A stretch of 64,000 nt of DNA from Spartobacteria bacterium (GTDB lineage: Bacteria > Verrucomicrobiota > Verrucomicrobiia > Chthoniobacterales > UBA10450), in the NCBI GenBank assembly GCA_003167365.1, contig PMTM01000004.1, positions 1 through 64,000 of the forward strand, given 5' to 3'. The notes beneath the pieces were generated by a model. That model did no database searches. It had not been told where the DNA came from and saw only the letters and a program-made list of their open reading frames with translations. The translations under genes were made by a program, and so were the position numbers. Below, in pieces: positions 1 through 64,000 of the stretch (within the stretch, counting starts at the first letter, position 1; each line of letters starts with the position of its first letter).

Positions 1-38
1 GATTACGCGGATAGCACGGATGGCGACCTGATTTATCT

Positions 39-174
39 GCCCGAGGAAGCCGCTGACGCGGTCGAGGAACCGGCTGACATGCCCGAGGAGGTCGCTGTCA
101 CGGTCGAGGAATGGATTTACGCGCCCGAGAAATCGATTTTTGTGGCCGAGAAATGCGCTGTCGCGCTCGAGGAA
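39..174. repeat. Degenerate 21-bp tandem repeat, about seven units
   Basis: The motif CGAGGAA, or its variants CGAGGAG and CGAGAAA, begins at 42, 63, 84, 105, 126, 147 and 168, which is exactly every 21 bases. Frame 1 on the plus strand stays open from base 1 to a stop near 237 and would read as heptads such as PEEAADA, VEEPADM and PEEVAVT. The array is bracketed by copies of the dispersed GATTACGCGG repeat. It may be the tail of a coding region cut by the window edge, or a non-coding minisatellite. I see no other gene in 1-354. Confidence 0.75.
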
Positions 175-180
175 GAAGAT

Positions 181-210
181 TTAACCGCGGATGACACGGA
201 TGGCGCGGAT
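181..210 (+). repeat. Dispersed repeat family A copy
   Basis: Reads TTAACCGCGGATGACACGGA and continues with another GCGGAT unit. It matches the family A consensus (GATTACGCGGAT with ACACGGAT). A second partial copy occupies bases 1-22, on the other side of the 21-bp tandem array. Confidence 0.7.
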
Positions 211-278
211 GAAGAGGGGATTAATTCAAGGATATGACGATCTGAAGAAAGAGTTCCTAAGCTCCTGCTTTAGATTCT

Positions 279-326
279 TATCCGTGTACATCCGCTGCCT
301 GCCCGCCGTGGCGGGTAATCCGTGAT
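279..326 (-). repeat. Family A copy interrupted by the palindrome CCCGCCGTGGCGGG
   Basis: On the minus strand this is the family A repeat with the 14-bp palindrome (302-315) inserted in it. The copy at 10171-10217 has the same arrangement. It lies directly upstream of the gene starting at 355 and is oriented like the other leader copies. Confidence 0.65.
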
Positions 327-354
327 TAAAGGAACATGTAGGTGGTATTTTCTC

Positions 355-771
355 ATGGCTAAGCCTATGAAATGCAAATTTGCGCTCCTTTTGATTATCG
401 TCTTGAGCTGGACTGGGAGTTGGACAGTTCGGGCGACTGATTACGCAGATCCCGCGGACATTATTCAACGCAATCGGGAACGGAATCAAGCCATGCAGGG
501 CACCAGCATTGAGGTGGATGGGATGATTGAGAGCGCCAAGCCAGGGAATCCGGGCTGGTATAGCATTTTCCTCGAACTGGATAACGGAAACCAGCTAACT
601 CTGATTGTCTATCCCAAGACAAAGTTCTGGGCCAATTACAAACCACTGGACGCTGCTTCGGCTTACAAGCGTTTCGTGCATGGCCAAAAACTAAGGATTA
701 TGCACAATACTTTTCTCGATACTTATCTAAAACACGAGATGATCACGGACATGATGTTCGTAGATAAATAG
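355..771 (+). CDS. Hypothetical secreted protein
   Basis: The product is 138 residues. A signal peptide is clear: MAKPMKCK, then the hydrophobic run FALLLIIVLSWTG, with cleavage likely before ATDYADPAD. The mature part is about 110 residues, mixed alpha/beta in composition, with no catalytic motif I recognise. I chose the ATG at 355 because AGGTGG lies nine bases upstream. An ATG at 322 is in frame, but it would put 11 polar residues before the signal peptide. The bases coding for TDYADPAD resemble the dispersed family A repeat, so that repeat may have contributed coding sequence. The function is unknown and probably periplasmic. Confidence 0.6.
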   Translation: MAKPMKCKFALLLIIVLSWTGSWTVRATDYADPADIIQRNRERNQAMQGTSIEVDGMIESAKPGNPGWYSIFLELDNGNQLTLIVYPKTKFWANYKPLDAASAYKRFVHGQKLRIMHNTFLDTYLKHEMITDMMFVDK

Positions 772-872
772 CGCGGGTTACCCTTCACGATCACCTTTCC
801 TACTCCTATCCCACGAAATACTTCTTCACCTTCCTCTTTCTCTTCTTCTTCCTCGCCCTTGCGCAGGCAGAC

Positions 873-1223
873 GTGAACCCGCTCAACGGCCTCTGGGTGG
901 TGTCCGGACCGCAGGAGGGTCTCACGCGTCTCTCCGTCAACCGACAAAAGGGCGAAGCCTGGATTGAAGCATGGGGTAATCTCCAGGCGCCAGATCATGA
1001 TTGGGGCCAGAGCGCCCTAACCTGCTACAGCACGCGGAAGAACGGCACGGTGCCGGATCGCGCGCTGGCCATTTGGGACACTAGCTCCGCCCACACCGTC
1101 CTGATCTTGCAGATCAGTCCCGACGGAGAGCATGTTAAGGTGGAGATATTCACCAATTTTAAGGACGACTCGGGACGTACCAATTACGCGACAGAGGTGG
1201 AACTGGTGCGGGCGAAAACGTAG
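873..1223 (+). CDS. Hypothetical secreted protein with an unresolved 5-prime end
   Basis: From the GTG at 873 the product is 116 residues beginning MNPLNGLWVVSGPQEG. The same frame is open upstream to a stop at 765. Between about 816 and 872 it encodes KYFFTFLFLFFFLALAQAD, a typical signal peptide core with an ALAQA-D cleavage site. No ATG, GTG or TTG precedes this stretch in frame; only ATA at 768 is available. The true product therefore probably starts upstream at an unusual codon, or a sequence change has removed the start. The mature domain (GLWVVSGPQEGLTRLSV to VELVRAKT) looks like a small beta protein of unknown role. Confidence 0.55.
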   Translation: MNPLNGLWVVSGPQEGLTRLSVNRQKGEAWIEAWGNLQAPDHDWGQSALTCYSTRKNGTVPDRALAIWDTSSAHTVLILQISPDGEHVKVEIFTNFKDDSGRTNYATEVELVRAKT

Positions 1224-1346
1224 AATCGAAGGTCTCTCGTTCTTTGTTTCTGCGGGCGTGGCCGAATACGATCTTTACGCGGATTGCGCAGATCGTTTTC
1301 TGAATTCTCGCTTTCTTTAATGGCTGTTGCCTTGCCATGATCTGGC

Positions 1347-2219
1347 ATGCTGACCATCGAAAACGTTTCGAAAAGATTTCGCGGCGGGAACTATGGTGTG
1401 CGCGATCTTTCGTTGGAAGTGAAGTCCGGCGTCGTTGGATTGCTCGGGCCGAATGGGGCGGGGAAGACGACGCTGATGCAAATGATCGCGACGATTACGC
1501 GGCCGACGAGCGGCCGTATCCTGTTTCGCGGCGAGGATGTGGTGAAGCGGCCGAACGCGCTGCGGCGCAAACTCGGTTATCTGCCGCAGGATTTTGGCGT
1601 CTATGATAATCTGACGGCAACCGAATTTCTTACTTACTTCGCGGCGCTAAAAGGCGTGCGCTCGAAAAAGCGCGTGATGGAAATGCTCGAGAGCGTGAAT
1701 TTGCACGGCGTGGCCAATCGGACGGTGGGCGGGTTCTCGGGCGGAATGAAGCAGCGGCTCGGAATCGCACAGGCGTTGATCAACGATCCCGAGCTTGTGA
1801 TTGTGGATGAACCCACGGCCGGCCTTGATCCGGAGGAGCGCGTGCGCTTCCGAAATGTCTTGTCCGAGATCGGCTTTGGGAAGCTGGTGATTCTATCTAC
1901 GCACATTGTCTCGGACGTGGAATCGATCGCCACTGAGATCGCGGTGATGAAGAATGGTTCGCTGCTCACGATGGCAACACCGGAGACGATGTTGCGGACG
2001 TGTGCAGGCAACGTTTGGCAAAGCGTGGTGGCATCCGAGCAATTCGATCAGCTGCGGACCACGCTCAAAATCTCGAGCGCAGTCCGAAAACCGGATGGAG
2101 TGCACATCCGATTCGTCGGACCGTCACCGGAGATTGCCGCCACTGCGGCCGAGCCTGAATTAGAAGATGCGTTTCTTTATTTGATGAACTCCGGCAACGC
2201 AGATCAATCGCCGGCATGA
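1347..2219 (+). CDS. ABC transporter ATP-binding protein
   Basis: The product is 290 residues and cytoplasmic. It carries Walker A (GPNGAGKTT, near residue 34), a Q-loop (GYLPQDF), the signature FSGGMKQR, Walker B (LVIVDEPTAGLDP) and an H-loop (ILSTHIVSDVE). The order and the DEPTAGLDP form are those of ABC-2 type export ATPases (CcmA/NatA/YhaQ-like). The last four bases overlap the permease gene (ATGA, 2216-2219), so the two are probably translated together as one exporter. The substrate cannot be read from the sequence. The last 90 residues are a variable C-terminal extension common in this group. I take the ATG at 1347 because the nucleotide-binding domain starts at once (MLTIENVSKRF). Confidence 0.9.
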   Translation: MLTIENVSKRFRGGNYGVRDLSLEVKSGVVGLLGPNGAGKTTLMQMIATITRPTSGRILFRGEDVVKRPNALRRKLGYLPQDFGVYDNLTATEFLTYFAALKGVRSKKRVMEMLESVNLHGVANRTVGGFSGGMKQRLGIAQALINDPELVIVDEPTAGLDPEERVRFRNVLSEIGFGKLVILSTHIVSDVESIATEIAVMKNGSLLTMATPETMLRTCAGNVWQSVVASEQFDQLRTTLKISSAVRKPDGVHIRFVGPSPEIAATAAEPELEDAFLYLMNSGNADQSPA

Positions 2220-3784
2220 TTGCTTCACTCTCACGCATCGGCGCCATCGTCGGCGTGGATTTCCGGCTCCGGTTCCGGCGGGTCTCGACCGTAATCGTGT
2301 TTCTATTGCTAAGCGCGTTTGCTTACGTCTGGATTCCTGCGCCTTCTACTGGCCGGGCGCTTATCCAGATCAATGGCCAGCGCGCCATCAATAACTCGGG
2401 TGCAATCGGTCTCGGCACAGCATCCATTGGCATGATATTCGTCGGCCTTTTTGGTTACTACGTGATCTCCAATGCGATTCGACGCGACGTCATCACGCGC
2501 TGCGGAGTCATCGCGGCTTCGACCCCAATGCGTTCCGGCGAATACTTGCTCGGCAAGTTCTTCGGCAACCTCGCGTTTCTCGCGACCTTCGTCTGCGGCT
2601 TTATGCTAAGCTCGATGGTAATGCTCGCCGTCCGTGGCGAAGCGCGGCTCGAGCCATTCGTGTTTATCGAGCAATACCTGCTCCTCACTCCCGCCGCGAT
2701 TGTCTTCGTCTCCGCGATTGCGGTCCTGTTCGAATCGATTCCGTGGCTCTCCGGAAAATTCGGCGACGTCGTATATTTCTTCCTCTGGACGGCGGTGATC
2801 GGCCTCGTGGTCGCGAACGAGACTAGCCACGGTCGAATAAACTGGGCGCGCTGCTTCGATTTCACCGGGTTCGGATTCATGATCGACCAGCTGCAGCGGA
2901 CGTTGCACACGGAATCGGTATCGATCGGTGCGTCGCCTTTCGATCCGACGAAACCGCCGATTCTCTTTAACGGACTGACTTTGACGCGTGAATGGGTCCT
3001 GCCTCGGCTGATCTCGGTGCTGGCTCCGTTGTCGTTGCTGCCCATCGCGGCGCTGTTTTTCCACCGTTTCGATCCCGTGCGAACTCGACGCATCTCCGGG
3101 AAGGGTGGCCGAAATTGGATCGGCAAAATTCAAAATCTTTTCAAACCATTGAGCCGGCGCGCGGTTGCGCTCATGATGGTCCCGAGCCGAGGAGGCTCAT
3201 TCGTCGGCGCGATGTGGATCGATGCCGTGCTCACTTTTACGCTCTTTCCGTTCGTGTTCGTGACGTTCGTCGCGATTACAATCGTGAGCTTCTTCGCACC
3301 GCTCGCCGCGACTTTGCCGATCGTGTTTGCGGCGCTCGCTCTCATCGTCTCCGATGTCGCGACACGCGATGCGCGCGCCGGAACGACGGCCAGCGTGCGC
3401 TCAATCTCGCGTCTGCGCGAAAACTATGTTTGGTGGAAGCTCGGTTCCACGTGCCTGCTCAGTTTCCTTCTGTGCGCTGCGCCGCTCGCCCGGACGATCT
3501 GGCATGGGCCGCTTGCGTTTGCCGCTCTCATCTGCGGCATTGTGTTCATTGCCTCGACGTCGACGGCGCTCGGTGTCACGACCGCGAATCCAAAAACTTT
3601 CATCGTTGGATTTCTGACATTCTGGTATGTGGTCGTGAACGGTCACGGAGCGAATCCGATGTTGGATTTCGCAGGCTTCTACGGCCGCTTCACCACGGCG
3701 ACCATCTGTATCTACGCAGTTATCAGTGTGTTGGCGATTGGATTTGCGCAGTTGTTCTATCGCGCGCGCCTGGCGCGAATGTAA
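2216..3784 (+). CDS. ABC-2 type permease, large variant
   Basis: The product is 522 residues and strongly hydrophobic, with roughly 10-12 membrane segments in two halves. The first half runs from VSTVIVFLLLSAFAYVWIP to the segments near residue 190. The second starts after a polar loop (RRISGKGGRNWIGKIQNLF). Its start codon overlaps the stop of the ATPase gene at 1347-2219, so this is the membrane half of the same exporter. Residues 85-110 (YYVISNAIRRDVITRCGVIAAS) resemble the cytoplasmic loop that couples ABC-2 permeases to their ATPase. Export of a peptide, ion or lipid would all fit. The gene ends 13 bases before a convergent small membrane gene. Confidence 0.8.
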   Translation: MIASLSRIGAIVGVDFRLRFRRVSTVIVFLLLSAFAYVWIPAPSTGRALIQINGQRAINNSGAIGLGTASIGMIFVGLFGYYVISNAIRRDVITRCGVIAASTPMRSGEYLLGKFFGNLAFLATFVCGFMLSSMVMLAVRGEARLEPFVFIEQYLLLTPAAIVFVSAIAVLFESIPWLSGKFGDVVYFFLWTAVIGLVVANETSHGRINWARCFDFTGFGFMIDQLQRTLHTESVSIGASPFDPTKPPILFNGLTLTREWVLPRLISVLAPLSLLPIAALFFHRFDPVRTRRISGKGGRNWIGKIQNLFKPLSRRAVALMMVPSRGGSFVGAMWIDAVLTFTLFPFVFVTFVAITIVSFFAPLAATLPIVFAALALIVSDVATRDARAGTTASVRSISRLRENYVWWKLGSTCLLSFLLCAAPLARTIWHGPLAFAALICGIVFIASTSTALGVTTANPKTFIVGFLTFWYVVVNGHGANPMLDFAGFYGRFTTATICIYAVISVLAIGFAQLFYRARLARM

Positions 3785-3796
3785 AAGGGCAGAGCA

Positions 3797-4114
3797 CTAC
3801 ATCATTTTCGGATGCCACAGGAGCATGAAGAGCAGAATTAAAATAAGAAAGCCACCGCCGACGATGATCTGGACTAGAGCCAGAATGGACATGAGCCGGT
3901 AGAGAAAAGATTTTCGCCAAACCCAGTATGCAATCACGCTGACGATTGCGATCGGCTCGAAGATGGCCAGCACCAGGTTAACGATGTTGGGATCGTTTAT
4001 TTGGTAACGGTTCGTCAGCCAGCCGCCGGTTATGAGATGCCAATAGACGAACACGGCGGCGATCAACTGAACGACGGAAAAAGCTACTGCTTTCGACCGG
4101 AGAGACATCGGCAA
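3797..4114 (-). CDS. Small membrane protein of unknown function
   Basis: The product is 105 residues with three or four predicted membrane segments: AVAFSVVQLIAAVFVYWH, IVNLVLAIFEPIAIVSVIAY and ILALVQIIVGGGFLILILLF. I recognise no family motif. It lies 16 bases downstream of kmo on the same strand and may share its transcript, but nothing in it ties it to kynurenine metabolism. It is convergent with the ABC permease. Confidence 0.65.
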   Translation of the reverse strand: MPMSLRSKAVAFSVVQLIAAVFVYWHLITGGWLTNRYQINDPNIVNLVLAIFEPIAIVSVIAYWVWRKSFLYRLMSILALVQIIVGGGFLILILLFMLLWHPKMM

Positions 4115-4129
4115 AAGTTGCGAAATGGA

Positions 4130-5491
4130 TCAGACAATTAGTCGGATCATTACGAATGCGGCGATCAGCATGAGGAACACTAGACTGCTATAGACAATGC
4201 CATTTTGGAAGCGGGCACGTTTGGCTGCGACCGCATACGGCATTCGCGTGAACGTGACCATGGTGTAAAGCGGTAGATAAATTCCGGGCAGCAGGCCTTC
4301 GAGGAAGTGATCGAGTTTCTTTTTCGCGCGAAATATTTTCGACGCGGTTTTGTCGCGCATCTCGATGAAGTTGTGGACGGCGAGGGCGGCGAGCGCATCG
4401 GCGTTTTCTTTCCGCCGGGAAAAATATTCGGCGAAGGCGCGCTCACGGTTATCCGGGAATTCGGCCAGGCATTCGTCGAGCACGACGCAATCTTCGAACG
4501 CCGCGTTCATACCCTGACCGTAGAACGGCACGACCGCGTGGGCGGCGTCACCGACGAGCGCGACCCTGTCTTTATAATACCAGGGCGCGCAGCGAATGGT
4601 CACGAGCGATCCGGTTGGATTGTTTTTAAAATCGTCGAGCAACGCCGGCATGAGCGGGACGGCGTCGGGGAATTCTTCCCGGAAAAAGTCGAAAACTTCG
4701 TCGTCGGTCTTGGTTGATATCCCGCCACGGCGGGACGCGACTGACTCTTCCCAGAAGAGCGTACAAGTGAACGAGCCGTCGGGGTTGGGCAGCGCGATCA
4801 TCATGAAACTTTTGCGTGGCCAGATGTGGAGCGCATTCTTTTCCATTCGCCATGAACCATCCGGCGTCGGCGGGATGGTGAGCTCTTTGTAACCGTGAGC
4901 GAGATAACTCTCGTCGTACTCAAACTCTGCGAGTTGTTTTCGCATCGATTGACGCACGGCGGAGAACGCGCCGTCGACGCCGACCACGGCGTCGCCGGAG
5001 GCGACGATGAGTTGAGGTGTTGAGGTGTTGAGAGGTTGAGAGGGGGAAGTGTTGAGGAGTTGAGCGGTAGCAGAGTCAAAATCGACATCGGTGCAGCGAT
5101 GATTGAAATGCACGCGCACATTCGGATAGCGCTGCGCCGCTTCGATCACGGTCGTGTTGAGCGCGGCGCGGCCGATCGAGTTGATGTAATTTTTTGGGTC
5201 GCGATCGTACGGGGAAAAGATGGTGCGCGATCCCGCGCCTGCGGGATGGATCATCCGGCCGCGCATCGGGATGGCGTGTTTGAGTACTTCATCGGCGATG
5301 CCGAGCTGCTGGAGCGCGTGAATCCCGCGGGTCGAGAGCGCGAGATTGATCGAGCGTCCGCCTACCATGTTGCCTTCGCGCGGATCGGCGCGGCGTTCGT
5401 AAAGATCGACCTCGTAGCCGCGCCGTCCCATATACGCGGCGAGCAAACCGCCCGCTAAGCCGCTACCAACGAGAACAAACTTTGTCGCCAT
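4130..5491 (-). CDS. kmo: Kynurenine 3-monooxygenase
   Basis: The product is 453 residues, the usual length for the family. It is an FAD monooxygenase that hydroxylates L-kynurenine to 3-hydroxykynurenine using NADPH and O2. Visible signs are the N-terminal Rossmann motif VLVGSGLAGGLLA, the KMO motif GRSINLALSTRG, the DG motif (VVGVDGAFSAVR), the second FAD motif (VALVGDAAHAVVPFYGQGMN) and a hydrophobic C-terminal tail (LVFLMLIAAFVMIRLIV) like that of membrane-bound KMOs. Residues about 144-161 (QLLNTSPSQPLNTSTPQ) come from a tandem CTCAAC-type repeat at 5010-5064. Another stretch (SRRGGIS) comes from the palindrome CCCGCCACGGCGGG at 4721-4734. Both are in frame and look like repeat insertions. 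kynU is nearby on the same strand. Confidence 0.93.
   Translation of the reverse strand: MATKFVLVGSGLAGGLLAAYMGRRGYEVDLYERRADPREGNMVGGRSINLALSTRGIHALQQLGIADEVLKHAIPMRGRMIHPAGAGSRTIFSPYDRDPKNYINSIGRAALNTTVIEAAQRYPNVRVHFNHRCTDVDFDSATAQLLNTSPSQPLNTSTPQLIVASGDAVVGVDGAFSAVRQSMRKQLAEFEYDESYLAHGYKELTIPPTPDGSWRMEKNALHIWPRKSFMMIALPNPDGSFTCTLFWEESVASRRGGISTKTDDEVFDFFREEFPDAVPLMPALLDDFKNNPTGSLVTIRCAPWYYKDRVALVGDAAHAVVPFYGQGMNAAFEDCVVLDECLAEFPDNRERAFAEYFSRRKENADALAALAVHNFIEMRDKTASKIFRAKKKLDHFLEGLLPGIYLPLYTMVTFTRMPYAVAAKRARFQNGIVYSSLVFLMLIAAFVMIRLIV
4721..4734. repeat. Short palindrome CCCGCCACGGCGGG inside kmo
   Basis: The same 14-bp palindrome occurs at 302-315 and 10183-10196 outside genes. Here it is in frame and codes for part of SRRGGIS. 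Confidence 0.65.
5010..5064. repeat. CTCAAC-type tandem repeat inside kmo
   Basis: On the minus strand the units read CTCAACACCTCAACACCTCA and similar. Two near-identical peptide units result (LNTSPSQP, LNTSTPQL). The reading frame is kept. Confidence 0.7.
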
Positions 5492-5502
5492 TCAGCAGAA
5501 TG

Positions 5503-5533
5503 GTTAACCGCGGATTACGCGGATATCACGGAT
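5503..5533 (-). repeat. Family A leader repeat upstream of kmo
   Basis: On the gene strand it reads ATCCGCGTAATCCGCGGTTA and ends 11 bases before the kmo ATG. The gap 5492-5639 holds this copy and a short A/C-rich stretch; I see nothing else there. Confidence 0.8.
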
Positions 5534-5639
5534 AATCAATCAAACCGTCTCGCACAAAGTCCACTAAGGACACAAGGATCAGCTCGATCTCAAACCGTAG
5601 GAGATGGCACCATGGCTGCTAAACTGAGCGCTACCTACA

Positions 5640-6035
5640 ATGGAATCTAAGCCAGGCGGCCATACTCTCGAATTAAAAGCCATTCTGGTGGTCGATGATG
5701 ACAAGCAACTTGCGTCCGCCTTGCAGTGGATCTTGGCGGACGAAAATTTTCTCGTCGATATCGCCTATGACGGTGAGGAAGCGCTCACCAAGGTCAAGGC
5801 GCATGAGTACAACGCCGTCATCTGCGATATGAAAATGCCGCGCATGCGCGGAGACGAATTTTATCTCAAGGCCAGGGATGTGCGCCCAAGCGTGTCAGAT
5901 CGATTCATCTTTATTACCGGTTTCGCCACCGATCCGCACATCACTTCCTTTTTCAACCGGCATGAAGTGAAGTATCTGGTCAAACCTTTTGCCATTGAGG
6001 GATTGATCAACTGCGTCAAAGAATTGTTCTGCTAA
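5640..6035 (+). CDS. Single-domain response regulator (CheY-like receiver)
   Basis: The product is 131 residues, a receiver domain alone with no output domain. The acidic cluster VVDDDK is at residues 18-22, the phospho-acceptor Asp63 lies in VICDMKMPRMRG, Thr93 in FITGFA and Lys115 in LVKPFA. All the residues needed for phosphorylation and switching are therefore present. No histidine kinase lies within the window, so its partner is unknown. It sits alone between kmo and a DoxX gene on the opposite strand. An ATG at 5640 with a 13-residue lead before the domain is reasonable. Confidence 0.85.
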   Translation: MESKPGGHTLELKAILVVDDDKQLASALQWILADENFLVDIAYDGEEALTKVKAHEYNAVICDMKMPRMRGDEFYLKARDVRPSVSDRFIFITGFATDPHITSFFNRHEVKYLVKPFAIEGLINCVKELFC

Positions 6036-6083
6036 TCCCCATTCGCCAACGCTACAGCGCGAGTAAAAGTGTTGCGAGCGAGT

Positions 6084-6455
6084 TTACGGTTGGAAGATGG
6101 CGGGGAAGCGATCGCGATGCGCCCAGAGGAGAAAGAGCGCGAGAACTGAGATGACGCAGGCCATCGGGAGACCGTTTTGGTCGAGAAGGATGTGATACAG
6201 CATGATGTTCGCGATCACCGGGCCGAGAAGGGTGAGGCCGAGCGGGACGAAGCATCCGATGAGCAGGAGCAGGCCGCCGACGACTTGGAGAATCGCGATC
6301 GGATAAATGTAGCCGCTTGTAATGAGCGCTCCGATGAACGCGCCGGCCTGACCTTGCATTGGTGGCATCGGAATGAAGTGCAGGAAGGCGTTGGATCCGA
6401 AGACGACGAACACGAGCCCGAGCAAAAGTCGAACGATGATGATGGCGTATTTCAT
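6084..6455 (-). CDS. DoxX-family membrane protein
   Basis: The product is 123 residues with four membrane segments: AIIIVRLLLGLVFVVFGSNAF, FIGALITSGYIYPIAILQVV, GGLLLLIGCFVPLGLTLLGPV and ACVISVLALFLLWAHRD. The layout, including the RLLLGLVFVVFGSNAFLHFIP start and the GY-YP-A--Q---G---L core, matches the DoxX/DoxD-like family of inner-membrane proteins. The biochemical role of this family is poorly defined; links to thiosulfate or redox metabolism are known for some members. I chose the ATG at 6455 (MKYAII); an upstream in-frame ATG at 6503 adds only polar residues. Confidence 0.75.
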   Translation of the reverse strand: MKYAIIIVRLLLGLVFVVFGSNAFLHFIPMPPMQGQAGAFIGALITSGYIYPIAILQVVGGLLLLIGCFVPLGLTLLGPVIANIMLYHILLDQNGLPMACVISVLALFLLWAHRDRFPAIFQP

Positions 6456-6578
6456 AGATGTTGATTTCACCGAAATTCTGAAACGCTGACAATCTGAAAT
6501 CAAAAATCAGGATTAGGGCAATTCGCCCTTCGTCGCCTAATCCGCTGGAGTTGCCGACAAAATTGTTGGCATAATCAC

Positions 6579-7124
6579 GTGATGTGGAGCCGAGATTTGT
6601 TTCAAGATTTCTGTCGCATCGCATTCCTGGTGGTCTTTGTTTGCCTTTGCTCATGCGACAATCTCTTCGGTCCCGATTTGAGGGAGATTGCGGGTGGTTA
6701 TCGCTTGAAACGAGCTGGCAATCCCGACCAATTTGCTCTGACCGTGCCATATGAGAGCGGTGGTCTCATCATAGATGAAATTGGCTGGCGTGAACCGATC
6801 ATCGTCGCGCGAGCTTCAGGATCAGAATATTGGGACGTTATTAACACCGCGCGCGCCCAACACATTCGCGTCAGTGACCAGGAGCGAAAATCAGATCCGG
6901 TTTATCAATCCATTCAGATAGAACCCGCGCAAGCGACTCTGGTAGTCCGGCGAGCGCGGTCGCCGCGGCGACGGCTGCTCGATCCGCCGATTATTGATGG
7001 TCGGCGAGAATTTTCGCGAAGCGCCAGACTTCGTGAAACGTATTGTAGAGCGGCGTTGGCGCGGCTCGGATCACATTCGGCTCGCGGAAATCGCATTTCA
7101 CGCCGGCTGCTTCGAGTTTCTTGA
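6579..7124 (+). CDS. Putative lipoprotein with a repeat-derived 3-prime end
   Basis: The N-terminus is a lipoprotein signal: a hydrophobic core (RIAFLVVFVCL) followed by the lipobox LCSC and DNLFGPDLREIAGGYRL. Residues up to about 120 look like a normal small extracytoplasmic domain. From base 6942 on, the frame runs through a GTAG-headed palindrome (6942-6975) and then antisense through the 3-prime end of kynU. The residues RRARSPRRRLLDPP and beyond are therefore unlikely to be original. The gene appears to have lost its own stop to a repeat insertion, giving a 134-base tail-to-tail overlap with kynU. Confidence 0.55.
   Translation: MMWSRDLFQDFCRIAFLVVFVCLCSCDNLFGPDLREIAGGYRLKRAGNPDQFALTVPYESGGLIIDEIGWREPIIVARASGSEYWDVINTARAQHIRVSDQERKSDPVYQSIQIEPAQATLVVRRARSPRRRLLDPPIIDGRREFSRSARLRETYCRAALARLGSHSARGNRISRRLLRVS
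6942..6975 (+). repeat. REP-like element in the 3-prime end of a lipoprotein gene
   Basis: GTAG at 6942-6945 is followed by the perfect palindrome GTCGCCGCGGCGAC (6959-6972). The palindrome core is shared with the REP copy at 17022-17047. Confidence 0.7.
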
Positions 7125-8268
7125 ACAATTCCTTCGAATGTTCGTGCGCTAGGATCGACAATTGACAGCCGCGCGCGTCGGTCTCGTGCGGTGTGATGAC
7201 CGTAAAAAAATTCGACGACGTCTGCTCCAATAAAAATTGAAGATATCCGGTTAGCTTGATCGACTTCGCCCGAAGTAATTCCATTCCGCCGGCTTCATCG
7301 AAGATGGCGAGCGATGCGCGCAGCGGCGCCATTGAGAAGATAGGCGGGTTGCTGATCTGCCAGCCGTCGGCCGAGGGAACCGGTATGAACTCCGGCTCGA
7401 GGTGTAGGCGGAACCGGGTCGCCGGATCGTTCCCAAACCAACCGGCGAGGCGCGGCAACTTGCGGTTGGTCGCGTGCCGTTCGTGTACGAAGGCGCCTGC
7501 GGCTGCGCCGGGGCCGGAGTTGAGGTACTTATATGAGCACCACACGGCGAAATCGACGTTCCAATCGTGCAACGCCAGTGGAACGTTGCCGGCCGCGTGC
7601 GCGAGATCGATCCCGACCGTAATGCCGCGCTTCTGCGCCGCCGCCGTGATTTTCGCGATGTCGAACAGCTGACCGGTGAAGAAATTTACACCAGCGATAA
7701 GAACCAGCGCGATCTGCTCGCCGTGCTTCTCCAGCGCAGTCTCGATGTCATCTTGGCGGACCGCGAACTCTCCCTTGCGCGGTCGCGCGAGCACAAGCGC
7801 GTCTTTCGGGTCGAACCCGTGATGCACGATCTGTGTTTTGATCGCATAGGTATCGGAAGGGAAAGCAGGTTCTTCCATCAGGATCTTGAAGCGCGATTTC
7901 GTGGGCCGATAAAACGTCGCCATCATCAGGTGAAGATTCACCGTGAGGCTATTCATGCAGATCACTTCGTTCGGTTGCGCGCCGACGAGCTGCGCCATCG
8001 GTTCGCGCAACGTTTCGTGATAGGAGTACCACGGCGTCTCCGCCTTTAGATGAGCGTCGACTGCGAGCTTCGCCCAATCGTCCAACTCCTGGTCGACGAT
8101 CTTTCTCGCCGCTTTCGGCATCAGTCCGAGCGAATTTCCGGCAAAGTAAATGAGAGAAGATCCGTCTTTGCTGAGCGGCAGGTGAAATTTTTCCCGGAAC
8201 TGACGCAGCGGATCCTCCGCATCAAGCTGAAGCGCGAACTTTTCGTCAGCGGAAAATGTCATCGTCAT
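6991..8268 (-). CDS. kynU: Kynureninase
   Basis: The product is 425 residues, normal family length. It is a PLP enzyme that cleaves kynurenine or 3-hydroxykynurenine to (3-hydroxy)anthranilate and alanine. Features are YFAGNSLGLMPK near the N-terminus, NSLTVNLHLMMATFY, Asp221 in VGIDLAHAAGN (pyridine nitrogen ligand) and the Schiff-base Lys247 in WCSYKYLNSGPG. With kmo nearby on the same strand, it should act on 3-hydroxykynurenine. Its leader holds a CGTTGG-type repeat (8271-8329). The next step, 3-hydroxyanthranilate dioxygenase, is not encoded in the window. Confidence 0.93.
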   Translation of the reverse strand: MTMTFSADEKFALQLDAEDPLRQFREKFHLPLSKDGSSLIYFAGNSLGLMPKAARKIVDQELDDWAKLAVDAHLKAETPWYSYHETLREPMAQLVGAQPNEVICMNSLTVNLHLMMATFYRPTKSRFKILMEEPAFPSDTYAIKTQIVHHGFDPKDALVLARPRKGEFAVRQDDIETALEKHGEQIALVLIAGVNFFTGQLFDIAKITAAAQKRGITVGIDLAHAAGNVPLALHDWNVDFAVWCSYKYLNSGPGAAAGAFVHERHATNRKLPRLAGWFGNDPATRFRLHLEPEFIPVPSADGWQISNPPIFSMAPLRASLAIFDEAGGMELLRAKSIKLTGYLQFLLEQTSSNFFTVITPHETDARGCQLSILAHEHSKELFKKLEAAGVKCDFREPNVIRAAPTPLYNTFHEVWRFAKILADHQ

Positions 8269-8270
8269 AA

Positions 8271-8329
8271 ATCAGCAACAAACGTCCAACGCTCAACGCC
8301 CAACGTCCAACGCCGAATTCAGAAGAACG
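8271..8329 (-). repeat. Family B leader repeat upstream of kynU
   Basis: A run of imperfect CCAACG/TCAACG heptamers followed by GCCGAATTCAGA. It begins two bases from the kynU start. A near-identical copy is at 8933-8991 upstream of the VOC gene. Confidence 0.8.
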
Positions 8330-8342
8330 TTCGATCCCATGC

Positions 8343-8468
8343 GATGTCATCCCGAGTCGCGTCAGACGACGAGGGACCTCCCATTCTCGTTGTGGATCAC
8401 ACTGTTTTACTTGTGTACCTTTGCGTGCTGCGTGAGGTCCTTCACCGTCTTCGCGGTTCAGGATGACA
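8343..8468. repeat. Imperfect inverted element with TGTCATCC ends
   Basis: The left end reads TGTCATCCCGAG and then GAGGGACCTC. The right end reads GAGGTCCTTC and then TCAGGATGACAG. The outer parts pair as an inverted repeat of about 125 bases. It contains no gene that I can support, and fills the gap between kynU and the VOC gene. Confidence 0.6.
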
Positions 8469-8472
8469 GCGT

Positions 8473-8931
8473 TTATGGCGGCGGTTGCATGAACTCGATG
8501 GTGGTCCCATCGGGGTCGCGCACGTAAATAACTCGCTTCCCGGCGTTCGGTCCTGATTTAACAGTTTGAGGTTTGCCAGCTGCTTTCCAACCGGACGCGG
8601 CAATCGTGCTAAGCACAGCGTCCAGATTATCGACCGTGAGCGCGACATGGACCGATCCGACATCGCAAGGTCTGAGATCGGCACGCTTTCGATCTGACGG
8701 CGCGTGGTACTCGAGCAACTCAATCTTGTGTCCAGGCGCTTTAAGAACGGCGATCGAAATTTCAGCTCCAGGCACCCCGGTGATTTCGCGGGCGAGATCA
8801 CCAGTTTGATGCGCGCGATGCGAAAGCTCAAAGCCGAGCACATCCTGCCAGAAGGCGAGCGACCGATCGAGATTCGCGACCGTGATTCCGGTGTGATCGG
8901 CGGCAATGATGCGAAACGGCTTAGTGCTCAT
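8473..8931 (-). CDS. VOC (glyoxalase/dioxygenase superfamily) protein
   Basis: The product is 152 residues with the two beta-alpha-beta-beta-beta halves of the vicinal oxygen chelate fold. Candidate metal ligands are the His in DHTGITV, a Glu in KIELLEYHAP, the His in VHVALTV and the Glu in GTTIEFMQPP, in the usual H/E...H/E arrangement. Small VOC proteins isomerise, cleave or bind many substrates, so no reaction can be named. It lies between kynU and a RidA gene, which would allow a role in aromatic ring metabolism, but that is inference. The ATG at 8931 is preferred over one at 8961, which would be inside the leader repeat. Confidence 0.75.
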   Translation of the reverse strand: MSTKPFRIIAADHTGITVANLDRSLAFWQDVLGFELSHRAHQTGDLAREITGVPGAEISIAVLKAPGHKIELLEYHAPSDRKRADLRPCDVGSVHVALTVDNLDAVLSTIAASGWKAAGKPQTVKSGPNAGKRVIYVRDPDGTTIEFMQPPP

Positions 8932-8932
8932 G

Positions 8933-8991
8933 ATCAGCAGCAAACGTCCAACGCTCAACACCCAACGTCCAACGCCGAATTCAGAGGAACG
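8933..8991 (-). repeat. Family B leader repeat upstream of the VOC gene
   Basis: Matches the copy at 8271-8329 almost base for base (CAACACCC instead of CAACGCCC, GAGGAAC instead of GAAGAAC). It starts two bases before the VOC start codon. The rest of the gap (8992-9124) holds a GACAGGATT-type inverted repeat. Confidence 0.8.
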
Positions 8992-8993
8992 GA

Positions 8994-9060
8994 CAGGATT
9001 ATCCCGATTTCTACGAGACCCTAATTCAGAAAATCCTGTCTATTCTGAATCTGGAAACCA
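8994..9060. repeat. Family C copy (GACAGGATT / AATCCTGTC type)
   Basis: GACAGGATTATCCCGATTT is followed 30 bases later by AAAATCCTGTCTATTCTGA, an inverted arrangement. Related copies are at 18328-18422 and 33138-33215. Confidence 0.5.
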
Positions 9061-9124
9061 GGAAACCAAGATCAAGTAATTGAATTGGGAAAGCAGGAAG
9101 ACAGGAAAAATCTGAATCCGTTTC

Positions 9125-9145
9125 ATCCGCGTAATCCGCGGTTAA
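9125..9145 (+). repeat. Family A copy at the 3-prime side of the RidA gene
   Basis: Reads ATCCGCGTAATCCGCGGTTA on the plus strand, immediately before the RidA stop codon. It is opposite in orientation to the leader copies of the minus-strand genes around it. Confidence 0.75.
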
Positions 9146-9146
9146 A

Positions 9147-9575
9147 TTATTTTCCGGTCGCCGCGATCACTTTGAGCTCGATCGCGATCGGCGTCGGTAG
9201 CGCCGTGACTTCAACCGTCGTGCGCGTCGGGTTTGGTTTACCGGGTCCGGAAAAATGTGCCGCGTAGATCTTGTTGTAGATCGGGAAATCCTTTTTCATG
9301 TTCGTGAGGAAAACCGTGACGTCGACAATGTCATTCCACGTCGCGCCGGCATCTTCCAGCACGAGCCGAACATTTTCGAACACGGCGTGACATTGTTTTT
9401 CGATGTCGTAACTCACGATATTTCCGGCGGCATCGAGCGTCACGCCGGGGATTTCCTTGCTGCCGCGCACGCGTGGGCCGATGCCGGAGAGAAAGAGAAA
9501 GTCACCGACGCGCTTCGCGTGCGGGAACGCGCCCACCGGTTCAGGCGCGCGGGAACTTTCGAAAGATTTACTCAT
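9147..9575 (-). CDS. RidA-family protein, possible 2-aminomuconate deaminase
   Basis: The product is 142 residues, a single YjgF/YER057c/UK114 domain that forms trimers. Visible family marks are the GDFLFLSGIGP start, the DIVDVTVFLTNM stretch, PTRTTVEV with the substrate-binding Arg, and IAIELKVIAATGK at the end. RidA proteins hydrolyse reactive enamines or imines, and one branch (AmnD/NbaF type) deaminates 2-aminomuconate in the kynurenine and 2-nitrobenzoate pathways. kmo, kynU and an ALDH8A1-like gene are close by on the same strand, so the deaminase role is attractive. Sequence alone does not separate it from general RidA. Confidence 0.8.
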   Translation of the reverse strand: MSKSFESSRAPEPVGAFPHAKRVGDFLFLSGIGPRVRGSKEIPGVTLDAAGNIVSYDIEKQCHAVFENVRLVLEDAGATWNDIVDVTVFLTNMKKDFPIYNKIYAAHFSGPGKPNPTRTTVEVTALPTPIAIELKVIAATGK

Positions 9576-9581
9576 TTAATT

Positions 9582-9612
9582 TTAACCGCGGATTACACGG
9601 ATGACGCAGATA
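9582..9612 (-). repeat. Family A leader repeat upstream of the RidA gene
   Basis: TTAACCGCGGATTACACGGA on the plus strand, ending six bases before the RidA ATG on the gene strand. It is followed by AGAAGGTTCAGGTTTCAGAG, which recurs at 10216-10236. Confidence 0.8.
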
Positions 9613-9641
9613 CAGAAGGTTCAGGTTTCAGAGGAGTCGCT

Positions 9642-10163
9642 TTAGTGAAGATATTTTTTGAGCAGCTCCCAATAATGGGCCTCCCAACCCTCTGCCAGAT
9701 GATCGTGTAAGCCCTCCGGAAAGCCGATGTGGTCGAAGACCAAATGCGTCCCAGATCCTTGCGCCGTAAGTTCGAACCTCGCGATCGAATACGCTCCTTC
9801 GGGCCAGTCCACGGTGCGCCAAGCCTGAACGATCCTTTGATTCGGGACGAGTTCCACGTTCCGGCCGACAATGTGGCCGCCGAACAGCGAAAATGCACCG
9901 CCGGCTTCCCGATTGATTTTGGCTGGTAAGCCGGAGAACGCAGTAAATTGTTTAGTGTCCAGCAATGCTTCGTAAATCCGCTGCGGACTCGCTGTGAAAT
10001 CGATTTCCTGGTGAATGGTGATCGACTTGAGCGGATCATCCGGGCTCGGAGGTATGCGCATGGTCAGGTCATCTTTCTGTTCCTTGACCTTGTCGGATTG
10101 CGCTGAAGCAATCGGCAGTACCACCAGCGTCAGCACTGTGATTATAATAAAGGATCTAGTCAT
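9642..10163 (-). CDS. Secreted SRPBCC (AHSA1-like) domain protein
   Basis: The product is 173 residues. An N-terminal signal peptide (MTRSFIIITVLTLVVLPIASAQ) is followed by an AHSA1/START-like domain: ITIHQEIDFTASPQRIYEALLD, GGAFSLFGGHIVGRNVELVPN, IVQAWRTVDWPEGAYS and GSGTHLVFDHIGFPEG. Such domains bind hydrophobic ligands in a deep cavity, and most members are cytoplasmic, so the signal peptide is unusual. I chose the ATG at 10163 because the upstream in-frame extension to 10235 reads through the family A repeat. No partner gene is evident. Confidence 0.8.
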   Translation of the reverse strand: MTRSFIIITVLTLVVLPIASAQSDKVKEQKDDLTMRIPPSPDDPLKSITIHQEIDFTASPQRIYEALLDTKQFTAFSGLPAKINREAGGAFSLFGGHIVGRNVELVPNQRIVQAWRTVDWPEGAYSIARFELTAQGSGTHLVFDHIGFPEGLHDHLAEGWEAHYWELLKKYLH

Positions 10164-10170
10164 TGTTCTT

Positions 10171-10217
10171 AGCCACAGATTACCCGCCACGGCGGGCAGG
10201 CACGGATGACACAGATG
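10171..10217 (-). repeat. Family A copy with palindrome, upstream of the SRPBCC gene
   Basis: ATTACCCGCCACGGCGGGCA carries the same palindrome insertion as 279-326. It is followed by four imperfect GGTTCAG units (10216-10250). It ends seven bases before the start codon at 10163. Confidence 0.75.
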
Positions 10218-10310
10218 CAGAAGGTTCAGGTTCAAAGGTTCAGGGTTCAGAAAATCAGTGTCAATCCGTGTTCATCAGTGGCGAAATTCATTGTTGAGAA
10301 CTCGATCACG

Positions 10311-10670
10311 CTAAGCGTCGACCATAAACTTGAATCCGCCGTAAACCATGCGCTTCGAATCAAATGGCATCGCTTTCGGATCCATCATTTTTGTGAGTCG
10401 CGGATCTTTCATGACTTTGGCATTCACGCTGTCGCGATGTGTGCGGGATTTAAATACAATCCAGGAGAACACGACCACCTCGTCGGGCTTGAGTTTGATC
10501 GTACGCGGGAACGACGCCGCCATTTTCACCTTGAGATCATCGCCAACGCATTCACAAAACTGAAGGGCGCCGTAATCTCGCCAAATCTTGGCCGCCTTCT
10601 GCGCCATGCGGCGATAGGTCGGCAGGTTTTTCTTCGGAACAGGCAGGACATATCCATCAACGTATTTCAT
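10311..10670 (-). CDS. DUF1428 family protein
   Basis: The product is 119 residues. The start MKYVDGYVLPVPKKNLPTYR, the central GALQFCECVGDD, the VVFSWIVFKSRTHRDSVNAK segment and the end KRMVYGGFKFMVDA are typical of the DUF1428 (YbaA-like) family. These are small dimeric alpha/beta-barrel proteins with no agreed reaction. It appears to be a single-gene unit. The gap 10671-10759 contains only an AT-rich imperfect inverted repeat (AAGAATTA and TAATTCTT). Confidence 0.85.
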   Translation of the reverse strand: MKYVDGYVLPVPKKNLPTYRRMAQKAAKIWRDYGALQFCECVGDDLKVKMAASFPRTIKLKPDEVVVFSWIVFKSRTHRDSVNAKVMKDPRLTKMMDPKAMPFDSKRMVYGGFKFMVDA

Positions 10671-10759
10671 AAGAAAGTAAGAGTTAAGAAGTAAGAATTA
10701 GGAGACCGAAAGTCTGTAATCTTCTTTCATAATTCTTAATTTTTCCTTCTGCCTTCGGC

Positions 10760-11056
10760 TCAGCCACCTGCAATCGCGCCCATGATAAAGAACGGCTCCG
10801 TGCCGTTCGTCACCACGGTCGGTAGAGGAGTGTCGGGCGGTTCGTGCGACACATCTTCGCCGCAGACAAAAAACCTGACGAGTGCGCGGCGCTTTTGTGT
10901 TTCGTGGTCGCGGATCGTTCCGCGCAGCATCGGATACTTCGCCTCCAGTGCGTCGAGAACTGATTGCAGCGTCGCGAGACCATTTACCTCGAGTTGCACT
11001 TCGTCACCGACGCGCGCCAATGTGCGCAGATGATGCGGGAGCACGACGCGAATCAT
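10760..11056 (-). CDS. MoaD/ThiS-family ubiquitin-like sulfur carrier
   Basis: The product is 98 residues with a beta-grasp pattern ([35 protein letters not shown]) and the C-terminal Gly-Gly (FIMGAIAGG) that a MoeB/ThiF-type enzyme adenylates. Its ATG overlaps the stop of the upstream BNR gene by four bases (ATGA, 11053-11056), so the two are translated together. MoaD/ThiS-like proteins serve molybdopterin, thiamine or cysteine synthesis. An E1-like gene with a rhodanese domain lies 9 kb away at 19798 and could activate it. At about 98 residues it is longer than MoaD (about 81), with an extra loop before the tail. Confidence 0.85.
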
Positions 11057-12219
11057 GACAGCGTCTGCGCTTCGACTGAGAGAACGGCCGGAAGATCGCG
11101 CACGATCGCGTTCCATGTGTCGCCGGCGTCGTTTGATCCGTAAACCTGTCCGCCGGTCGTGCCGAAGTAGATGCCGCACGAATCGAGCGAGTCCACCGTC
11201 ATCGCGTCGCGCAGCACGTTTACGTAGCAATCCTTTTGCGGCAGACCTTTCGTCAGTTCTTCCCACTCATTGCCGCCGCTCCGGCTGCGATAGACGCGCA
11301 GTTTGCCATCGGGCGGATAATGCAGCGAGTCGCTCTTGATCGGCACGACGTAAATCGTGTCCGGTTCGTGCGCGTGAATATCTATCGGGAACCCGAAATC
11401 GCTCGGCAAATTCCCGCTCACTTCGCGCCACGAATCGCCCGCGTCATCGCTCCGCATGATGTCCCAATGTTTCTGCATGAACAGCGTGCTCGGGCGCGAC
11501 GGATGCATCGCGATGTGATGGACGCAGTGACCAACTTCCGCGTGCGGATCGGGAATGTATTGCGAGTGCAAACCTTTGTTGATCGGCTTCCACGTTTTGC
11601 CGCCGTCGTCGGTCCGGAACGCCCCCGCCGCCGAAATCGCAATGAACATCCGTTTCGGATTTTCCGGATCGATAATAATCGAGTGGAGACACATTCCGCC
11701 CGCGCCTGGTTGCCATTTCGGGCCGGTATCGTGTTGGCGCAGACCGGACAGTTCGTTCCACGATTTGCCGCCATCTTTCGATTCGAACAACGCGGCATCT
11801 TCCACGCCGGCGTAAACGTGATCGGGGTCATCGAGCGACGGTTCCAGATGCCAGACCCGTTTGAATTCCCACGGATGCTGCGTGCCGTCGTACCACATGT
11901 GGGTGCCGGGGATGCCGTCGTAAACGAACTTGTTGCTCTCGCCTTTCGGCATCCCTTCCGGACCTTTCAAATCTTCGGGACTGCTGCCCGGCGTCTCCCA
12001 GGTCTTGCCGCCATCATCGCTCCGCTGAATGATCTGCCCGAACCACGCGCTGCTCTGCGACGCGTAGAGCCGGTTCGGATCAACCGGCGACCCTTTGACG
12101 TGATAAATTTCCCAGCCGGCAAAGTGCGGGCCGTCCACTTTCCAATCTTTGCGCTTCGCATCCGATGTCAGGACGAATGCGCCCTTCCGTGTGCCAACCA
12201 GTAATCGTACTCCGCTCAT
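11053..12219 (-). CDS. BNR/sialidase-fold beta-propeller protein
   Basis: The product is 388 residues built of repeated BNR (Asp-box) motifs: [60 protein letters not shown] and [12 protein letters not shown]. This pattern gives a six- or seven-bladed propeller as in sialidases and photosystem assembly factors. There is no signal peptide and I see no sialidase Arg triad, so it is probably not a glycosidase. Four-base overlap with the MoaD-like gene implies a shared role. Annotators often call this family exo-alpha-sialidase or glycosyl hydrolase, which is likely misleading. Confidence 0.85.
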
Positions 12220-12230
12220 GCTTAAATTTG

Positions 12231-12260
12231 TAACCGCGGATTACGCGGATGAAAACGGAT
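12231..12260 (-). repeat. Family A leader repeat upstream of the BNR gene
   Basis: On the gene strand it ends in ATCCGCGTAATCCGCGGTTA, 11 bases before the ATG at 12219. The rest of 12261-12350 shows nothing I can name. Confidence 0.8.
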
Positions 12261-12350
12261 TTGTTGTATTCATGCGGCGCTAAGTTCGTAGAGGCCTATC
12301 AACAATTGCGATCGCCTAGCAGATGGTGGGTGGAGGGCTAACCGATTGCA

Positions 12351-13943
12351 CTACGACGAGGCTGGCATCTGGAAAAAGCCAATCGTGAGACGCTCACAGT
12401 ACGTTTGTAGCAACTCTTCTCGCGACAACGTCTTCAATGCCTCCATATCAGATGCTCCTTTAAGCAACTTTAGGAGATTTTCTTTAGAACTCGACTTGTA
12501 GCCGTCGTAAAAGAAGTCATAGAGCTCGAGTGCATCTCGAGCGCCCTTCTGCGGTCGTTGCGGAACGCCAAAAAAGGTATCGGGATGTCGCTCATAAACC
12601 GCGAGTTCAGAATCTGTTAGCGGACATGTCGCGATGATATTCTTGCCCTCTTTCGTTCGATAGAAGCCAAAGCACTGCTTTTCAGAAGGCATCACGACGC
12701 CCTGCATCAAAGTTCCAACAACATTTCCGCCTTCGTTATTAGGAATATTGTAGTCGTGGCCGACTAACAAGCGGGGCGGTCCATCGCCGAACGCAAACTC
12801 CGCAATTTCGCCATCAAATGTCGTCGGGATTTCATGGTTTTCCTCCCATGAGTTCCTCAGTGCGAACATCTCTTGGTGTTTTTCGCGAGCCGCAAGAGCT
12901 TCTCGTAGACTTCCGAAGGTCGCGCGCCAACCAAAGTCAGGTAGTCGGAAGCCTTCTGCGATAGCCCACGGCCTTACGGACTTGTCGGGAAAGTAGAGGA
13001 ACGGATGATTAGTGACGACGACGTACGCTGAGGGAAGTGGCTCGGTCGTAGTGAGCATTTCGGATTCTCGCTTGCGAATATCGTCGAGAATATTCTGGAG
13101 TGAGGCGACCTGCTGATTGCTATCGGGAAGTTCCGGAATGTTAATTTCGGCGAACACAATTCGAGCGTGGATCGCCTTTTTACGCAGGGCCTTTTTGATC
13201 TGACGCCCGATGTCCACAGAAGCTGTCGACGCTTGCCGCATCTTGGCTTCGACTGAAAATTTCCTTCCCGTTTTTCGGAAGGTTGCGGTGGCTTCGCAAT
13301 GCGTGGTTGAGGAATCTGTCTCATCCTCAAACTCGAGTTCAAAACCAGCGCGAACAAGCGCGCCGAAGATAGATGTCTCATAGTAAGCGGGAAAAAACTG
13401 ATCAGGCTGCTTTAGTCTTCGGATCAGGCGATTTCCCAATTCTTGATTGTGCGCGATGAGATAAAGGTTGTACGCGAGCTGCAAATATGCCGAAACCACT
13501 CCGATTGAAGGCATCGTGTGAACTTTCCCGCGCTCGCGAATGTGCGCATTGATGTACTTTGCTGCCTCTTGGTACCAATTAAGTAGCGGGTGTCGCTTGT
13601 CGGGAGCCTTTGCGAGTTCGGCATTGCCCCATTCGCTGCCGAGAACACTTTTTATGTAATCCCACAGGAATTCGTGAAACGTCTGAGCCTTTGTTTGATA
13701 GAGCTCGTTTCCTACGGCAACCGCGCGCGTGCCGGCGACCGACGCTGATATTATCGGTCGGCCAAGACCCTGTTGCTTTACTCGCTGGCGTTCTAAAACC
13801 TCAATAGGCTGAAGCTCCTGCAGGACTTCCGGTGGGACCAACGCCGGTTGGTTCTTTAGACCATGACACTTCTTGAATTTTTGTCCGCTTCCGCAAGGGC
13901 AGGGTTTGTTGCGCCCGACTTTTGATTTTTGCCAATGAGTCAT
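12351..13943 (-). CDS. SEC-C motif protein with a possible nuclease-like middle domain
   Basis: The product is 530 residues and cytoplasmic. Residues 10-28 (GRNKPCPCGSGQKFKKCHG) are a SEC-C zinc-binding motif like the tail of SecA, here at the N-terminus. Residues 200-235 contain Glu217 in HCEATATF and Glu232-x-Lys234 in FSVEAKMR after a hydrophobic strand, the spacing seen in PD-(D/E)XK nuclease folds. That assignment is tentative. The rest has no motif I know. Codon use is less GC-rich than in the neighbours and there is no partner gene, which suits an acquired single gene. A role in nucleic-acid processing or defence is possible but unproven. Confidence 0.7.
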   Translation of the reverse strand: MTHWQKSKVGRNKPCPCGSGQKFKKCHGLKNQPALVPPEVLQELQPIEVLERQRVKQQGLGRPIISASVAGTRAVAVGNELYQTKAQTFHEFLWDYIKSVLGSEWGNAELAKAPDKRHPLLNWYQEAAKYINAHIRERGKVHTMPSIGVVSAYLQLAYNLYLIAHNQELGNRLIRRLKQPDQFFPAYYETSIFGALVRAGFELEFEDETDSSTTHCEATATFRKTGRKFSVEAKMRQASTASVDIGRQIKKALRKKAIHARIVFAEINIPELPDSNQQVASLQNILDDIRKRESEMLTTTEPLPSAYVVVTNHPFLYFPDKSVRPWAIAEGFRLPDFGWRATFGSLREALAAREKHQEMFALRNSWEENHEIPTTFDGEIAEFAFGDGPPRLLVGHDYNIPNNEGGNVVGTLMQGVVMPSEKQCFGFYRTKEGKNIIATCPLTDSELAVYERHPDTFFGVPQRPQKGARDALELYDFFYDGYKSSSKENLLKLLKGASDMEALKTLSREELLQTYCERLTIGFFQMPASS

Positions 13944-13965
13944 GTCTAGCTGAGTGAAAGCTCAG

Positions 13966-14070
13966 CTATTTCGCTATGCAAATATTCTTTGGCTCGGTGA
14001 AGAATCGTAGCGCTTCTTCGCCGCCTTCGCGCCCGACGCCGCTGGCTTTCATTCCGCCGAACGGGACGCT
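13966..14070 (-). pseudogene. Remnant of an aldehyde dehydrogenase 3-prime end
   Basis: Encodes VPFGGMKASGVGREGGEEAL and then RFFTEPKNICIAK with a stop. This is almost identical to the last 34 residues of the complete gene at 15375-16832. No start or catalytic part remains. It lies directly downstream of the class V aminotransferase gene and shares the flanking bases CTCAGCTA with the complete copy. Confidence 0.85.
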
Positions 14071-14077
14071 GCAGTTG

Positions 14078-15220
14078 TCAGATAGCTTGTAGAATCGACA
14101 GGGCATGATCGATGTCATCATGGGTATTATATAGATGGGGAGAAAAGCGCAGTTTTCCTGCGCGAGAAGCGATATAGACCCCGCTTTTCCTGAGGCTTTC
14201 ATAGATCTCGCTGTTTCGCTTGGAGTCCTTGTGAGAAACGAACACAAGTGTAGAGCGAGCGGCGCCCTCGCGCGGACTGAGCAGGTCATACCTTTTTGGG
14301 TCCAATCCGCCAATCAGCCGCGAGACAAGACTGTTGTTGTGCGTCTCGATTCGATCAATTCCTTGTTCCAGAAGATACTCGACCGCGGCAGCCCACGGTT
14401 TGAAATTAAAGAAGTTGGCCGTGCCGAAGACGTCATAGCGACGAGCGCCAAGATCCGATCGCAAAGTGACTCGAGGCAGTTCCTTCGCTAAATCCTCAGG
14501 GGTTAACATTGCCAACCAGTAGGCTTGGTTGTAGTCGAGCGATTCGCGCAGTTCCGGCCGGATCCAGCAAAACCCGGTGCCATACGGACCGCATAACCAC
14601 TTAAACCCGACATTGGTGATTGCATCAACTGCGATGCGCGAAACATCGAATGCTCGCGCGCCCAATGCTTGAGAGCAATTGATAACGAATGTCACACCTT
14701 TTGCCCGGCATAGTTCGCCGAGTTTCTGCACATCCACAGCATGGCCGTTGAAGGAATGCACATACGTCACGCAAAGTAGTTTGGTGGACTTTGTGAGATG
14801 AGATTCTAACTCCTCAGCTTGCAGAACTTCTTGTCGCGGCTCAACAAAACGGACATTGATCCCTCGCTTTTCCAATCCGAGCCATGGAAAAAGATCGGCC
14901 GGGAAATCCCCAGCGACCACGAGAACTTCATCGCCAGCCTTCCAGCGAATGCCATTTGCCAATAGGTGCAAACCGTAGGAAGCGCTGTTGCCCAGGATAA
15001 TATCTTCGGGCGGAGTCCCAATCAGTTTGCCAAGAGCGTGCCTTAGTCGAAGAGGAACGTCGAAGAACAATTCGTCTCGCAGAAGGTGAAGCGCGGTTTT
15101 CCACGCGATCGCTTCGTGCGCTTCGTCGACGGCGGCGTTCGGCAAGGGCCCTTGATGAGCGCAATTCAGCCACACTTTACCCTCGACCCGGGCGAAGTCT
15201 TGTGAGTAGTCCTTCGTCAT
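14078..15220 (-). CDS. Class V aminotransferase-like PLP protein
   Basis: The product is 380 residues of PLP fold type I, close in outline to cysteine desulfurase, isopenicillin-epimerase-like and kynureninase-like proteins. Visible parts are WLNCAHQGPLPN, ILGNSASYGLHLLANG, and the Schiff-base lysine Lys207 in NVGFKWLCGPYGTG. The motif that normally gives the PLP pyridine Asp (DxxQ) reads VINCSQALG here, so the Asp is Asn181. This would weaken classic PLP chemistry and marks a divergent or altered enzyme. It lies between two fragments of an ALDH 3-prime end, so it may have entered the ALDH region later. The substrate is unknown. Confidence 0.8.
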   Translation of the reverse strand: MTKDYSQDFARVEGKVWLNCAHQGPLPNAAVDEAHEAIAWKTALHLLRDELFFDVPLRLRHALGKLIGTPPEDIILGNSASYGLHLLANGIRWKAGDEVLVVAGDFPADLFPWLGLEKRGINVRFVEPRQEVLQAEELESHLTKSTKLLCVTYVHSFNGHAVDVQKLGELCRAKGVTFVINCSQALGARAFDVSRIAVDAITNVGFKWLCGPYGTGFCWIRPELRESLDYNQAYWLAMLTPEDLAKELPRVTLRSDLGARRYDVFGTANFFNFKPWAAAVEYLLEQGIDRIETHNNSLVSRLIGGLDPKRYDLLSPREGAARSTLVFVSHKDSKRNSEIYESLRKSGVYIASRAGKLRFSPHLYNTHDDIDHALSILQAI

Positions 15221-15252
15221 ACTCTGTCTCAGTTTGGCGACTCTAAGCTTAT

Positions 15253-15297
15253 CTACTTTGCAATGCAGACGTTCTTGGGCTCGGTGAAGAAGCCCGC
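15253..15297 (-). pseudogene. Second remnant of the aldehyde dehydrogenase 3-prime end
   Basis: Encodes GFFTEPKNVCIAK and a stop, the last 13 residues of the ALDH. It lies between the aminotransferase start and the complete ALDH gene. The following 15298-15374 is non-coding. Confidence 0.75.
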
Positions 15298-15374
15298 CTT
15301 CGCCAAGCCGACTTCGTCTCGCTTCGGCGTGTCAGGGGCTACGGCACGGCAGGCGCAGCGCTCAGCTAAATTTT

Positions 15375-16832
15375 TCATTTCGCTATACAAACATTCTTGG
15401 GCTCAGTGAAAAATCTTAAGGCTTCGTCGCCGCCTTCGCGGCCGACACCGCTTGCTTTCATGCCGCCGAAAGGGACGCGCAGATCGCGCACGAGCCAGCA
15501 GTTTACCCAGACTGTGCCGGTGTGAATGCGTTCTGCGACGCGATGGGCGCGATTTAGGTTTTGCGTCCAGACGCTCGAGGCCAGGCCGTAATCGGTGTCA
15601 TTGGCGTATCCAATCACTTCCTCTTCGCTGTCGAACGGCGTGATGGTGATGACCGGGCCGAAGATTTCTTCGCGATTGACGCGACATGACACCGGCAAAT
15701 CGGTGATGACCGTTGGCGGAAAGAAGTAACCCGACTGACAACGCTCGTTGATCGACTTCGGCGCCGAACCGCCGAGGGCGGTGACACCGCCTTCCTGTTG
15801 CGCAAGATCGACATAGAACTTCACCTTATCGAGTTGCGTCTTCGAAACGATCGCGCCCTGATCGGTTTTCTCGTCGAGCGGATCGCCAACTTTTAACTGC
15901 GATGCTTTTTCGACAAAGCGTTTAACAAAATCCTGATACACCGGCCGCTCGACGAACACGCGCGAACCGCACAGACAGACCTGGCCCTGGTTCGCGAACG
16001 AAGAGCGCACGCTGCCGGCGATGGCGGCGTCGAGGTCGGCGTCGGCGAAAATAATGTTCGGATTTTTGCCGCCGAGCTCGAGCGAAACTTTCTTGAACAT
16101 CGGCGCGCACGTCTCCGCCACTTTGCGGCCGGTCACCGTTCCGCCGGTGAACGAGATCGTGCTAATCTTTGGATGTGCCGTGATCGCAGCGCCGACGTTC
16201 GGCCCGGTGCCGTGCACGATGTTGAGCACGCCGTTCGGCAATCCCGCTTCAGCACAAATTTCGCACAGCAGAAACGCCGTCATCGGCGTCAGCTCACTCG
16301 GCTTGGCGATGGCGGTGTTGCCGCACGCGATGGCGGGCGCGATTTTCCAACTCAACAAATAGAGAGGAAGATTCCACGGAGAAATCAATCCCGCGATGCC
16401 GCGCGGCTGGCGCAGCGTGTAATTGAACGCGACGCCGTCGGTGATGTGCGCTTCGGACTCAGTGTGCAGGATTGCGGTGGCGAAAAAGCGGAAGTTGGCG
16501 ACGGCGCGCGGAATGTCGAGCGAACGCGCGAGCGAGAGCGGCTTGCCCGTGTCGATCGACTCGGCTCGCGCGAACTTCTCCAGATCGCGTTCGATCAAAT
16601 CGGCAATGCGCAGAAGGATGTCCGATCGCTCCGCTGTTGTTTTTTTCGACCAATCCGCGAAGGCCGCCTCGGCGGCCCCAACGGCGAGATCGACATCGCG
16701 GCTGTCGCTGTCCGCGACTTGCGAATACGGCTTCCCCGTCGCCGGTTCGATGTTGTCGATATATTTACCGCCGACCGGCTCAACGAATTGGCCGTCGATG
16801 AAGTTTCTAATTTGGAGTGGTTCAGAGCGCAC
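15375..16832 (-). CDS. 2-Aminomuconate 6-semialdehyde dehydrogenase (ALDH8A1-like)
   Basis: The product is 485 residues from the GTG at 16832. It is an NAD-dependent dehydrogenase. Features are GLISPWNLPLYLLSWKIAPA, the cofactor motif FTGGTVTGRKV, the general base Glu in LELGGKNPN, and the catalytic Cys in FANQGQVCLCGSR, a form close to human ALDH8A1 (FANQGEICLCTSR). ALDH8A1 and bacterial AmnC oxidise 2-aminomuconate semialdehyde in the kynurenine route, which fits kmo and kynU nearby. The in-frame region up to 17003 is repeat-derived and would give an N-terminus unlike the family; the GTG start gives the normal length. Two fragments of its 3-prime end lie downstream. Confidence 0.87.
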   Translation of the reverse strand: MRSEPLQIRNFIDGQFVEPVGGKYIDNIEPATGKPYSQVADSDSRDVDLAVGAAEAAFADWSKKTTAERSDILLRIADLIERDLEKFARAESIDTGKPLSLARSLDIPRAVANFRFFATAILHTESEAHITDGVAFNYTLRQPRGIAGLISPWNLPLYLLSWKIAPAIACGNTAIAKPSELTPMTAFLLCEICAEAGLPNGVLNIVHGTGPNVGAAITAHPKISTISFTGGTVTGRKVAETCAPMFKKVSLELGGKNPNIIFADADLDAAIAGSVRSSFANQGQVCLCGSRVFVERPVYQDFVKRFVEKASQLKVGDPLDEKTDQGAIVSKTQLDKVKFYVDLAQQEGGVTALGGSAPKSINERCQSGYFFPPTVITDLPVSCRVNREEIFGPVITITPFDSEEEVIGYANDTDYGLASSVWTQNLNRAHRVAERIHTGTVWVNCWLVRDLRVPFGGMKASGVGREGGDEALRFFTEPKNVCIAK

Positions 16833-16984
16833 AGGTTGCGGAAGATTGTAACCGGCCAACCCGGGAGTTCCAACGTTGATCTCGTGACCGCCCGATCGCT
16901 CACCCGCTCCCCGAGCGGCTATGCAGTCTACCCAACGCCCTGCCACGCGCGTCGTATTCAACGCCGAACATCTAATGCAAAATA

Positions 16985-17047
16985 GTAGAGGCGGGTGTCT
17001 CACCCGCTTGTTTGAGCTTTTGCGGTCGCCGCGGCGACCGCCACTAC
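16985..17047. repeat. REPIN: two inverted GTAG-headed palindromes
   Basis: GTAG at 16985 leads into GCGGGTG-TCT-CACCCGC. The right half, GCGGTCGCCGCGGCGACCGC, ends in CTAC at 17044-17047. Total length is 63 bases. Confidence 0.75.
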
Positions 17048-17079
17048 ACTAGAATGCGATTTATTATATAGTTAACGAT

Positions 17080-17307
17080 ATGAAATACCTTCAACTTACT
17101 GGCCTAATCCTTTGTGCCGTATCTTTCGCTGGTTGCGAGACCACCCAAAACGCGGGTCCGGGTAATACAGAAGTGAAACGGATCGCCGCGTTGGATGAGC
17201 GCAGGCAGGAAGAAGCGCACATGGATGAGTCGCAGAAGAACCTCTGGAATGCGCAGCAAGACATCCTAAACAGAGACGGCGATCCGACCGTCAGGCCCAC
17301 GCCGTAG
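17080..17307 (+). CDS. Small lipoprotein
   Basis: The product is 75 residues. The signal MKYLQLTGLILCAVSFAGC ends in a clean lipobox (FAGC), so the mature protein is a lipid-anchored peptide of about 57 residues. It is polar and helix-prone (EVKRIAALDERRQEEAHMDE) and ends in a Pro-rich tail. No family is recognised. It stands between two REPINs and is probably its own unit. Confidence 0.7.
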   Translation: MKYLQLTGLILCAVSFAGCETTQNAGPGNTEVKRIAALDERRQEEAHMDESQKNLWNAQQDILNRDGDPTVRPTP

Positions 17308-17316
17308 ATAGCAAGG

Positions 17317-17383
17317 GTAGAGGCGCTCGCCGCGGCGAGCGCAGGATCTTAGTGATTGCCCCGAAAGCGTTCGGGGCCACTAC
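17317..17383. repeat. REPIN abutting the start of the dioxygenase gene
   Basis: GTAG at 17317-17320 is followed by the perfect 20-bp palindrome GCGCTCGCCGCGGCGAGCGC (17323-17342). The right half GCCCCGAA-AGCG-TTCGGGGC ends in CTAC at 17380-17383, five bases before the ATG at 17389. Confidence 0.8.
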
Positions 17384-17388
17384 ACCAT

Positions 17389-18321
17389 ATGAAACTCCTC
17401 GGCATTCATCACATCACTGCGATCGCGAGCGATCCGCAACGGAATGTCGATTTCTATACGCAAACCCTCGGCCTGCGGCTGGTGAAGCGGACGGTCAACT
17501 TCGACGACCCGTCGTCGTATCATTTCTATTTTGGTGATGGGATTGGGAAACCGGGAACGGTGATCACATTCTTTCCGTGGCCGGATGCACGTCGCGGCAC
17601 ACGCGGCAGCAGTCAGGTCGTCGCGACGAGCTTAGCTATCCCCTCGGGATCGCTCAACTACTGGAGCGACCACCTGAAGGAACACGGCATTAGCGTGGAG
17701 AACATTTCGCGGTTCGACGAACAAGGTCTGCGTTTCCCCGATCCCGATGGATTGCTCCTCGAACTAATCGCGTCGCCGCAAAGTGACGATATCGATCTTA
17801 AATTTCACAGCGCAGTGCCGAATGAATTTGTATTGCGAGGTTTTCACGCGCCGACTTTGCAACTGCAAGATTCGGCGCCGACCGCGAAAGTGTTGGTCGA
17901 GACACTTGGATTCAAGTTGAGCGCAGAGGAGGGGAGTCGCCGGCGCTTTTCGTTAAATGGAGAATCGACCAGTGCTCAGTTGGATTTGGTCGAACGGCCG
18001 GACGATCCGCATGGACACATTGCCGCAGGCACGGTGCATCACATCGCGTTTCGGACACCAAGCGATGAAGAGCAATTGAAGTGGCGCGAAAAACTTGTCG
18101 ATCTTGGCTTCGCTGTTAGTCCGGTGATGGATCGTGAATATTTTCATTCCATCTATTTTCGCGAGCCGGGAGGAATTCTGTTTGAGATCGCGACGGAAGG
18201 GCCGGGATTTACCATCGACGAGCCGGCCGAGCATCTCGGCGAAAACCTGAAGTTGCCCAAACATTTCGAGGCGCATCGGAGCGAGATCGAGAAGGCGTTG
18301 CCGCCGATTTCGTTCAAGTAA
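17389..18321 (+). CDS. Ring-cleaving dioxygenase (two-domain VOC, MhqO/PcpA-like)
   Basis: The product is 310 residues with two VOC modules. The first opens LGIHHITAIASDPQRNVDFY, the second has VLRGFHAPTLQLQD, then GTVHHIAFRTPSDEEQ, and the last ligand Glu is in GGILFEIATEGPGFT. Candidate Fe(II) ligands are His in GIHHIT, His in GTVHHIAF and Glu in LFEIA. Members of the MhqO/MhqA/PcpA group open hydroquinone rings, but many are annotated only by similarity. The ATG at 17389 starts the domain directly; an upstream in-frame GTG or ATG would lie in the REPIN. Possible involvement with the kynurenine genes is not supported by strand or spacing. Confidence 0.82.
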   Translation: MKLLGIHHITAIASDPQRNVDFYTQTLGLRLVKRTVNFDDPSSYHFYFGDGIGKPGTVITFFPWPDARRGTRGSSQVVATSLAIPSGSLNYWSDHLKEHGISVENISRFDEQGLRFPDPDGLLLELIASPQSDDIDLKFHSAVPNEFVLRGFHAPTLQLQDSAPTAKVLVETLGFKLSAEEGSRRRFSLNGESTSAQLDLVERPDDPHGHIAAGTVHHIAFRTPSDEEQLKWREKLVDLGFAVSPVMDREYFHSIYFREPGGILFEIATEGPGFTIDEPAEHLGENLKLPKHFEAHRSEIEKALPPISFK

Positions 18322-18327
18322 CTTTGA

Positions 18328-18422
18328 TCAGACAGGATTTACTGAATCAATAGGATTCGGAAAAGGCTCCGAGTTTCGTCATCGCTAACAAAAATCATCA
18401 AAATCCTGTTAATCCTGTCGAA
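18328..18422. repeat. Family C inverted repeat between convergent genes
   Basis: GACAGGATTTACTGAATC on the left and AAATCCTGTTAATCCTGTC on the right. The gap 18322-18442 holds nothing else that I see, and the hairpin may act as a bidirectional terminator. Confidence 0.55.
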
Positions 18423-18442
18423 TTTGACGTCAAGACAAGCGC

Positions 18443-19123
18443 TCACGGAATCGTGAGCGTCTGTCCGATCTTCAGATTTTCAGGATTGTCGATCTTGTCC
18501 TTGTTCGCGTTAAGGATTTGTTTCCACCGGGCGGACGTTTTATAGAACTTGCGCGAGATCGACGCCAGCGTGTCGCCCGATTTCACGAGATAGCTTCGAT
18601 CTCCGGCTTTCACGGCGATGGCTTTTTTCGGTTTGTCTGGCATTTGCGCTTTGTCCGCGGTTCTCGATTTCAACGTGCGATCTTCAATTTCTTTGTGCAG
18701 CCCAAGATTTTCATTTCGCAATCGCGCCGCTTCCGCGCGCGTGACCACGGAGTCGCCCGACAAACTGGTAAGCAACGCGATTTCGTCGCGTTTCATGAAA
18801 TTCTTGGCATCGGTCGAGTGCGAGCCGCTCGGGCTGAGCGTCAGATAGCGTTTGAAATGATGAATCGCACTGAGCGGATCGTTCATCTTGTCGTCGTAGA
18901 GCAACGCGAGCTTGTAATGGATGTCGGCGCACTTCGGGCTGTCATCGAGCGCCGCTTCGTAAAGATTAATCGCACGCGGGAAATCGCCCTGCATCGATTT
19001 CGCGTCCGCGTCTTTGATGATCTGCGCGTTGCGCGGCGTGATCATCCGGTCGCAACCTGACTGCGTGATCGCGAGCAAGATTGTCAGCAGGCAAAGGGCG
19101 GGAAACTTGTCAGAACGCTTCAT
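18443..19123 (-). CDS. LysM-domain lipoprotein with TPR-like region
   Basis: The product is 226 residues. A lipoprotein signal (FPALCLLTILLAITQSGC) is followed by two TPR-like helical pairs (GDFPRAINLYEAALDDSPKC, ADIHYKLALLYDDKMNDP). A coiled segment (AAARLRNENLGLHKEIED) comes next, then a C-terminal LysM domain (YLVKSGDTLASISRKFYKTS to LKIGQTLTIP). LysM binds peptidoglycan, so the protein is probably an envelope scaffold anchored to a membrane and bound to the wall. The ATG at 19123 begins the signal peptide. Its start is only 20 bases from the start of the divergent gene at 19144. Confidence 0.85.
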   Translation of the reverse strand: MKRSDKFPALCLLTILLAITQSGCDRMITPRNAQIIKDADAKSMQGDFPRAINLYEAALDDSPKCADIHYKLALLYDDKMNDPLSAIHHFKRYLTLSPSGSHSTDAKNFMKRDEIALLTSLSGDSVVTRAEAARLRNENLGLHKEIEDRTLKSRTADKAQMPDKPKKAIAVKAGDRSYLVKSGDTLASISRKFYKTSARWKQILNANKDKIDNPENLKIGQTLTIP

Positions 19124-19143
19124 CGTGGCCAACGTTGCTACAG

Positions 19144-19689
19144 GTGAAGATAAGCGCACTTCAATTCTTTTTCTTTGTCATGTCGATTCCGGTCGTCTCG
19201 GTCCGGGGCGATTTGTCTGTTGGCGAAACTCATGCGCTCAAGTTTGTCGATATTGATGGCAACACGCTTTCGACTACCGACGGTTACGTAACCGTGCTCG
19301 TCTTGACAACCAAGGCGGACTTGCCGAAGGCACAAGCAGTCGGCGATCGCATTCCCGATTTTTGTCTTGGTAATCCGGCGTATCGAATGATCACGCTGGT
19401 GAAGTTCGGAAAACACAGCGCGCTGGTGACGAAATTTCTGACGAGCATGGCTCGCCGCCGTCTCGATGCAGAAGGGAAGCGACTTCAAACACGATATGCG
19501 GCGAACAAAATCGTGCGCGATGCCCGTCACGACATTTTCGCGGTCGCAGATTTCGATGGCTCGGTAGTTTCGCAGCTCAACAGCGGCTCGATTCTGTTTC
19601 GTGTTTTCGTTTTCAGCCGCACCGGCGAACTATTGAAGCAATGGAACGACGTTCCTGGCGCAACTGAGTTAACTGAGGCTCTGAAATAG
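19144..19689 (+). CDS. Secreted thioredoxin-fold-like protein of unknown function
   Basis: The product is 181 residues from the GTG at 19144. An N-terminal signal (KISALQFFFFVMSIPVVSV) is followed by VGETHALKFVDIDGNTLSTTDGYVTVLVLTT, which recalls the first strands of thioredoxin or TlpA-like folds, but the CxxC is absent. Only one Cys remains, in PDFCLGNPAY. The C-terminal half has FRVFVFSRTGELLKQWNDVPG. I cannot name a family. It diverges from the LysM gene with almost no intergenic space, so each promoter must sit inside the other gene. Confidence 0.6.
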   Translation: MKISALQFFFFVMSIPVVSVRGDLSVGETHALKFVDIDGNTLSTTDGYVTVLVLTTKADLPKAQAVGDRIPDFCLGNPAYRMITLVKFGKHSALVTKFLTSMARRRLDAEGKRLQTRYAANKIVRDARHDIFAVADFDGSVVSQLNSGSILFRVFVFSRTGELLKQWNDVPGATELTEALK

Positions 19690-19692
19690 GTA

Positions 19693-19792
19693 TAGAGGCG
19701 CTCGCCGCGGCGAGCGCAGGGCGTTTGGTGTAGGGGCGGCTGTCCCCAGTCGCAAAAATTCCCAACCTGCGGGTGGGGACACCCGCCACTAC
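19693..19792. repeat. REP palindrome plus REPIN between convergent genes
   Basis: GCGCTCGCCGCGGCGAGCGC (19698-19717) repeats the palindrome at 17323. It is followed by a 63-base inverted pair from GTAG at 19730 to CTAC at 19792, whose outer arms match at about 16 of 19 positions by eye. Confidence 0.75.
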
Positions 19793-19797
19793 ACAAA

Positions 19798-20979
19798 TTA
19801 ATACTTCGGCATTGTTGGATCGATCTCGTTCGCCCAGGCATCGATCCCGCCTGCGAGATTGAACGCGCGCGCGAAACCGTTGGTCCGCAAAAATTCGACG
19901 GCGCGCGCGCTGCGCATACCGCCATGGCAAAGCGCGACAATTTCTGCGTCTTGATTGAGCTCTCCGAGTCGCTCGGGCAGTTCGTCCAACGGGATTAATT
20001 TGGAGTTCTCGATCCGCGCGATTTCGTATTCGAACGGTTCACGGACATCGAGAATGACCATCAGGGCTTTTGCATCGATCTTTTGCTTAAGCTCATGGAC
20101 CGAAATCGTGGGAAGCGCGGCCGATACGGCGGTCTCCGTATTCGTGTCGCAGAACTCCTCGTAATCGATCGGTGAAGTGATCGTCGGATTCTCTCCGCAA
20201 ACCGGACATTGCGGATCGCGCCGTAAATTGAATTCGCGGAATTTCATTTTCAGCGCGTCGAAATGCAGGAGCCGTCCGATCAGCGATTCGCCCAAGCCGA
20301 GGATGAGTTTGATTGTCTCTGTTGTCTGAATCATCCCGATGATTCCGGGGAGCACGCCGAGCACGCCGGCTTCCGCGCAGTTTGGGACCGTTCCTGCCGG
20401 CGGTGGTTCGGGAAACATGCAGCGGTAGCAAGGGCCGCCGAGATGCGGCGCGAACACTGTGCTTTGTCCGTCGAAGCGAAACACGGATCCGTAAACGTTC
20501 GGCTTGCGCGCCCAAACACAAACGTCGTTCGAAAGATAGCGCGTCGGAAAATTATCGGAACCATCCACGACGATGTCGTAACGCGCGACCAGGTCTTGCG
20601 CGTTCGCGCTGGTGAATCGGCAATCGTGCAATTCGAGGTCGATGTTCGGATTGGCGTCGTGCAGTCGGTCGCGCGCGGATTCCAATTTCTTTCGACCGAC
20701 GTCTTTGGTGCCATGAAGAATTTGCCGCTGCAAATTGCTCAGATCGACATTATCAAAATCGACCAGTCCGATTGTGCCAACTCCGGCCGCGGCGAGATAG
20801 AGAGCGGCGGGCGAACCGAGTCCGCCGGCGCCGATGCACAGAACGCGCGCCGCTTTCAATCGCTTTTGTCCCTCGATCGTGACCTCCGGCATGATGAGAT
20901 GGCGCGAGTAACGAGTGATTTCCTCGTTGCTCAATTGCGCCTGCGCGCTGCGCTGCTCATCGATGATGCTTTTCGTCAT
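19798..20979 (-). CDS. moeB: MoeB/ThiF-type adenylyltransferase fused to rhodanese
   Basis: The product is 393 residues. The E1-like domain (1-270) has the nucleotide motif GAGGLGSPAALYLA, the acidic loop GLVDFDNVDLSNLQRQ, and zinc cysteines CYRC and CPVC. The rhodanese domain (about 290-390) has VILDVREPFEYEIA and the active-site loop ALCHGGMRSARA with its Cys. Such fusions adenylate the C-terminal Gly-Gly of a MoaD/ThiS carrier and load sulfur on it. The window has one such carrier at 10760-11056. Start at ATG 20979; an in-frame ATG at 21006 is weaker. Confidence 0.9.
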   Translation of the reverse strand: MTKSIIDEQRSAQAQLSNEEITRYSRHLIMPEVTIEGQKRLKAARVLCIGAGGLGSPAALYLAAAGVGTIGLVDFDNVDLSNLQRQILHGTKDVGRKKLESARDRLHDANPNIDLELHDCRFTSANAQDLVARYDIVVDGSDNFPTRYLSNDVCVWARKPNVYGSVFRFDGQSTVFAPHLGGPCYRCMFPEPPPAGTVPNCAEAGVLGVLPGIIGMIQTTETIKLILGLGESLIGRLLHFDALKMKFREFNLRRDPQCPVCGENPTITSPIDYEEFCDTNTETAVSAALPTISVHELKQKIDAKALMVILDVREPFEYEIARIENSKLIPLDELPERLGELNQDAEIVALCHGGMRSARAVEFLRTNGFARAFNLAGGIDAWANEIDPTMPKY

Positions 20980-21011
20980 GTCGTGCTGAAGATAACACAA
21001 AACCAACAGTC

Positions 21012-21100
21012 GGTGGATCGAGCAGTCCCTTGCTCGATGTTACAAATGGCGGCAAAGCCGCTAAATAATTAGCATCGCCCGACGGAGCGGCCGATCCACC
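21012..21100. repeat. REP-like inverted pair upstream of moeB
   Basis: Outer arms GGTGGATCG (21012-21020) and CGATCCACC (21092-21100) pair exactly. Inside are two hairpins: ATCGAGCA-GTCCCT-TGCTCGAT and GCGGC-AAA-GCCGC. It occupies the whole gap before the gene at 21107. Confidence 0.7.
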
Positions 21101-21106
21101 TTGCCG

Positions 21107-21397
21107 TCACTTCGATTTCACCAAGTCCCAATTAATCCCGACGACTCGATTGTTGTCGAAGCGCTTGAGCGATTTTGGAAAGACGAGGTAACGCCCGCCT
21201 TTGCTCGCCTTGAATCCGGCGAAACCGAAGTCGGTCCCGCTTTCGCTTCTCTGAATCGTCATGACGCGATTGTTTTTCAAAAAGCCTTGAAACTTCGAAT
21301 CTTTCGCCGGTTTCAGCCAAAGGGTGTAAACCTCGGGCGCGCCAGTTTTTTGCACGACCTCGGCAAAGCGCACCGTCTTGGTCTTAAGCAGTTTCAC
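21107..21397 (-). CDS. Hypothetical protein downstream of the SRP RNA
   Basis: The product is 96 residues from a GTG at 21397. It is basic and beta-rich (TKTVRFAEVVQKTGAPEVYT, NRVMTIQRSESGTDFGFAGF, GGRYLVFPKSLKRFDNNRVV). No family motif is visible. The gene starts 13 bases after the 3-prime end of the SRP RNA on the same strand, so the two could be read from one promoter if the T-run between them does not stop transcription. Moderate confidence that it is real. Confidence 0.55.
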   Translation of the reverse strand: MKLLKTKTVRFAEVVQKTGAPEVYTLWLKPAKDSKFQGFLKNNRVMTIQRSESGTDFGFAGFKASKGGRYLVFPKSLKRFDNNRVVGINWDLVKSK

Positions 21398-21409
21398 GCG
21401 CGCAAAAGA

Positions 21410-21513
21410 AAAGTCCGCCAGAGAACTACGGCAAGGAGGATCAGACTACCGTTGCTGCATTCCTGCCCTGGCGGGGTTCGTTAGTCCTCAATCCATAGCC
21501 CCTGACGGAGCCC
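21410..21513 (-). ncRNA. ffs: Signal recognition particle RNA, small bacterial type
   Basis: On the minus strand the apical domain reads CCAGGGCAGGAATGCAGCAA followed by CGGTAG. This matches the conserved SRP helix 8 core (CCAGG-C-GGAA-GNAGCARCGGTA). Flanking arms pair in order: GACTA with TAGTC, GAGGA with TCCTC, GGCTATGG with CCGTAGTT, and TCCGTCAG with CTGGCGGA. A T-rich run (TTTTCTTTT, minus strand) follows the last arm. This is the 4.5S-like RNA that pairs with Ffh for membrane protein targeting. Ends are estimated from the helix and may be off by a few bases. Confidence 0.9.
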
Positions 21514-21685
21514 GAACTTTCACGCAGGATCGACATCGCGCAATGAGGTTTTCTGCAAGGAGTTCGTTGCGCCGGAGTGCAATCAATGTCTTCAGAAAAT
21601 CGAGCCACGGCGGCAACGCATTGAAGTTACCGGTCTTCGTTCTGGTAAACAAAGCGAGCGTGATGATCGCCGGAGAACTGGACGG

Positions 21686-22324
21686 CTACGCGTACTTGAG
21701 CGCGACTTGCAGGATGATGTTGCCTGCGTCGCGGCAGCGATCGACTACTTTTTCGAGCAGTTCGTAAAGATCGCGCAGAAAGATCATTTGCTTGGCCTCG
21801 TAGTCGCCGTGATAAAGATCGTGCAACAATTCGAGCTCAAGTTTGTCGGCGTTGCCCTCAATTGTCTGCAGCTTGTCGTTCATTTCGCGCGCCGTCCCGA
21901 TGTCCATGCCTGTGCGCAACGCTTTCACCATGGCGAGCACAGTTTCGGCGGCTTGATCGAGAAGCTCGACTTGCTTCTTAAAGCTGAGGCCGTGCAGGTC
22001 CTCCGGACAGATCAGGACGCGTTCGCCGATCTTCTCCACCGTTTTGGGTATCTTATATAGAGCTGCGGCCAGACCCTGGATGTCTTCCCGCTCGAGCGGG
22101 GTGATAAAAGTTTTCGAAAGCTGCTCGGTTAATTCCTGGGTAATGCGTTTGTCTTCGCGGCGGCTCTCCGCGAACGCAGCCACGCTCTCCAGAGGTTTTC
22201 CTTGCTCGACCTTTGCCAAGAGATCGATGAGCTGATGCACGCTGCTGTCGGCCTGCTGCGCGCTGGCTTCGAGCAAGTCGTAAAATTTTTCGTCGTGCCC
22301 AAGAAGTTTGCTAATCGAGAACAT
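21686..22324 (-). CDS. DUF47 / PhoU-like phosphate transport regulator
   Basis: The product is 212 residues, all alpha-helical, in the DUF47 (PhoU-like, YkaA) pattern: HDEKFYDLLEASAQQADSSV, SRREDKRITQELTEQL, PLEREDIQGLAAALY and KIPKTVEKIGERV, with EKVVDRCRDAGNIILQVALKYA at the end. DUF47 proteins usually sit beside a Pit-type phosphate transporter and may gate it. No Pit gene is next to it here; the next gene is a CPA2 antiporter on the same strand. The gap 21514-21685 upstream of the SRP RNA shows no gene. Confidence 0.85.
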   Translation of the reverse strand: MFSISKLLGHDEKFYDLLEASAQQADSSVHQLIDLLAKVEQGKPLESVAAFAESRREDKRITQELTEQLSKTFITPLEREDIQGLAAALYKIPKTVEKIGERVLICPEDLHGLSFKKQVELLDQAAETVLAMVKALRTGMDIGTAREMNDKLQTIEGNADKLELELLHDLYHGDYEAKQMIFLRDLYELLEKVVDRCRDAGNIILQVALKYA

Positions 22325-22403
22325 TGGTCTGTTAATTATAACATCCTGCCGCTCATAACGAGGAAAGTTATAATCGAGGAACTGGTCATGCGCCTAGCTC
22401 TAG

Positions 22404-23669
22404 TTAAGTAACGGGCCGATAGGTGCCGGTGCCGACGAGGCGCTCGAACATGGGGGAAGCCATAAGCGTGGTGACGATGGCCATGATGACGAGCGTAGCG
22501 AAGAGAGCGGGCGAGATAATACCGCGCTGGAGTCCGATGTTGATGATGATGAGTTCCATCAATCCGCGCGCGTTCATCAATGTACCGATGCCGAGCGCTT
22601 CGCGATTTGAAATGCCAGTCACGCGCGCGGCCAGCCAGCAGGCAACGCCTTTGCCAAGGATGGCGGCGGTGAGCACCGCGCCGCACATCAACCAAAGGAA
22701 ACTGGAGTTGAGCAAGCCGATCTTCGTATTCAATCCGGAGTAGGTGAAGAACAACGGAAGCAGTAGCGCGACGGTGAGCGGCTGAATGCGCGCGATCAAA
22801 TCGCGCGTGACAATCCCGCGCGGCATCGCCGCTCCCATAACAAACGCGCCGAAGACCGCGTGCAGTCCGATGAGATCGGTGAACCAGGCGCCGAGCGCCA
22901 TCAACGCCAGGATGAGGACAAGGCCAGCCTCGGTCAGTGCGCCGTCTTTCGTCAGTCGACCTTGCGCCTTTGACAACAGAGGCCGGACGACCAGAAGAGT
23001 AAACGCGACGTAAGCCAATCCGCCGACGATGTTGAGCAGCGCGTGGCTCCAATTGTTGTCTAGACTAGCGAGCACGACCGCGAGCAAGCACCAGGCGGTT
23101 GCATCGTTAATCGCGCCCGCGCCCAGCGCTACGGTTCCGATGGTCGTTCCAGTAAGCTTCTTAAAATGGATAATGCGCGCGAGCACCGGGAGCGCGGTGA
23201 TGCACATGGACGCGCCGAGAAAAAGCATTCCTTCCGGAAGTGAAGTGCTCTTTGGAAACAATTCCGTGTAGTGAAAGAAAAACCAAGCCAGCCCAGCCCC
23301 AAACGCGAGTGGCGTTAGAATGCCGGCGAGCGACACGGCGATCGAGCTCTTCAGCTTGCGCCGCACGATGTCGATGCGGAAATCCATTCCGACTACGAAC
23401 ATGTAAAGCGCCAAACCCAGCTGCGCGGCCGGAAACAGATAGCTTTGTGCGTCACGCGTTGTCTGGGTTTTGTCCCAGGGAAACAGCCACTGTTGCCACT
23501 CCGGCAGGAGCAGACCGAAAAGTGATGGCCCGAGCAACACTCCGGCCAGCATCTCGGCGACAACTTGCGGCTGGCCAAATCGGAGCGCGATGGCCCCGAT
23601 CACGCGGCAAAAAAGCAGGATGACTGCGATTTGCAGGAAAAAGTGAACGGCCAATTGCAGATTGTTCAT
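22404..23669 (-). CDS. CPA2 family cation/proton antiporter
   Basis: The product is 421 residues with about 12 membrane segments. It has the family start (CRVIGAIALRFGQPQVVAEM, LAGVLLGPSLFG), the core helix ALGAGAINDATAWCLLAVV and a late NARGLMELIIINIGLQ. The core carries Asn-Asp (ND) rather than the Asp-Asp of electrogenic NapA-type exchangers. In known members this suggests an electroneutral or K+-type antiporter. There is no C-terminal RCK/TrkA-N domain, so it is not a full KefB/C. It probably acts in pH or monovalent cation homeostasis. Confidence 0.87.
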   Translation of the reverse strand: MNNLQLAVHFFLQIAVILLFCRVIGAIALRFGQPQVVAEMLAGVLLGPSLFGLLLPEWQQWLFPWDKTQTTRDAQSYLFPAAQLGLALYMFVVGMDFRIDIVRRKLKSSIAVSLAGILTPLAFGAGLAWFFFHYTELFPKSTSLPEGMLFLGASMCITALPVLARIIHFKKLTGTTIGTVALGAGAINDATAWCLLAVVLASLDNNWSHALLNIVGGLAYVAFTLLVVRPLLSKAQGRLTKDGALTEAGLVLILALMALGAWFTDLIGLHAVFGAFVMGAAMPRGIVTRDLIARIQPLTVALLLPLFFTYSGLNTKIGLLNSSFLWLMCGAVLTAAILGKGVACWLAARVTGISNREALGIGTLMNARGLMELIIINIGLQRGIISPALFATLVIMAIVTTLMASPMFERLVGTGTYRPVT

Positions 23670-23760
23670 GGTCGAACGCGCTGGTTTAATCAGAGCATCG
23701 CGCTGCGCATAATGACCAAAGCGAAGCTAAAGTAAATGACTTCTGAAAAGTCCGAATCCA

Positions 23761-24714
23761 TTAAGAGTCGGCGCTGAAAGAATGCACGTCGTGCTCGCGG
23801 CAACGCTGCGTCTCGATCGTCAAATGCACCAACTCCTCGTGCTCTCGAAGCAGCTCTCGATAGTTGTCGGAGCTCTTCGGCTCATGCGCGACGATTGAGA
23901 CAATGGCGGCGAATTTTCCCATCCCCACTTGCCAGACGTGCAAATCGGTCACGAGCGAATCGCCGTCGCTTTCCACGGCTCGACGGATCTCTTCCGGCAG
24001 ATCGGATGAAGGTGGCGTGCAATCGAGCAGAATCCCGCTGGTGTCGCGCAACAGAGTGTAAGCCCAGGAAAAAACAACAGCGCTGCCGACAACTCCCACG
24101 ACTGGATCAAGCCACGTCCAGCCAAAAAATTTGCCGCCAGTGAGCGCGACAATCGCAAGCACGCTGGTGAACGCATCGGCCAGGACGTGGAGATACGCTG
24201 CACGCAAATTCAAATCGTGATGATGATGGCCACCGTGACTGTGTCCTTCGTGATGATGGTGATCATCCTTGAGCAGGAGCGCACAACTCAAATTCACCGC
24301 CAATCCCAGGCACGCGATTCCAATCGCTTCATTGAATTGGATACTCAGCGGAGCGAACATTCGGCGCACCGATTCGCCGGCCATTAACAGCGCGATGATC
24401 GAAAGCACCACCGCGCTGGTGAACCCGCCGAGTACGCCGATTTTTCCCGTGCCAAAACTGAAGCGGACATTCGCCGCGTACTGTCGAGTGAAGTAATACG
24501 CGAGCGCAGCAATGAGGAATGCGATGACATGCGTGCTCATGTGCCAGCCATCGGCCAACAGCGCCATCGAATGCGAGACGAGGCCGACGGCGATTTCGAG
24601 CACCATCATCACCGCGGTGATGCCGATCACGATGCGCGTGCGCCGCTCCGCGCCCGAGAAATCAGGAACGAAATCGTGCGCATGCCGGAAATGTGAATGA
24701 TCCGATCGATGCAT
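23761..24714 (-). CDS. dmeF: CDF divalent metal exporter, DmeF type
   Basis: The product is 317 residues. The start HRSDHSHFRHAHDFVPDFSG, then the first metal-site helix GLVSHSMALLADGWHMSTHV, is characteristic of DmeF-type cation diffusion facilitators for Co2+ and Ni2+. The second metal site is in YLHVLADAFTSVLAI. A His-rich loop (KDDHHHHEGHSHGGHHHHD) lies between membrane segments 4 and 5. The cytoplasmic tail has VTDLHVWQVGMGKFAAIV. It exports metal from the cytoplasm using the proton gradient. The ATG at 24714 gives the family N-terminus. A duplicated piece of its own 3-prime end lies upstream at 24754-24866. Confidence 0.88.
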   Translation of the reverse strand: MHRSDHSHFRHAHDFVPDFSGAERRTRIVIGITAVMMVLEIAVGLVSHSMALLADGWHMSTHVIAFLIAALAYYFTRQYAANVRFSFGTGKIGVLGGFTSAVVLSIIALLMAGESVRRMFAPLSIQFNEAIGIACLGLAVNLSCALLLKDDHHHHEGHSHGGHHHHDLNLRAAYLHVLADAFTSVLAIVALTGGKFFGWTWLDPVVGVVGSAVVFSWAYTLLRDTSGILLDCTPPSSDLPEEIRRAVESDGDSLVTDLHVWQVGMGKFAAIVSIVAHEPKSSDNYRELLREHEELVHLTIETQRCREHDVHSFSADS

Positions 24715-24753
24715 ATTGAAGAGATAAAGCGTTTCGCCGCGTCCGCAAACTTC

Positions 24754-24866
24754 AGTTCCTCGTGCTCTCGAAGCAGCTCTCGATAATTGTTGGAAGTCTT
24801 CGGTTGATGCGCAACGATGGAGACGATGGCAGCGAATTTTCCTGTTCCTACTTGCCAGACGTGCAG
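24754..24866 (-). pseudogene. Duplicated fragment of the dmeF 3-prime end
   Basis: Aligns without gaps to 23831-23943 inside dmeF. By hand count 17 of 113 positions differ (about 85 percent identity). It encodes LHVWQVGTGKFAAIVSIVAH and then QPKTSNNYRELLREHEEL, matching the cytoplasmic tail. No other part of a second dmeF gene remains between dmeF and czcD. Confidence 0.85.
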
Positions 24867-24895
24867 AAAGGTAGATGTAGTTTTCGCCGATAATC

Positions 24896-25798
24896 ATGCC
24901 TCATAATCACGACCATTCCCACGCTCCATCGAATTTCCATCGTGCGTTCGCCGTCGGTGTGGCTCTGAACATTGCCTATGTCCTCGTGCAAGTTGTCTTC
25001 GGAATTTTCGGCCACTCGCTCGCGTTGCTCGCGGATGCGGGACACAACTTCGGTGATGTGCTCGGGCTGATTCTCGCATGGGGCGCGAGTTATCTGGCGA
25101 AACGTCCTTCGACCGCGCGGCGCACTTACGGGTGGCGGCGCACGTCGATCATGGCCGCGTTGCTCAATGCGATTTTTCTGCTCGTCACAGTCGGCGCGAT
25201 CACATGGGAGGCCGTGCGGCGCTTCGGTCACCGCGATATTGTCGATGCAAACATTGTCATCTGGGTGGCTGCGGTCGGCATCGTGCTCAATGGCGCCACC
25301 GCCTGGCTTTTTATGTCGGGTCGCAAGAAAGATTTGAATATCCGCGGCGCATTCATGCACATGGCGGCGGACGCGGCGATCTCTGCCGGCGTCGTCGTTG
25401 CCGGCCTGGCCATTAGTTTCACGGGATGGTTTTGGCTCGATCCAGCAACGAGCATTATCATCAACATCATCATCGTGATCGGCACGTTGGGTTTGCTTCG
25501 CGAATCTTTCGATCTTGCGCTCGATGCAGTCCCAGCGGGGGTCGATCTTCTCAAGGTAAGAAAATATTTATCCGAATTGCCCGACGTTACTGCGGTGCAC
25601 GACCTGCATATTTGGGCGATGAGCACGACCGAGATCGCGCTCACCGCACATCTTGTCATGCCGGACCGATCTGGCGGCGACGCCTTCCTGCACGAAATCT
25701 GCGATCATTTGCATCACGTGTTTGGGATCGAACATTCAACTCTTCAAATTGAACAAAACGCTCAGTCGTGTGCGCTCGCGCCTGACGCCGTCGATTAG
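24896..25798 (+). CDS. czcD: CDF zinc/cobalt/cadmium exporter, CzcD type
   Basis: The product is 300 residues. His-rich start (PHNHDHSHAPSNFH), six membrane segments, metal-site motifs FGHSLALLADAGHNFGDVLG and GAFMHMAADAAISAGVVVAG, and the cytoplasmic domain with VTAVHDLHIWAMSTTEIALT. The HxxxD and DxxxD pairs that bind Zn2+ are present. It is divergent from dmeF, with about 180 bases between starts including the dmeF fragment. Together with dmeF and the CsoR-like regulator it makes a metal-export block. Confidence 0.9.
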   Translation: MPHNHDHSHAPSNFHRAFAVGVALNIAYVLVQVVFGIFGHSLALLADAGHNFGDVLGLILAWGASYLAKRPSTARRTYGWRRTSIMAALLNAIFLLVTVGAITWEAVRRFGHRDIVDANIVIWVAAVGIVLNGATAWLFMSGRKKDLNIRGAFMHMAADAAISAGVVVAGLAISFTGWFWLDPATSIIINIIIVIGTLGLLRESFDLALDAVPAGVDLLKVRKYLSELPDVTAVHDLHIWAMSTTEIALTAHLVMPDRSGGDAFLHEICDHLHHVFGIEHSTLQIEQNAQSCALAPDAVD

Positions 25799-25833
25799 CG
25801 CCTCAAACTTTTGTTGTGGCCGCAAGCGGCGTC

Positions 25834-26535
25834 TTACTTTCCGTCGCTTTTCTCAATCTCTTTCCCTCCACCCTTTTTCCAAAGATGAAAGGTGTAGGTG
25901 AAGACGATGTAGCCAAACAGATCGTGTTCGGATCCATTGTTGACGTAGAGGGCGGGATTCATCTGGAAATCGGGGGTGATGTTCCAAGTGAGGCCGATCG
26001 TGGATGAGTTTTCGGAGCCGCTCTGAAAATCAATCTGCGCCCGCCAGGTTTTGTTGAAGTCGTAGGCATAACCGAGGATCGCCTCATTCTTATAGTCGGC
26101 ATGAATGATCCCGACGATGAACTTATTATGTTCGGTATAGTAACCGGCTTCGAGGTACGGCTGCGGATCGACCCCGAGATGCGGCGACCAGTTTATAAAT
26201 CCGACCGAGAGCAGATACGGTTCTTTTTGAATTAGTCCGAATTCGGTCCCAAAAATCCAATCACCCGGCTTGAATCCACGAAAGACGGCGAACTCCGCCC
26301 ATTTCGTAAGGCCCATCTCGGCCTGCAATTCATAAGGATTAGCGATGCGTTTGTCTTCGATTTGGAGGCTCAAAGATAAATCGCCTTCGTCTTGAAGGTC
26401 TGGCGTCACGATTTGGCTGAGGCCTTTCGTTGTGGCGAATGCTGGCGTGGCGAAAGCACCAAAGCTTGTCACAAGGATCACTGCGGACTTTGGAAGCGTA
26501 AGTCTTTGGAAAAGAAAAGAGAAAATTCGACCCAT
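25834..26535 (-). CDS. Secreted outer-membrane-type beta protein
   Basis: The product is 233 residues. A signal peptide (LPKSAVILVTSFGAFATPAFA) is followed by alternating beta strands with aromatic ends: YLLSVGFINWSPHLGV, YLEAGYYTEHNKFIVG, WRAQIDFQSGSENSSTIG and LFGYIVFTYTFHLWKK. This suits a small outer-membrane barrel. It is downstream of the csoR-like gene on the same strand with an 83-base gap, so it may be controlled by metal. No family name can be assigned. The ATG at 26535 begins the signal peptide. Confidence 0.7.
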   Translation of the reverse strand: MGRIFSFLFQRLTLPKSAVILVTSFGAFATPAFATTKGLSQIVTPDLQDEGDLSLSLQIEDKRIANPYELQAEMGLTKWAEFAVFRGFKPGDWIFGTEFGLIQKEPYLLSVGFINWSPHLGVDPQPYLEAGYYTEHNKFIVGIIHADYKNEAILGYAYDFNKTWRAQIDFQSGSENSSTIGLTWNITPDFQMNPALYVNNGSEHDLFGYIVFTYTFHLWKKGGGKEIEKSDGK

Positions 26536-26618
26536 TGTGCGTAGTCTCTGATCGTGCTCGGGTTTCACAGCGTGACGAATTCCGTGCGCAAGTTTCAATG
26601 GTGAAATCCTAACTGCAC

Positions 26619-26909
26619 CTACTCGACATAACGCTCCAGAACCGTGAGCAACTCGCGCAACTTCCGTCGGCCCTCCGCCAGTGTGTGTGCTTCCTCGATG
26701 CAGTGACGAGTGTGCGAATGAATCAGTTTTTCGGCGAGCGATTTCAGCCCGCGCCGGGCGGAGACGATCTGGAGGAGGATCTCTACACATTCGTGGTCCT
26801 CGTCGATCATTCGTTCGACGGCATTGAGCTGGCCGACGATCTTGCGCACCCGGATGACTGAGGCGCGGCGTTCTTCTTCGGGATGCCGGTGGATGGATTT
26901 CCTAGTCAC
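26619..26909 (-). CDS. CsoR/RcnR-family metal-sensing repressor
   Basis: The product is 96 residues, all helical (DUF156). Helix 1 has RVRKIVGQLNAVERMIDED. The ligands in the X-Y-Z pattern are Cys41 (HECVEIL), His66 and Cys70 (LIHSHTRHCIEE), which is the Cu(I)-type C-H-C set of CsoR rather than the H-C-H-H of RcnR. Apo-repressors of this family bind GC-rich inverted repeats and release them on metal binding. An inverted repeat at 26963-26982 lies in the divergent promoter region. The likely targets are itself, the outer-membrane gene and the plus-strand gene at 26990. Confidence 0.88.
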   Translation of the reverse strand: MTRKSIHRHPEEERRASVIRVRKIVGQLNAVERMIDEDHECVEILLQIVSARRGLKSLAEKLIHSHTRHCIEEAHTLAEGRRKLRELLTVLERYVE

Positions 26910-26962
26910 GGTGCGAGGCTACGCACAATCTTGAGGTTCGTAAAGAAGGGATTGGACGTGAT

Positions 26963-26982
26963 GGGGTATAGGAGTATACACC
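26963..26982. promoter_or_regulatory. Candidate operator for the CsoR-like repressor
   Basis: GGGGTATA and TATACACC face each other around GGAG; seven of eight arm positions are complementary. It lies between the divergent starts at 26909 and 26990, eight bases from the latter. The form resembles GC-rich CsoR-family operators. Not tested. Confidence 0.45.
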
Positions 26983-26989
26983 TTATCGA

Positions 26990-27499
26990 ATGAGTCCAGC
27001 TGTTTTCAGCACTACGGCCGCCAGATGGATGGCGACTCAGCAATCTGCCGCGTCGCCGCGCGGCCCTACAATCCGCCAGCTCCGGCAGGTGCGGCTCAAC
27101 ATCACGCAGCGTTACCGCGCCCTCCACGAATACGCCCGGATCTATCACGCTCTCGCAGTCCGCGAGGCCGAAGGATCGGAACGCAAATTGATCCTGCTGT
27201 GTCTGGCGGAAGAAGCGGACGTGCGTATCGAACGCGTGGAGGTGTCACTGCGAAAGTTTCGAATTGCATACAGTCTCCCTCCGGAAACGCGGTTCCGTCG
27301 CCTGATCCGCTGGTTTCTATTGCGTTGGCGGATTAGTTGGACTCTCGCACTGCTTGATCGTTTGGAATCGCGGCGTTCACGCGCAATGCTCGAAGCTTTA
27401 ACGCAACTCAGTCGGCTCTGCCGCGTGGTCGCCGCCGTCCGGATGCAGCCCAATCAATTCTCCACTCGACTTTCGTCCCACCATTCGGATGATCCGTAA
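26990..27499 (+). CDS. Arg-rich helical protein of unknown function
   Basis: The product is 169 residues. The middle part (ITQRYRALHEYARIYHALAV, ILLCLAEEADVRIERVEVSL) resembles helices of ferritin-like or VIT N-terminal domains, but no metal-binding ExxH pairs are obvious. A hydrophobic stretch (LIRWFLLRWRISWTLALLDRL) is amphipathic. It diverges from the csoR-like gene with the candidate operator in its leader, and precedes the MgtA-type ATPase by 44 bases. It may be part of a metal-responsive unit. Whether the first ATG is the true start is unsure. Confidence 0.55.
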   Translation: MSPAVFSTTAARWMATQQSAASPRGPTIRQLRQVRLNITQRYRALHEYARIYHALAVREAEGSERKLILLCLAEEADVRIERVEVSLRKFRIAYSLPPETRFRRLIRWFLLRWRISWTLALLDRLESRRSRAMLEALTQLSRLCRVVAAVRMQPNQFSTRLSSHHSDDP

Positions 27500-27543
27500 A
27501 GTCGAGCGCCTGTAGCCGCGGCGAGCACCCAAAGAGACTTTTC

Positions 27544-30210
27544 ATGTTTCGATTTATTTTTTCGGACAAGCTGCATCCCGCCATCCTCCAAAAAGCGGTC
27601 AAGGCGGCATCTGCTGCTATTTCAGAGCATGAGCAGAAACTCATGGAGCTATGCAAGCTACCGGACGAGGAAGCGTTGGCGCGTCTCGGCGTGACAGAGA
27701 ATGGCCTTTCGGACGAGCAAATTGAAACTGCTCGGGAAGAGTACGGCAGCAATATTCTCAGTCATAGAAAAGAGGCCGGCATCGTGATGGAGCTTTTGCA
27801 GCGATGCCGCAATCCTCTGGTCATCCAGTTGCTCGTGATCTGTGTGGTCTCCTTATTGATGGGAGATGTCCGGGCGGCAACGGTGGTAGGGGCTATGGTC
27901 CTGCTCAGTGTGGTGCTGGCATACGTGCAGGAGCATCGCTCCAGCAAGGCCGTGGAAAAACTTAACGCCATGGTGCAAACCAACTCTCTGGTGATGCGCG
28001 GCGGAAAAGAATGTGACATCCCAATAGCTGAGATTGTTCCGGGAGAGATCGTCATCTTGCAAGCTGGCGCGCTTATCCCGGCGGATCTCCGTTTAATCAG
28101 TGCCAAGGATTTTTTCGTAAGTCAATCCTCCCTAACCGGCGAATCCATGCCGGTGGAGAAACAGGCTGGACCTGCGGATGTAACAGGACGGGGCATTATC
28201 GAGTTACAGAACGCTTGTTTCCAAGGGAGCAATGTTGTGAGCGGCACCGCTCGCGGGGTAGTCGTCAACACTGGGAGCAGGACTCACTTCGGTTCGATCG
28301 CTGAAAAGCTGGCGGGTCAGCGAGCTCAGACGAGTTTTGACAAAGGCATCGCGGGTTTCACATGGCTAATGATCCGCTTCATGGTGGTCATGGTCGCGAT
28401 TGTATTTTTGATTGTCGGCGTGACCAAACACGACTGGGCGGAGGCTCTCCTTTTCGCCCTCTCGGTGGCGGTGGGACTGACACCGGAAATGCTGCCGATG
28501 ATTGTAACGGTGAACCTTTCTAAAGGCGCCATGGCCATGTCGAAGAAGAAGGTCATCGTAAAGCGGCTGAACTCTATTCAGAACTTCGGTGCGATCGATA
28601 TTCTCTGCACCGACAAGACGGGCACGCTGACGCAAGATCGGGTGATTCTCGAAAAGGCGGTTGATGTCACCAACCGTGATAGCGACGACGTCCTGCGCTA
28701 CGCCTACATGAACAGTTACTATCAGACCGGGTTGCGCAACCTGCTGGATCGTTCGGTTCTTTCGCATAGCGATCTCGACGTCGAGCGCGGTTGCAAGAAA
28801 GTGGATGAAATTCCCTTCGATTTTCATCGCAAGCGCATGTCTGTCGCTGTGGATTACGAAGGCGACCACGTGCTGATTTGCAAGGGCGCGGTGGAAGACA
28901 TTTACAAAGTTTGTACGCATTACCAGATCGATGACGAAATCCATCTGATGATTGACCTCATCAAGGATGATCTCCTGGAAGAGTATGAAGAATTGAGTCG
29001 TGATGGCTACCGCGTGCTCGGAATCGCCTACCGCGAATTTCCGCAAAGCAAGCAGGTGTTTTCGGTCGCCGACGAAAGCGATTTGATTTTGCTCGGCTAT
29101 ATCGCTTTTCTTGATCCGCCTAAGGGCTCCGCCGCAAAGGCCATCGCCTCGCTCAAACAGTTCGGTGTCGCCACGAAAATTCTAACCGGTGATAACGCGC
29201 TGGTTACCCGGAAGATTTGCAAGGATGTCGGCTTAGGTGACCAAGAGGTCATCACCGGTGACAAGCTCCTTGGCCTGGATGAAGCACAACTCGGGGAATT
29301 AGCCGAAAAGAACAACGTGTTTGCCCGTTTATCTCCGTCACAAAAGGAGAACATCATTACCGTTTTGCAAAAACGCGGGCATGTAGTTGGCTACATGGGC
29401 GACGGCATCAACGACGCTCTTTCGATGCGCGCGGCTGACGTTGGCATTTCTGTCGATTCGGCGGTCGATGTCGCGAAGGAATCGGCCGATATCATTCTTC
29501 TCGAAAAAAGTCTCCTCGTGCTTGAGGACGGCATCATTGAGGGAAGAAAGGTGTTTGGCAACATCATCAAATACATCCGCATGGGCGCCAGTTCGAACTT
29601 TGGAAACATGTTCAGCGTGGTTGGCGGAAGCTATTTTCTTCCCTTCCTTCCGATGGCACCGATTCAGATTTTGCTTAACAACCTGCTTTACGATGCATCC
29701 CAAGTCGGCATTCCAGCAGACCATGTCGATGAAGAATACCTCAAGACTCCCCGCAAGTGGAACATCCAGAATATACGTCGCTTTATGGTCTTCATCGGGC
29801 CGATCAGTTCCATCTTCGATTACGCGACTTTCTTTCTCATGCTGTACTTCTTTAACTGCAAACTCTACTCCCATGCTGCGACCACTCCGGAAATGAAAAC
29901 GTATTATGAAAGCCTGTTTCACACTGGCTGGTTTGTAGAATCGATTTTGACACAAACGCTCATCGTTCACATTATCAGAACCAACAGGATTCCCTTTCTT
30001 CAAAGCATCGCTAGTCCATTCCTGCTTCTGACAACAATCATTGTTATGATCGCGGGCGCGGCTCTTCCGTATCTGCCGATCGGGAGTTATTTCGGCTTCG
30101 TCCCGTTGCCGGCCAGCTTTTGGATTTGGATCGCCGGATTCCTTCTTTGCTATTCGGTGCTAACCCATTGGGTCAAAGTCTGGTTCCATAGAAAATACGG
30201 AATAGATTAA
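27544..30210 (+). CDS. mgtA: Magnesium-transporting P-type ATPase (P3B)
   Basis: The product is 888 residues, the usual length. The parts in order are a cytoplasmic N-terminus with FRFIFSDKLHPAILQK, an actuator domain with SLTGESMPVEKQ, the phosphorylation site Asp357 in LCTDKTGTLTQD, the nucleotide motif region with ILTGDNALVTRK, the hinge VVGYMGDGINDALSMRAADVG, and about ten membrane helices. It imports Mg2+ at the cost of ATP. The EIIA-like gene begins one base after its stop, so they are likely co-translated. MgtE, a second Mg2+ uptake route, is encoded 1.5 kb downstream on the other strand. I see no clear Mg riboswitch in the 44-base leader. Confidence 0.93.
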   Translation: MFRFIFSDKLHPAILQKAVKAASAAISEHEQKLMELCKLPDEEALARLGVTENGLSDEQIETAREEYGSNILSHRKEAGIVMELLQRCRNPLVIQLLVICVVSLLMGDVRAATVVGAMVLLSVVLAYVQEHRSSKAVEKLNAMVQTNSLVMRGGKECDIPIAEIVPGEIVILQAGALIPADLRLISAKDFFVSQSSLTGESMPVEKQAGPADVTGRGIIELQNACFQGSNVVSGTARGVVVNTGSRTHFGSIAEKLAGQRAQTSFDKGIAGFTWLMIRFMVVMVAIVFLIVGVTKHDWAEALLFALSVAVGLTPEMLPMIVTVNLSKGAMAMSKKKVIVKRLNSIQNFGAIDILCTDKTGTLTQDRVILEKAVDVTNRDSDDVLRYAYMNSYYQTGLRNLLDRSVLSHSDLDVERGCKKVDEIPFDFHRKRMSVAVDYEGDHVLICKGAVEDIYKVCTHYQIDDEIHLMIDLIKDDLLEEYEELSRDGYRVLGIAYREFPQSKQVFSVADESDLILLGYIAFLDPPKGSAAKAIASLKQFGVATKILTGDNALVTRKICKDVGLGDQEVITGDKLLGLDEAQLGELAEKNNVFARLSPSQKENIITVLQKRGHVVGYMGDGINDALSMRAADVGISVDSAVDVAKESADIILLEKSLLVLEDGIIEGRKVFGNIIKYIRMGASSNFGNMFSVVGGSYFLPFLPMAPIQILLNNLLYDASQVGIPADHVDEEYLKTPRKWNIQNIRRFMVFIGPISSIFDYATFFLMLYFFNCKLYSHAATTPEMKTYYESLFHTGWFVESILTQTLIVHIIRTNRIPFLQSIASPFLLLTTIIVMIAGAALPYLPIGSYFGFVPLPASFWIWIAGFLLCYSVLTHWVKVWFHRKYGID

Positions 30211-30211
30211 C

Positions 30212-31006
30212 ATGAGAAGCCTTCTAGATGCCCTACAGGCTGGTCGCTTAATTGAATTGACGGACAGTCATAAGACCAAGGCGCTGGAATATCTAGCTGC
30301 GCTAATTGAGGCTATCCCGGACATTGGAGTCGAAGGTGGTATTACCGAGAGCGTCTTAGCGCGCGAGAACGTGCACAATACAGGCATAGGAAAAGGTTGG
30401 GCATGTCCGCACGCGCGCGCTCCGCACGATGGCGAACTGGTTTGCGCGGTCGGATGGAGTCCCGCGGGTATCGACTACGGTGCGCCTGATAACGAGCCGG
30501 TGCATCTCCTAGTCATGTATTTCGTGCCGGAAGGGCAGAAAAATGCCTATCTCAAAGAGATTTCCTCGCTCGCCAAAGCAATCAAGACGCAGGTCGCGCT
30601 ACAAGATCTCAAATCGTTGACCGATCTGGGAGAAGTCCGCGACCGGCTGCTTGACGCGATTCATGTCGCTTTGCAATCGACAACGCCGGACGCAAGAGCG
30701 CGGATGATCCAGCTTGAAGTTAAGCATGCCGCTGCTCACGAGCTTGGCTTACCTCTTGAACTCGCTCGCTTCATTATTCCGCTCTCTATTCTGGCAATTC
30801 CCGGCTCCAAACCAGTTATCCTATGTCAGGACCCTGAAATGGTGCATGCACTGGAGTCACAGGATGAACTAGCTTCCCACCTCGTTCAAAATGGTCGCAC
30901 TGAGCACCAAGGAATCCAGATTTTGCTCCGATCTTCTTCTAATTTTCAGCCAGATCGCGTCCTTTACGATTGCCTCGCTTTCAGACCAACTAAGAACACT
31001 CCGTGA
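30212..31006 (+). CDS. PTS EIIA-type (fructose/Ntr) protein with an extra C-terminal domain
   Basis: The product is 264 residues. The first 155 form an EIIA-fru/Ntr domain: ITESVLARENVHNTGIGKGW, then ACPHARAP with the phosphorylatable His, and VHLLVMYFVPEGQKNAYLKE. The last 110 residues (ARMIQLEVKHAAAHELGLPL to RVLYDCLAFRP) are an added domain I cannot name. No EI, HPr or sugar permease is nearby. Its position one base after the mgtA stop suggests a regulatory role in magnesium transport rather than sugar import. The stop overlaps the next small ORF by GTGA. Confidence 0.82.
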   Translation: MRSLLDALQAGRLIELTDSHKTKALEYLAALIEAIPDIGVEGGITESVLARENVHNTGIGKGWACPHARAPHDGELVCAVGWSPAGIDYGAPDNEPVHLLVMYFVPEGQKNAYLKEISSLAKAIKTQVALQDLKSLTDLGEVRDRLLDAIHVALQSTTPDARARMIQLEVKHAAAHELGLPLELARFIIPLSILAIPGSKPVILCQDPEMVHALESQDELASHLVQNGRTEHQGIQILLRSSSNFQPDRVLYDCLAFRPTKNTP

Positions 31007-31119
31007 GGCTGGAGCCCAATCACCAGACGAACTCACATTGGAGCGTCGCCTCAGTTTGCATCACGACTCTGCTGATGTTCGCGGCTGCAATCGGAATCAG
31101 CAGTTGGAACAATGAGTAA
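31003..31119 (+). CDS. Predicted 38-residue single-span membrane protein
   Basis: The ORF starts with GTG at 31003, overlapping the EIIA stop by four bases (GTGA). It ends with TAA at 31117-31119, overlapping the next ATG (31112) by eight bases. The product begins [18 protein letters not shown] and then has one hydrophobic span ([19 protein letters not shown]) and a short polar tail (NNE). Such small membrane peptides are known regulators of Mg2+ ATPases in enteric bacteria (MgtS, MgtR), though this one has no sequence relation that I can see. The coupling on both sides is the main argument that it is translated. Confidence 0.5.
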
Positions 31120-31612
31120 ACGCTCAAAGTCGGCGGATAGAGTTTTTGTACTTCAAAAGGTTCAACCCGCGCTGCTCGGGCTGATGGATGGCTCCGTTTC
31201 AACATTGGCGCCGCTATTCGCCGCTGCCGGTCTCACTCACAACACACACAAGACATTCTTTGTTGGATTGGCCGCATCTGTTGGGGCGGGAATCAGTATG
31301 GGATTAGCTGAAGCGCTTTCTGATGATGGAAAAGTAACTGGGCGCGGGGAGCCAATTATGCGCGGAGTTATAGTTGGACTTGGGACTGGCCTCGGGGGGA
31401 TGCTCCACACGTTCCCGTTTTTGATGAACAATCTGCCAGCGGCGCTTCGTATTGCTTACGTCGTAGTCGCCGTCGAGTTGCTTAGTATCGCACTGATTCG
31501 CTTTCGATTCATGAAGACACCGTTGCTTACTACCATTGTGCAAGTGATCATAGGCGGGGGGATCGTTTTCGCCGTCGGCATCTGGCTCGGCACGCTTGGG
31601 GCCGGCGAGTAG
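31112..31612 (+). CDS. VIT family (CCC1/VIT1-like) membrane protein
   Basis: The product is 166 residues. [20 protein letters not shown] is the first helix with the family D-G-S pattern, followed by [20 protein letters not shown], both typical of the VIT1/CCC1 iron/manganese transporters. Four membrane helices are visible, the last near ILIGGG-like sequence [18 protein letters not shown]. At 166 residues it is shorter than full VIT proteins (about 230), with one helix or the cytoplasmic metal-binding domain missing. The likely role is export of Fe2+ or Mn2+. Its start overlaps the 38-residue ORF. Confidence 0.8.
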
Positions 31613-31665
31613 ATAGCTCACTAGAGCAAATGAGTTCGCGTAAGCATGACAAAACACCTGCCTAG

Positions 31666-33048
31666 TCACAAGAGCGTGCCGCGAAGAATGAACAGCGCCA
31701 CGTTGAAGTAAATCAGCAACCCCGTCACATCGACCAGCGTGGCGACGAATGGCGCCGATGATGTCGCGGGGTCGAGTCCACAACGACGCAGTAGGAATGG
31801 AAGCATTGCCCCGCTTATCGTGCCCCACAACACCACTCCGACAAGCGCAGCGCCGACAGTGAGGGCAATCAGCCAATGGTAAGTTCCGTAGTCAAAAATG
31901 TGTAAATATTGCCACAGCGCGATTCGGATAAAACCGATGCATCCAAGAATCAGACCGAGAGAAAATCCAGACAGGAGTTCCTTGCGGACTACGCGAAACC
32001 AATCGCGCAAACGTAATTCGCCCAGAGCCATCGCGCGGATAACCAGCGTCGTCGCTTGCGATCCGGAATTTCCGCCACTGGAAATGATCAGCGGTAAAAA
32101 CATCGCCAGAACGGCTGCTTTTTCGATCTCCCCATTGTAACCCTGCATCGCGGTGGCGGTCAGCATTTCACCGAGAAATAGAACGATTAGCCAGGTGGCC
32201 CGTTTCTTCACCATCCGCAGAAACGGGATGGTGGTGTACGGTTCGTCGAGAGCTTCCAAACCGCCGAGTTTTTGGATGTCTTCCGTCGCTTCCTTTTCCG
32301 CGACATCGAGCATGTCGTCGATTGTCACGATGCCAACGAGCACGCCACTTGTATCGATTACCGGGAGCGCGGTCCGGTCGTATTTTCGGAACACATTCAG
32401 CGCTTCCTCCTGCAAATCGTTCACCTTGAGCGCGACAAATGTTTGGTCTCTGATGTCGCTCACCTTCGCGTTGAGCGGCTTGAGCAGGAACTCGCGCATG
32501 CGCACGTCATCGATTAACTTACCGCGCTCATCCACGACGTAGATGACGTTGAGAGTCTCGCTGTCCTGTCCGTATTCGCGCACAAAATCGAGGACTTCCT
32601 TTACCGTCCAATCTTCACGCACGGGGATAAAATCCGGCGTCATCAAACGGCCGACGCTCCCTTCCGGATAACCGAGGAGCGCTTGGGCCACATGGCGTTC
32701 CTCCGGCGTGAGCAATCTAATTAACTGGCGCGCCGCCGCACTTGGCATTTCCTCGAGCAACGCCGTGCGATCGTCCGGCGACATCTCGTTCAAAATGCCG
32801 ACCACTTGTTCGTGCGCCATCGCGTGCAGCAATTTTTGCTGTTCCTCGACGCCGATGTATTCAAAAACATCAGCCGCCATAGCTGCCGGCAGGACACGAA
32901 AAATGATAACCTGCTCGTCGTCCGGAAGATCGAGAATCACGTCCGCGACGTCGGCCGGCGGCCACTCCTCGAAAAGCTCACGCAACGCGACGAAATTGCG
33001 CGCGTCGATCAAGCTCTTGATTTCGGGTGCTAAAAGTTTGCCGACCAT
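31666..33048 (-). CDS. mgtE: Magnesium channel/transporter MgtE
   Basis: The product is 460 residues, full length. The N domain (residues 1-130, EEWPPADVADVILDLPDDEQ) and two CBS domains (MTPDFIPVREDWTVKEVLDF and AVLPVIDTSGVLVGIVTIDD) sense Mg2+. The five-helix membrane domain has GNSGSQATTLVIRAMALGEL with the pore motif. It admits Mg2+ when cytoplasmic levels fall. It is convergent with the mgtA-EIIA-VIT unit, giving the cell a high-affinity ATPase and a gated channel together. Confidence 0.93.
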   Translation of the reverse strand: MVGKLLAPEIKSLIDARNFVALRELFEEWPPADVADVILDLPDDEQVIIFRVLPAAMAADVFEYIGVEEQQKLLHAMAHEQVVGILNEMSPDDRTALLEEMPSAAARQLIRLLTPEERHVAQALLGYPEGSVGRLMTPDFIPVREDWTVKEVLDFVREYGQDSETLNVIYVVDERGKLIDDVRMREFLLKPLNAKVSDIRDQTFVALKVNDLQEEALNVFRKYDRTALPVIDTSGVLVGIVTIDDMLDVAEKEATEDIQKLGGLEALDEPYTTIPFLRMVKKRATWLIVLFLGEMLTATAMQGYNGEIEKAAVLAMFLPLIISSGGNSGSQATTLVIRAMALGELRLRDWFRVVRKELLSGFSLGLILGCIGFIRIALWQYLHIFDYGTYHWLIALTVGAALVGVVLWGTISGAMLPFLLRRCGLDPATSSAPFVATLVDVTGLLIYFNVALFILRGTLL

Positions 33049-33137
33049 ACGTTAACCCTTCCGCCTCGGGTGCCGCCGAGTTCTAACACCGCGATTTGCC
33101 CTGCGCAATCCAGACAATTTGAAATGTGAGAAATAGA

Positions 33138-33215
33138 CAGGATTTACCGGATGAACTGGATTGAAGAGCAGAACAGGTTGTCTTTTGGAATCCAGGAAAT
33201 TCTGTTAATCCTGTC
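33138..33215. repeat. Family C inverted repeat upstream of fadJ
   Basis: GACAGGATTTACCGGATG on the left and AATTCTGTTAATCCTGTC on the right. The gap between mgtE and fadJ (33049-33270) contains this and no gene. Confidence 0.55.
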
Positions 33216-33270
33216 TCGTCCTTTTTCTCTCCGCACTTGGCATTTCCCCGAAACCGGCCAATATGAAACA

Positions 33271-35319
33271 ATGGCTGTTTCGGTAACCAACTCGATGATC
33301 CGCCGCGAAATCGACGACGACAAAATCTGTGTGCTCACATTCGATCGGCCGGAATCCGGCGCGAACGTTTTCGATGCCGCGACGCTCGCTGAATTGAACG
33401 AGCATATCGATTTTATCGAGAAAGATCCGTCTTTGCGCGGCCTGATTATCACCTCGGCGAAGAAATCGATTTTCATCGCCGGCGCCGATTTGAAAACACT
33501 TTTGAAGCAAGCGCAAACCGGCGAGCTGCGCGCGTTCATCGCGGAAGGCCAGCGCATTTTCAATCGTCTGGCCGCGCTCAAAATTCCGACTGTGGCGGCG
33601 ATTCACGGCGCGTGCGCCGGCGGCGGGTATGAAGTGACATTGGCGTGCGATTATCGCATTGCCTCGGATGATCCGAGTACGCGCATCGGATTGCCGGAGA
33701 CAACGCTGGGCCTTATTCCGGCCTGGGGAGGATCGACCCGTTTGCCGCGCCTGATCGGTGCCGAGCGCGCGACGGAAGTTATTTTGAACGGGAAACTTTA
33801 CGGCGCGTCCGAAGCGCAAAAGCTTGGTCTAGTCGATGAAATGGTCCCACGTGAAAAACTCATGGAGATCGCGCACCGGAAATTGGCCGCCGGAAAACGC
33901 GTGGCTCCAGCCGCTCCCGGCTTGGAAGGCAGAATCGACATTCCGCAGAATGCGGAATCCGCCCCGGCCCGCGCTCTTGGCGTCATTACCACCGGGTTCA
34001 GCAATCCGGTGGAAGAATCGCTCGCCCTCGAGCTCGACGCGATTGTCGAGCTGGGCAACACCGAATCGACGCGCAATTTGATCCGCAATTTTTTCCTGGC
34101 GGAGAAATATAAAAAGGGAACTTCGAAAGCGCCGCCCGATAAAATTGTTCATGCCGCTGTGATCGGCGCTGGCGTGATGGGTTCGGGTATCGCGCAATGG
34201 CTCAGCTCGCGCGGTGTGACCGTGATTCTGTGCGATGTTGCTCGCGAACAAATAGATCGCGGTCTGGCCAACATCGACAAGACGTACGCGGGCGCGGTGA
34301 AGCGCGGGTTGATGACCGAGGAAAAAGCGAAGGAAGGCCGCGCGCGCATCATTGCTTCGACCGCTCATATAGAAATGCGCGACGTCCAAATCGTGATCGA
34401 AGCCGCCTCGGAAAAGATCGACATCAAGAAAAAAATCTTTCGCGATCTCGCTGGGAGCGTGAATCCAAAAGCAATTCTGGCTACGAACACTTCCGCTCTT
34501 CCGATCGGTGAACTGGCTGCCGAAACGGATTCGCGCGGGCGCGTCGTCGGTATGCATTTTTTCAATCCAGTCAGTCGGATGAAGTTGATCGAAGTCGTCA
34601 TTGGAGAACAAACTTCGGATGAGATTAAGGCGCGGACGCTCGCCTTCGCGCGGCAGATCGGAAAGCTGCCCGTGGTTGTGCGCGACAGTCCGGGTTTTCT
34701 CGTCAACCGCGTTCTCTTTCCTTACTTGCTCGATGCCGCCGAGCTTTTCCAAAACGGCGTCAGTGCGGACAATATCGACCATGCATTAGTAAACTGGGGC
34801 ATGCCGATGGGACCGCTGCGCTTGATCGACGAGATTGGCGTCGACATCACGGTCGATATCTCCGACACGCTGGCGAAAGCGTACGGGAAACGGGATCAGT
34901 CGCCGGAGATTTTGCGCAAGATGCTTTCCGCGAAAATGCTCGGGCGAAAATCCGGGAGCGGCTTCCATAAGCACGAGGGCACACAGCAAACGCCCAATGA
35001 TTCGTTGCAACAGTGGCGGCGCGTCGGGCAAGATGATGCGGCCGATCTTCCGAATCGTCTTGTCTTCCTCATGGTAAATGAGGCCGCGCGTTGTCTGGAA
35101 GAAAAAGTCGTCGAGTCGCCTGAGGACGCCGATTACGGGATGATACTCGGCACCGGCTTCGCGCCTTTCCGCGGCGGCCCGCTCCGGTTCGCCGATTCTT
35201 TTGAACTAAAGAAACTCGTCGATGAAATGGAACGGCTCGCACAGAAGGACGAGAAGTTTGTGCCGTGCGAAATTTTGAAGAAGCACGCGCGCGACGGCAC
35301 GACGTTTTATGAATCTTAA
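33271..35319 (+). CDS. fadJ: Fused enoyl-CoA hydratase / 3-hydroxyacyl-CoA dehydrogenase
   Basis: The product is 682 residues. The N-terminal crotonase domain has AGADLKTLLKQAQ, AAIHGACAGGGYEVTLACDY (oxyanion hole) and IGLPETTLGLIPAWGGSTRLPR. The C-terminal dehydrogenase domain has the NAD motif VIGAGVMGSGIAQWLSSRG and HFFNPVSRMKLIEVV with the catalytic His. It hydrates a trans-2-enoyl-CoA and oxidises the (S)-3-hydroxyacyl-CoA, in beta-oxidation or for crotonyl-CoA from glutaryl-CoA. The acyl-CoA dehydrogenase gene starts at the next base after its stop. The ATG at 33271 removes 40 repeat-derived residues that precede it in frame. Confidence 0.9.
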   Translation: MAVSVTNSMIRREIDDDKICVLTFDRPESGANVFDAATLAELNEHIDFIEKDPSLRGLIITSAKKSIFIAGADLKTLLKQAQTGELRAFIAEGQRIFNRLAALKIPTVAAIHGACAGGGYEVTLACDYRIASDDPSTRIGLPETTLGLIPAWGGSTRLPRLIGAERATEVILNGKLYGASEAQKLGLVDEMVPREKLMEIAHRKLAAGKRVAPAAPGLEGRIDIPQNAESAPARALGVITTGFSNPVEESLALELDAIVELGNTESTRNLIRNFFLAEKYKKGTSKAPPDKIVHAAVIGAGVMGSGIAQWLSSRGVTVILCDVAREQIDRGLANIDKTYAGAVKRGLMTEEKAKEGRARIIASTAHIEMRDVQIVIEAASEKIDIKKKIFRDLAGSVNPKAILATNTSALPIGELAAETDSRGRVVGMHFFNPVSRMKLIEVVIGEQTSDEIKARTLAFARQIGKLPVVVRDSPGFLVNRVLFPYLLDAAELFQNGVSADNIDHALVNWGMPMGPLRLIDEIGVDITVDISDTLAKAYGKRDQSPEILRKMLSAKMLGRKSGSGFHKHEGTQQTPNDSLQQWRRVGQDDAADLPNRLVFLMVNEAARCLEEKVVESPEDADYGMILGTGFAPFRGGPLRFADSFELKKLVDEMERLAQKDEKFVPCEILKKHARDGTTFYES

Positions 35320-37248
35320 ATGAAATCGCCGCTCGAAGCACCTGAGAAACAGATCAGCGAAGAAATCAGCGTGAAGCCCGAAAAGCCCACCGCGCCTGTC
35401 ATCGATACTTCGAAAATGTCGAAGGGCAAGCGCGACGCGCTTGAACTGACCGAGGCGTCGCGCGATCCGCTTGATGAGCGAGGCAGCTTCGCCAGCAATC
35501 TTTTCGTCGGCCGTTACGATTTCGATCGCATTTATCCGTGGCCGGAACAAAGCGCGGAAGATCGCGCGGCCGGCGAGGAATTTCTCTCCAGCCTGAAGAA
35601 GTATCTGGGCGAAAACGTGGATGCCGACGAGATCGACCGCACGGGCGAGATTCCGCAGAACAACATCGACGATCTTTTCGCGATGGGCGCGTTCGGGATA
35701 AAAATCCCCAAGCAGTACAGCGGGCTCGGTTTGTCGCAGGTGAATTACGGGCGCGCGGCGATGTTGTTCGGCAGCTGGGATGCAAATCTCACCGCGCTTG
35801 TTTCCGCGCACCAATCGATCGGCGTTCCGCAGCCATTGCTGTTGTTCGGCACGGAGGAGCAGAAGAAAAAATATCTGCCGCGGGTGGCGCGTCACGAGAT
35901 TTCAGCTTTTGCGCTTACGGAATCGAATGCCGGATCGGACCCGGCGAACATGAGTTTGCGGGCCGACCCGACGGAAGACGGTTCGGCGTTCATCCTGAAC
36001 GGCGAGAAACTCTGGTGCACGAACCTGATTAAGGCGGGCGTGCTTGTGGTCATGGCGAAGACGGCGCCAAAAATCGTCAACGGCAAGGAGCGCAAACAGA
36101 TCACCGCGTTCATCGTCGACGTTGATTCGCCCGGACTTGAAATCACATATCGCTGCCATTTCATGGGACTGCGCGCGCTCTACAACGGCATAGTGAAATT
36201 CACCAACGTCCGCGTGCCGCGCGAGAACATGATCTCGAAGGAAGGCGCGGGTCTGAAGGTCGCGCTCACGACCTTAAACACTGGGCGCCTGACGATCCCG
36301 GCGGCGTGCGTCGGATTATCCAAACGCTTGCTCGAAATCTGCCGCAAATGGGCGGGTGAGCGCGTGCAATGGGGCGTGCCGATTGGGCAGCATTCCGCCA
36401 TCGCGGGCAAAATCGCAGAGATGGCGGCCAACGTTTTCGCCATGGAAGCGATGACGTTCCACACCTCTGCGCAAGTAGATCGGAAAGCCGGCGACCTGCG
36501 CATCGAAACCGCCATGTGCAAAATGTGGGCGACGGAGACGACGTGGAAGATTGCCGATGACGCGATGCAAGTGCGCGGCGGTCGGGGCTATGAAACGGCC
36601 GAATCGCTCGCAGGTCGCGGCGAGGAGCCGATCGCGGTCGAGCGTTTCCTGCGTGATTGCCGCATCAATCTGATTTTCGAAGGCTCGAGCGAAATCATGC
36701 GCTTGTTTATCGCGCGTGAGGCGCTCGATCCGCATTTGAAAGTGGGCGGCGCGATTTTCAACACGCAGTTGCCGATGTCGGAACGCGCCAAGGCCGTTTT
36801 CACATCCGGAAAATTTTATGCCGGTTGGTACCCGCGCCAATGGATGCCGGGCGGCGCGGGCAAGATCGACAATCTGCATTCCGATCTCCAAACGCATGTG
36901 AATTACGCGGCTCGAACCAGCAAGCGACTCGCGCGCGGATTGTTTCACGCCATGGCGCGGTTCGGTCCGAAACTCGATCGCGAGCAACTCTTGCTTTCGC
37001 GCTTCGTCGGAATCGCCACCGAGCTTTTCGCTATCAGCGCAACGTGCTCGTTCGCGCAGTCGAAGATCAATAATGGCGCGCCGCGCGATGAAATGCTCTC
37101 AGTCGCCAATTATTTTTGCCGGTCCGCGCGTTCGCGGATCGATAATCACTTCGCCGGCACGAGCGCTAACGTCGATCGACGTGGGTACGAACTCACGCAA
37201 GATCTGCTCGCCGGCAAACACGAAGGTCTGCGCCAGGGAATGGTGTAA
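35320..37248 (+). CDS. Acyl-CoA dehydrogenase, long form
   Basis: The product is 642 residues. It has the FAD-dependent ACAD core (FALTESNAGSDPANMSLRAD, LWCTNLIKAG, GRLTIPAACVGLSKRLLEIC, and the substrate-base region EGSSEIMRLFIAREALDPH). A 60-residue polar N-terminal extension (KPEKPTAPVIDTSKMSKGKR) and a 150-residue helical C-terminal extension are also present. The long form is seen in bacterial very-long-chain type enzymes. It catalyses the first beta-oxidation step and sits directly after fadJ (TAAATG junction), so the two are one unit. An acyl-CoA ligase and thiolase are not in the window. Confidence 0.88.
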   Translation: MKSPLEAPEKQISEEISVKPEKPTAPVIDTSKMSKGKRDALELTEASRDPLDERGSFASNLFVGRYDFDRIYPWPEQSAEDRAAGEEFLSSLKKYLGENVDADEIDRTGEIPQNNIDDLFAMGAFGIKIPKQYSGLGLSQVNYGRAAMLFGSWDANLTALVSAHQSIGVPQPLLLFGTEEQKKKYLPRVARHEISAFALTESNAGSDPANMSLRADPTEDGSAFILNGEKLWCTNLIKAGVLVVMAKTAPKIVNGKERKQITAFIVDVDSPGLEITYRCHFMGLRALYNGIVKFTNVRVPRENMISKEGAGLKVALTTLNTGRLTIPAACVGLSKRLLEICRKWAGERVQWGVPIGQHSAIAGKIAEMAANVFAMEAMTFHTSAQVDRKAGDLRIETAMCKMWATETTWKIADDAMQVRGGRGYETAESLAGRGEEPIAVERFLRDCRINLIFEGSSEIMRLFIAREALDPHLKVGGAIFNTQLPMSERAKAVFTSGKFYAGWYPRQWMPGGAGKIDNLHSDLQTHVNYAARTSKRLARGLFHAMARFGPKLDREQLLLSRFVGIATELFAISATCSFAQSKINNGAPRDEMLSVANYFCRSARSRIDNHFAGTSANVDRRGYELTQDLLAGKHEGLRQGMV

Positions 37249-37250
37249 TT

Positions 37251-37310
37251 GTAGCGTCGCTCTATGAGCGCCGAATCTATTTAGTTCCGGCGGTCACAGA
37301 CCGCCGCTAC
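37251..37310. repeat. REPIN filling the gap between convergent genes
   Basis: From GTAG (37251) with CGTCGCTCTATGAGCGCCG to CGGCGGTC-ACA-GACCGCCG and CTAC (37307-37310). The last CTAC contains the stop codon (TAG) of the ketoacyl synthase gene on the minus strand. Confidence 0.8.
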
Positions 37311-38563
37311 GGTAATTCTCTGAAAACCAGCGCAACATTCGCCCCGCCGAACGCGAGCGAATTTGAAACGACCGTGCGCGGCGCGAAGTCAATGGGCTTG
37401 GTAACGATTCGCAGGCCTTCGCAGACTGGATCAAGCTCGGTAATGTTCATCGAGACTGGCGTGAATTTTTCCTTAATGGCGAGAGAACAAATCGCCGCTT
37501 CGAGCGCGCCAGCGCCGGACAAGGCGTGACCGGTCTGACTCTTAGTGCTGCTCACCAGCGGCGAACGATTCCCGAAAACAGACTTGATCGCGTTCGATTC
37601 AGCTGCGTCACCTTGCGGCGTCGCCGTGGCGTGCGCGTTGATGTAATCGACTTCCTCAGCCGCGACCTTCGCAGCCTTCAACGCATCTTTCATCGCACGC
37701 GCCAGCCCTTCACCATTCGGTTCGGGCGCGACGATGTCGTAGCCATCGGAGCTTTGCCCCCAGCCAAGCGTTTCCGCATAAATTTTCGCGCCGCGTTTGC
37801 GTGCGTGCTCGAGTTCTTCCAGAAATAGAACCGTTGCGCCGCCGCTGGCCGCGAAACCGTCGCGCTTTTTGTCAAAAGCGCAGGGGCTTTTGGTTGGATC
37901 GGTCGATCGGGTCAACGCCCGCACGCCGGCGAACGGCAGGATACTAAAGAGATCGCAATCCTCCGCGCCGACGACAAACATTGCGTCTTGCCGATCTTGC
38001 CGAATGAGGTCGCTGGCATAGCCAAAAGCGTGGGCCGATGAGGAACAGGCACTGATCAATCCGGCGGACGCGCCGTGGATTCTGAAATTGGATACCAAAT
38101 TAAAATTGAGGGTGCCGGCAACGCTCGCCGCGAGGCTGAAGGGATGACAGCGCAGCGGACCTTTCGTGAGCATTTTGCTCATGTTTCGGTACAGCATCAT
38201 GGCGGAACCGGAGGAAGCGGAGGTCAAACCGGTGCGCACGTTGGAAACGATTTCGGGCGAAGCCGCTGCATCCGCGATCGCTTCGTGCATGGCCACATGT
38301 GCATAAGCAACGTGCGGCGCCATCGACCGCAGTTCTTTTCGCGAAAAGGCAATGTCTCCGGGAAACCGCCAGGTAGTCTGGTCTTCGCTCGGAAACGAAA
38401 ACCCTTTGATCGTGCCGGCCAGTCGCACCGGCGATATGGGAAGGTCGAGTTCGGGATGCAACTCGATGCCGCTGCGCTGATTCAACAAGCTATCGAGAAC
38501 TTGTGCGCGATTATTTCCGATGCTCGAGATAAAGCCGAGCCCCGTGACAACGACTCGTCTCAC
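37307..38563 (-). CDS. Beta-ketoacyl-ACP synthase (FabF/FabB type)
   Basis: The product is 418 residues of condensing-enzyme thiolase fold. The Cys-His-His triad is visible: Cys173 in LISACSSSAHAFG, a His in INAHATATPQGDAAE and a His in SSTKSQTGHALSGAGALEAA. It joins malonyl-ACP to an acyl chain. The N-terminus (RRVVVTGLGFISSIGNNRAQ) is normal. No acyl carrier protein or other fab gene is nearby. It is divergent from lat, so a specialised role (modified fatty acid, polyketide-like or lipid product) is as likely as housekeeping synthesis. Confidence 0.87.
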   Translation of the reverse strand: MRRVVVTGLGFISSIGNNRAQVLDSLLNQRSGIELHPELDLPISPVRLAGTIKGFSFPSEDQTTWRFPGDIAFSRKELRSMAPHVAYAHVAMHEAIADAAASPEIVSNVRTGLTSASSGSAMMLYRNMSKMLTKGPLRCHPFSLAASVAGTLNFNLVSNFRIHGASAGLISACSSSAHAFGYASDLIRQDRQDAMFVVGAEDCDLFSILPFAGVRALTRSTDPTKSPCAFDKKRDGFAASGGATVLFLEELEHARKRGAKIYAETLGWGQSSDGYDIVAPEPNGEGLARAMKDALKAAKVAAEEVDYINAHATATPQGDAAESNAIKSVFGNRSPLVSSTKSQTGHALSGAGALEAAICSLAIKEKFTPVSMNITELDPVCEGLRIVTKPIDFAPRTVVSNSLAFGGANVALVFRELP

Positions 38564-38808
38564 GGCGCAAAGTTGCTCCGGTTAATTATTCTTTGCGAAT
38601 TCAAGGCGCTCATCATCGCCCAAAGTCGCTCCTTCGCCACTACAGAATTTTGTGATCGAAGCGCTGGATTCACGAGTATTAAATGGTCACTACGGTTGAC
38701 CAATCGACGGGCGACAGCTACTCTCAGCGGATGAGTATGCCGCCCGTGCTCACGGAGACGGCTTCATCTCGAAGCCGGCTTAAGAAGAGCGAAAAGAAAA
38801 AGAGTGCA

Positions 38809-40119
38809 ATGTCCTCGAACGTCCTGCGGACGATCGAAGAGCATGTTCTGCTCGACGGTTTCAAGGTCGTCATCGACCTCGAGAAGAGCCGCGGCTCATA
38901 TATATATGATGCGGTTGACGGGCGACAGCTGATCGATCTCTACGGTTTTTTCGGTTCGCTACCGGTCGGGTTCAATCATCCCTACTTCGATCGAGACGAT
39001 GTAAAGCACGATTTGCTTCGCGCGGCCAAAGTAAAAATCGCTAATTCGGATGTCTATTCCGAAGGCTATGCCGAATTTGTCGAAACGTTCTCGTACATCG
39101 TTGGTTTGCCGCCGCTCGAGCGCTATTTGTTCATCGAGGGCGGCGCGCTCGCGGTCGAAAACTGTTTGAAGGCGGCGATGGATTGGAAGGTGCGCAAGAA
39201 CTTTGCGGCCGGCCGCGGCGAAGTCGGCACTGATGTGTTGCATTTTCGTAAGGCTTTCCATGGCCGGAGCGGTTACACCATGAGCCTAACCAATACCGAT
39301 CCGCGAAAGATTGAGCTTTTCCCAAAATTCGATTGGCCGCGCGTCTCTAATCCATCGATTGATTTCTCGTTGCCCGAGAGCGAGCGCGAGGCTGACGTGA
39401 TTGCGCGCGAAAATGAATCCGAGCGGGAAATCCGGCTCGCGCTTGAGAAGCGAGGCGCCGACATCTGCGCAATTATCATCGAACCAATTCAGGGCGAAGG
39501 CGGCGATAATCATTTTCGCGGGGAATGGCTTAAGAAGTTGAGAGAAATTTGCGACCAGAACGAGATCCTGCTAATTTTCGACGAAATACAATGCGGCATG
39601 GGCGTGACCGGCCGCACTTGGTGTTGTCAGCATTTCGGTGTTGTTCCTGATCTGCTCGCGTTCGGGAAAAAAGCGCAAGTGTGCGGTGTCATGGCCGGCC
39701 CGCGAATTGACGAAGTGAAGGACAACGCGTTTCGATTGCCGAGCCGATTGAACTCAACCTGGGGCGGCAATTTTACCGACATGGTGCGCTCGACCCATTT
39801 CATGCGCATCATCGAAAGTGAAAACTTGATCGAGAATGCACGCCTGATGGGTGAACGCATTGTGAAATCGCTGCGCACGATTGCGGCGGAATTTCCGATC
39901 ATGACTGCGGTGCGCGGTCGCGGCTTGTTCATCGCGTTTGATTTGCCCGATCCGAAAACGCGCGATGAATTCTGGAAAGGCTTATTCGATGCCGGCGTCC
40001 TCACTTTGAAGTCGGGCGAGCGCGCGATTCGTTTTCGTCCCGCGCTCGACCTCACGGCGGAAGTTGTCGATGAAGCGATGGAGTTGTTGCGTAGACAATG
40101 CGCGCGGATGCGAAAATGA
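38809..40119 (+). CDS. lat: L-lysine 6-aminotransferase
   Basis: The product is 436 residues from the ATG at 38809, close to the length of known Lat proteins. It is a class III PLP aminotransferase that moves the epsilon amino group of lysine to 2-oxoglutarate. The Lat pattern is clear: LLDGFKVVIDLEKSRGSY, LYGFFGSLPVGFNHP, FIEGGALAVENCLKAAMDWK, FHGRSGYTMSLTNTDP, LIFDEIQCGMGVTGRTW, and the lysine in LLAFGKKAQVCGVMAGP. The in-frame starts at 38683 and 38731 would add a Ser/Lys-rich lead not seen in the family. With the ALDH7A1-like gene 90 bases downstream it forms a lysine-to-aminoadipate route. Confidence 0.9.
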   Translation: MSSNVLRTIEEHVLLDGFKVVIDLEKSRGSYIYDAVDGRQLIDLYGFFGSLPVGFNHPYFDRDDVKHDLLRAAKVKIANSDVYSEGYAEFVETFSYIVGLPPLERYLFIEGGALAVENCLKAAMDWKVRKNFAAGRGEVGTDVLHFRKAFHGRSGYTMSLTNTDPRKIELFPKFDWPRVSNPSIDFSLPESEREADVIARENESEREIRLALEKRGADICAIIIEPIQGEGGDNHFRGEWLKKLREICDQNEILLIFDEIQCGMGVTGRTWCCQHFGVVPDLLAFGKKAQVCGVMAGPRIDEVKDNAFRLPSRLNSTWGGNFTDMVRSTHFMRIIESENLIENARLMGERIVKSLRTIAAEFPIMTAVRGRGLFIAFDLPDPKTRDEFWKGLFDAGVLTLKSGERAIRFRPALDLTAEVVDEAMELLRRQCARMRK

Positions 40120-40136
40120 GGACGAAGGGCGTTTTG

Positions 40137-40199
40137 GTAGGGCGCGATCTCCGAGCGCGCCGACTAATTTCGACGGACGGTTCGGAGAACAATCCCTAC
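40137..40199. repeat. REPIN between lat and the ALDH7A1-like gene
   Basis: GTAGGGCGCGATCTCCGA on the left, TCGGAGAACAATCCCTAC on the right, 63 bases in total. It lies inside a likely two-gene transcript, ten bases before the next ATG. Confidence 0.75.
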
Positions 40200-40209
40200 C
40201 TGTTTTAGA

Positions 40210-41757
40210 ATGCAATCGGTCCTCGAGAAACTCGGCATCGCCGGGGAAAATCCCGGCGTCTTCTTTGGCGAATGGCGCGGCGGTGGCGCTAAGATCGACA
40301 AGATTTCGCCAATCGACGGGCGCCGATTGGCAAGTGTTCGCACCGCGTCGGACGAAGATTACGAGATCGCAGTCACACACACACAGAAAGCATTTTTGAA
40401 ATGGCGAGAAGTTCCCGGGCCAGTGCGCGGTGAAACGGTCCGTCGCCTGGGCAACGCGCTTCGCGATTTCAAACACGAGCTCGGTCAGCTCGTCACACTT
40501 GAATCCGGGAAGATTCTCGCGGAAGGCGAAGGCGAAGTACAGGAGATGATCGACATCTGCGATCTCGCGGTCGGTCAATCGCGTATGCTTTATGGCTTAA
40601 CCATTCAGTCGGAACGGCCAAGTCATCGTTTGATGGAGCAATGGCATCCGCTCGGCGTGGTCGCGGTTATTTCTGCCTTTAATTTTCCCGTCGCGGTTTG
40701 GTCGTGGAACGCCGCGCTCGCGGCGGTTTGCGGCGACGCCACGATTTGGAAACCGTCCGAGAAAACTCCGCTGACCGCGATCGCGGTCACAAAGATCGCG
40801 GAACGCGTTTGCCGCGAAACCGGAGCCGATCCGGCAATTTTCACTTTGATGATTGGCGATGGTCCGAGTATCGGACAAAAGCTCGCGGCGGATCGCCGCA
40901 TTCCATTGGTTTCGGCGACCGGTTCTGTGCGCATGGGTCTCGATGTCGCGAAAACGGTTCACGGTCGTCTGGGCAAAACGATCATGGAGCTCGGCGGGAA
41001 CAACGCGCTCATCGTCTGCCCGAGCGCCGATCTCGACATGGCGACGCAATCGATCTTCTTCGGCGCGGTCGGGACAACCGGGCAACGTTGCACGTCCACG
41101 CGTCGCGTCATTATGCACGAATCGGTGGCCGATAAAGTGCGCAAGAAACTTTTGGCTGCTTACAAAACGGTGCCGATCGGCAATCCGCTCGATAAGAAGA
41201 CGTTGATGGGCCCCTTAATAGATAAGAATGCAGTTGATATGGTGCAGCATTCTATCCAGCGATTGAAGGATGAGGGCGGCGAAGTTCTTTACGGCGGCGA
41301 ACGGCTCGACGGCGCGCAATTTCCCGGTGGCTGTTACATGACACCGTGTCTCGCCAACGCGAAGCCAAACTTTGAAATCATTCAACACGAGACCTTCGGC
41401 CCGCTGCTTTACTTGATGACCTATCGTGATTTTGACGAAGCCATCGCGATCCAGAACAACGTGCCGCAAGGTTTGACCTCGGCAATTTTCACGAACGACA
41501 TGCGCGAGGCGGAGAAATTCATCAGCGCGGCTGGAAGCGACTGCGGCATCGCCAACGTCAACACCGGCACGAGCGGCGCGGAGATCGGCGGCGCGTTCGG
41601 CGGTGAAAAGAACACTGGCGGCGGACGGGAGAGCGGAAGCGATTCGTGGAAGAGCTACATGCGCAGGCAGACGAATACGATTAATTTTTCCACCGAACTT
41701 CCGCTGGCCCAGGGAATCCAATTTGGCAGCGACGACGCCGGCAGTGCGACGGCGTGA
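40210..41757 (+). CDS. amaB: Alpha-aminoadipic semialdehyde dehydrogenase (ALDH7A1-like)
   Basis: The product is 515 residues. Features of the ALDH7 branch are EWHPLGVVAVISAFNFPVAV-type sequence near 140, VSATGSVRMGLDVAKTVHGR, the base Glu in IMELGGNNALIV, and the catalytic Cys in GTTGQRCTSTRR. It oxidises 2-aminoadipate 6-semialdehyde (or its cyclic form P6C) to 2-aminoadipate with NAD. Lat, immediately upstream, supplies that semialdehyde from lysine. The product would pass via 2-oxoadipate to glutaryl-CoA, whose dehydrogenase is the next gene, on the opposite strand. Confidence 0.9.
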   Translation: MQSVLEKLGIAGENPGVFFGEWRGGGAKIDKISPIDGRRLASVRTASDEDYEIAVTHTQKAFLKWREVPGPVRGETVRRLGNALRDFKHELGQLVTLESGKILAEGEGEVQEMIDICDLAVGQSRMLYGLTIQSERPSHRLMEQWHPLGVVAVISAFNFPVAVWSWNAALAAVCGDATIWKPSEKTPLTAIAVTKIAERVCRETGADPAIFTLMIGDGPSIGQKLAADRRIPLVSATGSVRMGLDVAKTVHGRLGKTIMELGGNNALIVCPSADLDMATQSIFFGAVGTTGQRCTSTRRVIMHESVADKVRKKLLAAYKTVPIGNPLDKKTLMGPLIDKNAVDMVQHSIQRLKDEGGEVLYGGERLDGAQFPGGCYMTPCLANAKPNFEIIQHETFGPLLYLMTYRDFDEAIAIQNNVPQGLTSAIFTNDMREAEKFISAAGSDCGIANVNTGTSGAEIGGAFGGEKNTGGGRESGSDSWKSYMRRQTNTINFSTELPLAQGIQFGSDDAGSATA

Positions 41758-41770
41758 CCTGAATAACTGA

Positions 41771-42970
41771 TCAGCCGGCGAAGGCCGACATTTCGGTGAT
41801 GTGCCGGCCGAGCACCAGCAGATGGATATCGTGCGTGCCCTCGTAGGTCTTCACGCTTTCGAGATTGCACATGTGTCGAAAGCACTGGTGCTCATCGAGG
41901 ATCCCAACACCACCAAGGATGTCGCGCGCGGTGCGCGCGGCGTCGAGCGCGATCTCGACGTTGTTCATCTTGGCCATGGAAATGTGGTAGTGCCGCGTCG
42001 TGCCGGCGTCTTGCAATTGCGCCAGGCGGTGAGCCAGCAGTTGGGCTTTGGTAATATCGGTGAGCATGCGCGCCAACTTCGCCTGCACCAGCTGGAAACC
42101 GCCGATGGCGCGGTCGAATTGCACGCGGCGCATCGCGTACTGCCGCGCTTCATCGTAACACGCCATCGCCGCCCCGATTGCGCCCCAGGCGATTCCGTAA
42201 CGTGCCTGGTTCACACATAAGAGCGGCGATTTTAGTCCGCCGCTTTGCGGCAACAACGCGGTCGCCGGTATGGCGCAGTCGTCGAATTCGAGCGTCGCCG
42301 TCAACGCCGCGCGTAGCGAAAGTTTGCCCTCGATCAGCGCCGCCGTGAAACCCGGCGTACCCTTTTCGACTAGGAATCCACGTATCGCGCCGGCATTGTC
42401 CGGATCGACGCCGGCTTCGCCCTCAACCTTGGCCCACACCACTGCCACGTCGGCGATGGTGCCGTTGCCAATCCACTTCTTTGCTCCGCTGAGGCGATAA
42501 CCGTCGCCGGTCTTGCGCGCGCGACAGCGCAGAGCGGCGGGATTCGAACCGAAGTCGGGCTCCGTGAGTGCAAAACAACCGAGCTTCGTGCCCTCCGCCA
42601 TCGCCGGCAGCCAGTGTTTTTTTTGCTCTTCCGAGCCGAGCAGATTGATCGCCATCATGGCGAGTGAGCCCTGGACGGAGGCAAAGGTGCGCAGTCCACT
42701 ATCGCCACGTTCGAGCTCCTGCATGATCAAGCCGGCGGCGACACTCCCGAGCCCGGCACAGCCGTAGCCTTTGATGCTCGGCCCGAAGACACCGAGCTGT
42801 GCCAGCTCCGGCACGAACTCCGTGGGGAACGTGCCATCGCGATAGTGTTGCGCGACCACCGGCAGAAAGCGCTCCTGCACCCAATGGCGCACGGCATCTC
42901 GTGTGCGGCGCTCGTCCGCCGTCAGCAGTTCATCGAGATTGTAGAAGTCAACCGCTTCAAACGTTGGCAT
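41771..42970 (-). CDS. gcdH: Glutaryl-CoA dehydrogenase-like acyl-CoA dehydrogenase
   Basis: The product is 399 residues, family length. GcdH-type marks are GDSGLRTFASVQGSLAMMAI, KLGCFALTEPDFGSNPAALR, LSLRAALTATLEFDD, a run of ARYGIAWGAIGAAMACYDEA, and the catalytic Glu region VKTYEGTHDIHLLVLGRHIT. GcdH oxidises and decarboxylates glutaryl-CoA to crotonyl-CoA. It converges with the ALDH7A1-like gene 13 bases away, which supports a lysine pathway role. Other short-chain acyl-CoA dehydrogenases look similar, so the substrate remains inferred. Confidence 0.85.
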   Translation of the reverse strand: MPTFEAVDFYNLDELLTADERRTRDAVRHWVQERFLPVVAQHYRDGTFPTEFVPELAQLGVFGPSIKGYGCAGLGSVAAGLIMQELERGDSGLRTFASVQGSLAMMAINLLGSEEQKKHWLPAMAEGTKLGCFALTEPDFGSNPAALRCRARKTGDGYRLSGAKKWIGNGTIADVAVVWAKVEGEAGVDPDNAGAIRGFLVEKGTPGFTAALIEGKLSLRAALTATLEFDDCAIPATALLPQSGGLKSPLLCVNQARYGIAWGAIGAAMACYDEARQYAMRRVQFDRAIGGFQLVQAKLARMLTDITKAQLLAHRLAQLQDAGTTRHYHISMAKMNNVEIALDAARTARDILGGVGILDEHQCFRHMCNLESVKTYEGTHDIHLLVLGRHITEMSAFAG

Positions 42971-43028
42971 CGCTTTATCTCCTCTGATGTCAGCCTAACA
43001 GCGGCCGCGTCTCGACTCCAACTCGCCT

Positions 43029-44495
43029 TTAGGTGTGAACGGCTTCGCGAGCCGTGGTTAGCTCAAAGAGTCCGTCAAGGTTCTTGGCCGTTTCAATACT
43101 CATGATGAAGTTCTGCAGTTTTTTGCATTGATCCTTGCCGATGACATCGCCGCCAAGCGCGGTGAACTTCACCGCGATTTCTTCCTCGGTCATTGGATCG
43201 CGCGGATCGCCTTTGGGAACATCGACGCGGGTGGAGTGTGACGCGCCGTTATTGGTGGTGATGGTCACGCGACTCGGCTGAAACTTGGGAAAGAGCGCTT
43301 CGAACTCTTCGTTGGGCACTACTTTCACTTTGTCCATGATTGGAATGAGCGCCTTATCCAGCACGCGCTCTTCTTTGAATTGCAGCGGCGTCACCATGCC
43401 GTCGACCAGTCCCGCAGCCATGCAATAAGGCAGCGAATGATCGGCGGTTTCTTTGGAGTCCGGTCGATACTTGTGCGGATCGCCCAGAATGTCGGCGGCG
43501 CGCGCGATCACTTCCACTTTGATTTCCTTCACGTCGTTGGCCTGAATGTTGTGTTTCTTGACCGTCTTCATCATGGCCGTGAGTGGCGAGTGACTGAGTG
43601 CCTCGATTGGGAAACTCTTCATGCCGCAGTCAAGGATGCGATAGTGAGACTTGCTTGAGCTGGGAAGATCCTCGACCAGCGCCTCGGCGTCGAAAGTGGC
43701 TGGTTGTCCCTTGTATTGCACATGTTTGAACACGGCGAACAAACCTTCTTTGCCATCGATGATGTGTTCGGGACCGGAAAATCCGCCGCGCGCCAGAAGC
43801 GCGCTCTCGGCGCCCATGCGCCCCGCCCACGGATCCACCGTGTTCTTCATGTTGGTCAACTTGCCCGCCGTCACCGCGCCCGGACAAAATGTTCGCGACG
43901 CGCTGATACCCATGGCCGACACCATTTGCGCCGGCGTGAGATTCAGCACTCGACCGGCCGCGATTGGCGCCGCGAACGCGCTCAGTGTGGCGTGATGCCA
44001 ACCGTATTCGCGCACGCCCGGCCGGCCCACTTCGCAAAGACGCATTTCAATTTCGTAGGCGATGATGGTGGCGAGAATCAGATCCTGGCCGCCCAGACCT
44101 TCGCTTTCACAGAGTGCCAGCAGCGCGGCGATGAGATCGCTGGGATGGCATGGATCGGCCTTCCAATAAATGTCGTTGTAATCCATGGCGCGGATCATGT
44201 GGCCATTCAAAAACGACGCATCCACCGGATTGGTTTTGAAACCGGAGACAAATGCCGTGGCGCTGCCTTTCCCGCCGCCCTCGCCCGCCGTGGCGGACAT
44301 CGCGCGGTAATGCTTCAGTAAAATCTTGGCGTCATCTTGCTGACTGCCGCCCAAAGCGCAGCCGATGGAATCGAACCAGAATAATTTCGCCGCCTGGATG
44401 GCTTCGGGAGAAAGATGCTCGTATTTCAGAGCGCAAGCCCATTCGGCGATTACGTATGAGAGAAGACGCTTCGATTCAGTTGGTTGATGTGCCAT
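43029..44495 (-). CDS. MmgE/PrpD family protein
   Basis: The product is 488 residues. The family outline is present: LSPEAIQAAKLFWFDSIGCA, the active-site region SFLNGHMIRAMDYNDIYWKA with DPCHPSDLIAALLAL, ASRTFCPGAVTAGKLTNMKN, and a C-terminal FPIEALSHSPLTAMM. MmgE/PrpD includes 2-methylcitrate dehydratase and cis-aconitate decarboxylase, so the reaction is probably water loss or decarboxylation on a tricarboxylate, but the substrate is not readable. No methylcitrate synthase or lyase is beside it. It lies 58 bases upstream of gcdH on the same strand. Confidence 0.85.
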   Translation of the reverse strand: MAHQPTESKRLLSYVIAEWACALKYEHLSPEAIQAAKLFWFDSIGCALGGSQQDDAKILLKHYRAMSATAGEGGGKGSATAFVSGFKTNPVDASFLNGHMIRAMDYNDIYWKADPCHPSDLIAALLALCESEGLGGQDLILATIIAYEIEMRLCEVGRPGVREYGWHHATLSAFAAPIAAGRVLNLTPAQMVSAMGISASRTFCPGAVTAGKLTNMKNTVDPWAGRMGAESALLARGGFSGPEHIIDGKEGLFAVFKHVQYKGQPATFDAEALVEDLPSSSKSHYRILDCGMKSFPIEALSHSPLTAMMKTVKKHNIQANDVKEIKVEVIARAADILGDPHKYRPDSKETADHSLPYCMAAGLVDGMVTPLQFKEERVLDKALIPIMDKVKVVPNEEFEALFPKFQPSRVTITTNNGASHSTRVDVPKGDPRDPMTEEEIAVKFTALGGDVIGKDQCKKLQNFIMSIETAKNLDGLFELTTAREAVHT

Positions 44496-44561
44496 GACAT
44501 GTCGATCTTGATTGGGCCGCGCAGATTTTCAAGCCGTAGATAGAAGTGGTCTATCGACACT

Positions 44562-44758
44562 GTAGCCGCCTCGCTCTGTCGAGGCGCAGGCCCAAGTGCT
44601 TCAAGCGGCAGCGATAAATCGGAGCAAGGCCAGCCTTGCTCTAAAATTGACAGTGTGTCAAAAGACAAGGCCATGAACACGCGCGAGCGGGAGCCGCGCG
44701 GGTAGGCGGTAATGCAGTCCGCCGCGGCGGACTGGCGCGACCCCGAAGGCCTTCGGGG
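44562..44758. repeat. Cluster of palindromes upstream of the TPR operon
   Basis: Holds a GTAG-headed REP with arms CGCCTCG and CGAGGCG (44567-44586), the hairpin GAGCAAGG-CCAG-CCTTGCTC (44622-44641), and the perfect palindromes AGTCCGCCGCGGCGGACT (44716-44733) and CCCCGAAGGCCTTCGGGG (44741-44758). The gap 44496-44840 has no gene. The promoter of the TPR operon presumably lies in its last 80 bases. Confidence 0.8.
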
Positions 44759-44840
44759 GAGTGACCAAGAGTTAGGATGCAAACTTCGTTGATCTTACTT
44801 ATTCCTATCCTTTTGAAGCCCAGCGCCCGAGGATGAAAAC

Positions 44841-46862
44841 ATGAAGTCTGGCAACTTCTTTAGCGAGCTGAAGCGGCGCAACGTTTACAAAGTTGCCGTC
44901 GCCTATGCGATTGTCGGCTGGCTCCTCGTTCAAATTGCCACGCAGGTTTTTCCATTCCTGGAAATTCCCAACTGGGTTGTAAGACTAGTCATCGCAATTG
45001 TCGTAATCGGATTTCCGATCGCTCTCGTCATCGCGTGGGCTTTTGAAGCGACTCCGGAAGGAATCAAGCGAACGGAGATTGCCGATGCGATGCCGGCGGC
45101 GGCGACCGGACACAAGAAGCACGCTTGGATCTACATCGTTGTGATCTGTGGCGCGATTTCAGTGGCGTTGTTTTCCCTCGGCCGTTATACCGCCGGAAAC
45201 AAAACCGTATCGTCTAACGAGTTTTCGAACAAATCGATTGCCGTTCTGCCATTCGAAAATTTGAGCAGTGACAAAGAGAACGCATATTTCGCCGAGGGAA
45301 TTCAGGATGAAATCCTGACACGACTGGCAAAGATCGGTGCGCTCAAAGTGATCTCGCGAACATCGACTTCACATTTCGCGAGCAGTCCGCAAAACCTTCC
45401 CGAAATTGCGCGACAACTCGGTGTCGCGAACATTTTGGAAGGCACTGTGCAAAAGGCGCGTGACGCCGTGCACGTGAATGTGCAATTGATCCGCGCGGCC
45501 ACGGACGATCATCTTTGGGCGGAAAGCTACGATCGAAACCTGGACGACATCTTTGGAGTTGAAAAAGAAGTGGCGCAAAGCATCGCTTCGGCGCTGAATG
45601 CGAAGCTAACCGGTGCGGAAGAGAAAGCTCTCGCGGATAAACCTACGACTAACCTCGCAGCTTATGGCGCTTATCTCCGAGGTAATACGCAGTTTTGGGA
45701 GATCAACGAACAATCGCTCCTGGCGGCCGAGAAATCTTATAAAGAGGCGGTTCGCCTTGATTCTCAGTTTGCCATCGCCTGGGCTGCGCTCGCCCGAGTC
45801 GACGCTGTTCTCTTTTTGATCGACGACACAACGCCGGCACGACACGCAGCCGCAGAACAAGCCCTGAACGAAGCTGAGCATTTACAGCCGCAGGCTGCGG
45901 AAACAAAAGTAGCACGCGGTTACTTTGCCTACCTCGTGCAACATGACTTAAAAGGAACGGTCGATCTCATGGAGCAGGCGCATCGAACTTGGCCAAACAA
46001 CGCCGAGGTTTTGCAGCTCCTGGCATTTGCGGCGGCTCGTCTTGGCGAGTGGAAGAAGTCCGACGATGCCTTGGATCAGGCCGTCGTTTTGAATCCAAGA
46101 GATCTCGCAACGCGGAGATGGGCTTTGAATAACCGCTTTGATGCGCGTGATTTTGTCACGGCACGCCGTATGACCGACGACGCGCTGCAAGTTTGGCCGG
46201 ATGAACCAAACCTACTGGGCTACAAAGCTCAGACCTACCAGGCTTCAGGCCAGCTCGATGAAGCACAGGCGCTCGTAGATCGGATAAAGCCGCGCTTGAA
46301 AGATTATGATGCCGTCTCCACCATTTGGTATCAGGCCAAGCTGCGACGCGATCCGGCGGCAGCCATTAAGATCCTCGAGCCGCTCGCTCGTCCGACCGAC
46401 TCAGGATTCGATTGGATGTTTAGCGCCGCCCAGCTCGCCGATCTTCAAGCTCTCGCTGGAGATAACGCTTCGTCGCAATCCAACTTCCGCCAGGTCCGCG
46501 ACCGCGCCAGCGCGCTTGCGCAGGAGCAACCTGACAACGTGCGCTTCCTCAGTCCCCTGGCTCAGGCCTTAAGTCACCTTGGTGAAAAGAAGGCGACTTT
46601 TCGTGTTATCGACCGAGCGATGGAATTGCGCGCCGGAGATCTGCGCAACCAACCCAGCTGGGAGGAGGAACGCGCCCGCGTCCTGGCGTTGTTCGGCGAA
46701 AAGGATCAGGCGATCGAGATCCTGCAACGCCTGCTGCGGACGCGCTATTCCGGTTGGGCCTTTATGCCGCTCACACCAGCCTTGCTCCGACTCGATCCGG
46801 ATTTTGATCCGCTGCGCGGCAATCCGCGCTTTGAAAAACTTTGCCAGGAAAAAACGAAGTGA
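44841..46862 (+). CDS. Membrane TolB-N/TPR protein, paralog 1 of 5
   Basis: The product is 673 residues. The N-terminal module FFSELKRRNVYKVAVAYAIV carries a membrane segment, followed by a second span (WVVRLVIAIVVIGFPIALVI) and AFEATPEGIKRTE, then a third hydrophobic span (YIVVICGAISVALFSLG). Next is a TolB-N/FlgO-like domain from KSIAVLPFENLSSDKENAYF through LWAESYDRNLDDIFGVEKEV (about residues 130-260), then TPR helices to the end. The last motif is FDPLRGNPRFEKL. Proteins with this layout usually end in the cytoplasm or periplasm as scaffolds; a catalytic site is not seen. The stop overlaps the next start by GTGA. Confidence 0.85.
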   Translation: MKSGNFFSELKRRNVYKVAVAYAIVGWLLVQIATQVFPFLEIPNWVVRLVIAIVVIGFPIALVIAWAFEATPEGIKRTEIADAMPAAATGHKKHAWIYIVVICGAISVALFSLGRYTAGNKTVSSNEFSNKSIAVLPFENLSSDKENAYFAEGIQDEILTRLAKIGALKVISRTSTSHFASSPQNLPEIARQLGVANILEGTVQKARDAVHVNVQLIRAATDDHLWAESYDRNLDDIFGVEKEVAQSIASALNAKLTGAEEKALADKPTTNLAAYGAYLRGNTQFWEINEQSLLAAEKSYKEAVRLDSQFAIAWAALARVDAVLFLIDDTTPARHAAAEQALNEAEHLQPQAAETKVARGYFAYLVQHDLKGTVDLMEQAHRTWPNNAEVLQLLAFAAARLGEWKKSDDALDQAVVLNPRDLATRRWALNNRFDARDFVTARRMTDDALQVWPDEPNLLGYKAQTYQASGQLDEAQALVDRIKPRLKDYDAVSTIWYQAKLRRDPAAAIKILEPLARPTDSGFDWMFSAAQLADLQALAGDNASSQSNFRQVRDRASALAQEQPDNVRFLSPLAQALSHLGEKKATFRVIDRAMELRAGDLRNQPSWEEERARVLALFGEKDQAIEILQRLLRTRYSGWAFMPLTPALLRLDPDFDPLRGNPRFEKLCQEKTK

Positions 46863-48943
46863 GCGACAAACCTTCCTTCTTTTCCGAGTTGAAGCGGCGT
46901 AACGTTTATAAAGTCGCGGTCGCGTACGCAGTCGTCGGCTGGTTAATCGCTCAGATTGCAACGCAGATATTTCCGTTCTTGGAAATCCCGAACTGGGTTG
47001 TGCGTTTGGTTATCGTGTTGATTGCGATTGGCTTTCCAATTGCGCTCGTAATCGCATGGGCGTTCGAAGCAACGCCGCAAGGGATCAAACGAACCGAAAT
47101 TGCTGACGCAATGCCGTCAACGCCGGCAAAAAAGAGACGCGCGTGGATTTATGTTGTGATCGTGGGCGCGGCGTTTTCGATCGGATTGTTTTTTATCGGT
47201 CGCTACACGGCGCAGAGAATCCAGACGCCTCGACAGAGCGAGGCGGCTACAGTTTCGCAAAAATCGATCGCGGTGTTGCCGTTCGAAAATCTGAGCGATG
47301 ACAAAAACGCTGCTTATTTCACCGACGGCATTCAGGACGAAATCCTGACCAAGCTCGCAAGCATCGCCGATTTGAAAGTGATCTCGCGCACGTCGACCGC
47401 GAAATACAAGAGCAAGCCCGAAGATCTAAAGACCGTTTCGCAACAGCTCGGCGTCGCGAATGTTCTCGAAGGCTCGGTCCAAAAATCCGGCGACAAGGTT
47501 CGCGTCAACGTCCAGCTGATCGATGCGCGCGCAGATTCGCATCTATGGGCCAAGACCTACGACCGCGATCTTGCGGATGTCTTTGCGATCCAAACCGAAG
47601 TGGCGCAGGAAATCGCGGATTCACTGCAGGCGAAGCTTTCGCCGGCGGAGGCAAATACCGTCGCCCGCGCGCCGACCGAGAATACCGAAGCGTACGATTT
47701 CTTTCTCAAAGGTGAGTTCGAAGAACGCGAAGCTGAGAGCTCCCTTAAACCTGAAGTCTACGACCAGGCTGCTAGTTGGTATCGGCGGGCCATCGCGCAG
47801 GATCCGAAATTTGCCCTGGCCATTGCTCGTTTCGTTAACAGTCGAATGCAGCGTCACTGGTTCGTCGAGCCTCTATCCGAGAAAGAGCTGGAAGAATTAC
47901 GACAAACCGCGCAGGACGCGGTCAAACTGGCACCTACGCTAGCAGAAGCACATGTGTCCCTCGGAATAGTCTATTACTTTGGTCATCGGCAGTATGACGA
48001 AGCTCTTGGTGAGTTCCGTCGCGCCATTGAGCTACAGCCTAATAATGCCCGTGCTTTGGAATACAGTGGCTATGTCCATCGTCGGCAAGGCCGATGGCAG
48101 GAATGTTTGTCTGAACTAAGCAAGGCTGAAGAACAAGATCCGCGGGAAGCAGGTGTGCCGGGAAACTTCTCCACCAGCCATACCCAACTGCGCATGTGGA
48201 AAGAGGCGGAGCGTTATGCCGCACGCTCTCTCGCGCTCAATCCACACACCGTAGACGGGATGCGCGCGTTGCTCATCAGCTACCTGAATGGACGAGGAGA
48301 TTTCAAAGGCGCACGCCGTCTGCTTGAGACCTTCCCGCCTGATGCCAACCTCTTGGCCGATGCAGCCCATATGACTGTGGAAGGTCCTCTCGGTCTCCGG
48401 GCTTACGTATCCGTCCTGGAAGGAAACTATGCAGCCGCGCTCCAACTCTTTGAGAATCAAAGTAATGGTCTGGGAGAAAACGCTCGTCTCTCAGCTAGAG
48501 GTACCGTCCATATCCTTGCGGGTGATGCCGCTGGAGCCAGGGGCGAAATGGAAAAAGCACGTCGCTTGGTGGAAGCCAGGCTACAGGAACGGCCATCGGA
48601 TCTTGATAGCATGATTCAACTAAGCTGGATTTATCTTGGCCTCGATCGCAAGAGCGACGCTCTTAAGTTAGCCCAGAGAGCAGTGGACTTTCTTCCTCCG
48701 GAGAAGGATGCGCTAGTCGGCACCTTCACTTTATATAACGTGGCGGCAATCAAGGCACGCACCGGCGATGCTACCGGCGCGATCGATATTCTTCGGCGAT
48801 TACTTGCCATGCCGGCTGGTCACGAAGTCTCGGTGATTAGCCTGAAAACTAATCCCGTCTGGGCTCCGATTCGAAACGATCCAGGCTTTCAGGAATTGCT
48901 GACAGGTAAGGAGCTAGTTGGACCCAGTGAACAGCTGAGATGA
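46859..48943 (+). CDS. Membrane TolB-N/TPR protein, paralog 2 of 5
   Basis: The product is 694 residues from the GTG at 46859 (GTGA overlap with paralog 1). The N-terminal module is the same type as paralog 1 (IATQIFPFLEIPNWVVRLVI, AFEATPQGIKRTEIADAMP). The linker before the TolB-N domain contains TPRQSEAAT, which is coded by a REP palindrome (47226-47250). The TolB-N domain runs KSIAVLPFENLSDDKNAAYF to FAIQTEVAQEIADSLQAKLS. The TPR part has nine or more helical pairs (ALGEFRRAIELQPNNARALE, ALKLAQRAVDFLPPEKDALV). It ends NPVWAPIRNDPGFQELL. The stop overlaps the next start by ATGA. Confidence 0.85.
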   Translation: MSDKPSFFSELKRRNVYKVAVAYAVVGWLIAQIATQIFPFLEIPNWVVRLVIVLIAIGFPIALVIAWAFEATPQGIKRTEIADAMPSTPAKKRRAWIYVVIVGAAFSIGLFFIGRYTAQRIQTPRQSEAATVSQKSIAVLPFENLSDDKNAAYFTDGIQDEILTKLASIADLKVISRTSTAKYKSKPEDLKTVSQQLGVANVLEGSVQKSGDKVRVNVQLIDARADSHLWAKTYDRDLADVFAIQTEVAQEIADSLQAKLSPAEANTVARAPTENTEAYDFFLKGEFEEREAESSLKPEVYDQAASWYRRAIAQDPKFALAIARFVNSRMQRHWFVEPLSEKELEELRQTAQDAVKLAPTLAEAHVSLGIVYYFGHRQYDEALGEFRRAIELQPNNARALEYSGYVHRRQGRWQECLSELSKAEEQDPREAGVPGNFSTSHTQLRMWKEAERYAARSLALNPHTVDGMRALLISYLNGRGDFKGARRLLETFPPDANLLADAAHMTVEGPLGLRAYVSVLEGNYAAALQLFENQSNGLGENARLSARGTVHILAGDAAGARGEMEKARRLVEARLQERPSDLDSMIQLSWIYLGLDRKSDALKLAQRAVDFLPPEKDALVGTFTLYNVAAIKARTGDATGAIDILRRLLAMPAGHEVSVISLKTNPVWAPIRNDPGFQELLTGKELVGPSEQLR
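47226..47250 (-). repeat. REP palindrome inside TPR paralog 2
   Basis: CGCCTCGACAGAGCGAGGCG then GCTAC; on the minus strand it is headed by GTAG. Identical bases occur at 44562-44586 (inverted) and 53203-53226. In frame, it encodes PRQSEAAT. Confidence 0.85.
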
Positions 48944-50784
48944 AGCCGCGCAATTTCTTCGCCGAGCTGAAGCGGCGCAATGTTTACAAGGTCGCGGTCG
49001 CGTATGCGGTCGTAGCGTGGCTATTGATTCAAGCGGCGTCGATCTTGTTTCCCACTTTCGAAGCGCCGCCGTGGGTGATGAAGGTTTTCGTGATCGTCAT
49101 CCTTCTCGGATTTCCGGCCGCGCTTATTTTATCATGGGCTTTCGAGATTACGCCGGAAGGAATCAAGCTGGAGTCGGAAATAGCGCCTAACCAATCCATC
49201 ACCCGCCGAACCGGACGAAGGATCGTCGGAATTACGATTGCGCTAGCCGTGATCGCGGCCGGTTTGATGATTTTCCAAATCTTGCGCCCGAAGCCAACTG
49301 CTTCTGGCGATGCTGCGATCAGCTCGAGCGCGACACCGATTCCGGGCAAGTCGATCGCGATATTGCCTTTCACAGACCTCTCTCCCAAGCACGACCAGGA
49401 GTCTTTTTCCGAAGGGATGGCGGAGGAAATCCTCAACGCGCTCGCGCGGATTAAGAACCTCAAGGTCGTGGGGCGCGCTTCGTCGTTTCACTATAAAGGC
49501 AAGGACGTCGCGCTGGAAAAAGTCGGAACCGATCTCGGGGTGGCGCACATTCTGGAAGGCTCCGTGCGCAACCAGGGCGAACAGCTTCGCATCACGACCA
49601 CCCTCCTGCGCACCTCTGACGGCGTGCAGGAGTGGTCAAACACCTACGATGGCAAACTCGCGGATGTCTTTAATCTGCAGGAATCCTGTGCCCACGATAT
49701 TGCCACGCAGTTAAACGTCGTCCTCGGTGAGAACGGCCAGCAACGACTGGTCGATAAGACGACCGATAACGCCGAAGCCTATGCGTTGTTTATCGAAGCC
49801 CAGTCTATGGTGAACGCCCGGGTCGGCGATAACCTTCCCCGCGCCATCTCCAAGCTGGAGAAGGTTACCACTCTCGATCCAAAGTTTGCGCGCGCCTGGG
49901 CCAAGCTCGCCATCGCTCACGCCGTTCTGCCGCAGTACGTCAGCGGAAGTGACTGGCCAACAAACTTGAACTTATCCGAGTCCGCCGCCCACCGTGCCAT
50001 CGCGCTCGATGCGGACGATGCCGAGGCCTACGTCGCGCTCAGCTATGTCGCTTTCTCGCGTCGTCGCTATGTCGAGATGGTGGCACCAGCCGCGCGCGCG
50101 GTGGCGTTGGAACCGGAGGATTTCACCGCCAATTATTGGACCGCTAACGAACTCGCGGCCACTGGTCGCTCGACCGAAGCGGAAGCCATGATTGATCAAG
50201 TCGTGGTTCGTGATCCTGCTAACGCTCTGGCTCTATATTATAAGTCTATGCTGCGCTTCCTGGCCGGCGACAACGCCGCGGCGACGAGTACGGCCAAGCG
50301 TGCCGAAGCCTTGGGTTTGCCCTTGGGCGGCCTGACCCTTGCCTCCATCTCTGCGACGAAGGGCGACTACGATCGCGGCGCCGAGCAAATGGCGCGAGCG
50401 CTTGTAGCCATGGGCACGACGTTTACCTCTGCCCAGTTGGAAAACATCTATCGCGGCGCCTATATGGGCGAAGCGCAACGCGCCGCGGCCTTGCAGGTGA
50501 TCGCGGCGCGACCGGACGATCAATACGTCTCGAGTATGCTGCTTAGGCTGGGTGAACCTGCGCGCTCCTTCGAGGATTTTGAGCACAGTTCGACTGGCCT
50601 CTCCGACGCCTACCTTAACTTCCTTTGGTATCCCGATGCCTGGGCGCGCAAGGCCCGACAAAGCCCGGCCTTCCAGGGTTTCGCCAAACGCATAGGGCTG
50701 GTCGACTACTGGAAGAAAAACCGCTGGCCGGACCTATGTTCGCCCACGCCTGAAAACGGCCCTGACGCGTTCATCTGCCGATGA
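48940..50784 (+). CDS. Membrane TolB-N/TPR protein, paralog 3 of 5
   Basis: The product is 614 residues. The N-terminal module is of the second subtype: FFAELKRRNVYKVAVAYAVV, AASILFPTFEAPPWVMKVFV, SWAFEITPEGIKLESEIAPN, then GIKLESEIAPNQSITRRTGR and a membrane span. The TolB-N domain is divergent (KSIAILPFTDLSPKHDQESF, then VVGRASSFHYKGKDVALEKV). TPRs follow. The C-terminus (DYWKKNRWPDLCSPTPENGP) differs from the DPLRG-type ends of paralogs 1, 4 and 5. It has no REP insertion. ATGA overlaps on both sides couple it to paralogs 2 and 4. Confidence 0.85.
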   Translation: MKPRNFFAELKRRNVYKVAVAYAVVAWLLIQAASILFPTFEAPPWVMKVFVIVILLGFPAALILSWAFEITPEGIKLESEIAPNQSITRRTGRRIVGITIALAVIAAGLMIFQILRPKPTASGDAAISSSATPIPGKSIAILPFTDLSPKHDQESFSEGMAEEILNALARIKNLKVVGRASSFHYKGKDVALEKVGTDLGVAHILEGSVRNQGEQLRITTTLLRTSDGVQEWSNTYDGKLADVFNLQESCAHDIATQLNVVLGENGQQRLVDKTTDNAEAYALFIEAQSMVNARVGDNLPRAISKLEKVTTLDPKFARAWAKLAIAHAVLPQYVSGSDWPTNLNLSESAAHRAIALDADDAEAYVALSYVAFSRRRYVEMVAPAARAVALEPEDFTANYWTANELAATGRSTEAEAMIDQVVVRDPANALALYYKSMLRFLAGDNAAATSTAKRAEALGLPLGGLTLASISATKGDYDRGAEQMARALVAMGTTFTSAQLENIYRGAYMGEAQRAAALQVIAARPDDQYVSSMLLRLGEPARSFEDFEHSSTGLSDAYLNFLWYPDAWARKARQSPAFQGFAKRIGLVDYWKKNRWPDLCSPTPENGPDAFICR

Positions 50785-52841
50785 ACTTCTTCGCCGAGTT
50801 GAAGCGCCGCAACGTTTACAAAGTCGCTGTCGCTTACGCAGTTGTCGCGTGGCTCACGATTCAAGCGGCATCGATTTTCCTTCCCGCATTCAATGCGCCG
50901 CCATGGGTGATGCAAATCGTCATCCTCATCCTTGTTGTTGGGTTCCCGATTGCGCTGGCGTTTTCCTGGGCGTTCGAGATCACGCCCGAAGGAATTGTGC
51001 GCGAATCGGAGGTGCAGACTGACAAATCGATCACCCATCATACTGGGCGCAAGCTTGTCGCCATCACCGCCGTGCTCGCGGTCATCGCCACCGGTCTGTT
51101 TGTCTTCCAATTCATTCGCGTAAGATCGACATCTCCATCTGCGGCGACGGTCACAAACAAATCGATCGCCGTGTTGCCCTTCGAAAACCTGAGTGAGGAA
51201 AAACAGAACGAATACTTTGCCGATGGTGTGCAGGATGAAATCCTGACTGATCTGGCCAAGATCGCGGACTTGAAGGTGATCAGCCGCACCAGCGTGATGC
51301 AATACAGGAGCGGAGTGGTGCGGAATCTGCGCGAGATCGGTCAGCAGCTCGGCGTAGCTCATTTGCTGGAAGGCAGCGTGCAACGCGTCGCCAATCGGGT
51401 GCGGGTAAATGCGCAATTGATCGACGCGAAGACTGATGCCCACCTTTGGGCGCAGACTTATGATCGCGATCTGGCCGATGTCTTTGCGATCCAAAGCGAG
51501 ATTGCCAAAGCCATCGCCGATCAACTGCAAGCCAGGCTGTCGCCTAACGAGAAAGCGGCGATTGAAAAGCCGCCCACCACAAACCTGGCTGCCTTCGACC
51601 TTTACAGCCGGGCGAAGACTCTTCTGCTTTCAATCGGTTTCAGCACTATTGATGAAAAAAACTTGCGGGAGGCCATTGAGCTTCTTGACCAGGCTGTTGC
51701 GCTCGATCCGGCGTTTTTCGAAGCCTACTGCCAACTAATCATAGCTCACGGGAAGTTTTATTCACTGAACTACGATCATTCTGTGGGACGGCTGGCTTCC
51801 GCCGAAGCTGCCCTCCAGGCGGTGACTCGTTTGCGGCCCGATGCCGGCGAAACGCATCTCGCGCGCGCGCAATATTTGTATTACGGGCACCGTGACTACT
51901 CCGGCGCCCTCGCTGAACTGGAGCAGGCGCGGCGAAGTTTAACGAACGATCCGCGGGTGTTCGAACTCACCGGCTACATCTTGCGCCGGCGCGGCCAATC
52001 GGACGAAGCCGTCCGCAATTTGGAAAGATCAGTCGAGCTGGATCCACGCAATTACTTCATCATGCAACAGCTCGCGCTCAGCTATCAACTTCTCCGCCGC
52101 TACCAGGAGGAAGCCGCCATGTATGATCGCGTATTGACCATTGTTCCAAAGGATGTCCCCACCAGAGTTCAGCGGGCCCTGGTCGATTTTTACTGGAAGG
52201 CTGATACCAAACCCCTGCACGATGCGATCGACTCAATTCTCGCAGAAGATCCCAGTGCAATCCCCGCCGCCGCCGATACTTGGTTTCTTTGCGCGCTAGC
52301 AGAACGCGATCCAACGGCGGCGAAGCGGGCGTTGGCGGCACTGAACCATACTGCTGCTTTTGGCGAAGGCGGCGTCTATTTGAGCGCCAGCTTTGGCGAA
52401 GGCTTGCTGGCGCGGGTTACCAAAGACGAAGGGAGCGCGCGCGACGCCTTCAACAAAGCCCGCCTCGAGCAGGACAAAATTTTGCAAGCGCAGCCAGATT
52501 CTGGACCTGCTCTTTGCGTGCTTGGTTTGATCGATGCCGCTATGGGAGGCAAAGAGTCTGCCTTGGTGGAAGGACGGCACGCGATCGAACTTCTTCCGGT
52601 AGAAAAAGACTCTGTCACTGGTAGCCTTATGATCCAGCTCTTCGCGATCATTGCAGCGTGGACAGGCGAGAAGGATCTGGCCGTGCACCAACTGGAACTT
52701 GGAGTCCGCGCTCCAGCCGCAGGAATTGTAGTTACTTACGGTGGATTAAAGTTGTTGCCTTTTTGGGACCCGCTCCGCGGCGATCCACGCTTCGAAAAAA
52801 TCGTCGCCTCTCTCGCGCCGAAAACGGGTGCGAAACCGTGA
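50781..52841 (+). CDS. Membrane TolB-N/TPR protein, paralog 4 of 5
   Basis: The product is 686 residues. Second-subtype N-terminus (AASIFLPAFNAPPWVMQIVI, AFEITPEGIVRESEVQTDKS). The TolB-N domain is KSIAVLPFENLSEEKQNEYF, DEILTDLAKIADLKVISRTS, LWAQTYDRDLADVFAIQSEI. The TPR region is long (SGALAELEQARRSLTNDPRV, SDEAVRNLERSVELDPRNYF). It ends LLPFWDPLRGDPRFEKIVAS. The linker (STSPSAATVTNK) has no REP. ATGA joins it to paralog 3 and GTGA to paralog 5. Confidence 0.85.
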   Translation: MNFFAELKRRNVYKVAVAYAVVAWLTIQAASIFLPAFNAPPWVMQIVILILVVGFPIALAFSWAFEITPEGIVRESEVQTDKSITHHTGRKLVAITAVLAVIATGLFVFQFIRVRSTSPSAATVTNKSIAVLPFENLSEEKQNEYFADGVQDEILTDLAKIADLKVISRTSVMQYRSGVVRNLREIGQQLGVAHLLEGSVQRVANRVRVNAQLIDAKTDAHLWAQTYDRDLADVFAIQSEIAKAIADQLQARLSPNEKAAIEKPPTTNLAAFDLYSRAKTLLLSIGFSTIDEKNLREAIELLDQAVALDPAFFEAYCQLIIAHGKFYSLNYDHSVGRLASAEAALQAVTRLRPDAGETHLARAQYLYYGHRDYSGALAELEQARRSLTNDPRVFELTGYILRRRGQSDEAVRNLERSVELDPRNYFIMQQLALSYQLLRRYQEEAAMYDRVLTIVPKDVPTRVQRALVDFYWKADTKPLHDAIDSILAEDPSAIPAAADTWFLCALAERDPTAAKRALAALNHTAAFGEGGVYLSASFGEGLLARVTKDEGSARDAFNKARLEQDKILQAQPDSGPALCVLGLIDAAMGGKESALVEGRHAIELLPVEKDSVTGSLMIQLFAIIAAWTGEKDLAVHQLELGVRAPAAGIVVTYGGLKLLPFWDPLRGDPRFEKIVASLAPKTGAKP

Positions 52842-54613
52842 AGATCGACAACTTCTTCGCCGAGCTCAAGCGGCGCAATGTTTACAAGGTCGCTGTCGCT
52901 TATGCGGTCGTGTCGTGGCTGTTGATTCAGGCGGCGTCGATTTTGTTGCCGACGTTCGAAGCGCCAGCCTGGGTGATGAAGGTGTTGGTTCTCGTCATCA
53001 TCTTCGGTTTTCCGATGGCGCTGATTTTTTCCTGGGCGTTTGAGATCACGCCGGAAGGAATCAAACTCGAATCCGAAATCGAGCCGAACAAATCGATCGC
53101 GCGACGGACCGGACGAAAGATTGTTGCCGTAACGATCGCTCTTGCTGTCGTCGCGGCCGGTCTCTTCGTGTATCAACTCGTGCGCTCGACACCGGCAGGC
53201 ATGCCTCGACAGAGCGAGGCGGCTACAGAAGTTCCGAACAAATCGATCGCAGTGCTGCCGTTCGACAATCTCAGTCGCGATCCGGACAATGCTTACTTTT
53301 GTGAAGGTGTGCAGGATGAAATCCTGACGCGACTGGCCAAGGTCGCCGATTTGAAAGTGATTTCGCGCACATCGACGCAACATTTCAAAAGCACGCCGGA
53401 CAACTTACCCCAGATCGCGAAGCAGCTCGGCGTCGCTCACATTGTCGAAGGCAGCGTCCAGAAAGCCAGCGATCAGGTGCGGGTGAACGTGCAGTTAATT
53501 AATGCTCTGACCGACGCGCATCTTTGGGCGGACACTTACGATCGTAAACTGACCGACATTTTCGCGGTCGAAAGCGAGATTGCGAAAACCATCGCGGAGA
53601 CGTTGCAAGCGAGGCTCACCGGCTCGGAGAAGAGCTCGATCGCGAAAACACCGACGGTGAATCCGGAAGCTTACGAGCTTTATCTCAAAGGCAGGTTCTT
53701 TGCGGAGAAGCGGACCGGCGCGGACTTGCGCAAATCAATCGAGTATTACGATCAAGCGATCGCAAAGGATCCTGGTTACCCGCTCGCTTATGTCGGCCTG
53801 GCTGATTCCCATCTGCTTCTTACCGCCTACGGCGCTATTTCTACGAAAGAGGCAGCTTCTCCCGCCAAAGCCGCTCTAAAGAAAGCGCTGGCCCTGGATG
53901 ATTCGCTGGCGCAGGCCCACGCATCATCGGGATTGCTTGCTAACCTCGAACTCGACCTCAACCGCGCGATTACCGAATTAGAGCGCGCGATTCAGCTAAA
54001 TCCGAATTATGCGACGGCGCACCATTGGATCGCACTTCCGTTGATGGCGATCGGCCAGTCTGATCGCGCGATTGTGGAAGGAAAACGCGCGATCGAGCTC
54101 GATCCGCTCTCGTTAATTTGCAACGCCGATCTCGCTTGGGTCTATTTTAATGCACGCCGCTACGACGAAACGGAGGCGCAGGCTCGCAAGACTTTGGAAA
54201 TGGACCCGCGTTTTTATGTGGCGCATTACTATCTCGGGGAAGCCCTTCAGTTTAAGGGGAAGCTCACTGACGCGACTGCCGAGTATCAGAAATCCTTCGA
54301 ATCAAATAACGATCCGTTCTCGCTCGCCATGCTCGGCCAGGCGTATGCTCGCCAGGGAAAAACCGACGAGGCGCGAAAGGTTCTCGCACGCCTGAGGGAA
54401 CAGGCAAAATCGCAATACGTCTCCCCTTATGCTTTCGCGGTTGTTCTTACTGCGTTAGGCGATAAGGCGCACGCGATCGACGAATTGGAGCATGGCTACG
54501 ACGACACCGGATTCTATATTTCTCTCATCAAAGTAGATCCGTTGTTCGACGATCTACGCGGTCAGCCGCGTTTCGACGCGCTCGTGCAAAAAATCGTAGC
54601 GCCAAAAAAGTAG
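52838..54613 (+). CDS. Membrane TolB-N/TPR protein, paralog 5 of 5
   Basis: The product is 591 residues from the GTG at 52838; a longer in-frame reading from 52658 would run inside paralog 4 and is rejected. Second-subtype N-terminus (AASILLPTFEAPAWVMKVLV, EIEPNKSIARRTGRKIVAVT). The linker contains MPRQSEAATE from a REP palindrome (53203-53226) at the same place as in paralog 2. TolB-N: KSIAVLPFDNLSRDPDNAYF, LWADTYDRKLTDIFAVESEI. TPRs such as LNRAITELERAIQLNPNYAT and SDRAIVEGKRAIELDPLSLI follow. It ends DPLFDDLRGQPRFDALVQKI. This is the last gene of the chain; 54614-54755 has no gene. Confidence 0.85.
   Translation: MKIDNFFAELKRRNVYKVAVAYAVVSWLLIQAASILLPTFEAPAWVMKVLVLVIIFGFPMALIFSWAFEITPEGIKLESEIEPNKSIARRTGRKIVAVTIALAVVAAGLFVYQLVRSTPAGMPRQSEAATEVPNKSIAVLPFDNLSRDPDNAYFCEGVQDEILTRLAKVADLKVISRTSTQHFKSTPDNLPQIAKQLGVAHIVEGSVQKASDQVRVNVQLINALTDAHLWADTYDRKLTDIFAVESEIAKTIAETLQARLTGSEKSSIAKTPTVNPEAYELYLKGRFFAEKRTGADLRKSIEYYDQAIAKDPGYPLAYVGLADSHLLLTAYGAISTKEAASPAKAALKKALALDDSLAQAHASSGLLANLELDLNRAITELERAIQLNPNYATAHHWIALPLMAIGQSDRAIVEGKRAIELDPLSLICNADLAWVYFNARRYDETEAQARKTLEMDPRFYVAHYYLGEALQFKGKLTDATAEYQKSFESNNDPFSLAMLGQAYARQGKTDEARKVLARLREQAKSQYVSPYAFAVVLTALGDKAHAIDELEHGYDDTGFYISLIKVDPLFDDLRGQPRFDALVQKIVAPKK
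53203..53226 (-). repeat. REP palindrome inside TPR paralog 5
   Basis: GCCTCGACAGAGCGAGGCGG then CTAC, identical to the copy in paralog 2. In frame, coding PRQSEAAT. Confidence 0.85.
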
Positions 54614-54755
54614 TAGCCCGAGAAAGCAGACCGCCGCTCGATTCGTTATTGGGAGATCGCTTGAGACATTTCAAGCACAGCCGCTGCGCCATTGGAGAAG
54701 CATGGCGGTCGTGGTGCGATTATCCCAGTAACACTCACTCCATTCTTATGATAAG

Positions 54756-56537
54756 ATGGCGATGATGAAATCTGTTCGTGTCTGCACTCTGGCTGCCGCC
54801 GTTATCGCGATTCTTTGTTTTGCCGCCGCCCCCTTTGCTCGGGCGCAAAGGGAGAAACCGGTCCCTGGCGAATTGAAAGTGAAACCGGGCAAGGAGACAC
54901 AATCCACCGCTGAATCCGCCACGCCGGGTAAGAGTGAGGCGAAGGACCGCGATAAGGATAAAGGCAAAGAGGAGGAGGAGAAAGAGCCGTCGCCGAGTGT
55001 GACCGAGCACACACTCACCGTTGGCGGGAAGACGATCCATTATCGGGCGACGGCGGGGTACATGGTGATGCGCGATTGGAGCGAGAAGAAAAAGCCGGAA
55101 GAAGGCGATGAGGAGAAAGCGCGCGAGCCGGCACCGTCATCCACACCAGCGAAGGAATCCGACAAATCAAAAGAGAAAGGGGGCAAAGACAAAGACGAGC
55201 CGAAGCAAAAGGCGAAAGTTTTCTACGTGGCCTACACGCGCACCGATCTCGGCAACGACCCGTCAAAGCGGCCGATCACGTATTCGTTCAACGGCGGGCC
55301 CGGTTCGGCGAGCGTGTGGTTGCACCTGGGCGCGCTCGGGCCGCGGCGCACGGAATTGACCGAGCGTGGCGAAGCGCCGCTCTCGCCCTATCATTTGGTG
55401 GACAACGAAGCGACGTGGCTCGATACCACCGATCTTGTTTTCATTGATCCTGTTTCCACCGGTTACAGCCGGAGCGCGCCCGGTGAAGACCCGAAGCAAT
55501 TCCACGGCTTTAAGGAAGACCTGGCCAGCGTCGGCGATTTCATCCGGCTTTACACCTCACGAAATGCGCGCTGGGCCTCGCCGAAGTTTATTATCGGCGA
55601 GAGCTATGGAACGACGCGCGCTGCGGGGCTGAGCGATTATTTGCAGGAGCGCTACGGGTTCTACGTCAATGGCATCATCCTTGTCTCCAGCGTGCTAGAT
55701 TTTTCGGCAATACGCTTCGCGCCCGGGAACGACCGGCCGTATCCGCTGTTTTTACCGACCTACACCGCCGCAGCCTGGTACCACAAAAAACTGCCGCCGG
55801 ATTTGCAAAACAAACCGCTGACCGACGTGCTGCGCGAAAGCGAAAATTTCGCATCGAACAAATACCTGCTCGCGCTTAATCGCGGCGATCAGATCGACGA
55901 AAATCAGCGCAAAGAACTTGCGAGCAATCTGGCGCGATTCACCGGTTTACCGGCAGACACGATCGCGCAATGGAATTTACGGATTCCTGCGCGGCGCTTT
56001 TTCTTCGATTTGCTCAAGGATAGAAACCGTTCCATCGGCCGCTACGACGCGCGTTTCAGCGGCATTCGCTATGAGCCGGGCACGGAGGATTACGATTTTG
56101 ATCCGAGCTACGAAGCCGTCCTGGGCCCTTACAGCGCGATGATGAACGACTACTTGCGGCGCGAACTAAAGTTCGAAAGCGATTTGCCCTACGAAATGAT
56201 CGCGGACGTGCGGCCGTGGAACTACGCCAACGTCGCGTCGAACCAATACCTCGATGTAGCCGAAGACTTGCGCAAGGCGATGAGTCGCAATCCTTATTTG
56301 AAGCTGTGGGTTTGCTGCGGTTACTACGACCTGGCCACACCCTATTACGCCGCCGAGAACGTTCTGCACGGAATGCAACTTGATCCGACCATCCGCGATA
56401 ACCTGCGGATGACCTTCTACGAAGCTGGGCACATGGTCTACATCAATCACCCGTCGCTGCTGCAATTCCGTAAAGACGCTGACGCGTTTATGCAGGATGC
56501 GCTCAAACCGCGCGTCGTGCCGGCGGCAGAGCCGTAG
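54756..56537 (+). CDS. Secreted S10-family serine carboxypeptidase-like protein
   Basis: The product is 593 residues. A signal peptide (VCTLAAAVIAILCFAAAPFARA) is followed by a charged low-complexity spacer (about residues 40-85, rich in KDRDKDKGKEEEEKE and PSPSV). A second charged stretch (EEGDEEKAREPAPSSTPAKE) lies inside the first third of the domain. Catalytic parts are the oxyanion region SFNGGPGSASVWLHLGALGP, the nucleophile Ser in FIIGESYGTTRAAGLSDYLQ, the Asp in CGYYDLATPYYAAEN and the His in YEAGHMVYINHPS. It should remove C-terminal residues from peptides outside the cytoplasm. Nothing joins it to the TPR operon upstream except order. Confidence 0.88.
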   Translation: MAMMKSVRVCTLAAAVIAILCFAAAPFARAQREKPVPGELKVKPGKETQSTAESATPGKSEAKDRDKDKGKEEEEKEPSPSVTEHTLTVGGKTIHYRATAGYMVMRDWSEKKKPEEGDEEKAREPAPSSTPAKESDKSKEKGGKDKDEPKQKAKVFYVAYTRTDLGNDPSKRPITYSFNGGPGSASVWLHLGALGPRRTELTERGEAPLSPYHLVDNEATWLDTTDLVFIDPVSTGYSRSAPGEDPKQFHGFKEDLASVGDFIRLYTSRNARWASPKFIIGESYGTTRAAGLSDYLQERYGFYVNGIILVSSVLDFSAIRFAPGNDRPYPLFLPTYTAAAWYHKKLPPDLQNKPLTDVLRESENFASNKYLLALNRGDQIDENQRKELASNLARFTGLPADTIAQWNLRIPARRFFFDLLKDRNRSIGRYDARFSGIRYEPGTEDYDFDPSYEAVLGPYSAMMNDYLRRELKFESDLPYEMIADVRPWNYANVASNQYLDVAEDLRKAMSRNPYLKLWVCCGYYDLATPYYAAENVLHGMQLDPTIRDNLRMTFYEAGHMVYINHPSLLQFRKDADAFMQDALKPRVVPAAEP

Positions 56538-56634
56538 TTACAAGACAGCGAAGTGAAAATCGGGAAGCCGCCGCCACCAGCTGACAGCTGTCCTCTGCCT
56601 TCCGCCCTCTGATTTCCTGCTCTTCGCTTCCTAC

Positions 56635-57183
56635 CTACGCCTTGTCGTAAACGATCTTCTCTTTGAACTTCTTCCCGTCCGCGCCGGTGCCACTTATATT
56701 AAGCGTGCGCGATTTGCCATCCTTGGCGACGGCGCTTCGGCCACTCCACGACATTTTCCCGCCCTTCATCGCGGTAATGTCATAGGTGTGATCGTCCACC
56801 ATTTTGTAAGCCATCGCGTCCCAGGCCAGGTTGCCCTTAACCTTATAAGTCTTGCCGTCAGTCATGCCCATCCAGACGCCGTGCGTTGGTTTCCCATCCT
56901 TGTCGACGCCGTCCACCGTCACCTGGATCTTATCTTTCTTCTCGGCATAAACGACGGTGTTCGTCTTGCCCATTCCTGGCGCCACCTTCGACTTCGCCTC
57001 ATTGGCCTTCCATGTTCCAACGTGCGCGTTAGCCGCTGCCATCTTGGTCGGAGCCGTTGCCTTGGCGGTTTTTGCAGCCGCTGGACTTGCCGCCGGCTCG
57101 GTCGTTTTCGCTGCACCAAAACAAAATGCGGCCCCCACAAACGACAGGGCCACTGCTACTACTGCAATTCGAGTTTTCATCAT
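56635..57183 (-). CDS. Secreted hypothetical protein with Ala/Lys-rich N-terminus
   Basis: The product is 182 residues. A signal peptide (TRIAVVAVALSFVGAAFCFG) is followed by a low-complexity AAKTTEPAASPAAAKTAKAT segment. A beta-rich domain comes next (VGTWKANEAKSKVAPGMGKT, YAEKKDKIQVTVDGVDKDGK, YKVKGNLAWDAMAYKMVDDH, ISGTGADGKKFKEKIVYDKA). The domain recalls lipocalin-like or DUF-type proteins that bind small ligands. No family can be fixed. ATGs at 57183 and 57180 are adjacent; either may be used. Confidence 0.7.
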   Translation of the reverse strand: MMKTRIAVVAVALSFVGAAFCFGAAKTTEPAASPAAAKTAKATAPTKMAAANAHVGTWKANEAKSKVAPGMGKTNTVVYAEKKDKIQVTVDGVDKDGKPTHGVWMGMTDGKTYKVKGNLAWDAMAYKMVDDHTYDITAMKGGKMSWSGRSAVAKDGKSRTLNISGTGADGKKFKEKIVYDKA

Positions 57184-57230
57184 GCGGCGATTCCGGCAGA
57201 ACTGCTGTTGGACGTCAATACCAATCAACT

Positions 57231-57260
57231 TGACCGCGGATTACGCGGATAACACGGATT
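57231..57260 (-). repeat. Family A leader repeat, left arm of an inverted pair
   Basis: TGACCGCGGATTACGCGGAT plus AACACGGATT. With 57351-57381 it forms an inverted repeat with a 90-base loop, between divergent genes at 57183 and 57427. Apart from these arms I see nothing in the gap. Confidence 0.8.
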
Positions 57261-57350
57261 GATAAGCAATCGAGCATCTAGAATCTAGAATTTGGTATCG
57301 AGTCTTAGATTCCACGACGGCGGGAACGTACTGATGGGATTCTTACCGGT

Positions 57351-57381
57351 AATCCGTTAGATCCGCGTAATCCGCGGTTGA
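57351..57381 (+). repeat. Family A leader repeat, right arm of an inverted pair
   Basis: AATCCGTTAG followed by ATCCGCGTAATCCGCGGTTG. It lies 45 bases before the ATG at 57427 and has the standard orientation for a plus-strand gene. Confidence 0.8.
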
Positions 57382-57426
57382 AAACAACATTGACGGCAGA
57401 TTCGATTCGCGGCTCGATGAGGCACC

Positions 57427-57921
57427 ATGACTCTCGAACAGCTTAATATCGTATTTCAAATCGTTGGAACACTGGGCGTCATTGCATCGCTGATCTTTGT
57501 CGGTTTGCAGGTCCGGCAAAACACGAAAGCGACCCGCGTGCAGGTGCAGGAAAACATGACCAGCGGATATATCTCAGTTGCGCAAATACTGATTGATAAT
57601 GCCGAGGTCTTCACCCGGGGAATTGCGGCCACGCGCGAATCGTTCGCGTCGTTCTCCGATGCCGAGAAGATGATCTACTTCAGTCTCATCTTCTCCATTT
57701 TTAAGCATTTTGAGAACATTTATTCGCAACGCGAGCGCGGCTTCATCGATCAGGAATCATGGGCGGCGTGGAGCGAACACATGCTGATGTACTTTAATCA
57801 GCCGGGCGTGAAGATGTGGTGGGAGTGGCGTAGAGGTAATTTTAACCCGCGATTCAGAAGCTTTGTCGAATCTTCGCCCGTGCCAAAGGTCGCCACGTTT
57901 GTCGAGCTCATGCGCGGATAG
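57427..57921 (+). CDS. Small single-span membrane protein, paralog 1 of 2
   Basis: The product is 164 residues. The N-terminal membrane helix is IVGTLGVIASLIFVGLQVRQ, and a soluble helical part follows (DAEKMIYFSLIFSIFKHFEN, SAWSEHMLMYFNQPGVKMWW-like end). The next gene encodes the same layout (AQIVASVGVIVSLIFVGLQI), so the two are tandem paralogs. No function is known to me. Its leader holds the family A repeat. The gap to the next gene is 61 bases. Confidence 0.7.
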   Translation: MTLEQLNIVFQIVGTLGVIASLIFVGLQVRQNTKATRVQVQENMTSGYISVAQILIDNAEVFTRGIAATRESFASFSDAEKMIYFSLIFSIFKHFENIYSQRERGFIDQESWAAWSEHMLMYFNQPGVKMWWEWRRGNFNPRFRSFVESSPVPKVATFVELMRG

Positions 57922-57982
57922 GGCTGTGAATTAGGCGGAAAAATTCCGTATAATCTCGTTAGGTCTACGCACGTTAAAACCT

Positions 57983-58471
57983 ATGTCGTTCGAACAAATA
58001 TCCTATCTCGCGCAAATTGTTGCTTCGGTTGGCGTGATTGTGTCTTTGATCTTTGTCGGTCTCCAGATCAGGCAGAATACCGGCGCACTCCAGCGCAACG
58101 AGCATAATTCCACGATGGCGCAATGGACGGTGATCCGCATGGCCATCGCCAAAAACCGCGACATTGCCGAATTGATGACCGCCGGCTTGCACGGAGAGTG
58201 TGCCCTCGATGCCGCCGATCAGCTGAGGCTCGAGCAAATGCTGGCTGAAAATCTCTGGGCGTCCTTCCACATTTGGGAGAGAACGCAGCGCGGTATTTTT
58301 CCGAAAGGGACTTTCGAATTGGCGGTCGGACCTCACTTGAGCGGCCTGCTCAAAACAGTGCGCGGCGAAGCCTGGTGGCGCGACGCCAAACATGCAGGCT
58401 TCATTCCCGGGTTCGTCGCTGACGTCGACGCGGTGCTCGCCAAGGACAACGGAGCGTCCGTCGTGGCGTAG
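57983..58471 (+). CDS. Small single-span membrane protein, paralog 2 of 2
   Basis: The product is 162 residues. It shares the start EQISYLAQIVASVGVIVSLI, then FVGLQIRQNTGALQRNEHNS, with the preceding gene, and ends with a helical domain (FHIWERTQRGIFPKGTFELA, GEAWWRDAKHAGFIPGFVAD). Conserved aromatic and Gly positions between the two suggest a common fold. Both are probably inner-membrane proteins with the C-terminal domain in the cytoplasm. It converges with the IDH-like gene. Confidence 0.7.
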   Translation: MSFEQISYLAQIVASVGVIVSLIFVGLQIRQNTGALQRNEHNSTMAQWTVIRMAIAKNRDIAELMTAGLHGECALDAADQLRLEQMLAENLWASFHIWERTQRGIFPKGTFELAVGPHLSGLLKTVRGEAWWRDAKHAGFIPGFVADVDAVLAKDNGASVVA

Positions 58472-58568
58472 TCCAACTTGTTCTCATTTAGACGCCAAAG
58501 TCGCGGCGCGTGATTCGACATGACATATAGGGACAGGGACCCAGCCAGTCTTGGACAAAGCAGTGGAG

Positions 58569-59768
58569 CTACGGACTGGCGTACTCGGCGATGGCTTTGG
58601 CCACGTCGAGGGTGGAATCTTTGCCACCCATATCGTAGGTGCGCACTTTGCCTTCGGCGATGACGCGGGCGACGGCGGTTTCAAGACGCGTGGCCATTTC
58701 GGTTTCCTTGAGCCAGTCGAGCATCAACTTGGCGGTCAAAAGCATGGCGATTGGATTGACCTTGTATTGGCCGGCGTATTTCGGCGCGGATCCGTGAGTT
58801 GGTTCGAAGACAGCATATTTGTCGCCGAGATTGGCACTGGGCGCGAAGCCGAGCCCGCCGACCAGGCCGGCACATAAATCGCTGACGATGTCGCCGAACA
58901 TATTTTCCGCCACCAGCACTGAATAATCCTGCGGGTTCTTAAACATCCACATGCAAATGGCATCGATGTTCGCGTCGTCCGCGCGGATGTCTGGATAATT
59001 TTTGGCCACGTCCTTGAAGCAACGCATCATCAAGCCGCCGGTTTCGCGCAGCACATTTGGTTTCTCGATCAGCGTGACGCGTTTGCGTCCGGTTTTCTTG
59101 ACGAACTCAAAGGCTTGCTGGCAAATATTGGTGCAACCTTGCTTGCTCATGATGCGGGTGGAGAGCGCGACATTCTCGAGGCCCTTGTCTTTCCACGGCT
59201 TCATCTTCGGATTGGCGCAGAGCGCGGTGTAAACCGGCTCGGGCAGCGGGAAGAACTCGACGCCGCCATACATACCTTCGGTATTTTCACGGAACACGAC
59301 TTGATCGATCGCGATGTCTTCGCCGCTGGGATTGGCGATCTTGGTGCCGCGATAATTCAGCGGATTGCCGGGATAACTTTTGCACGGCCGCATGTTGGTG
59401 TGGAGGTTGAACATCTGGCGCAGTTTGACGATGGGCGAGAAGTAAACCAGCCCCTTGTCCTTCAGTTCCGGCGCCAATTCTTCCTTGGCTTCACTTTGCG
59501 GCTTGCTCGTGATCGCGCCGAAAAGTCCGCACGTTGTTTCCTTAAGAGCTTTCACCGTGCGATCGGGAAGTGCGTTGCCTTCCTTGCACCAAAAATCCCA
59601 GCCGATGTCGCAAGGGACATACTCGGCGTCGAGTTTCATGCGATCCAACACGATGCGCGCGGCTTCCATCACATCATTGCCGACTCCGTCACCAGGCATC
59701 CACGCGATTTTGTATTTAGCCATGGTCGCGACTTTATCGAGGGGCGTTACGGCCTGCAAGTTGGCCAT
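58569..59768 (-). CDS. Isocitrate/homoisocitrate-type beta-decarboxylating dehydrogenase
   Basis: The product is 399 residues (384 from the ATG at 59723, MAKYKIAWMPGDGVG). The family parts are the phosphate loop region, YFSPIVKLRQMFNLHTNMRP (substrate helix with Ser and Arg), FRENTEGMYGGVEFFPLPEP, IEKPNVLRETGGLMMRCFKD, and the NAD-binding EPTHGSAPKYAGQYKVNPIA. The Ser in SPIV-LR is the residue seen in isocitrate and in fungal homoisocitrate dehydrogenases, and argues against isopropylmalate dehydrogenase. The choice between isocitrate and homoisocitrate is not certain. The aconitase gene is 60 bases upstream on the same strand. Confidence 0.82.
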   Translation of the reverse strand: MANLQAVTPLDKVATMAKYKIAWMPGDGVGNDVMEAARIVLDRMKLDAEYVPCDIGWDFWCKEGNALPDRTVKALKETTCGLFGAITSKPQSEAKEELAPELKDKGLVYFSPIVKLRQMFNLHTNMRPCKSYPGNPLNYRGTKIANPSGEDIAIDQVVFRENTEGMYGGVEFFPLPEPVYTALCANPKMKPWKDKGLENVALSTRIMSKQGCTNICQQAFEFVKKTGRKRVTLIEKPNVLRETGGLMMRCFKDVAKNYPDIRADDANIDAICMWMFKNPQDYSVLVAENMFGDIVSDLCAGLVGGLGFAPSANLGDKYAVFEPTHGSAPKYAGQYKVNPIAMLLTAKLMLDWLKETEMATRLETAVARVIAEGKVRTYDMGGKDSTLDVAKAIAEYASP

Positions 59769-59783
59769 GAATCTTTTGTGGAG

Positions 59784-59812
59784 AACCGCGGATTACGCGG
59801 ATAACACGGATT
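59784..59812 (-). repeat. Family A leader repeat upstream of the IDH-like gene
   Basis: AACCGCGGATTACGCGGATA then ACACGGATT. It lies 15 bases before the ATG at 59768 and fills most of the gap to the aconitase stop. Confidence 0.8.
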
Positions 59813-59828
59813 GATCCGAAGCGACGCG

Positions 59829-61811
59829 CTATTGCGCTTTCGCTCGCAACCGACTGGCGACGAGATTTTCCGCACCACCAGATACAATCAGTTCCTGGGC
59901 CGCCGGACTGAGCGGAGGGAAGGGGAATGATTTGCCATCCATGGTCAGCGTGGATTTGCCGTAATCAATCGTGATCTCCGGCGCTACTGTGGTGGGCGCG
60001 TCCCGCAGGCGCGGGATGGCGCGCAAATACGTCACCAACTCGGGACATTCGAACACCACGAAGCCGTTGTTGAACGCGTTGCGTTTGTAGGTTTCGGAAA
60101 AGCTGCTGGCGATGACGCACGGAATGCCTTTGAACTTCAGCGCCGTCGCCGCCTGCTCGCGGCTCGAGCCGGTTCCAAAATTTAGTCCGCCAACGACGAC
60201 GTCGCCTTTTTGATAAAGCGTGTTGAAATTCGGATCGTAATTTTCGAATGTGACCGCCGCCATTTCTTCCGGCGTGATGTCGTCGCGATAAGTGTGCTTG
60301 CCGGCGAAAATGCCGTCAGTGTTCAAATTGTCTTTGTCGATGAAGAGAACGCGGCCGCGCACGCTTGGTGGAAAACCGGCGATGATTTCGACCGAAACAT
60401 CTGCCTGCGGTTTGCTTTTTGCGCGGCGAACGGTGATGCCGGCGACGCGATCGCTGAATGTTTGTGGCGCGCAAATAAATCCAGCAAGTGCGCTCGCCGC
60501 CACGACGGCGGGCGAACCCAAATATACCTGCGCGTCGGGATCGCCCATGCGCCCTTTAAAATTACGATTGGTGGCGCTGATCGCGATTTCCCCTTTGCCG
60601 ACCAGACCGCGACCCAAGCCGATGCATGTTCCGCAACCCGGCGGCAGCGCGATGGCGCCCGCATCGACCAGAGTTTTCCAATCGCCAGCGGACTCGGACT
60701 TGGCTTGCACTTCGGCGCTGGCCGCGGCCAAATAAAATTCGACGCCCGCGGCCACGCGTCCACCGCGAGTGCGTACCACTTCCGCCGCGTCGTGTAAATC
60801 TTCCAGGCGCGCATTCACACACGACATCAAATAAGCCTTCTGAATTGGGACATGTTTTCGCTCCATTTCCGCAAGCGACACCATGGTCTTCACTTCGTTA
60901 GGCCCGGACACATGTGGAACCACGGTCGCCAGATCAAGTTCAAGTTCGATGGCGTAGTCCGCGTCCGCGTCCGCGCTCAACTCGCTTCGATTCTTCCACC
61001 ACGCATCGATGTCGGCATTGGTGTAGCCGGAGCGACTCGTCGCGCTGCGCGTTCCCGGACGAGCCGGGTTGGTGAACGCGCCGACGCGCGAGCGCAAGTA
61101 ATTCACCGTCACTTCATCGAATGGAAACACGCCCGCCAACGCGCCCCATTCGGTAGTCATATTGGCGATGGTCATGCGCGCGCCCATGGAAAGATGCGCC
61201 ACGCCATCGCCCAAAAATTCAACTGCGTGATTGAGCACCTCGTCTTTGTTGAAGAGCCCGCACAACGCGATGATGACGTCCTTGCCAGTCACGCCCGCGG
61301 AAAGTTTTCCCTTCAACACCACCTTGGCCACTTTCGGAACCTGCCACCACGTAACTCCGGTGGCCCAAATGCTCGCGGCATCGGTTCGCACCACCGGTGT
61401 GCCGAGCGCCGCCATCGCGCCGTACAAATTCGAATGCGAATCACTCGCCACGACCAAGGCACCTGGAACGACATAACCTTGTTCCACCATCACTTGATGC
61501 GAGATACCGGTGCCCGCTGGATAGAAATCGATGCCGTGCTCTTTCGCGAACGCTTGGATCTTGGCGTACTTCTCCAGATTCTTCGGCGTGACGTTTTGAA
61601 TGTCGTGATCGATCGCGAAGACCGGTTGCGCCGGATCCGAGATCACGGTGGCGCCGATCTGCTTAAACTTTGGAATCACCGCGCCGGTGTTGTCGTGCGT
61701 CATGACATGGCGCGGACGAATCGAAATGAAATCCCCGGCGCGCACCACGGTTCCCGCGGCGAGTCCATCAGCGTGTCGCGCGGCAATTTTCTCAACAAGC
61801 GTGAGGCCCAT
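59829..61811 (-). CDS. Aconitase/homoaconitase, fungal Lys4-like single chain
   Basis: The product is 660 residues. The Fe-S ligands are Cys in LMSCVNARLEDL and the CxxC in LPPGCGTCIGLG. Substrate motifs are FISIRPRHVMTHDNTGAVIP, IDHDIQNVTPKNLEKYAKIQ, VVASDSHSNLYGAMAALGTP, RTDAASIWATGVTWWQVPKV and the swivel domain LNFGTGSSREQAATALKFKG. These match the Lys4-type homoaconitase layout more than the usual AcnA, AcnB or mitochondrial aconitases. Neighbours (citryl-CoA-lyase-type fusion, IDH-like) support a tricarboxylate role, so aconitase activity is equally likely. Confidence 0.87.
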   Translation of the reverse strand: MGLTLVEKIAARHADGLAAGTVVRAGDFISIRPRHVMTHDNTGAVIPKFKQIGATVISDPAQPVFAIDHDIQNVTPKNLEKYAKIQAFAKEHGIDFYPAGTGISHQVMVEQGYVVPGALVVASDSHSNLYGAMAALGTPVVRTDAASIWATGVTWWQVPKVAKVVLKGKLSAGVTGKDVIIALCGLFNKDEVLNHAVEFLGDGVAHLSMGARMTIANMTTEWGALAGVFPFDEVTVNYLRSRVGAFTNPARPGTRSATSRSGYTNADIDAWWKNRSELSADADADYAIELELDLATVVPHVSGPNEVKTMVSLAEMERKHVPIQKAYLMSCVNARLEDLHDAAEVVRTRGGRVAAGVEFYLAAASAEVQAKSESAGDWKTLVDAGAIALPPGCGTCIGLGRGLVGKGEIAISATNRNFKGRMGDPDAQVYLGSPAVVAASALAGFICAPQTFSDRVAGITVRRAKSKPQADVSVEIIAGFPPSVRGRVLFIDKDNLNTDGIFAGKHTYRDDITPEEMAAVTFENYDPNFNTLYQKGDVVVGGLNFGTGSSREQAATALKFKGIPCVIASSFSETYKRNAFNNGFVVFECPELVTYLRAIPRLRDAPTTVAPEITIDYGKSTLTMDGKSFPFPPLSPAAQELIVSGGAENLVASRLRAKAQ

Positions 61812-61830
61812 ATGGTTCTCCAGTAGATTT

Positions 61831-61920
61831 ACCCGCGAATCACGCGAATTACGCTAAAAGGAACATTAAGAGATAATAGATAAACGAGAAAATTCGCGTC
61901 AATTCGCGTGATTCGCGGGA
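61831..61920. repeat. Family A variant forming a long inverted repeat
   Basis: ACCCGCGAATCACGCGAATT on the left and AATTCGCGTGATTCGCGGGA on the right are nearly perfect complements with a 45-base AT-rich loop. It sits 19 bases upstream of the aconitase ATG and abuts the HD gene stop. Confidence 0.85.
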
Positions 61921-61924
61921 AGAA

Positions 61925-62524
61925 TCATTTCTTCGTCGCACGCTTGCCAAGAAGCTTGGCGATATCGAAATCCACGAAGTCGGCGTGATGGAAAATGATC
62001 GACTCGATCGAACGCTCCATCTTGTCGCCCTCATGACTGTGCGTGGCGATGATGTGCATGACTTCGCCGGGAATGCCGTGTTTGTAGGCCAGTGCGACGC
62101 CGGTGAATGGATGCCGCACTTGCTGCCCGAATGTGCCCTGAATCACTTTGCCCGACGCGTCCTTATCAAACTCGAGCGGCTTGCCCACATCGGCCAGCAG
62201 CGCGCCGGCGATGAGAATATCTCGCTGAACGGGAATGCCGCAGCGGAACGAACTCTCCAGCACATCCGCAATGGCGATGCATTGCCGCGCGCACGAATTG
62301 AGATGCTCGACGAAGGTCATGTCGATGTCGCCGGCCAGCAGCGTGAACTTGACCGCGCGAAGTTCGTCGAAGGTCCAGCCCTTGCCGCCGCAGCCCGTGG
62401 TGATGGCTTCGTTCCACACGGCGGCTACCTTTTCGCGCAGCGACTGGTCCTTGATCTTCATCAAGCTCGGAAATAATTCCGCGATTTCGTTAACGCCGTA
62501 GTTGCTGCGCTGGGTTGTTGTCAT
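61925..62524 (-). CDS. HD-domain protein lacking the His of the HD pair
   Basis: The product is 199 residues. HD-superfamily ligands are His74 (FVEHLNSCAR), the pair normally HD but here Ala111-Asp112 (GALLADVGKPLEF), His138 (RHPFTGVALA), His162 and His164 (ATHSHEG), and His180/Asp182 (FHHADFVDFD). All but one metal ligand are in place. An enzyme of this kind would be a phosphohydrolase; with Ala at 111 the bimetal site is likely altered, or the protein may be a sensor. Its start overlaps the stop of the DUF6958-like gene by ATGA (62521-62524). Confidence 0.75.
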   Translation of the reverse strand: MTTTQRSNYGVNEIAELFPSLMKIKDQSLREKVAAVWNEAITTGCGGKGWTFDELRAVKFTLLAGDIDMTFVEHLNSCARQCIAIADVLESSFRCGIPVQRDILIAGALLADVGKPLEFDKDASGKVIQGTFGQQVRHPFTGVALAYKHGIPGEVMHIIATHSHEGDKMERSIESIIFHHADFVDFDIAKLLGKRATKK

Positions 62525-62805
62525 GGTTTTTGGTTCGATCGGTACTTTGGAGGTTTCGCAGAGGTTCTTTCTACTATTTTTCTAGCTTCCAAATCGAGTT
62601 TAACTGTTTCTGCGTACCAACTGATGTTTCCGGAAAACTTGCCTTTCAATGTCTTGTTGAGCTTGGTGAACAGTTCGGTGTGAGTGAGTTCTTTCTGTTT
62701 CAACGCGGATAGGATCGCCCTCTTGAGCGTTTCGTATTTTTGTTTGTCGATATTTTTCCCACTTTTACCTAGCGGATGTTTGGTAAGTATTTTTTCGTCT
62801 GCCAT
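62521..62805 (-). CDS. DUF6958-like small winged-helix-type protein
   Basis: The product is 94 residues. ILTKHPLGKSGKNIDKQKYE and then TLKRAILSALKQKELTHTEL and ISWYAETVKLDLEARKIVER look like a compact winged-helix fold found in the DUF6958 family. Such small proteins often bind nucleic acid or another protein. It lies between the citryl-CoA-lyase-type gene (22 bases upstream) and the HD gene (four-base overlap), so it is part of this operon. No experimental role is known to me. Confidence 0.65.
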   Translation of the reverse strand: MADEKILTKHPLGKSGKNIDKQKYETLKRAILSALKQKELTHTELFTKLNKTLKGKFSGNISWYAETVKLDLEARKIVERTSAKPPKYRSNQKP

Positions 62806-62826
62806 CCTTGTCCTCCTGCTTAAAGA

Positions 62827-64000
62827 TTAGTCTTTCGATACGCTTCGCGGACCAGGTCCGTCATAGCCGTGATTGACTGGATCGATTCGCCGCATCGGTT
62901 TCTCGCGAGTTTGCTCTTCGATGACATGCGCCACCAGGCCGGGCGTTCGCGCAATCATAAAAATGCCGTTGAAAGCCGCGGGGTTCATTCCTAAATCAGC
63001 GAGAATGGCCCCGATGGCGCCGTCCACATTGATCGGCAACGCTTTCTTGGCGTCGGCGAAAGATTTTTCAACGGCGCGCGCCGCTTTCATGTGCGGCCCG
63101 TCGACGCCGGCTTCGCGCGCCAGCTCGAACAACCGCGCTGTGCGCGGATCCTTGGTGTGATACCGATGACCAAATCCCGGCATGCGATCGCCCGCTTCCT
63201 TCATCGCTGCGAGCGTGCGCGTGGCGGCTTCATCTATCGAAATGGATTCACTCGTGGCGCGATCCGAAATCTTTTTCAGTTGCCGGGCGCAATCTTCAAT
63301 GGCGCCGCCATGATGACGATTGATCGACATGATGCCGGCAGCGACCGACGCGCTCAACGAGGCGCCGGTGGATGCGACGGTTCGCGCGGCCAACACGCTT
63401 GGAGGCGTGGCGCCATGATCGATAGACGCCACCAACACCGCGTCCATCAAGCGTGCGATTGGCGGCGACGGCAATTCGCCGGTCAAAATTAAATGCACCG
63501 CGGCGCCAAAGGACGCGCGCCCCATGAGATCGGCAATGTCGTATCCGCGCACCGCGACTCGATTGGGCTCGATGCGCGTTACGGCGGTATTCCACACAGC
63601 GTTTTTATCGGTTTCACTCATAAGACTTCGTCCTTTCATTCGCTTCAGAATTTCAACCACCGCGCTCGGCAGTTCGCCAAACGCATCGACCACAGTGGCG
63701 CCGGCCTCACGCAACGCCTTCACTTTGCCGGCGTGCGTGCCTCGACCACCTTCAATAATCGCGCCCGCGTGACTGAAGCGCGTGCCTTCGCGCGCCGCCT
63801 TGCCACCGATGTATGCGATCACCGGCTTGGTCACTTTTCGATCGCGAATCAGTTGCGCCAACTCCTCTTCTTGTGATGAACCAATTTCACCAAAGATCAC
63901 GATGGCTTCGGTGAGCGGATCAGCTTCAAACATCAGCGCCGCGTCGGGAATACGAATTCCAAGAACAGCGTCGCCGCCAATGTGCGCGATGGTTGAAATG
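62827..64000 (-). CDS. Citryl-CoA synthetase/lyase-type fusion (AclA-like), 5-prime end outside the window
   Basis: The frame is open to the window edge, so at least 390 residues are visible and the N-terminus is missing. The first part is a succinyl-CoA-synthetase alpha-like domain: STIAHIGGDAVLGIRIPDAA, FGEIGSSQEEELAQLI, AYIGGKAAREGTRFSHAGAI. The second is a citrate-synthase-fold lyase domain: NRHHGGAIEDCARQLKK (first His), GFGHRYHTKDPRTARLFELA (second His), LPINVDGAIGAILADLGMNP (Asp). This order is that of AclA of ATP-citrate lyase or of a fused CcsB/CCL. It would split or form citryl-CoA. The rest of the complex (SucC-like) must lie outside the window. Confidence 0.8.
   Translation of the reverse strand, partial: ISTIAHIGGDAVLGIRIPDAALMFEADPLTEAIVIFGEIGSSQEEELAQLIRDRKVTKPVIAYIGGKAAREGTRFSHAGAIIEGGRGTHAGKVKALREAGATVVDAFGELPSAVVEILKRMKGRSLMSETDKNAVWNTAVTRIEPNRVAVRGYDIADLMGRASFGAAVHLILTGELPSPPIARLMDAVLVASIDHGATPPSVLAARTVASTGASLSASVAAGIMSINRHHGGAIEDCARQLKKISDRATSESISIDEAATRTLAAMKEAGDRMPGFGHRYHTKDPRTARLFELAREAGVDGPHMKAARAVEKSFADAKKALPINVDGAIGAILADLGMNPAAFNGIFMIARTPGLVAHVIEEQTREKPMRRIDPVNHGYDGPGPRSVSKD

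Follow-up and report, generated by a model that had tools for sequence, protein, structure and literature searches.

A short dmeF segment lying between dmeF and a divergent CDF gene is probably the relic of a second dmeF, once functional and since mostly deleted, and the event it points to is most likely ordinary bacterial gene loss. The segment lies in a window, meaning the whole stretch of 64,000 nucleotides that was analysed here, at one end of a 206-kb contig (C23) of a Spartobacteria genome. Its homology, its reading frame and its junction with the dmeF leader can be read directly from the alignments, and the history proposed below is built on these and on the distribution of substitutions between the two copies.

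The putative dmeF remnant and its junctions

The match between the remnant and the intact gene, described in a first-pass annotation as 17 differences over 113 ungapped bases on the same strand, was reproduced exactly (Table 1). A repeat search returned the pair 23834–23949 and 24757–24872 at 85%, and chance is excluded because the blastn self-comparison of the contig gave the pair an E value of 1.2e-30. Read on the minus (coding) strand, the remnant corresponds to residues 258–294 of the 317 residues of DmeF (counting M as 1), in frame and without an internal stop. Its homology starts at 'LHVWQVG' and ends abruptly after 'REHEE(L)'. The first-pass annotation had called it a copy of the dmeF 3-prime end, which is right in that it comes from the C-terminal part of the gene but inexact because the final 22 residues and the stop codon are absent. 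The remnant has clear homology to part of a known gene, as gene remnants do, and with most of the gene missing it is too short for a working DmeF. No further dmeF segment was found in the 29 bases between the remnant and the start of the CDF gene, and searches of the genome itself (3.13 Mb, 24 contigs) found the dmeF tail in two copies only, with no third.

The intact DmeF scored 393.8 bits against its family model, above the curated cutoff of 250. Its start codon lies 181 bases from that of the divergent CDF gene, and the remnant takes up 113 of them. The 38-base dmeF leader aligns with the dmeF leaders of two relatives, L135 (genome G065) and L041, and this conservation extends right up to the remnant. 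Upstream of the leader the two relatives are still alike, whereas the window diverges and carries the dmeF tail; the tail is therefore joined directly to the native dmeF leader. The CDF gene on the other side occupies the slot of an NRAMP gene (PF01566, also divergent from dmeF) in G065, and among the genomes this slot holds an NRAMP gene, a CDF gene or nothing. Compared with the locus in relatives, the window carries the CDF gene, the Na+/H+ exchanger gene and other genes as extras; the exchanger gene is absent between dmeF and the DUF47 gene in L041, L136 and L139.

Table 1. Coordinates of the features discussed (window positions unless marked otherwise)
Feature	Position	Strand	Basis or remark
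Putative second-dmeF remnant, codons 258–294	24754..24866	-	In frame, no stop; alignment, repeat search, self-comparison
Intact-dmeF segment homologous to the remnant	23831..23943	-	Alignment
Intact dmeF, CDF family Co(II)/Ni(II) efflux transporter, 317 residues	23761..24714	-	NCBIfam NF033827
dmeF leader, conserved with L135 and L041	24715..24752	-	Alignment; remnant joined directly
Divergent second CDF transporter gene, czcD-like (our label)	24896..25798	+	TIGR01297 239.8 bits, PF01545, PF16916
Na+/H+ exchanger family gene	22404..23669	-	Between dmeF and the DUF47 gene in the window
ALDH 3'-end copy including stop codon	13968-14074		Intact ALDH at 15375-17003
Class-V aminotransferase gene	14078-15220		PF00266; separates the ALDH tail from the ALDH gene
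Methylmalonyl-CoA mutase gene	Contig 85031-86869 (L173:9031-10869)		Outside the window; tail copy at contig C23 87414-87575

The course of events proposed is as follows. The second dmeF, which we infer was once full length, would have stayed functional through much of the period after the copies parted, until one or more deletions removed most of its length. At one cut, codon 294 of the relic now meets the native leader of the intact dmeF; at the other, codon 258 is joined to the 5' flank of the divergent CDF gene, a gene that probably entered the slot in a related event. The piece that is left presumably has no function at present. It resembles the prokaryotic gene remnants and pseudogenes described as a known kind in PMC522871 and PMC2374718, where a non-functional fragment of a known gene lies in an intergenic gap after decay of a redundant or transferred copy. 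It differs from the cases as set out there in having its intact homologue directly beside it and in still reading in frame without a stop.

Divergence between the copies and its possible causes

The two copies differ at 3, 2 and 11 first, second and third codon positions, respectively, over 37 codons, and nine of the differing codons are synonymous and four non-synonymous; the probability of at least 11 of 16 differences falling at third positions by chance is 0.004. The distance between them is of the size found between genera. Over 111 bases, which are few, the remnant shares 95 identities with its own intact gene and 94 with L041, from another genus, and the intact gene shares 89 with L041. 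With L136 both copies share 90 identities and with L139 both share 88, so that the remnant is no closer than the intact gene to these loci, and no or hardly closer to L137 (over 70–77 bases). When the changes were polarised on five relatives, six fell on the remnant branch and seven on that of the intact gene, with three ambiguous. A remnant that had always been unconstrained would be expected to carry 15–24 changes, as estimated from the third-position changes of the intact gene, and the probability of six against 15 expected is 0.0076, or 0.07 when every ambiguous change is counted on the remnant branch. Because of the third-position bias and the lack of excess changes over the intact gene, the remnant probably evolved as coding DNA over much of the time after the separation; with the between-genus distance, these observations argue for a slice of a separate, once-functional dmeF rather than a freshly copied gene end.

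The first-pass annotation had taken the gene end itself to be duplicated, a view at odds with a piece that lacks the real 3' end and has diverged under coding constraint at a between-genus distance. A fresh partial duplication, in which only the 113-base piece was copied upstream and has drifted neutrally since, would account for the presence of that piece only and for its place beside the parent gene. We consider it very unlikely, as the differences are neither spread evenly over the codon positions nor found mainly on the copy, as expected of a recent partial tandem duplication, and the piece is closer to L041 than the intact gene is. An insertion that restores the 3' end of its target gene leaves the true 3' end behind in a displaced tail, found downstream of the intact gene on the far side of the insert. 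That origin was rejected, as the remnant is upstream, ends 22 residues short of the C-terminus and has no stop codon, and only the 38-base leader stands between it and the gene. Retention of the piece as a promoter or operator region common to the divergent dmeF and CDF genes is still less credible. The large share of the gap that it fills would suit such a role, but the conserved leader lies outside the piece, the piece is ordinary dmeF coding sequence, and no sigma-70-like site was found in 24600–25000, a search confined to the sigma-70-like type that says little with 0.4 sites expected by chance. An assembly artefact, which might be suspected as contigs of G064 and G065 end inside the same dmeF stretch, has next to no likelihood: the contig is 206 kb long, completeness and contamination of the genome are rated at 100% and 0.02%, and the copies differ at 15% of sites and are therefore not one sequence placed twice.

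The source of the second copy is weighed here within the relic explanation. Deletion between tandem copies, suggested earlier as a mechanism, is a live option, since this site most likely had a second dmeF that then lost most of its sequence. If the remnant is a relic, a tandem duplication is a marginally probable source of the second copy, and an allele arriving from a related lineage is a possible one of lower standing. The latter, distinct from tandem duplication, amounts to allele displacement: DNA of a related genus with dmeF, and perhaps with the CDF gene, would have integrated beside the resident dmeF, and one of the alleles would then have been mostly deleted. An example of a route is homology-facilitated illegitimate recombination, described for linear DNA that integrates by way of homology at one of its ends (PMC3240628); by our inference, such an event could place a homologous stretch next to the foreign DNA that it brings in. 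Displacement is consistent with a remnant-to-gene difference of about that between genera, with two other gene tails on the contig that show similar distances and third-position bias, and with the variable slot beside dmeF. Against it, no donor was identified, a remnant that is upstream and without the 3' end is not simply predicted by one-sided integration, an old tandem duplication gives the same distances, and the AU test does not separate the placements, and taken as a whole we regard it as rather doubtful. In the tail tree (35 sequences remaining after omission of duplicates, identical sequences and 12 named rows, including the broken L134, L149 and L159; 111 sites) the position of the remnant was not resolved, and the AU test rejected none of five topologies. 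In the tree of full-length proteins, built from 40 sequences that include some duplicates, the window DmeF groups with L041, L056 and L060 apart from the rest, with a support of 95.

dmeF loci and broken dmeF genes in relatives

Two arrangements recur among the 33 loci examined for dmeF neighbours (L041–L072 and L119). A ZIP gene is next after dmeF in 15 of them, nine of which also have a znuB-like gene next before it; markers of the window neighbourhood occur in three (L041, L056 and L060), and the remaining 15 show neither arrangement. The window neighbourhood runs MgtE, a gene like that at window 25834–26790, dmeF and DUF47. This order is complete in G022 and spread over two contigs in G065, and as far as the contigs reach, the DUF47 side is seen in L041 (G062) and the MgtE side in L060 (G064). 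The DUF47 and znuB–ZIP loci are not cleanly separate everywhere: in G058 (L058, L141) a homologue of the 25834–26790 gene lies about 3 kb upstream of a znuB-like–dmeF–ZIP arrangement. Both copies in the window appear nearest to the dmeF lineage of the MgtE–DUF47 locus. An origin of the remnant from the znuB–ZIP locus was rejected, as it is nearer to the dmeF genes of the DUF47 locus than to those of the ZIP locus. A search of the genome itself with the ZIP protein of G065 gave no match, a result that shows nothing by itself in a search without a positive control.

The dmeF C-terminus was used to search 83 genomes of the family, many of them incomplete (53–98%) and none other of the window's genus. 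It was matched in 35, and a second tail was found in G000 and G065 only. The first-pass annotation had held that plain gene loss would be shown if some relative had a second, complete dmeF here. No relative among these 83 partly incomplete genomes from other genera has two dmeF copies or a complete second dmeF at the window site, but a complete dmeF does occur in relatives at the znuB–ZIP site where G065 keeps a tail. The G065 stub (L134:8306-8413; the genome was also reached as G105) is a 36-residue dmeF tail, approximately residues 272–307, between the znuB-like and ZIP genes, and it is the end of a lost gene because relatives have a complete dmeF there; by this comparison it is plain gene loss. 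Like the putative remnant in the window, it is a C-terminal part of dmeF left after loss of the rest; G065 has its other dmeF elsewhere. It differs in lying at another locus and in reaching further toward the 3' end.

The dmeF gene is also damaged in other relatives. In the same family, approximately residues 73–162 are missing in G022 and 158–194 in G060, with a change of frame in both, and in G055, of the same order, the pieces stand in different frames with a gap between them. One stop was flagged in the dmeF of G003, but the gene is intact on reading. A possible N-terminal dmeF-like fragment (L073:4453-4608; residues 1–52, 48% identity) lies about 1.4 kb upstream of an intact dmeF. The dmeF of G065 at the DUF47 locus is split over two contig ends with 87 identical bases common to both; these bases suggest that the assembly branches at this point. 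In both G065 and G064, contigs (the end of L135, the start of L136 and the end of L137) break inside the dmeF tail.

Other gene tails on the contig

A tail search over the contig combined the blastn self-comparison with a tblastn search that used 143 open frames of 150 residues or more, and it found three tail copies beside an intact gene, those of ALDH, dmeF and methylmalonyl-CoA mutase, all C-terminal. The dmeF tail comes from the blastn comparison only; it lies inside the longest dmeF open frame and was dropped by the overlap filter in tblastn. The remaining repeats belong to tandem gene families, lie between genes or touch short open frames. Five homologous open frames of 614–700 residues stand in tandem at window 44841–54613, and five tandem homologous genes lie outside the window at contig 197268–203573, where several pairs are more alike C-terminally, as if homogenised.

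All three tails stand at a between-genus distance from their neighbours and differ from them largely at third positions (ALDH 12/16, dmeF 11/16, mutase 14/23). The ALDH stub matches its gene at 85 of 99 positions and 11 relatives at 79–85; nine of these are slightly nearer to the stub than to the gene, one ties and one is nearer to the gene. No second ALDH tail was found in the available flanks of these 11 relatives. The ALDH tail also has another short partial match at window 15245–15291, between the aminotransferase gene and ALDH. The mutase tail comprises the gene end and part of the 3' flank, repeated about 550 bases downstream beyond an opposite-strand open frame of 143 residues. It matches its gene at 79 of 102 positions and seven relatives at 73–84, five of these being nearer to the gene; by these identities the mutase stub looks like the more diverged copy of the two, unlike the ALDH case.

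The layouts do not bear out a common mechanism with the ALDH case, as first proposed for dmeF. Both the ALDH stub and the mutase stub are downstream of the gene and carry its stop codon, with another gene or open frame in between, a whole aminotransferase gene for ALDH, whereas the dmeF stub is upstream, has no stop and directly adjoins the leader. A common origin of the three tails as displaced homologues is possible. That they are scars of one recurrent process, in which genes are replaced or doubled by recombination with DNA of related genera and the displaced allele is left as a short C-terminal stub, seems to us improbable. The special role once suggested for 3' ends retains the observation that the three tails are C-terminal, but three cases prove no such preference. 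Two observations speak against it: the possible N-terminal fragment in L073, and a 120-base direct repeat at contig 147028–147147 and 148157–148276 (86% alike, outside the window) that covers the beginnings of two short open frames, 187 and 162 residues long.

The remnant by itself is an ordinary trace of gene loss, and it shows that a short tail next to a gene is not necessarily a local copy: tests of codon position and polarity can separate a decayed old homologue from a fresh duplicate. If the three tails did arise by the recurrent process, such stubs could be counted as a measure of between-genus recombination in these soil bacteria. For dmeF, the occurrence of more than one locus, repeated breakage and stubs illustrates the instability of this gene in the group.
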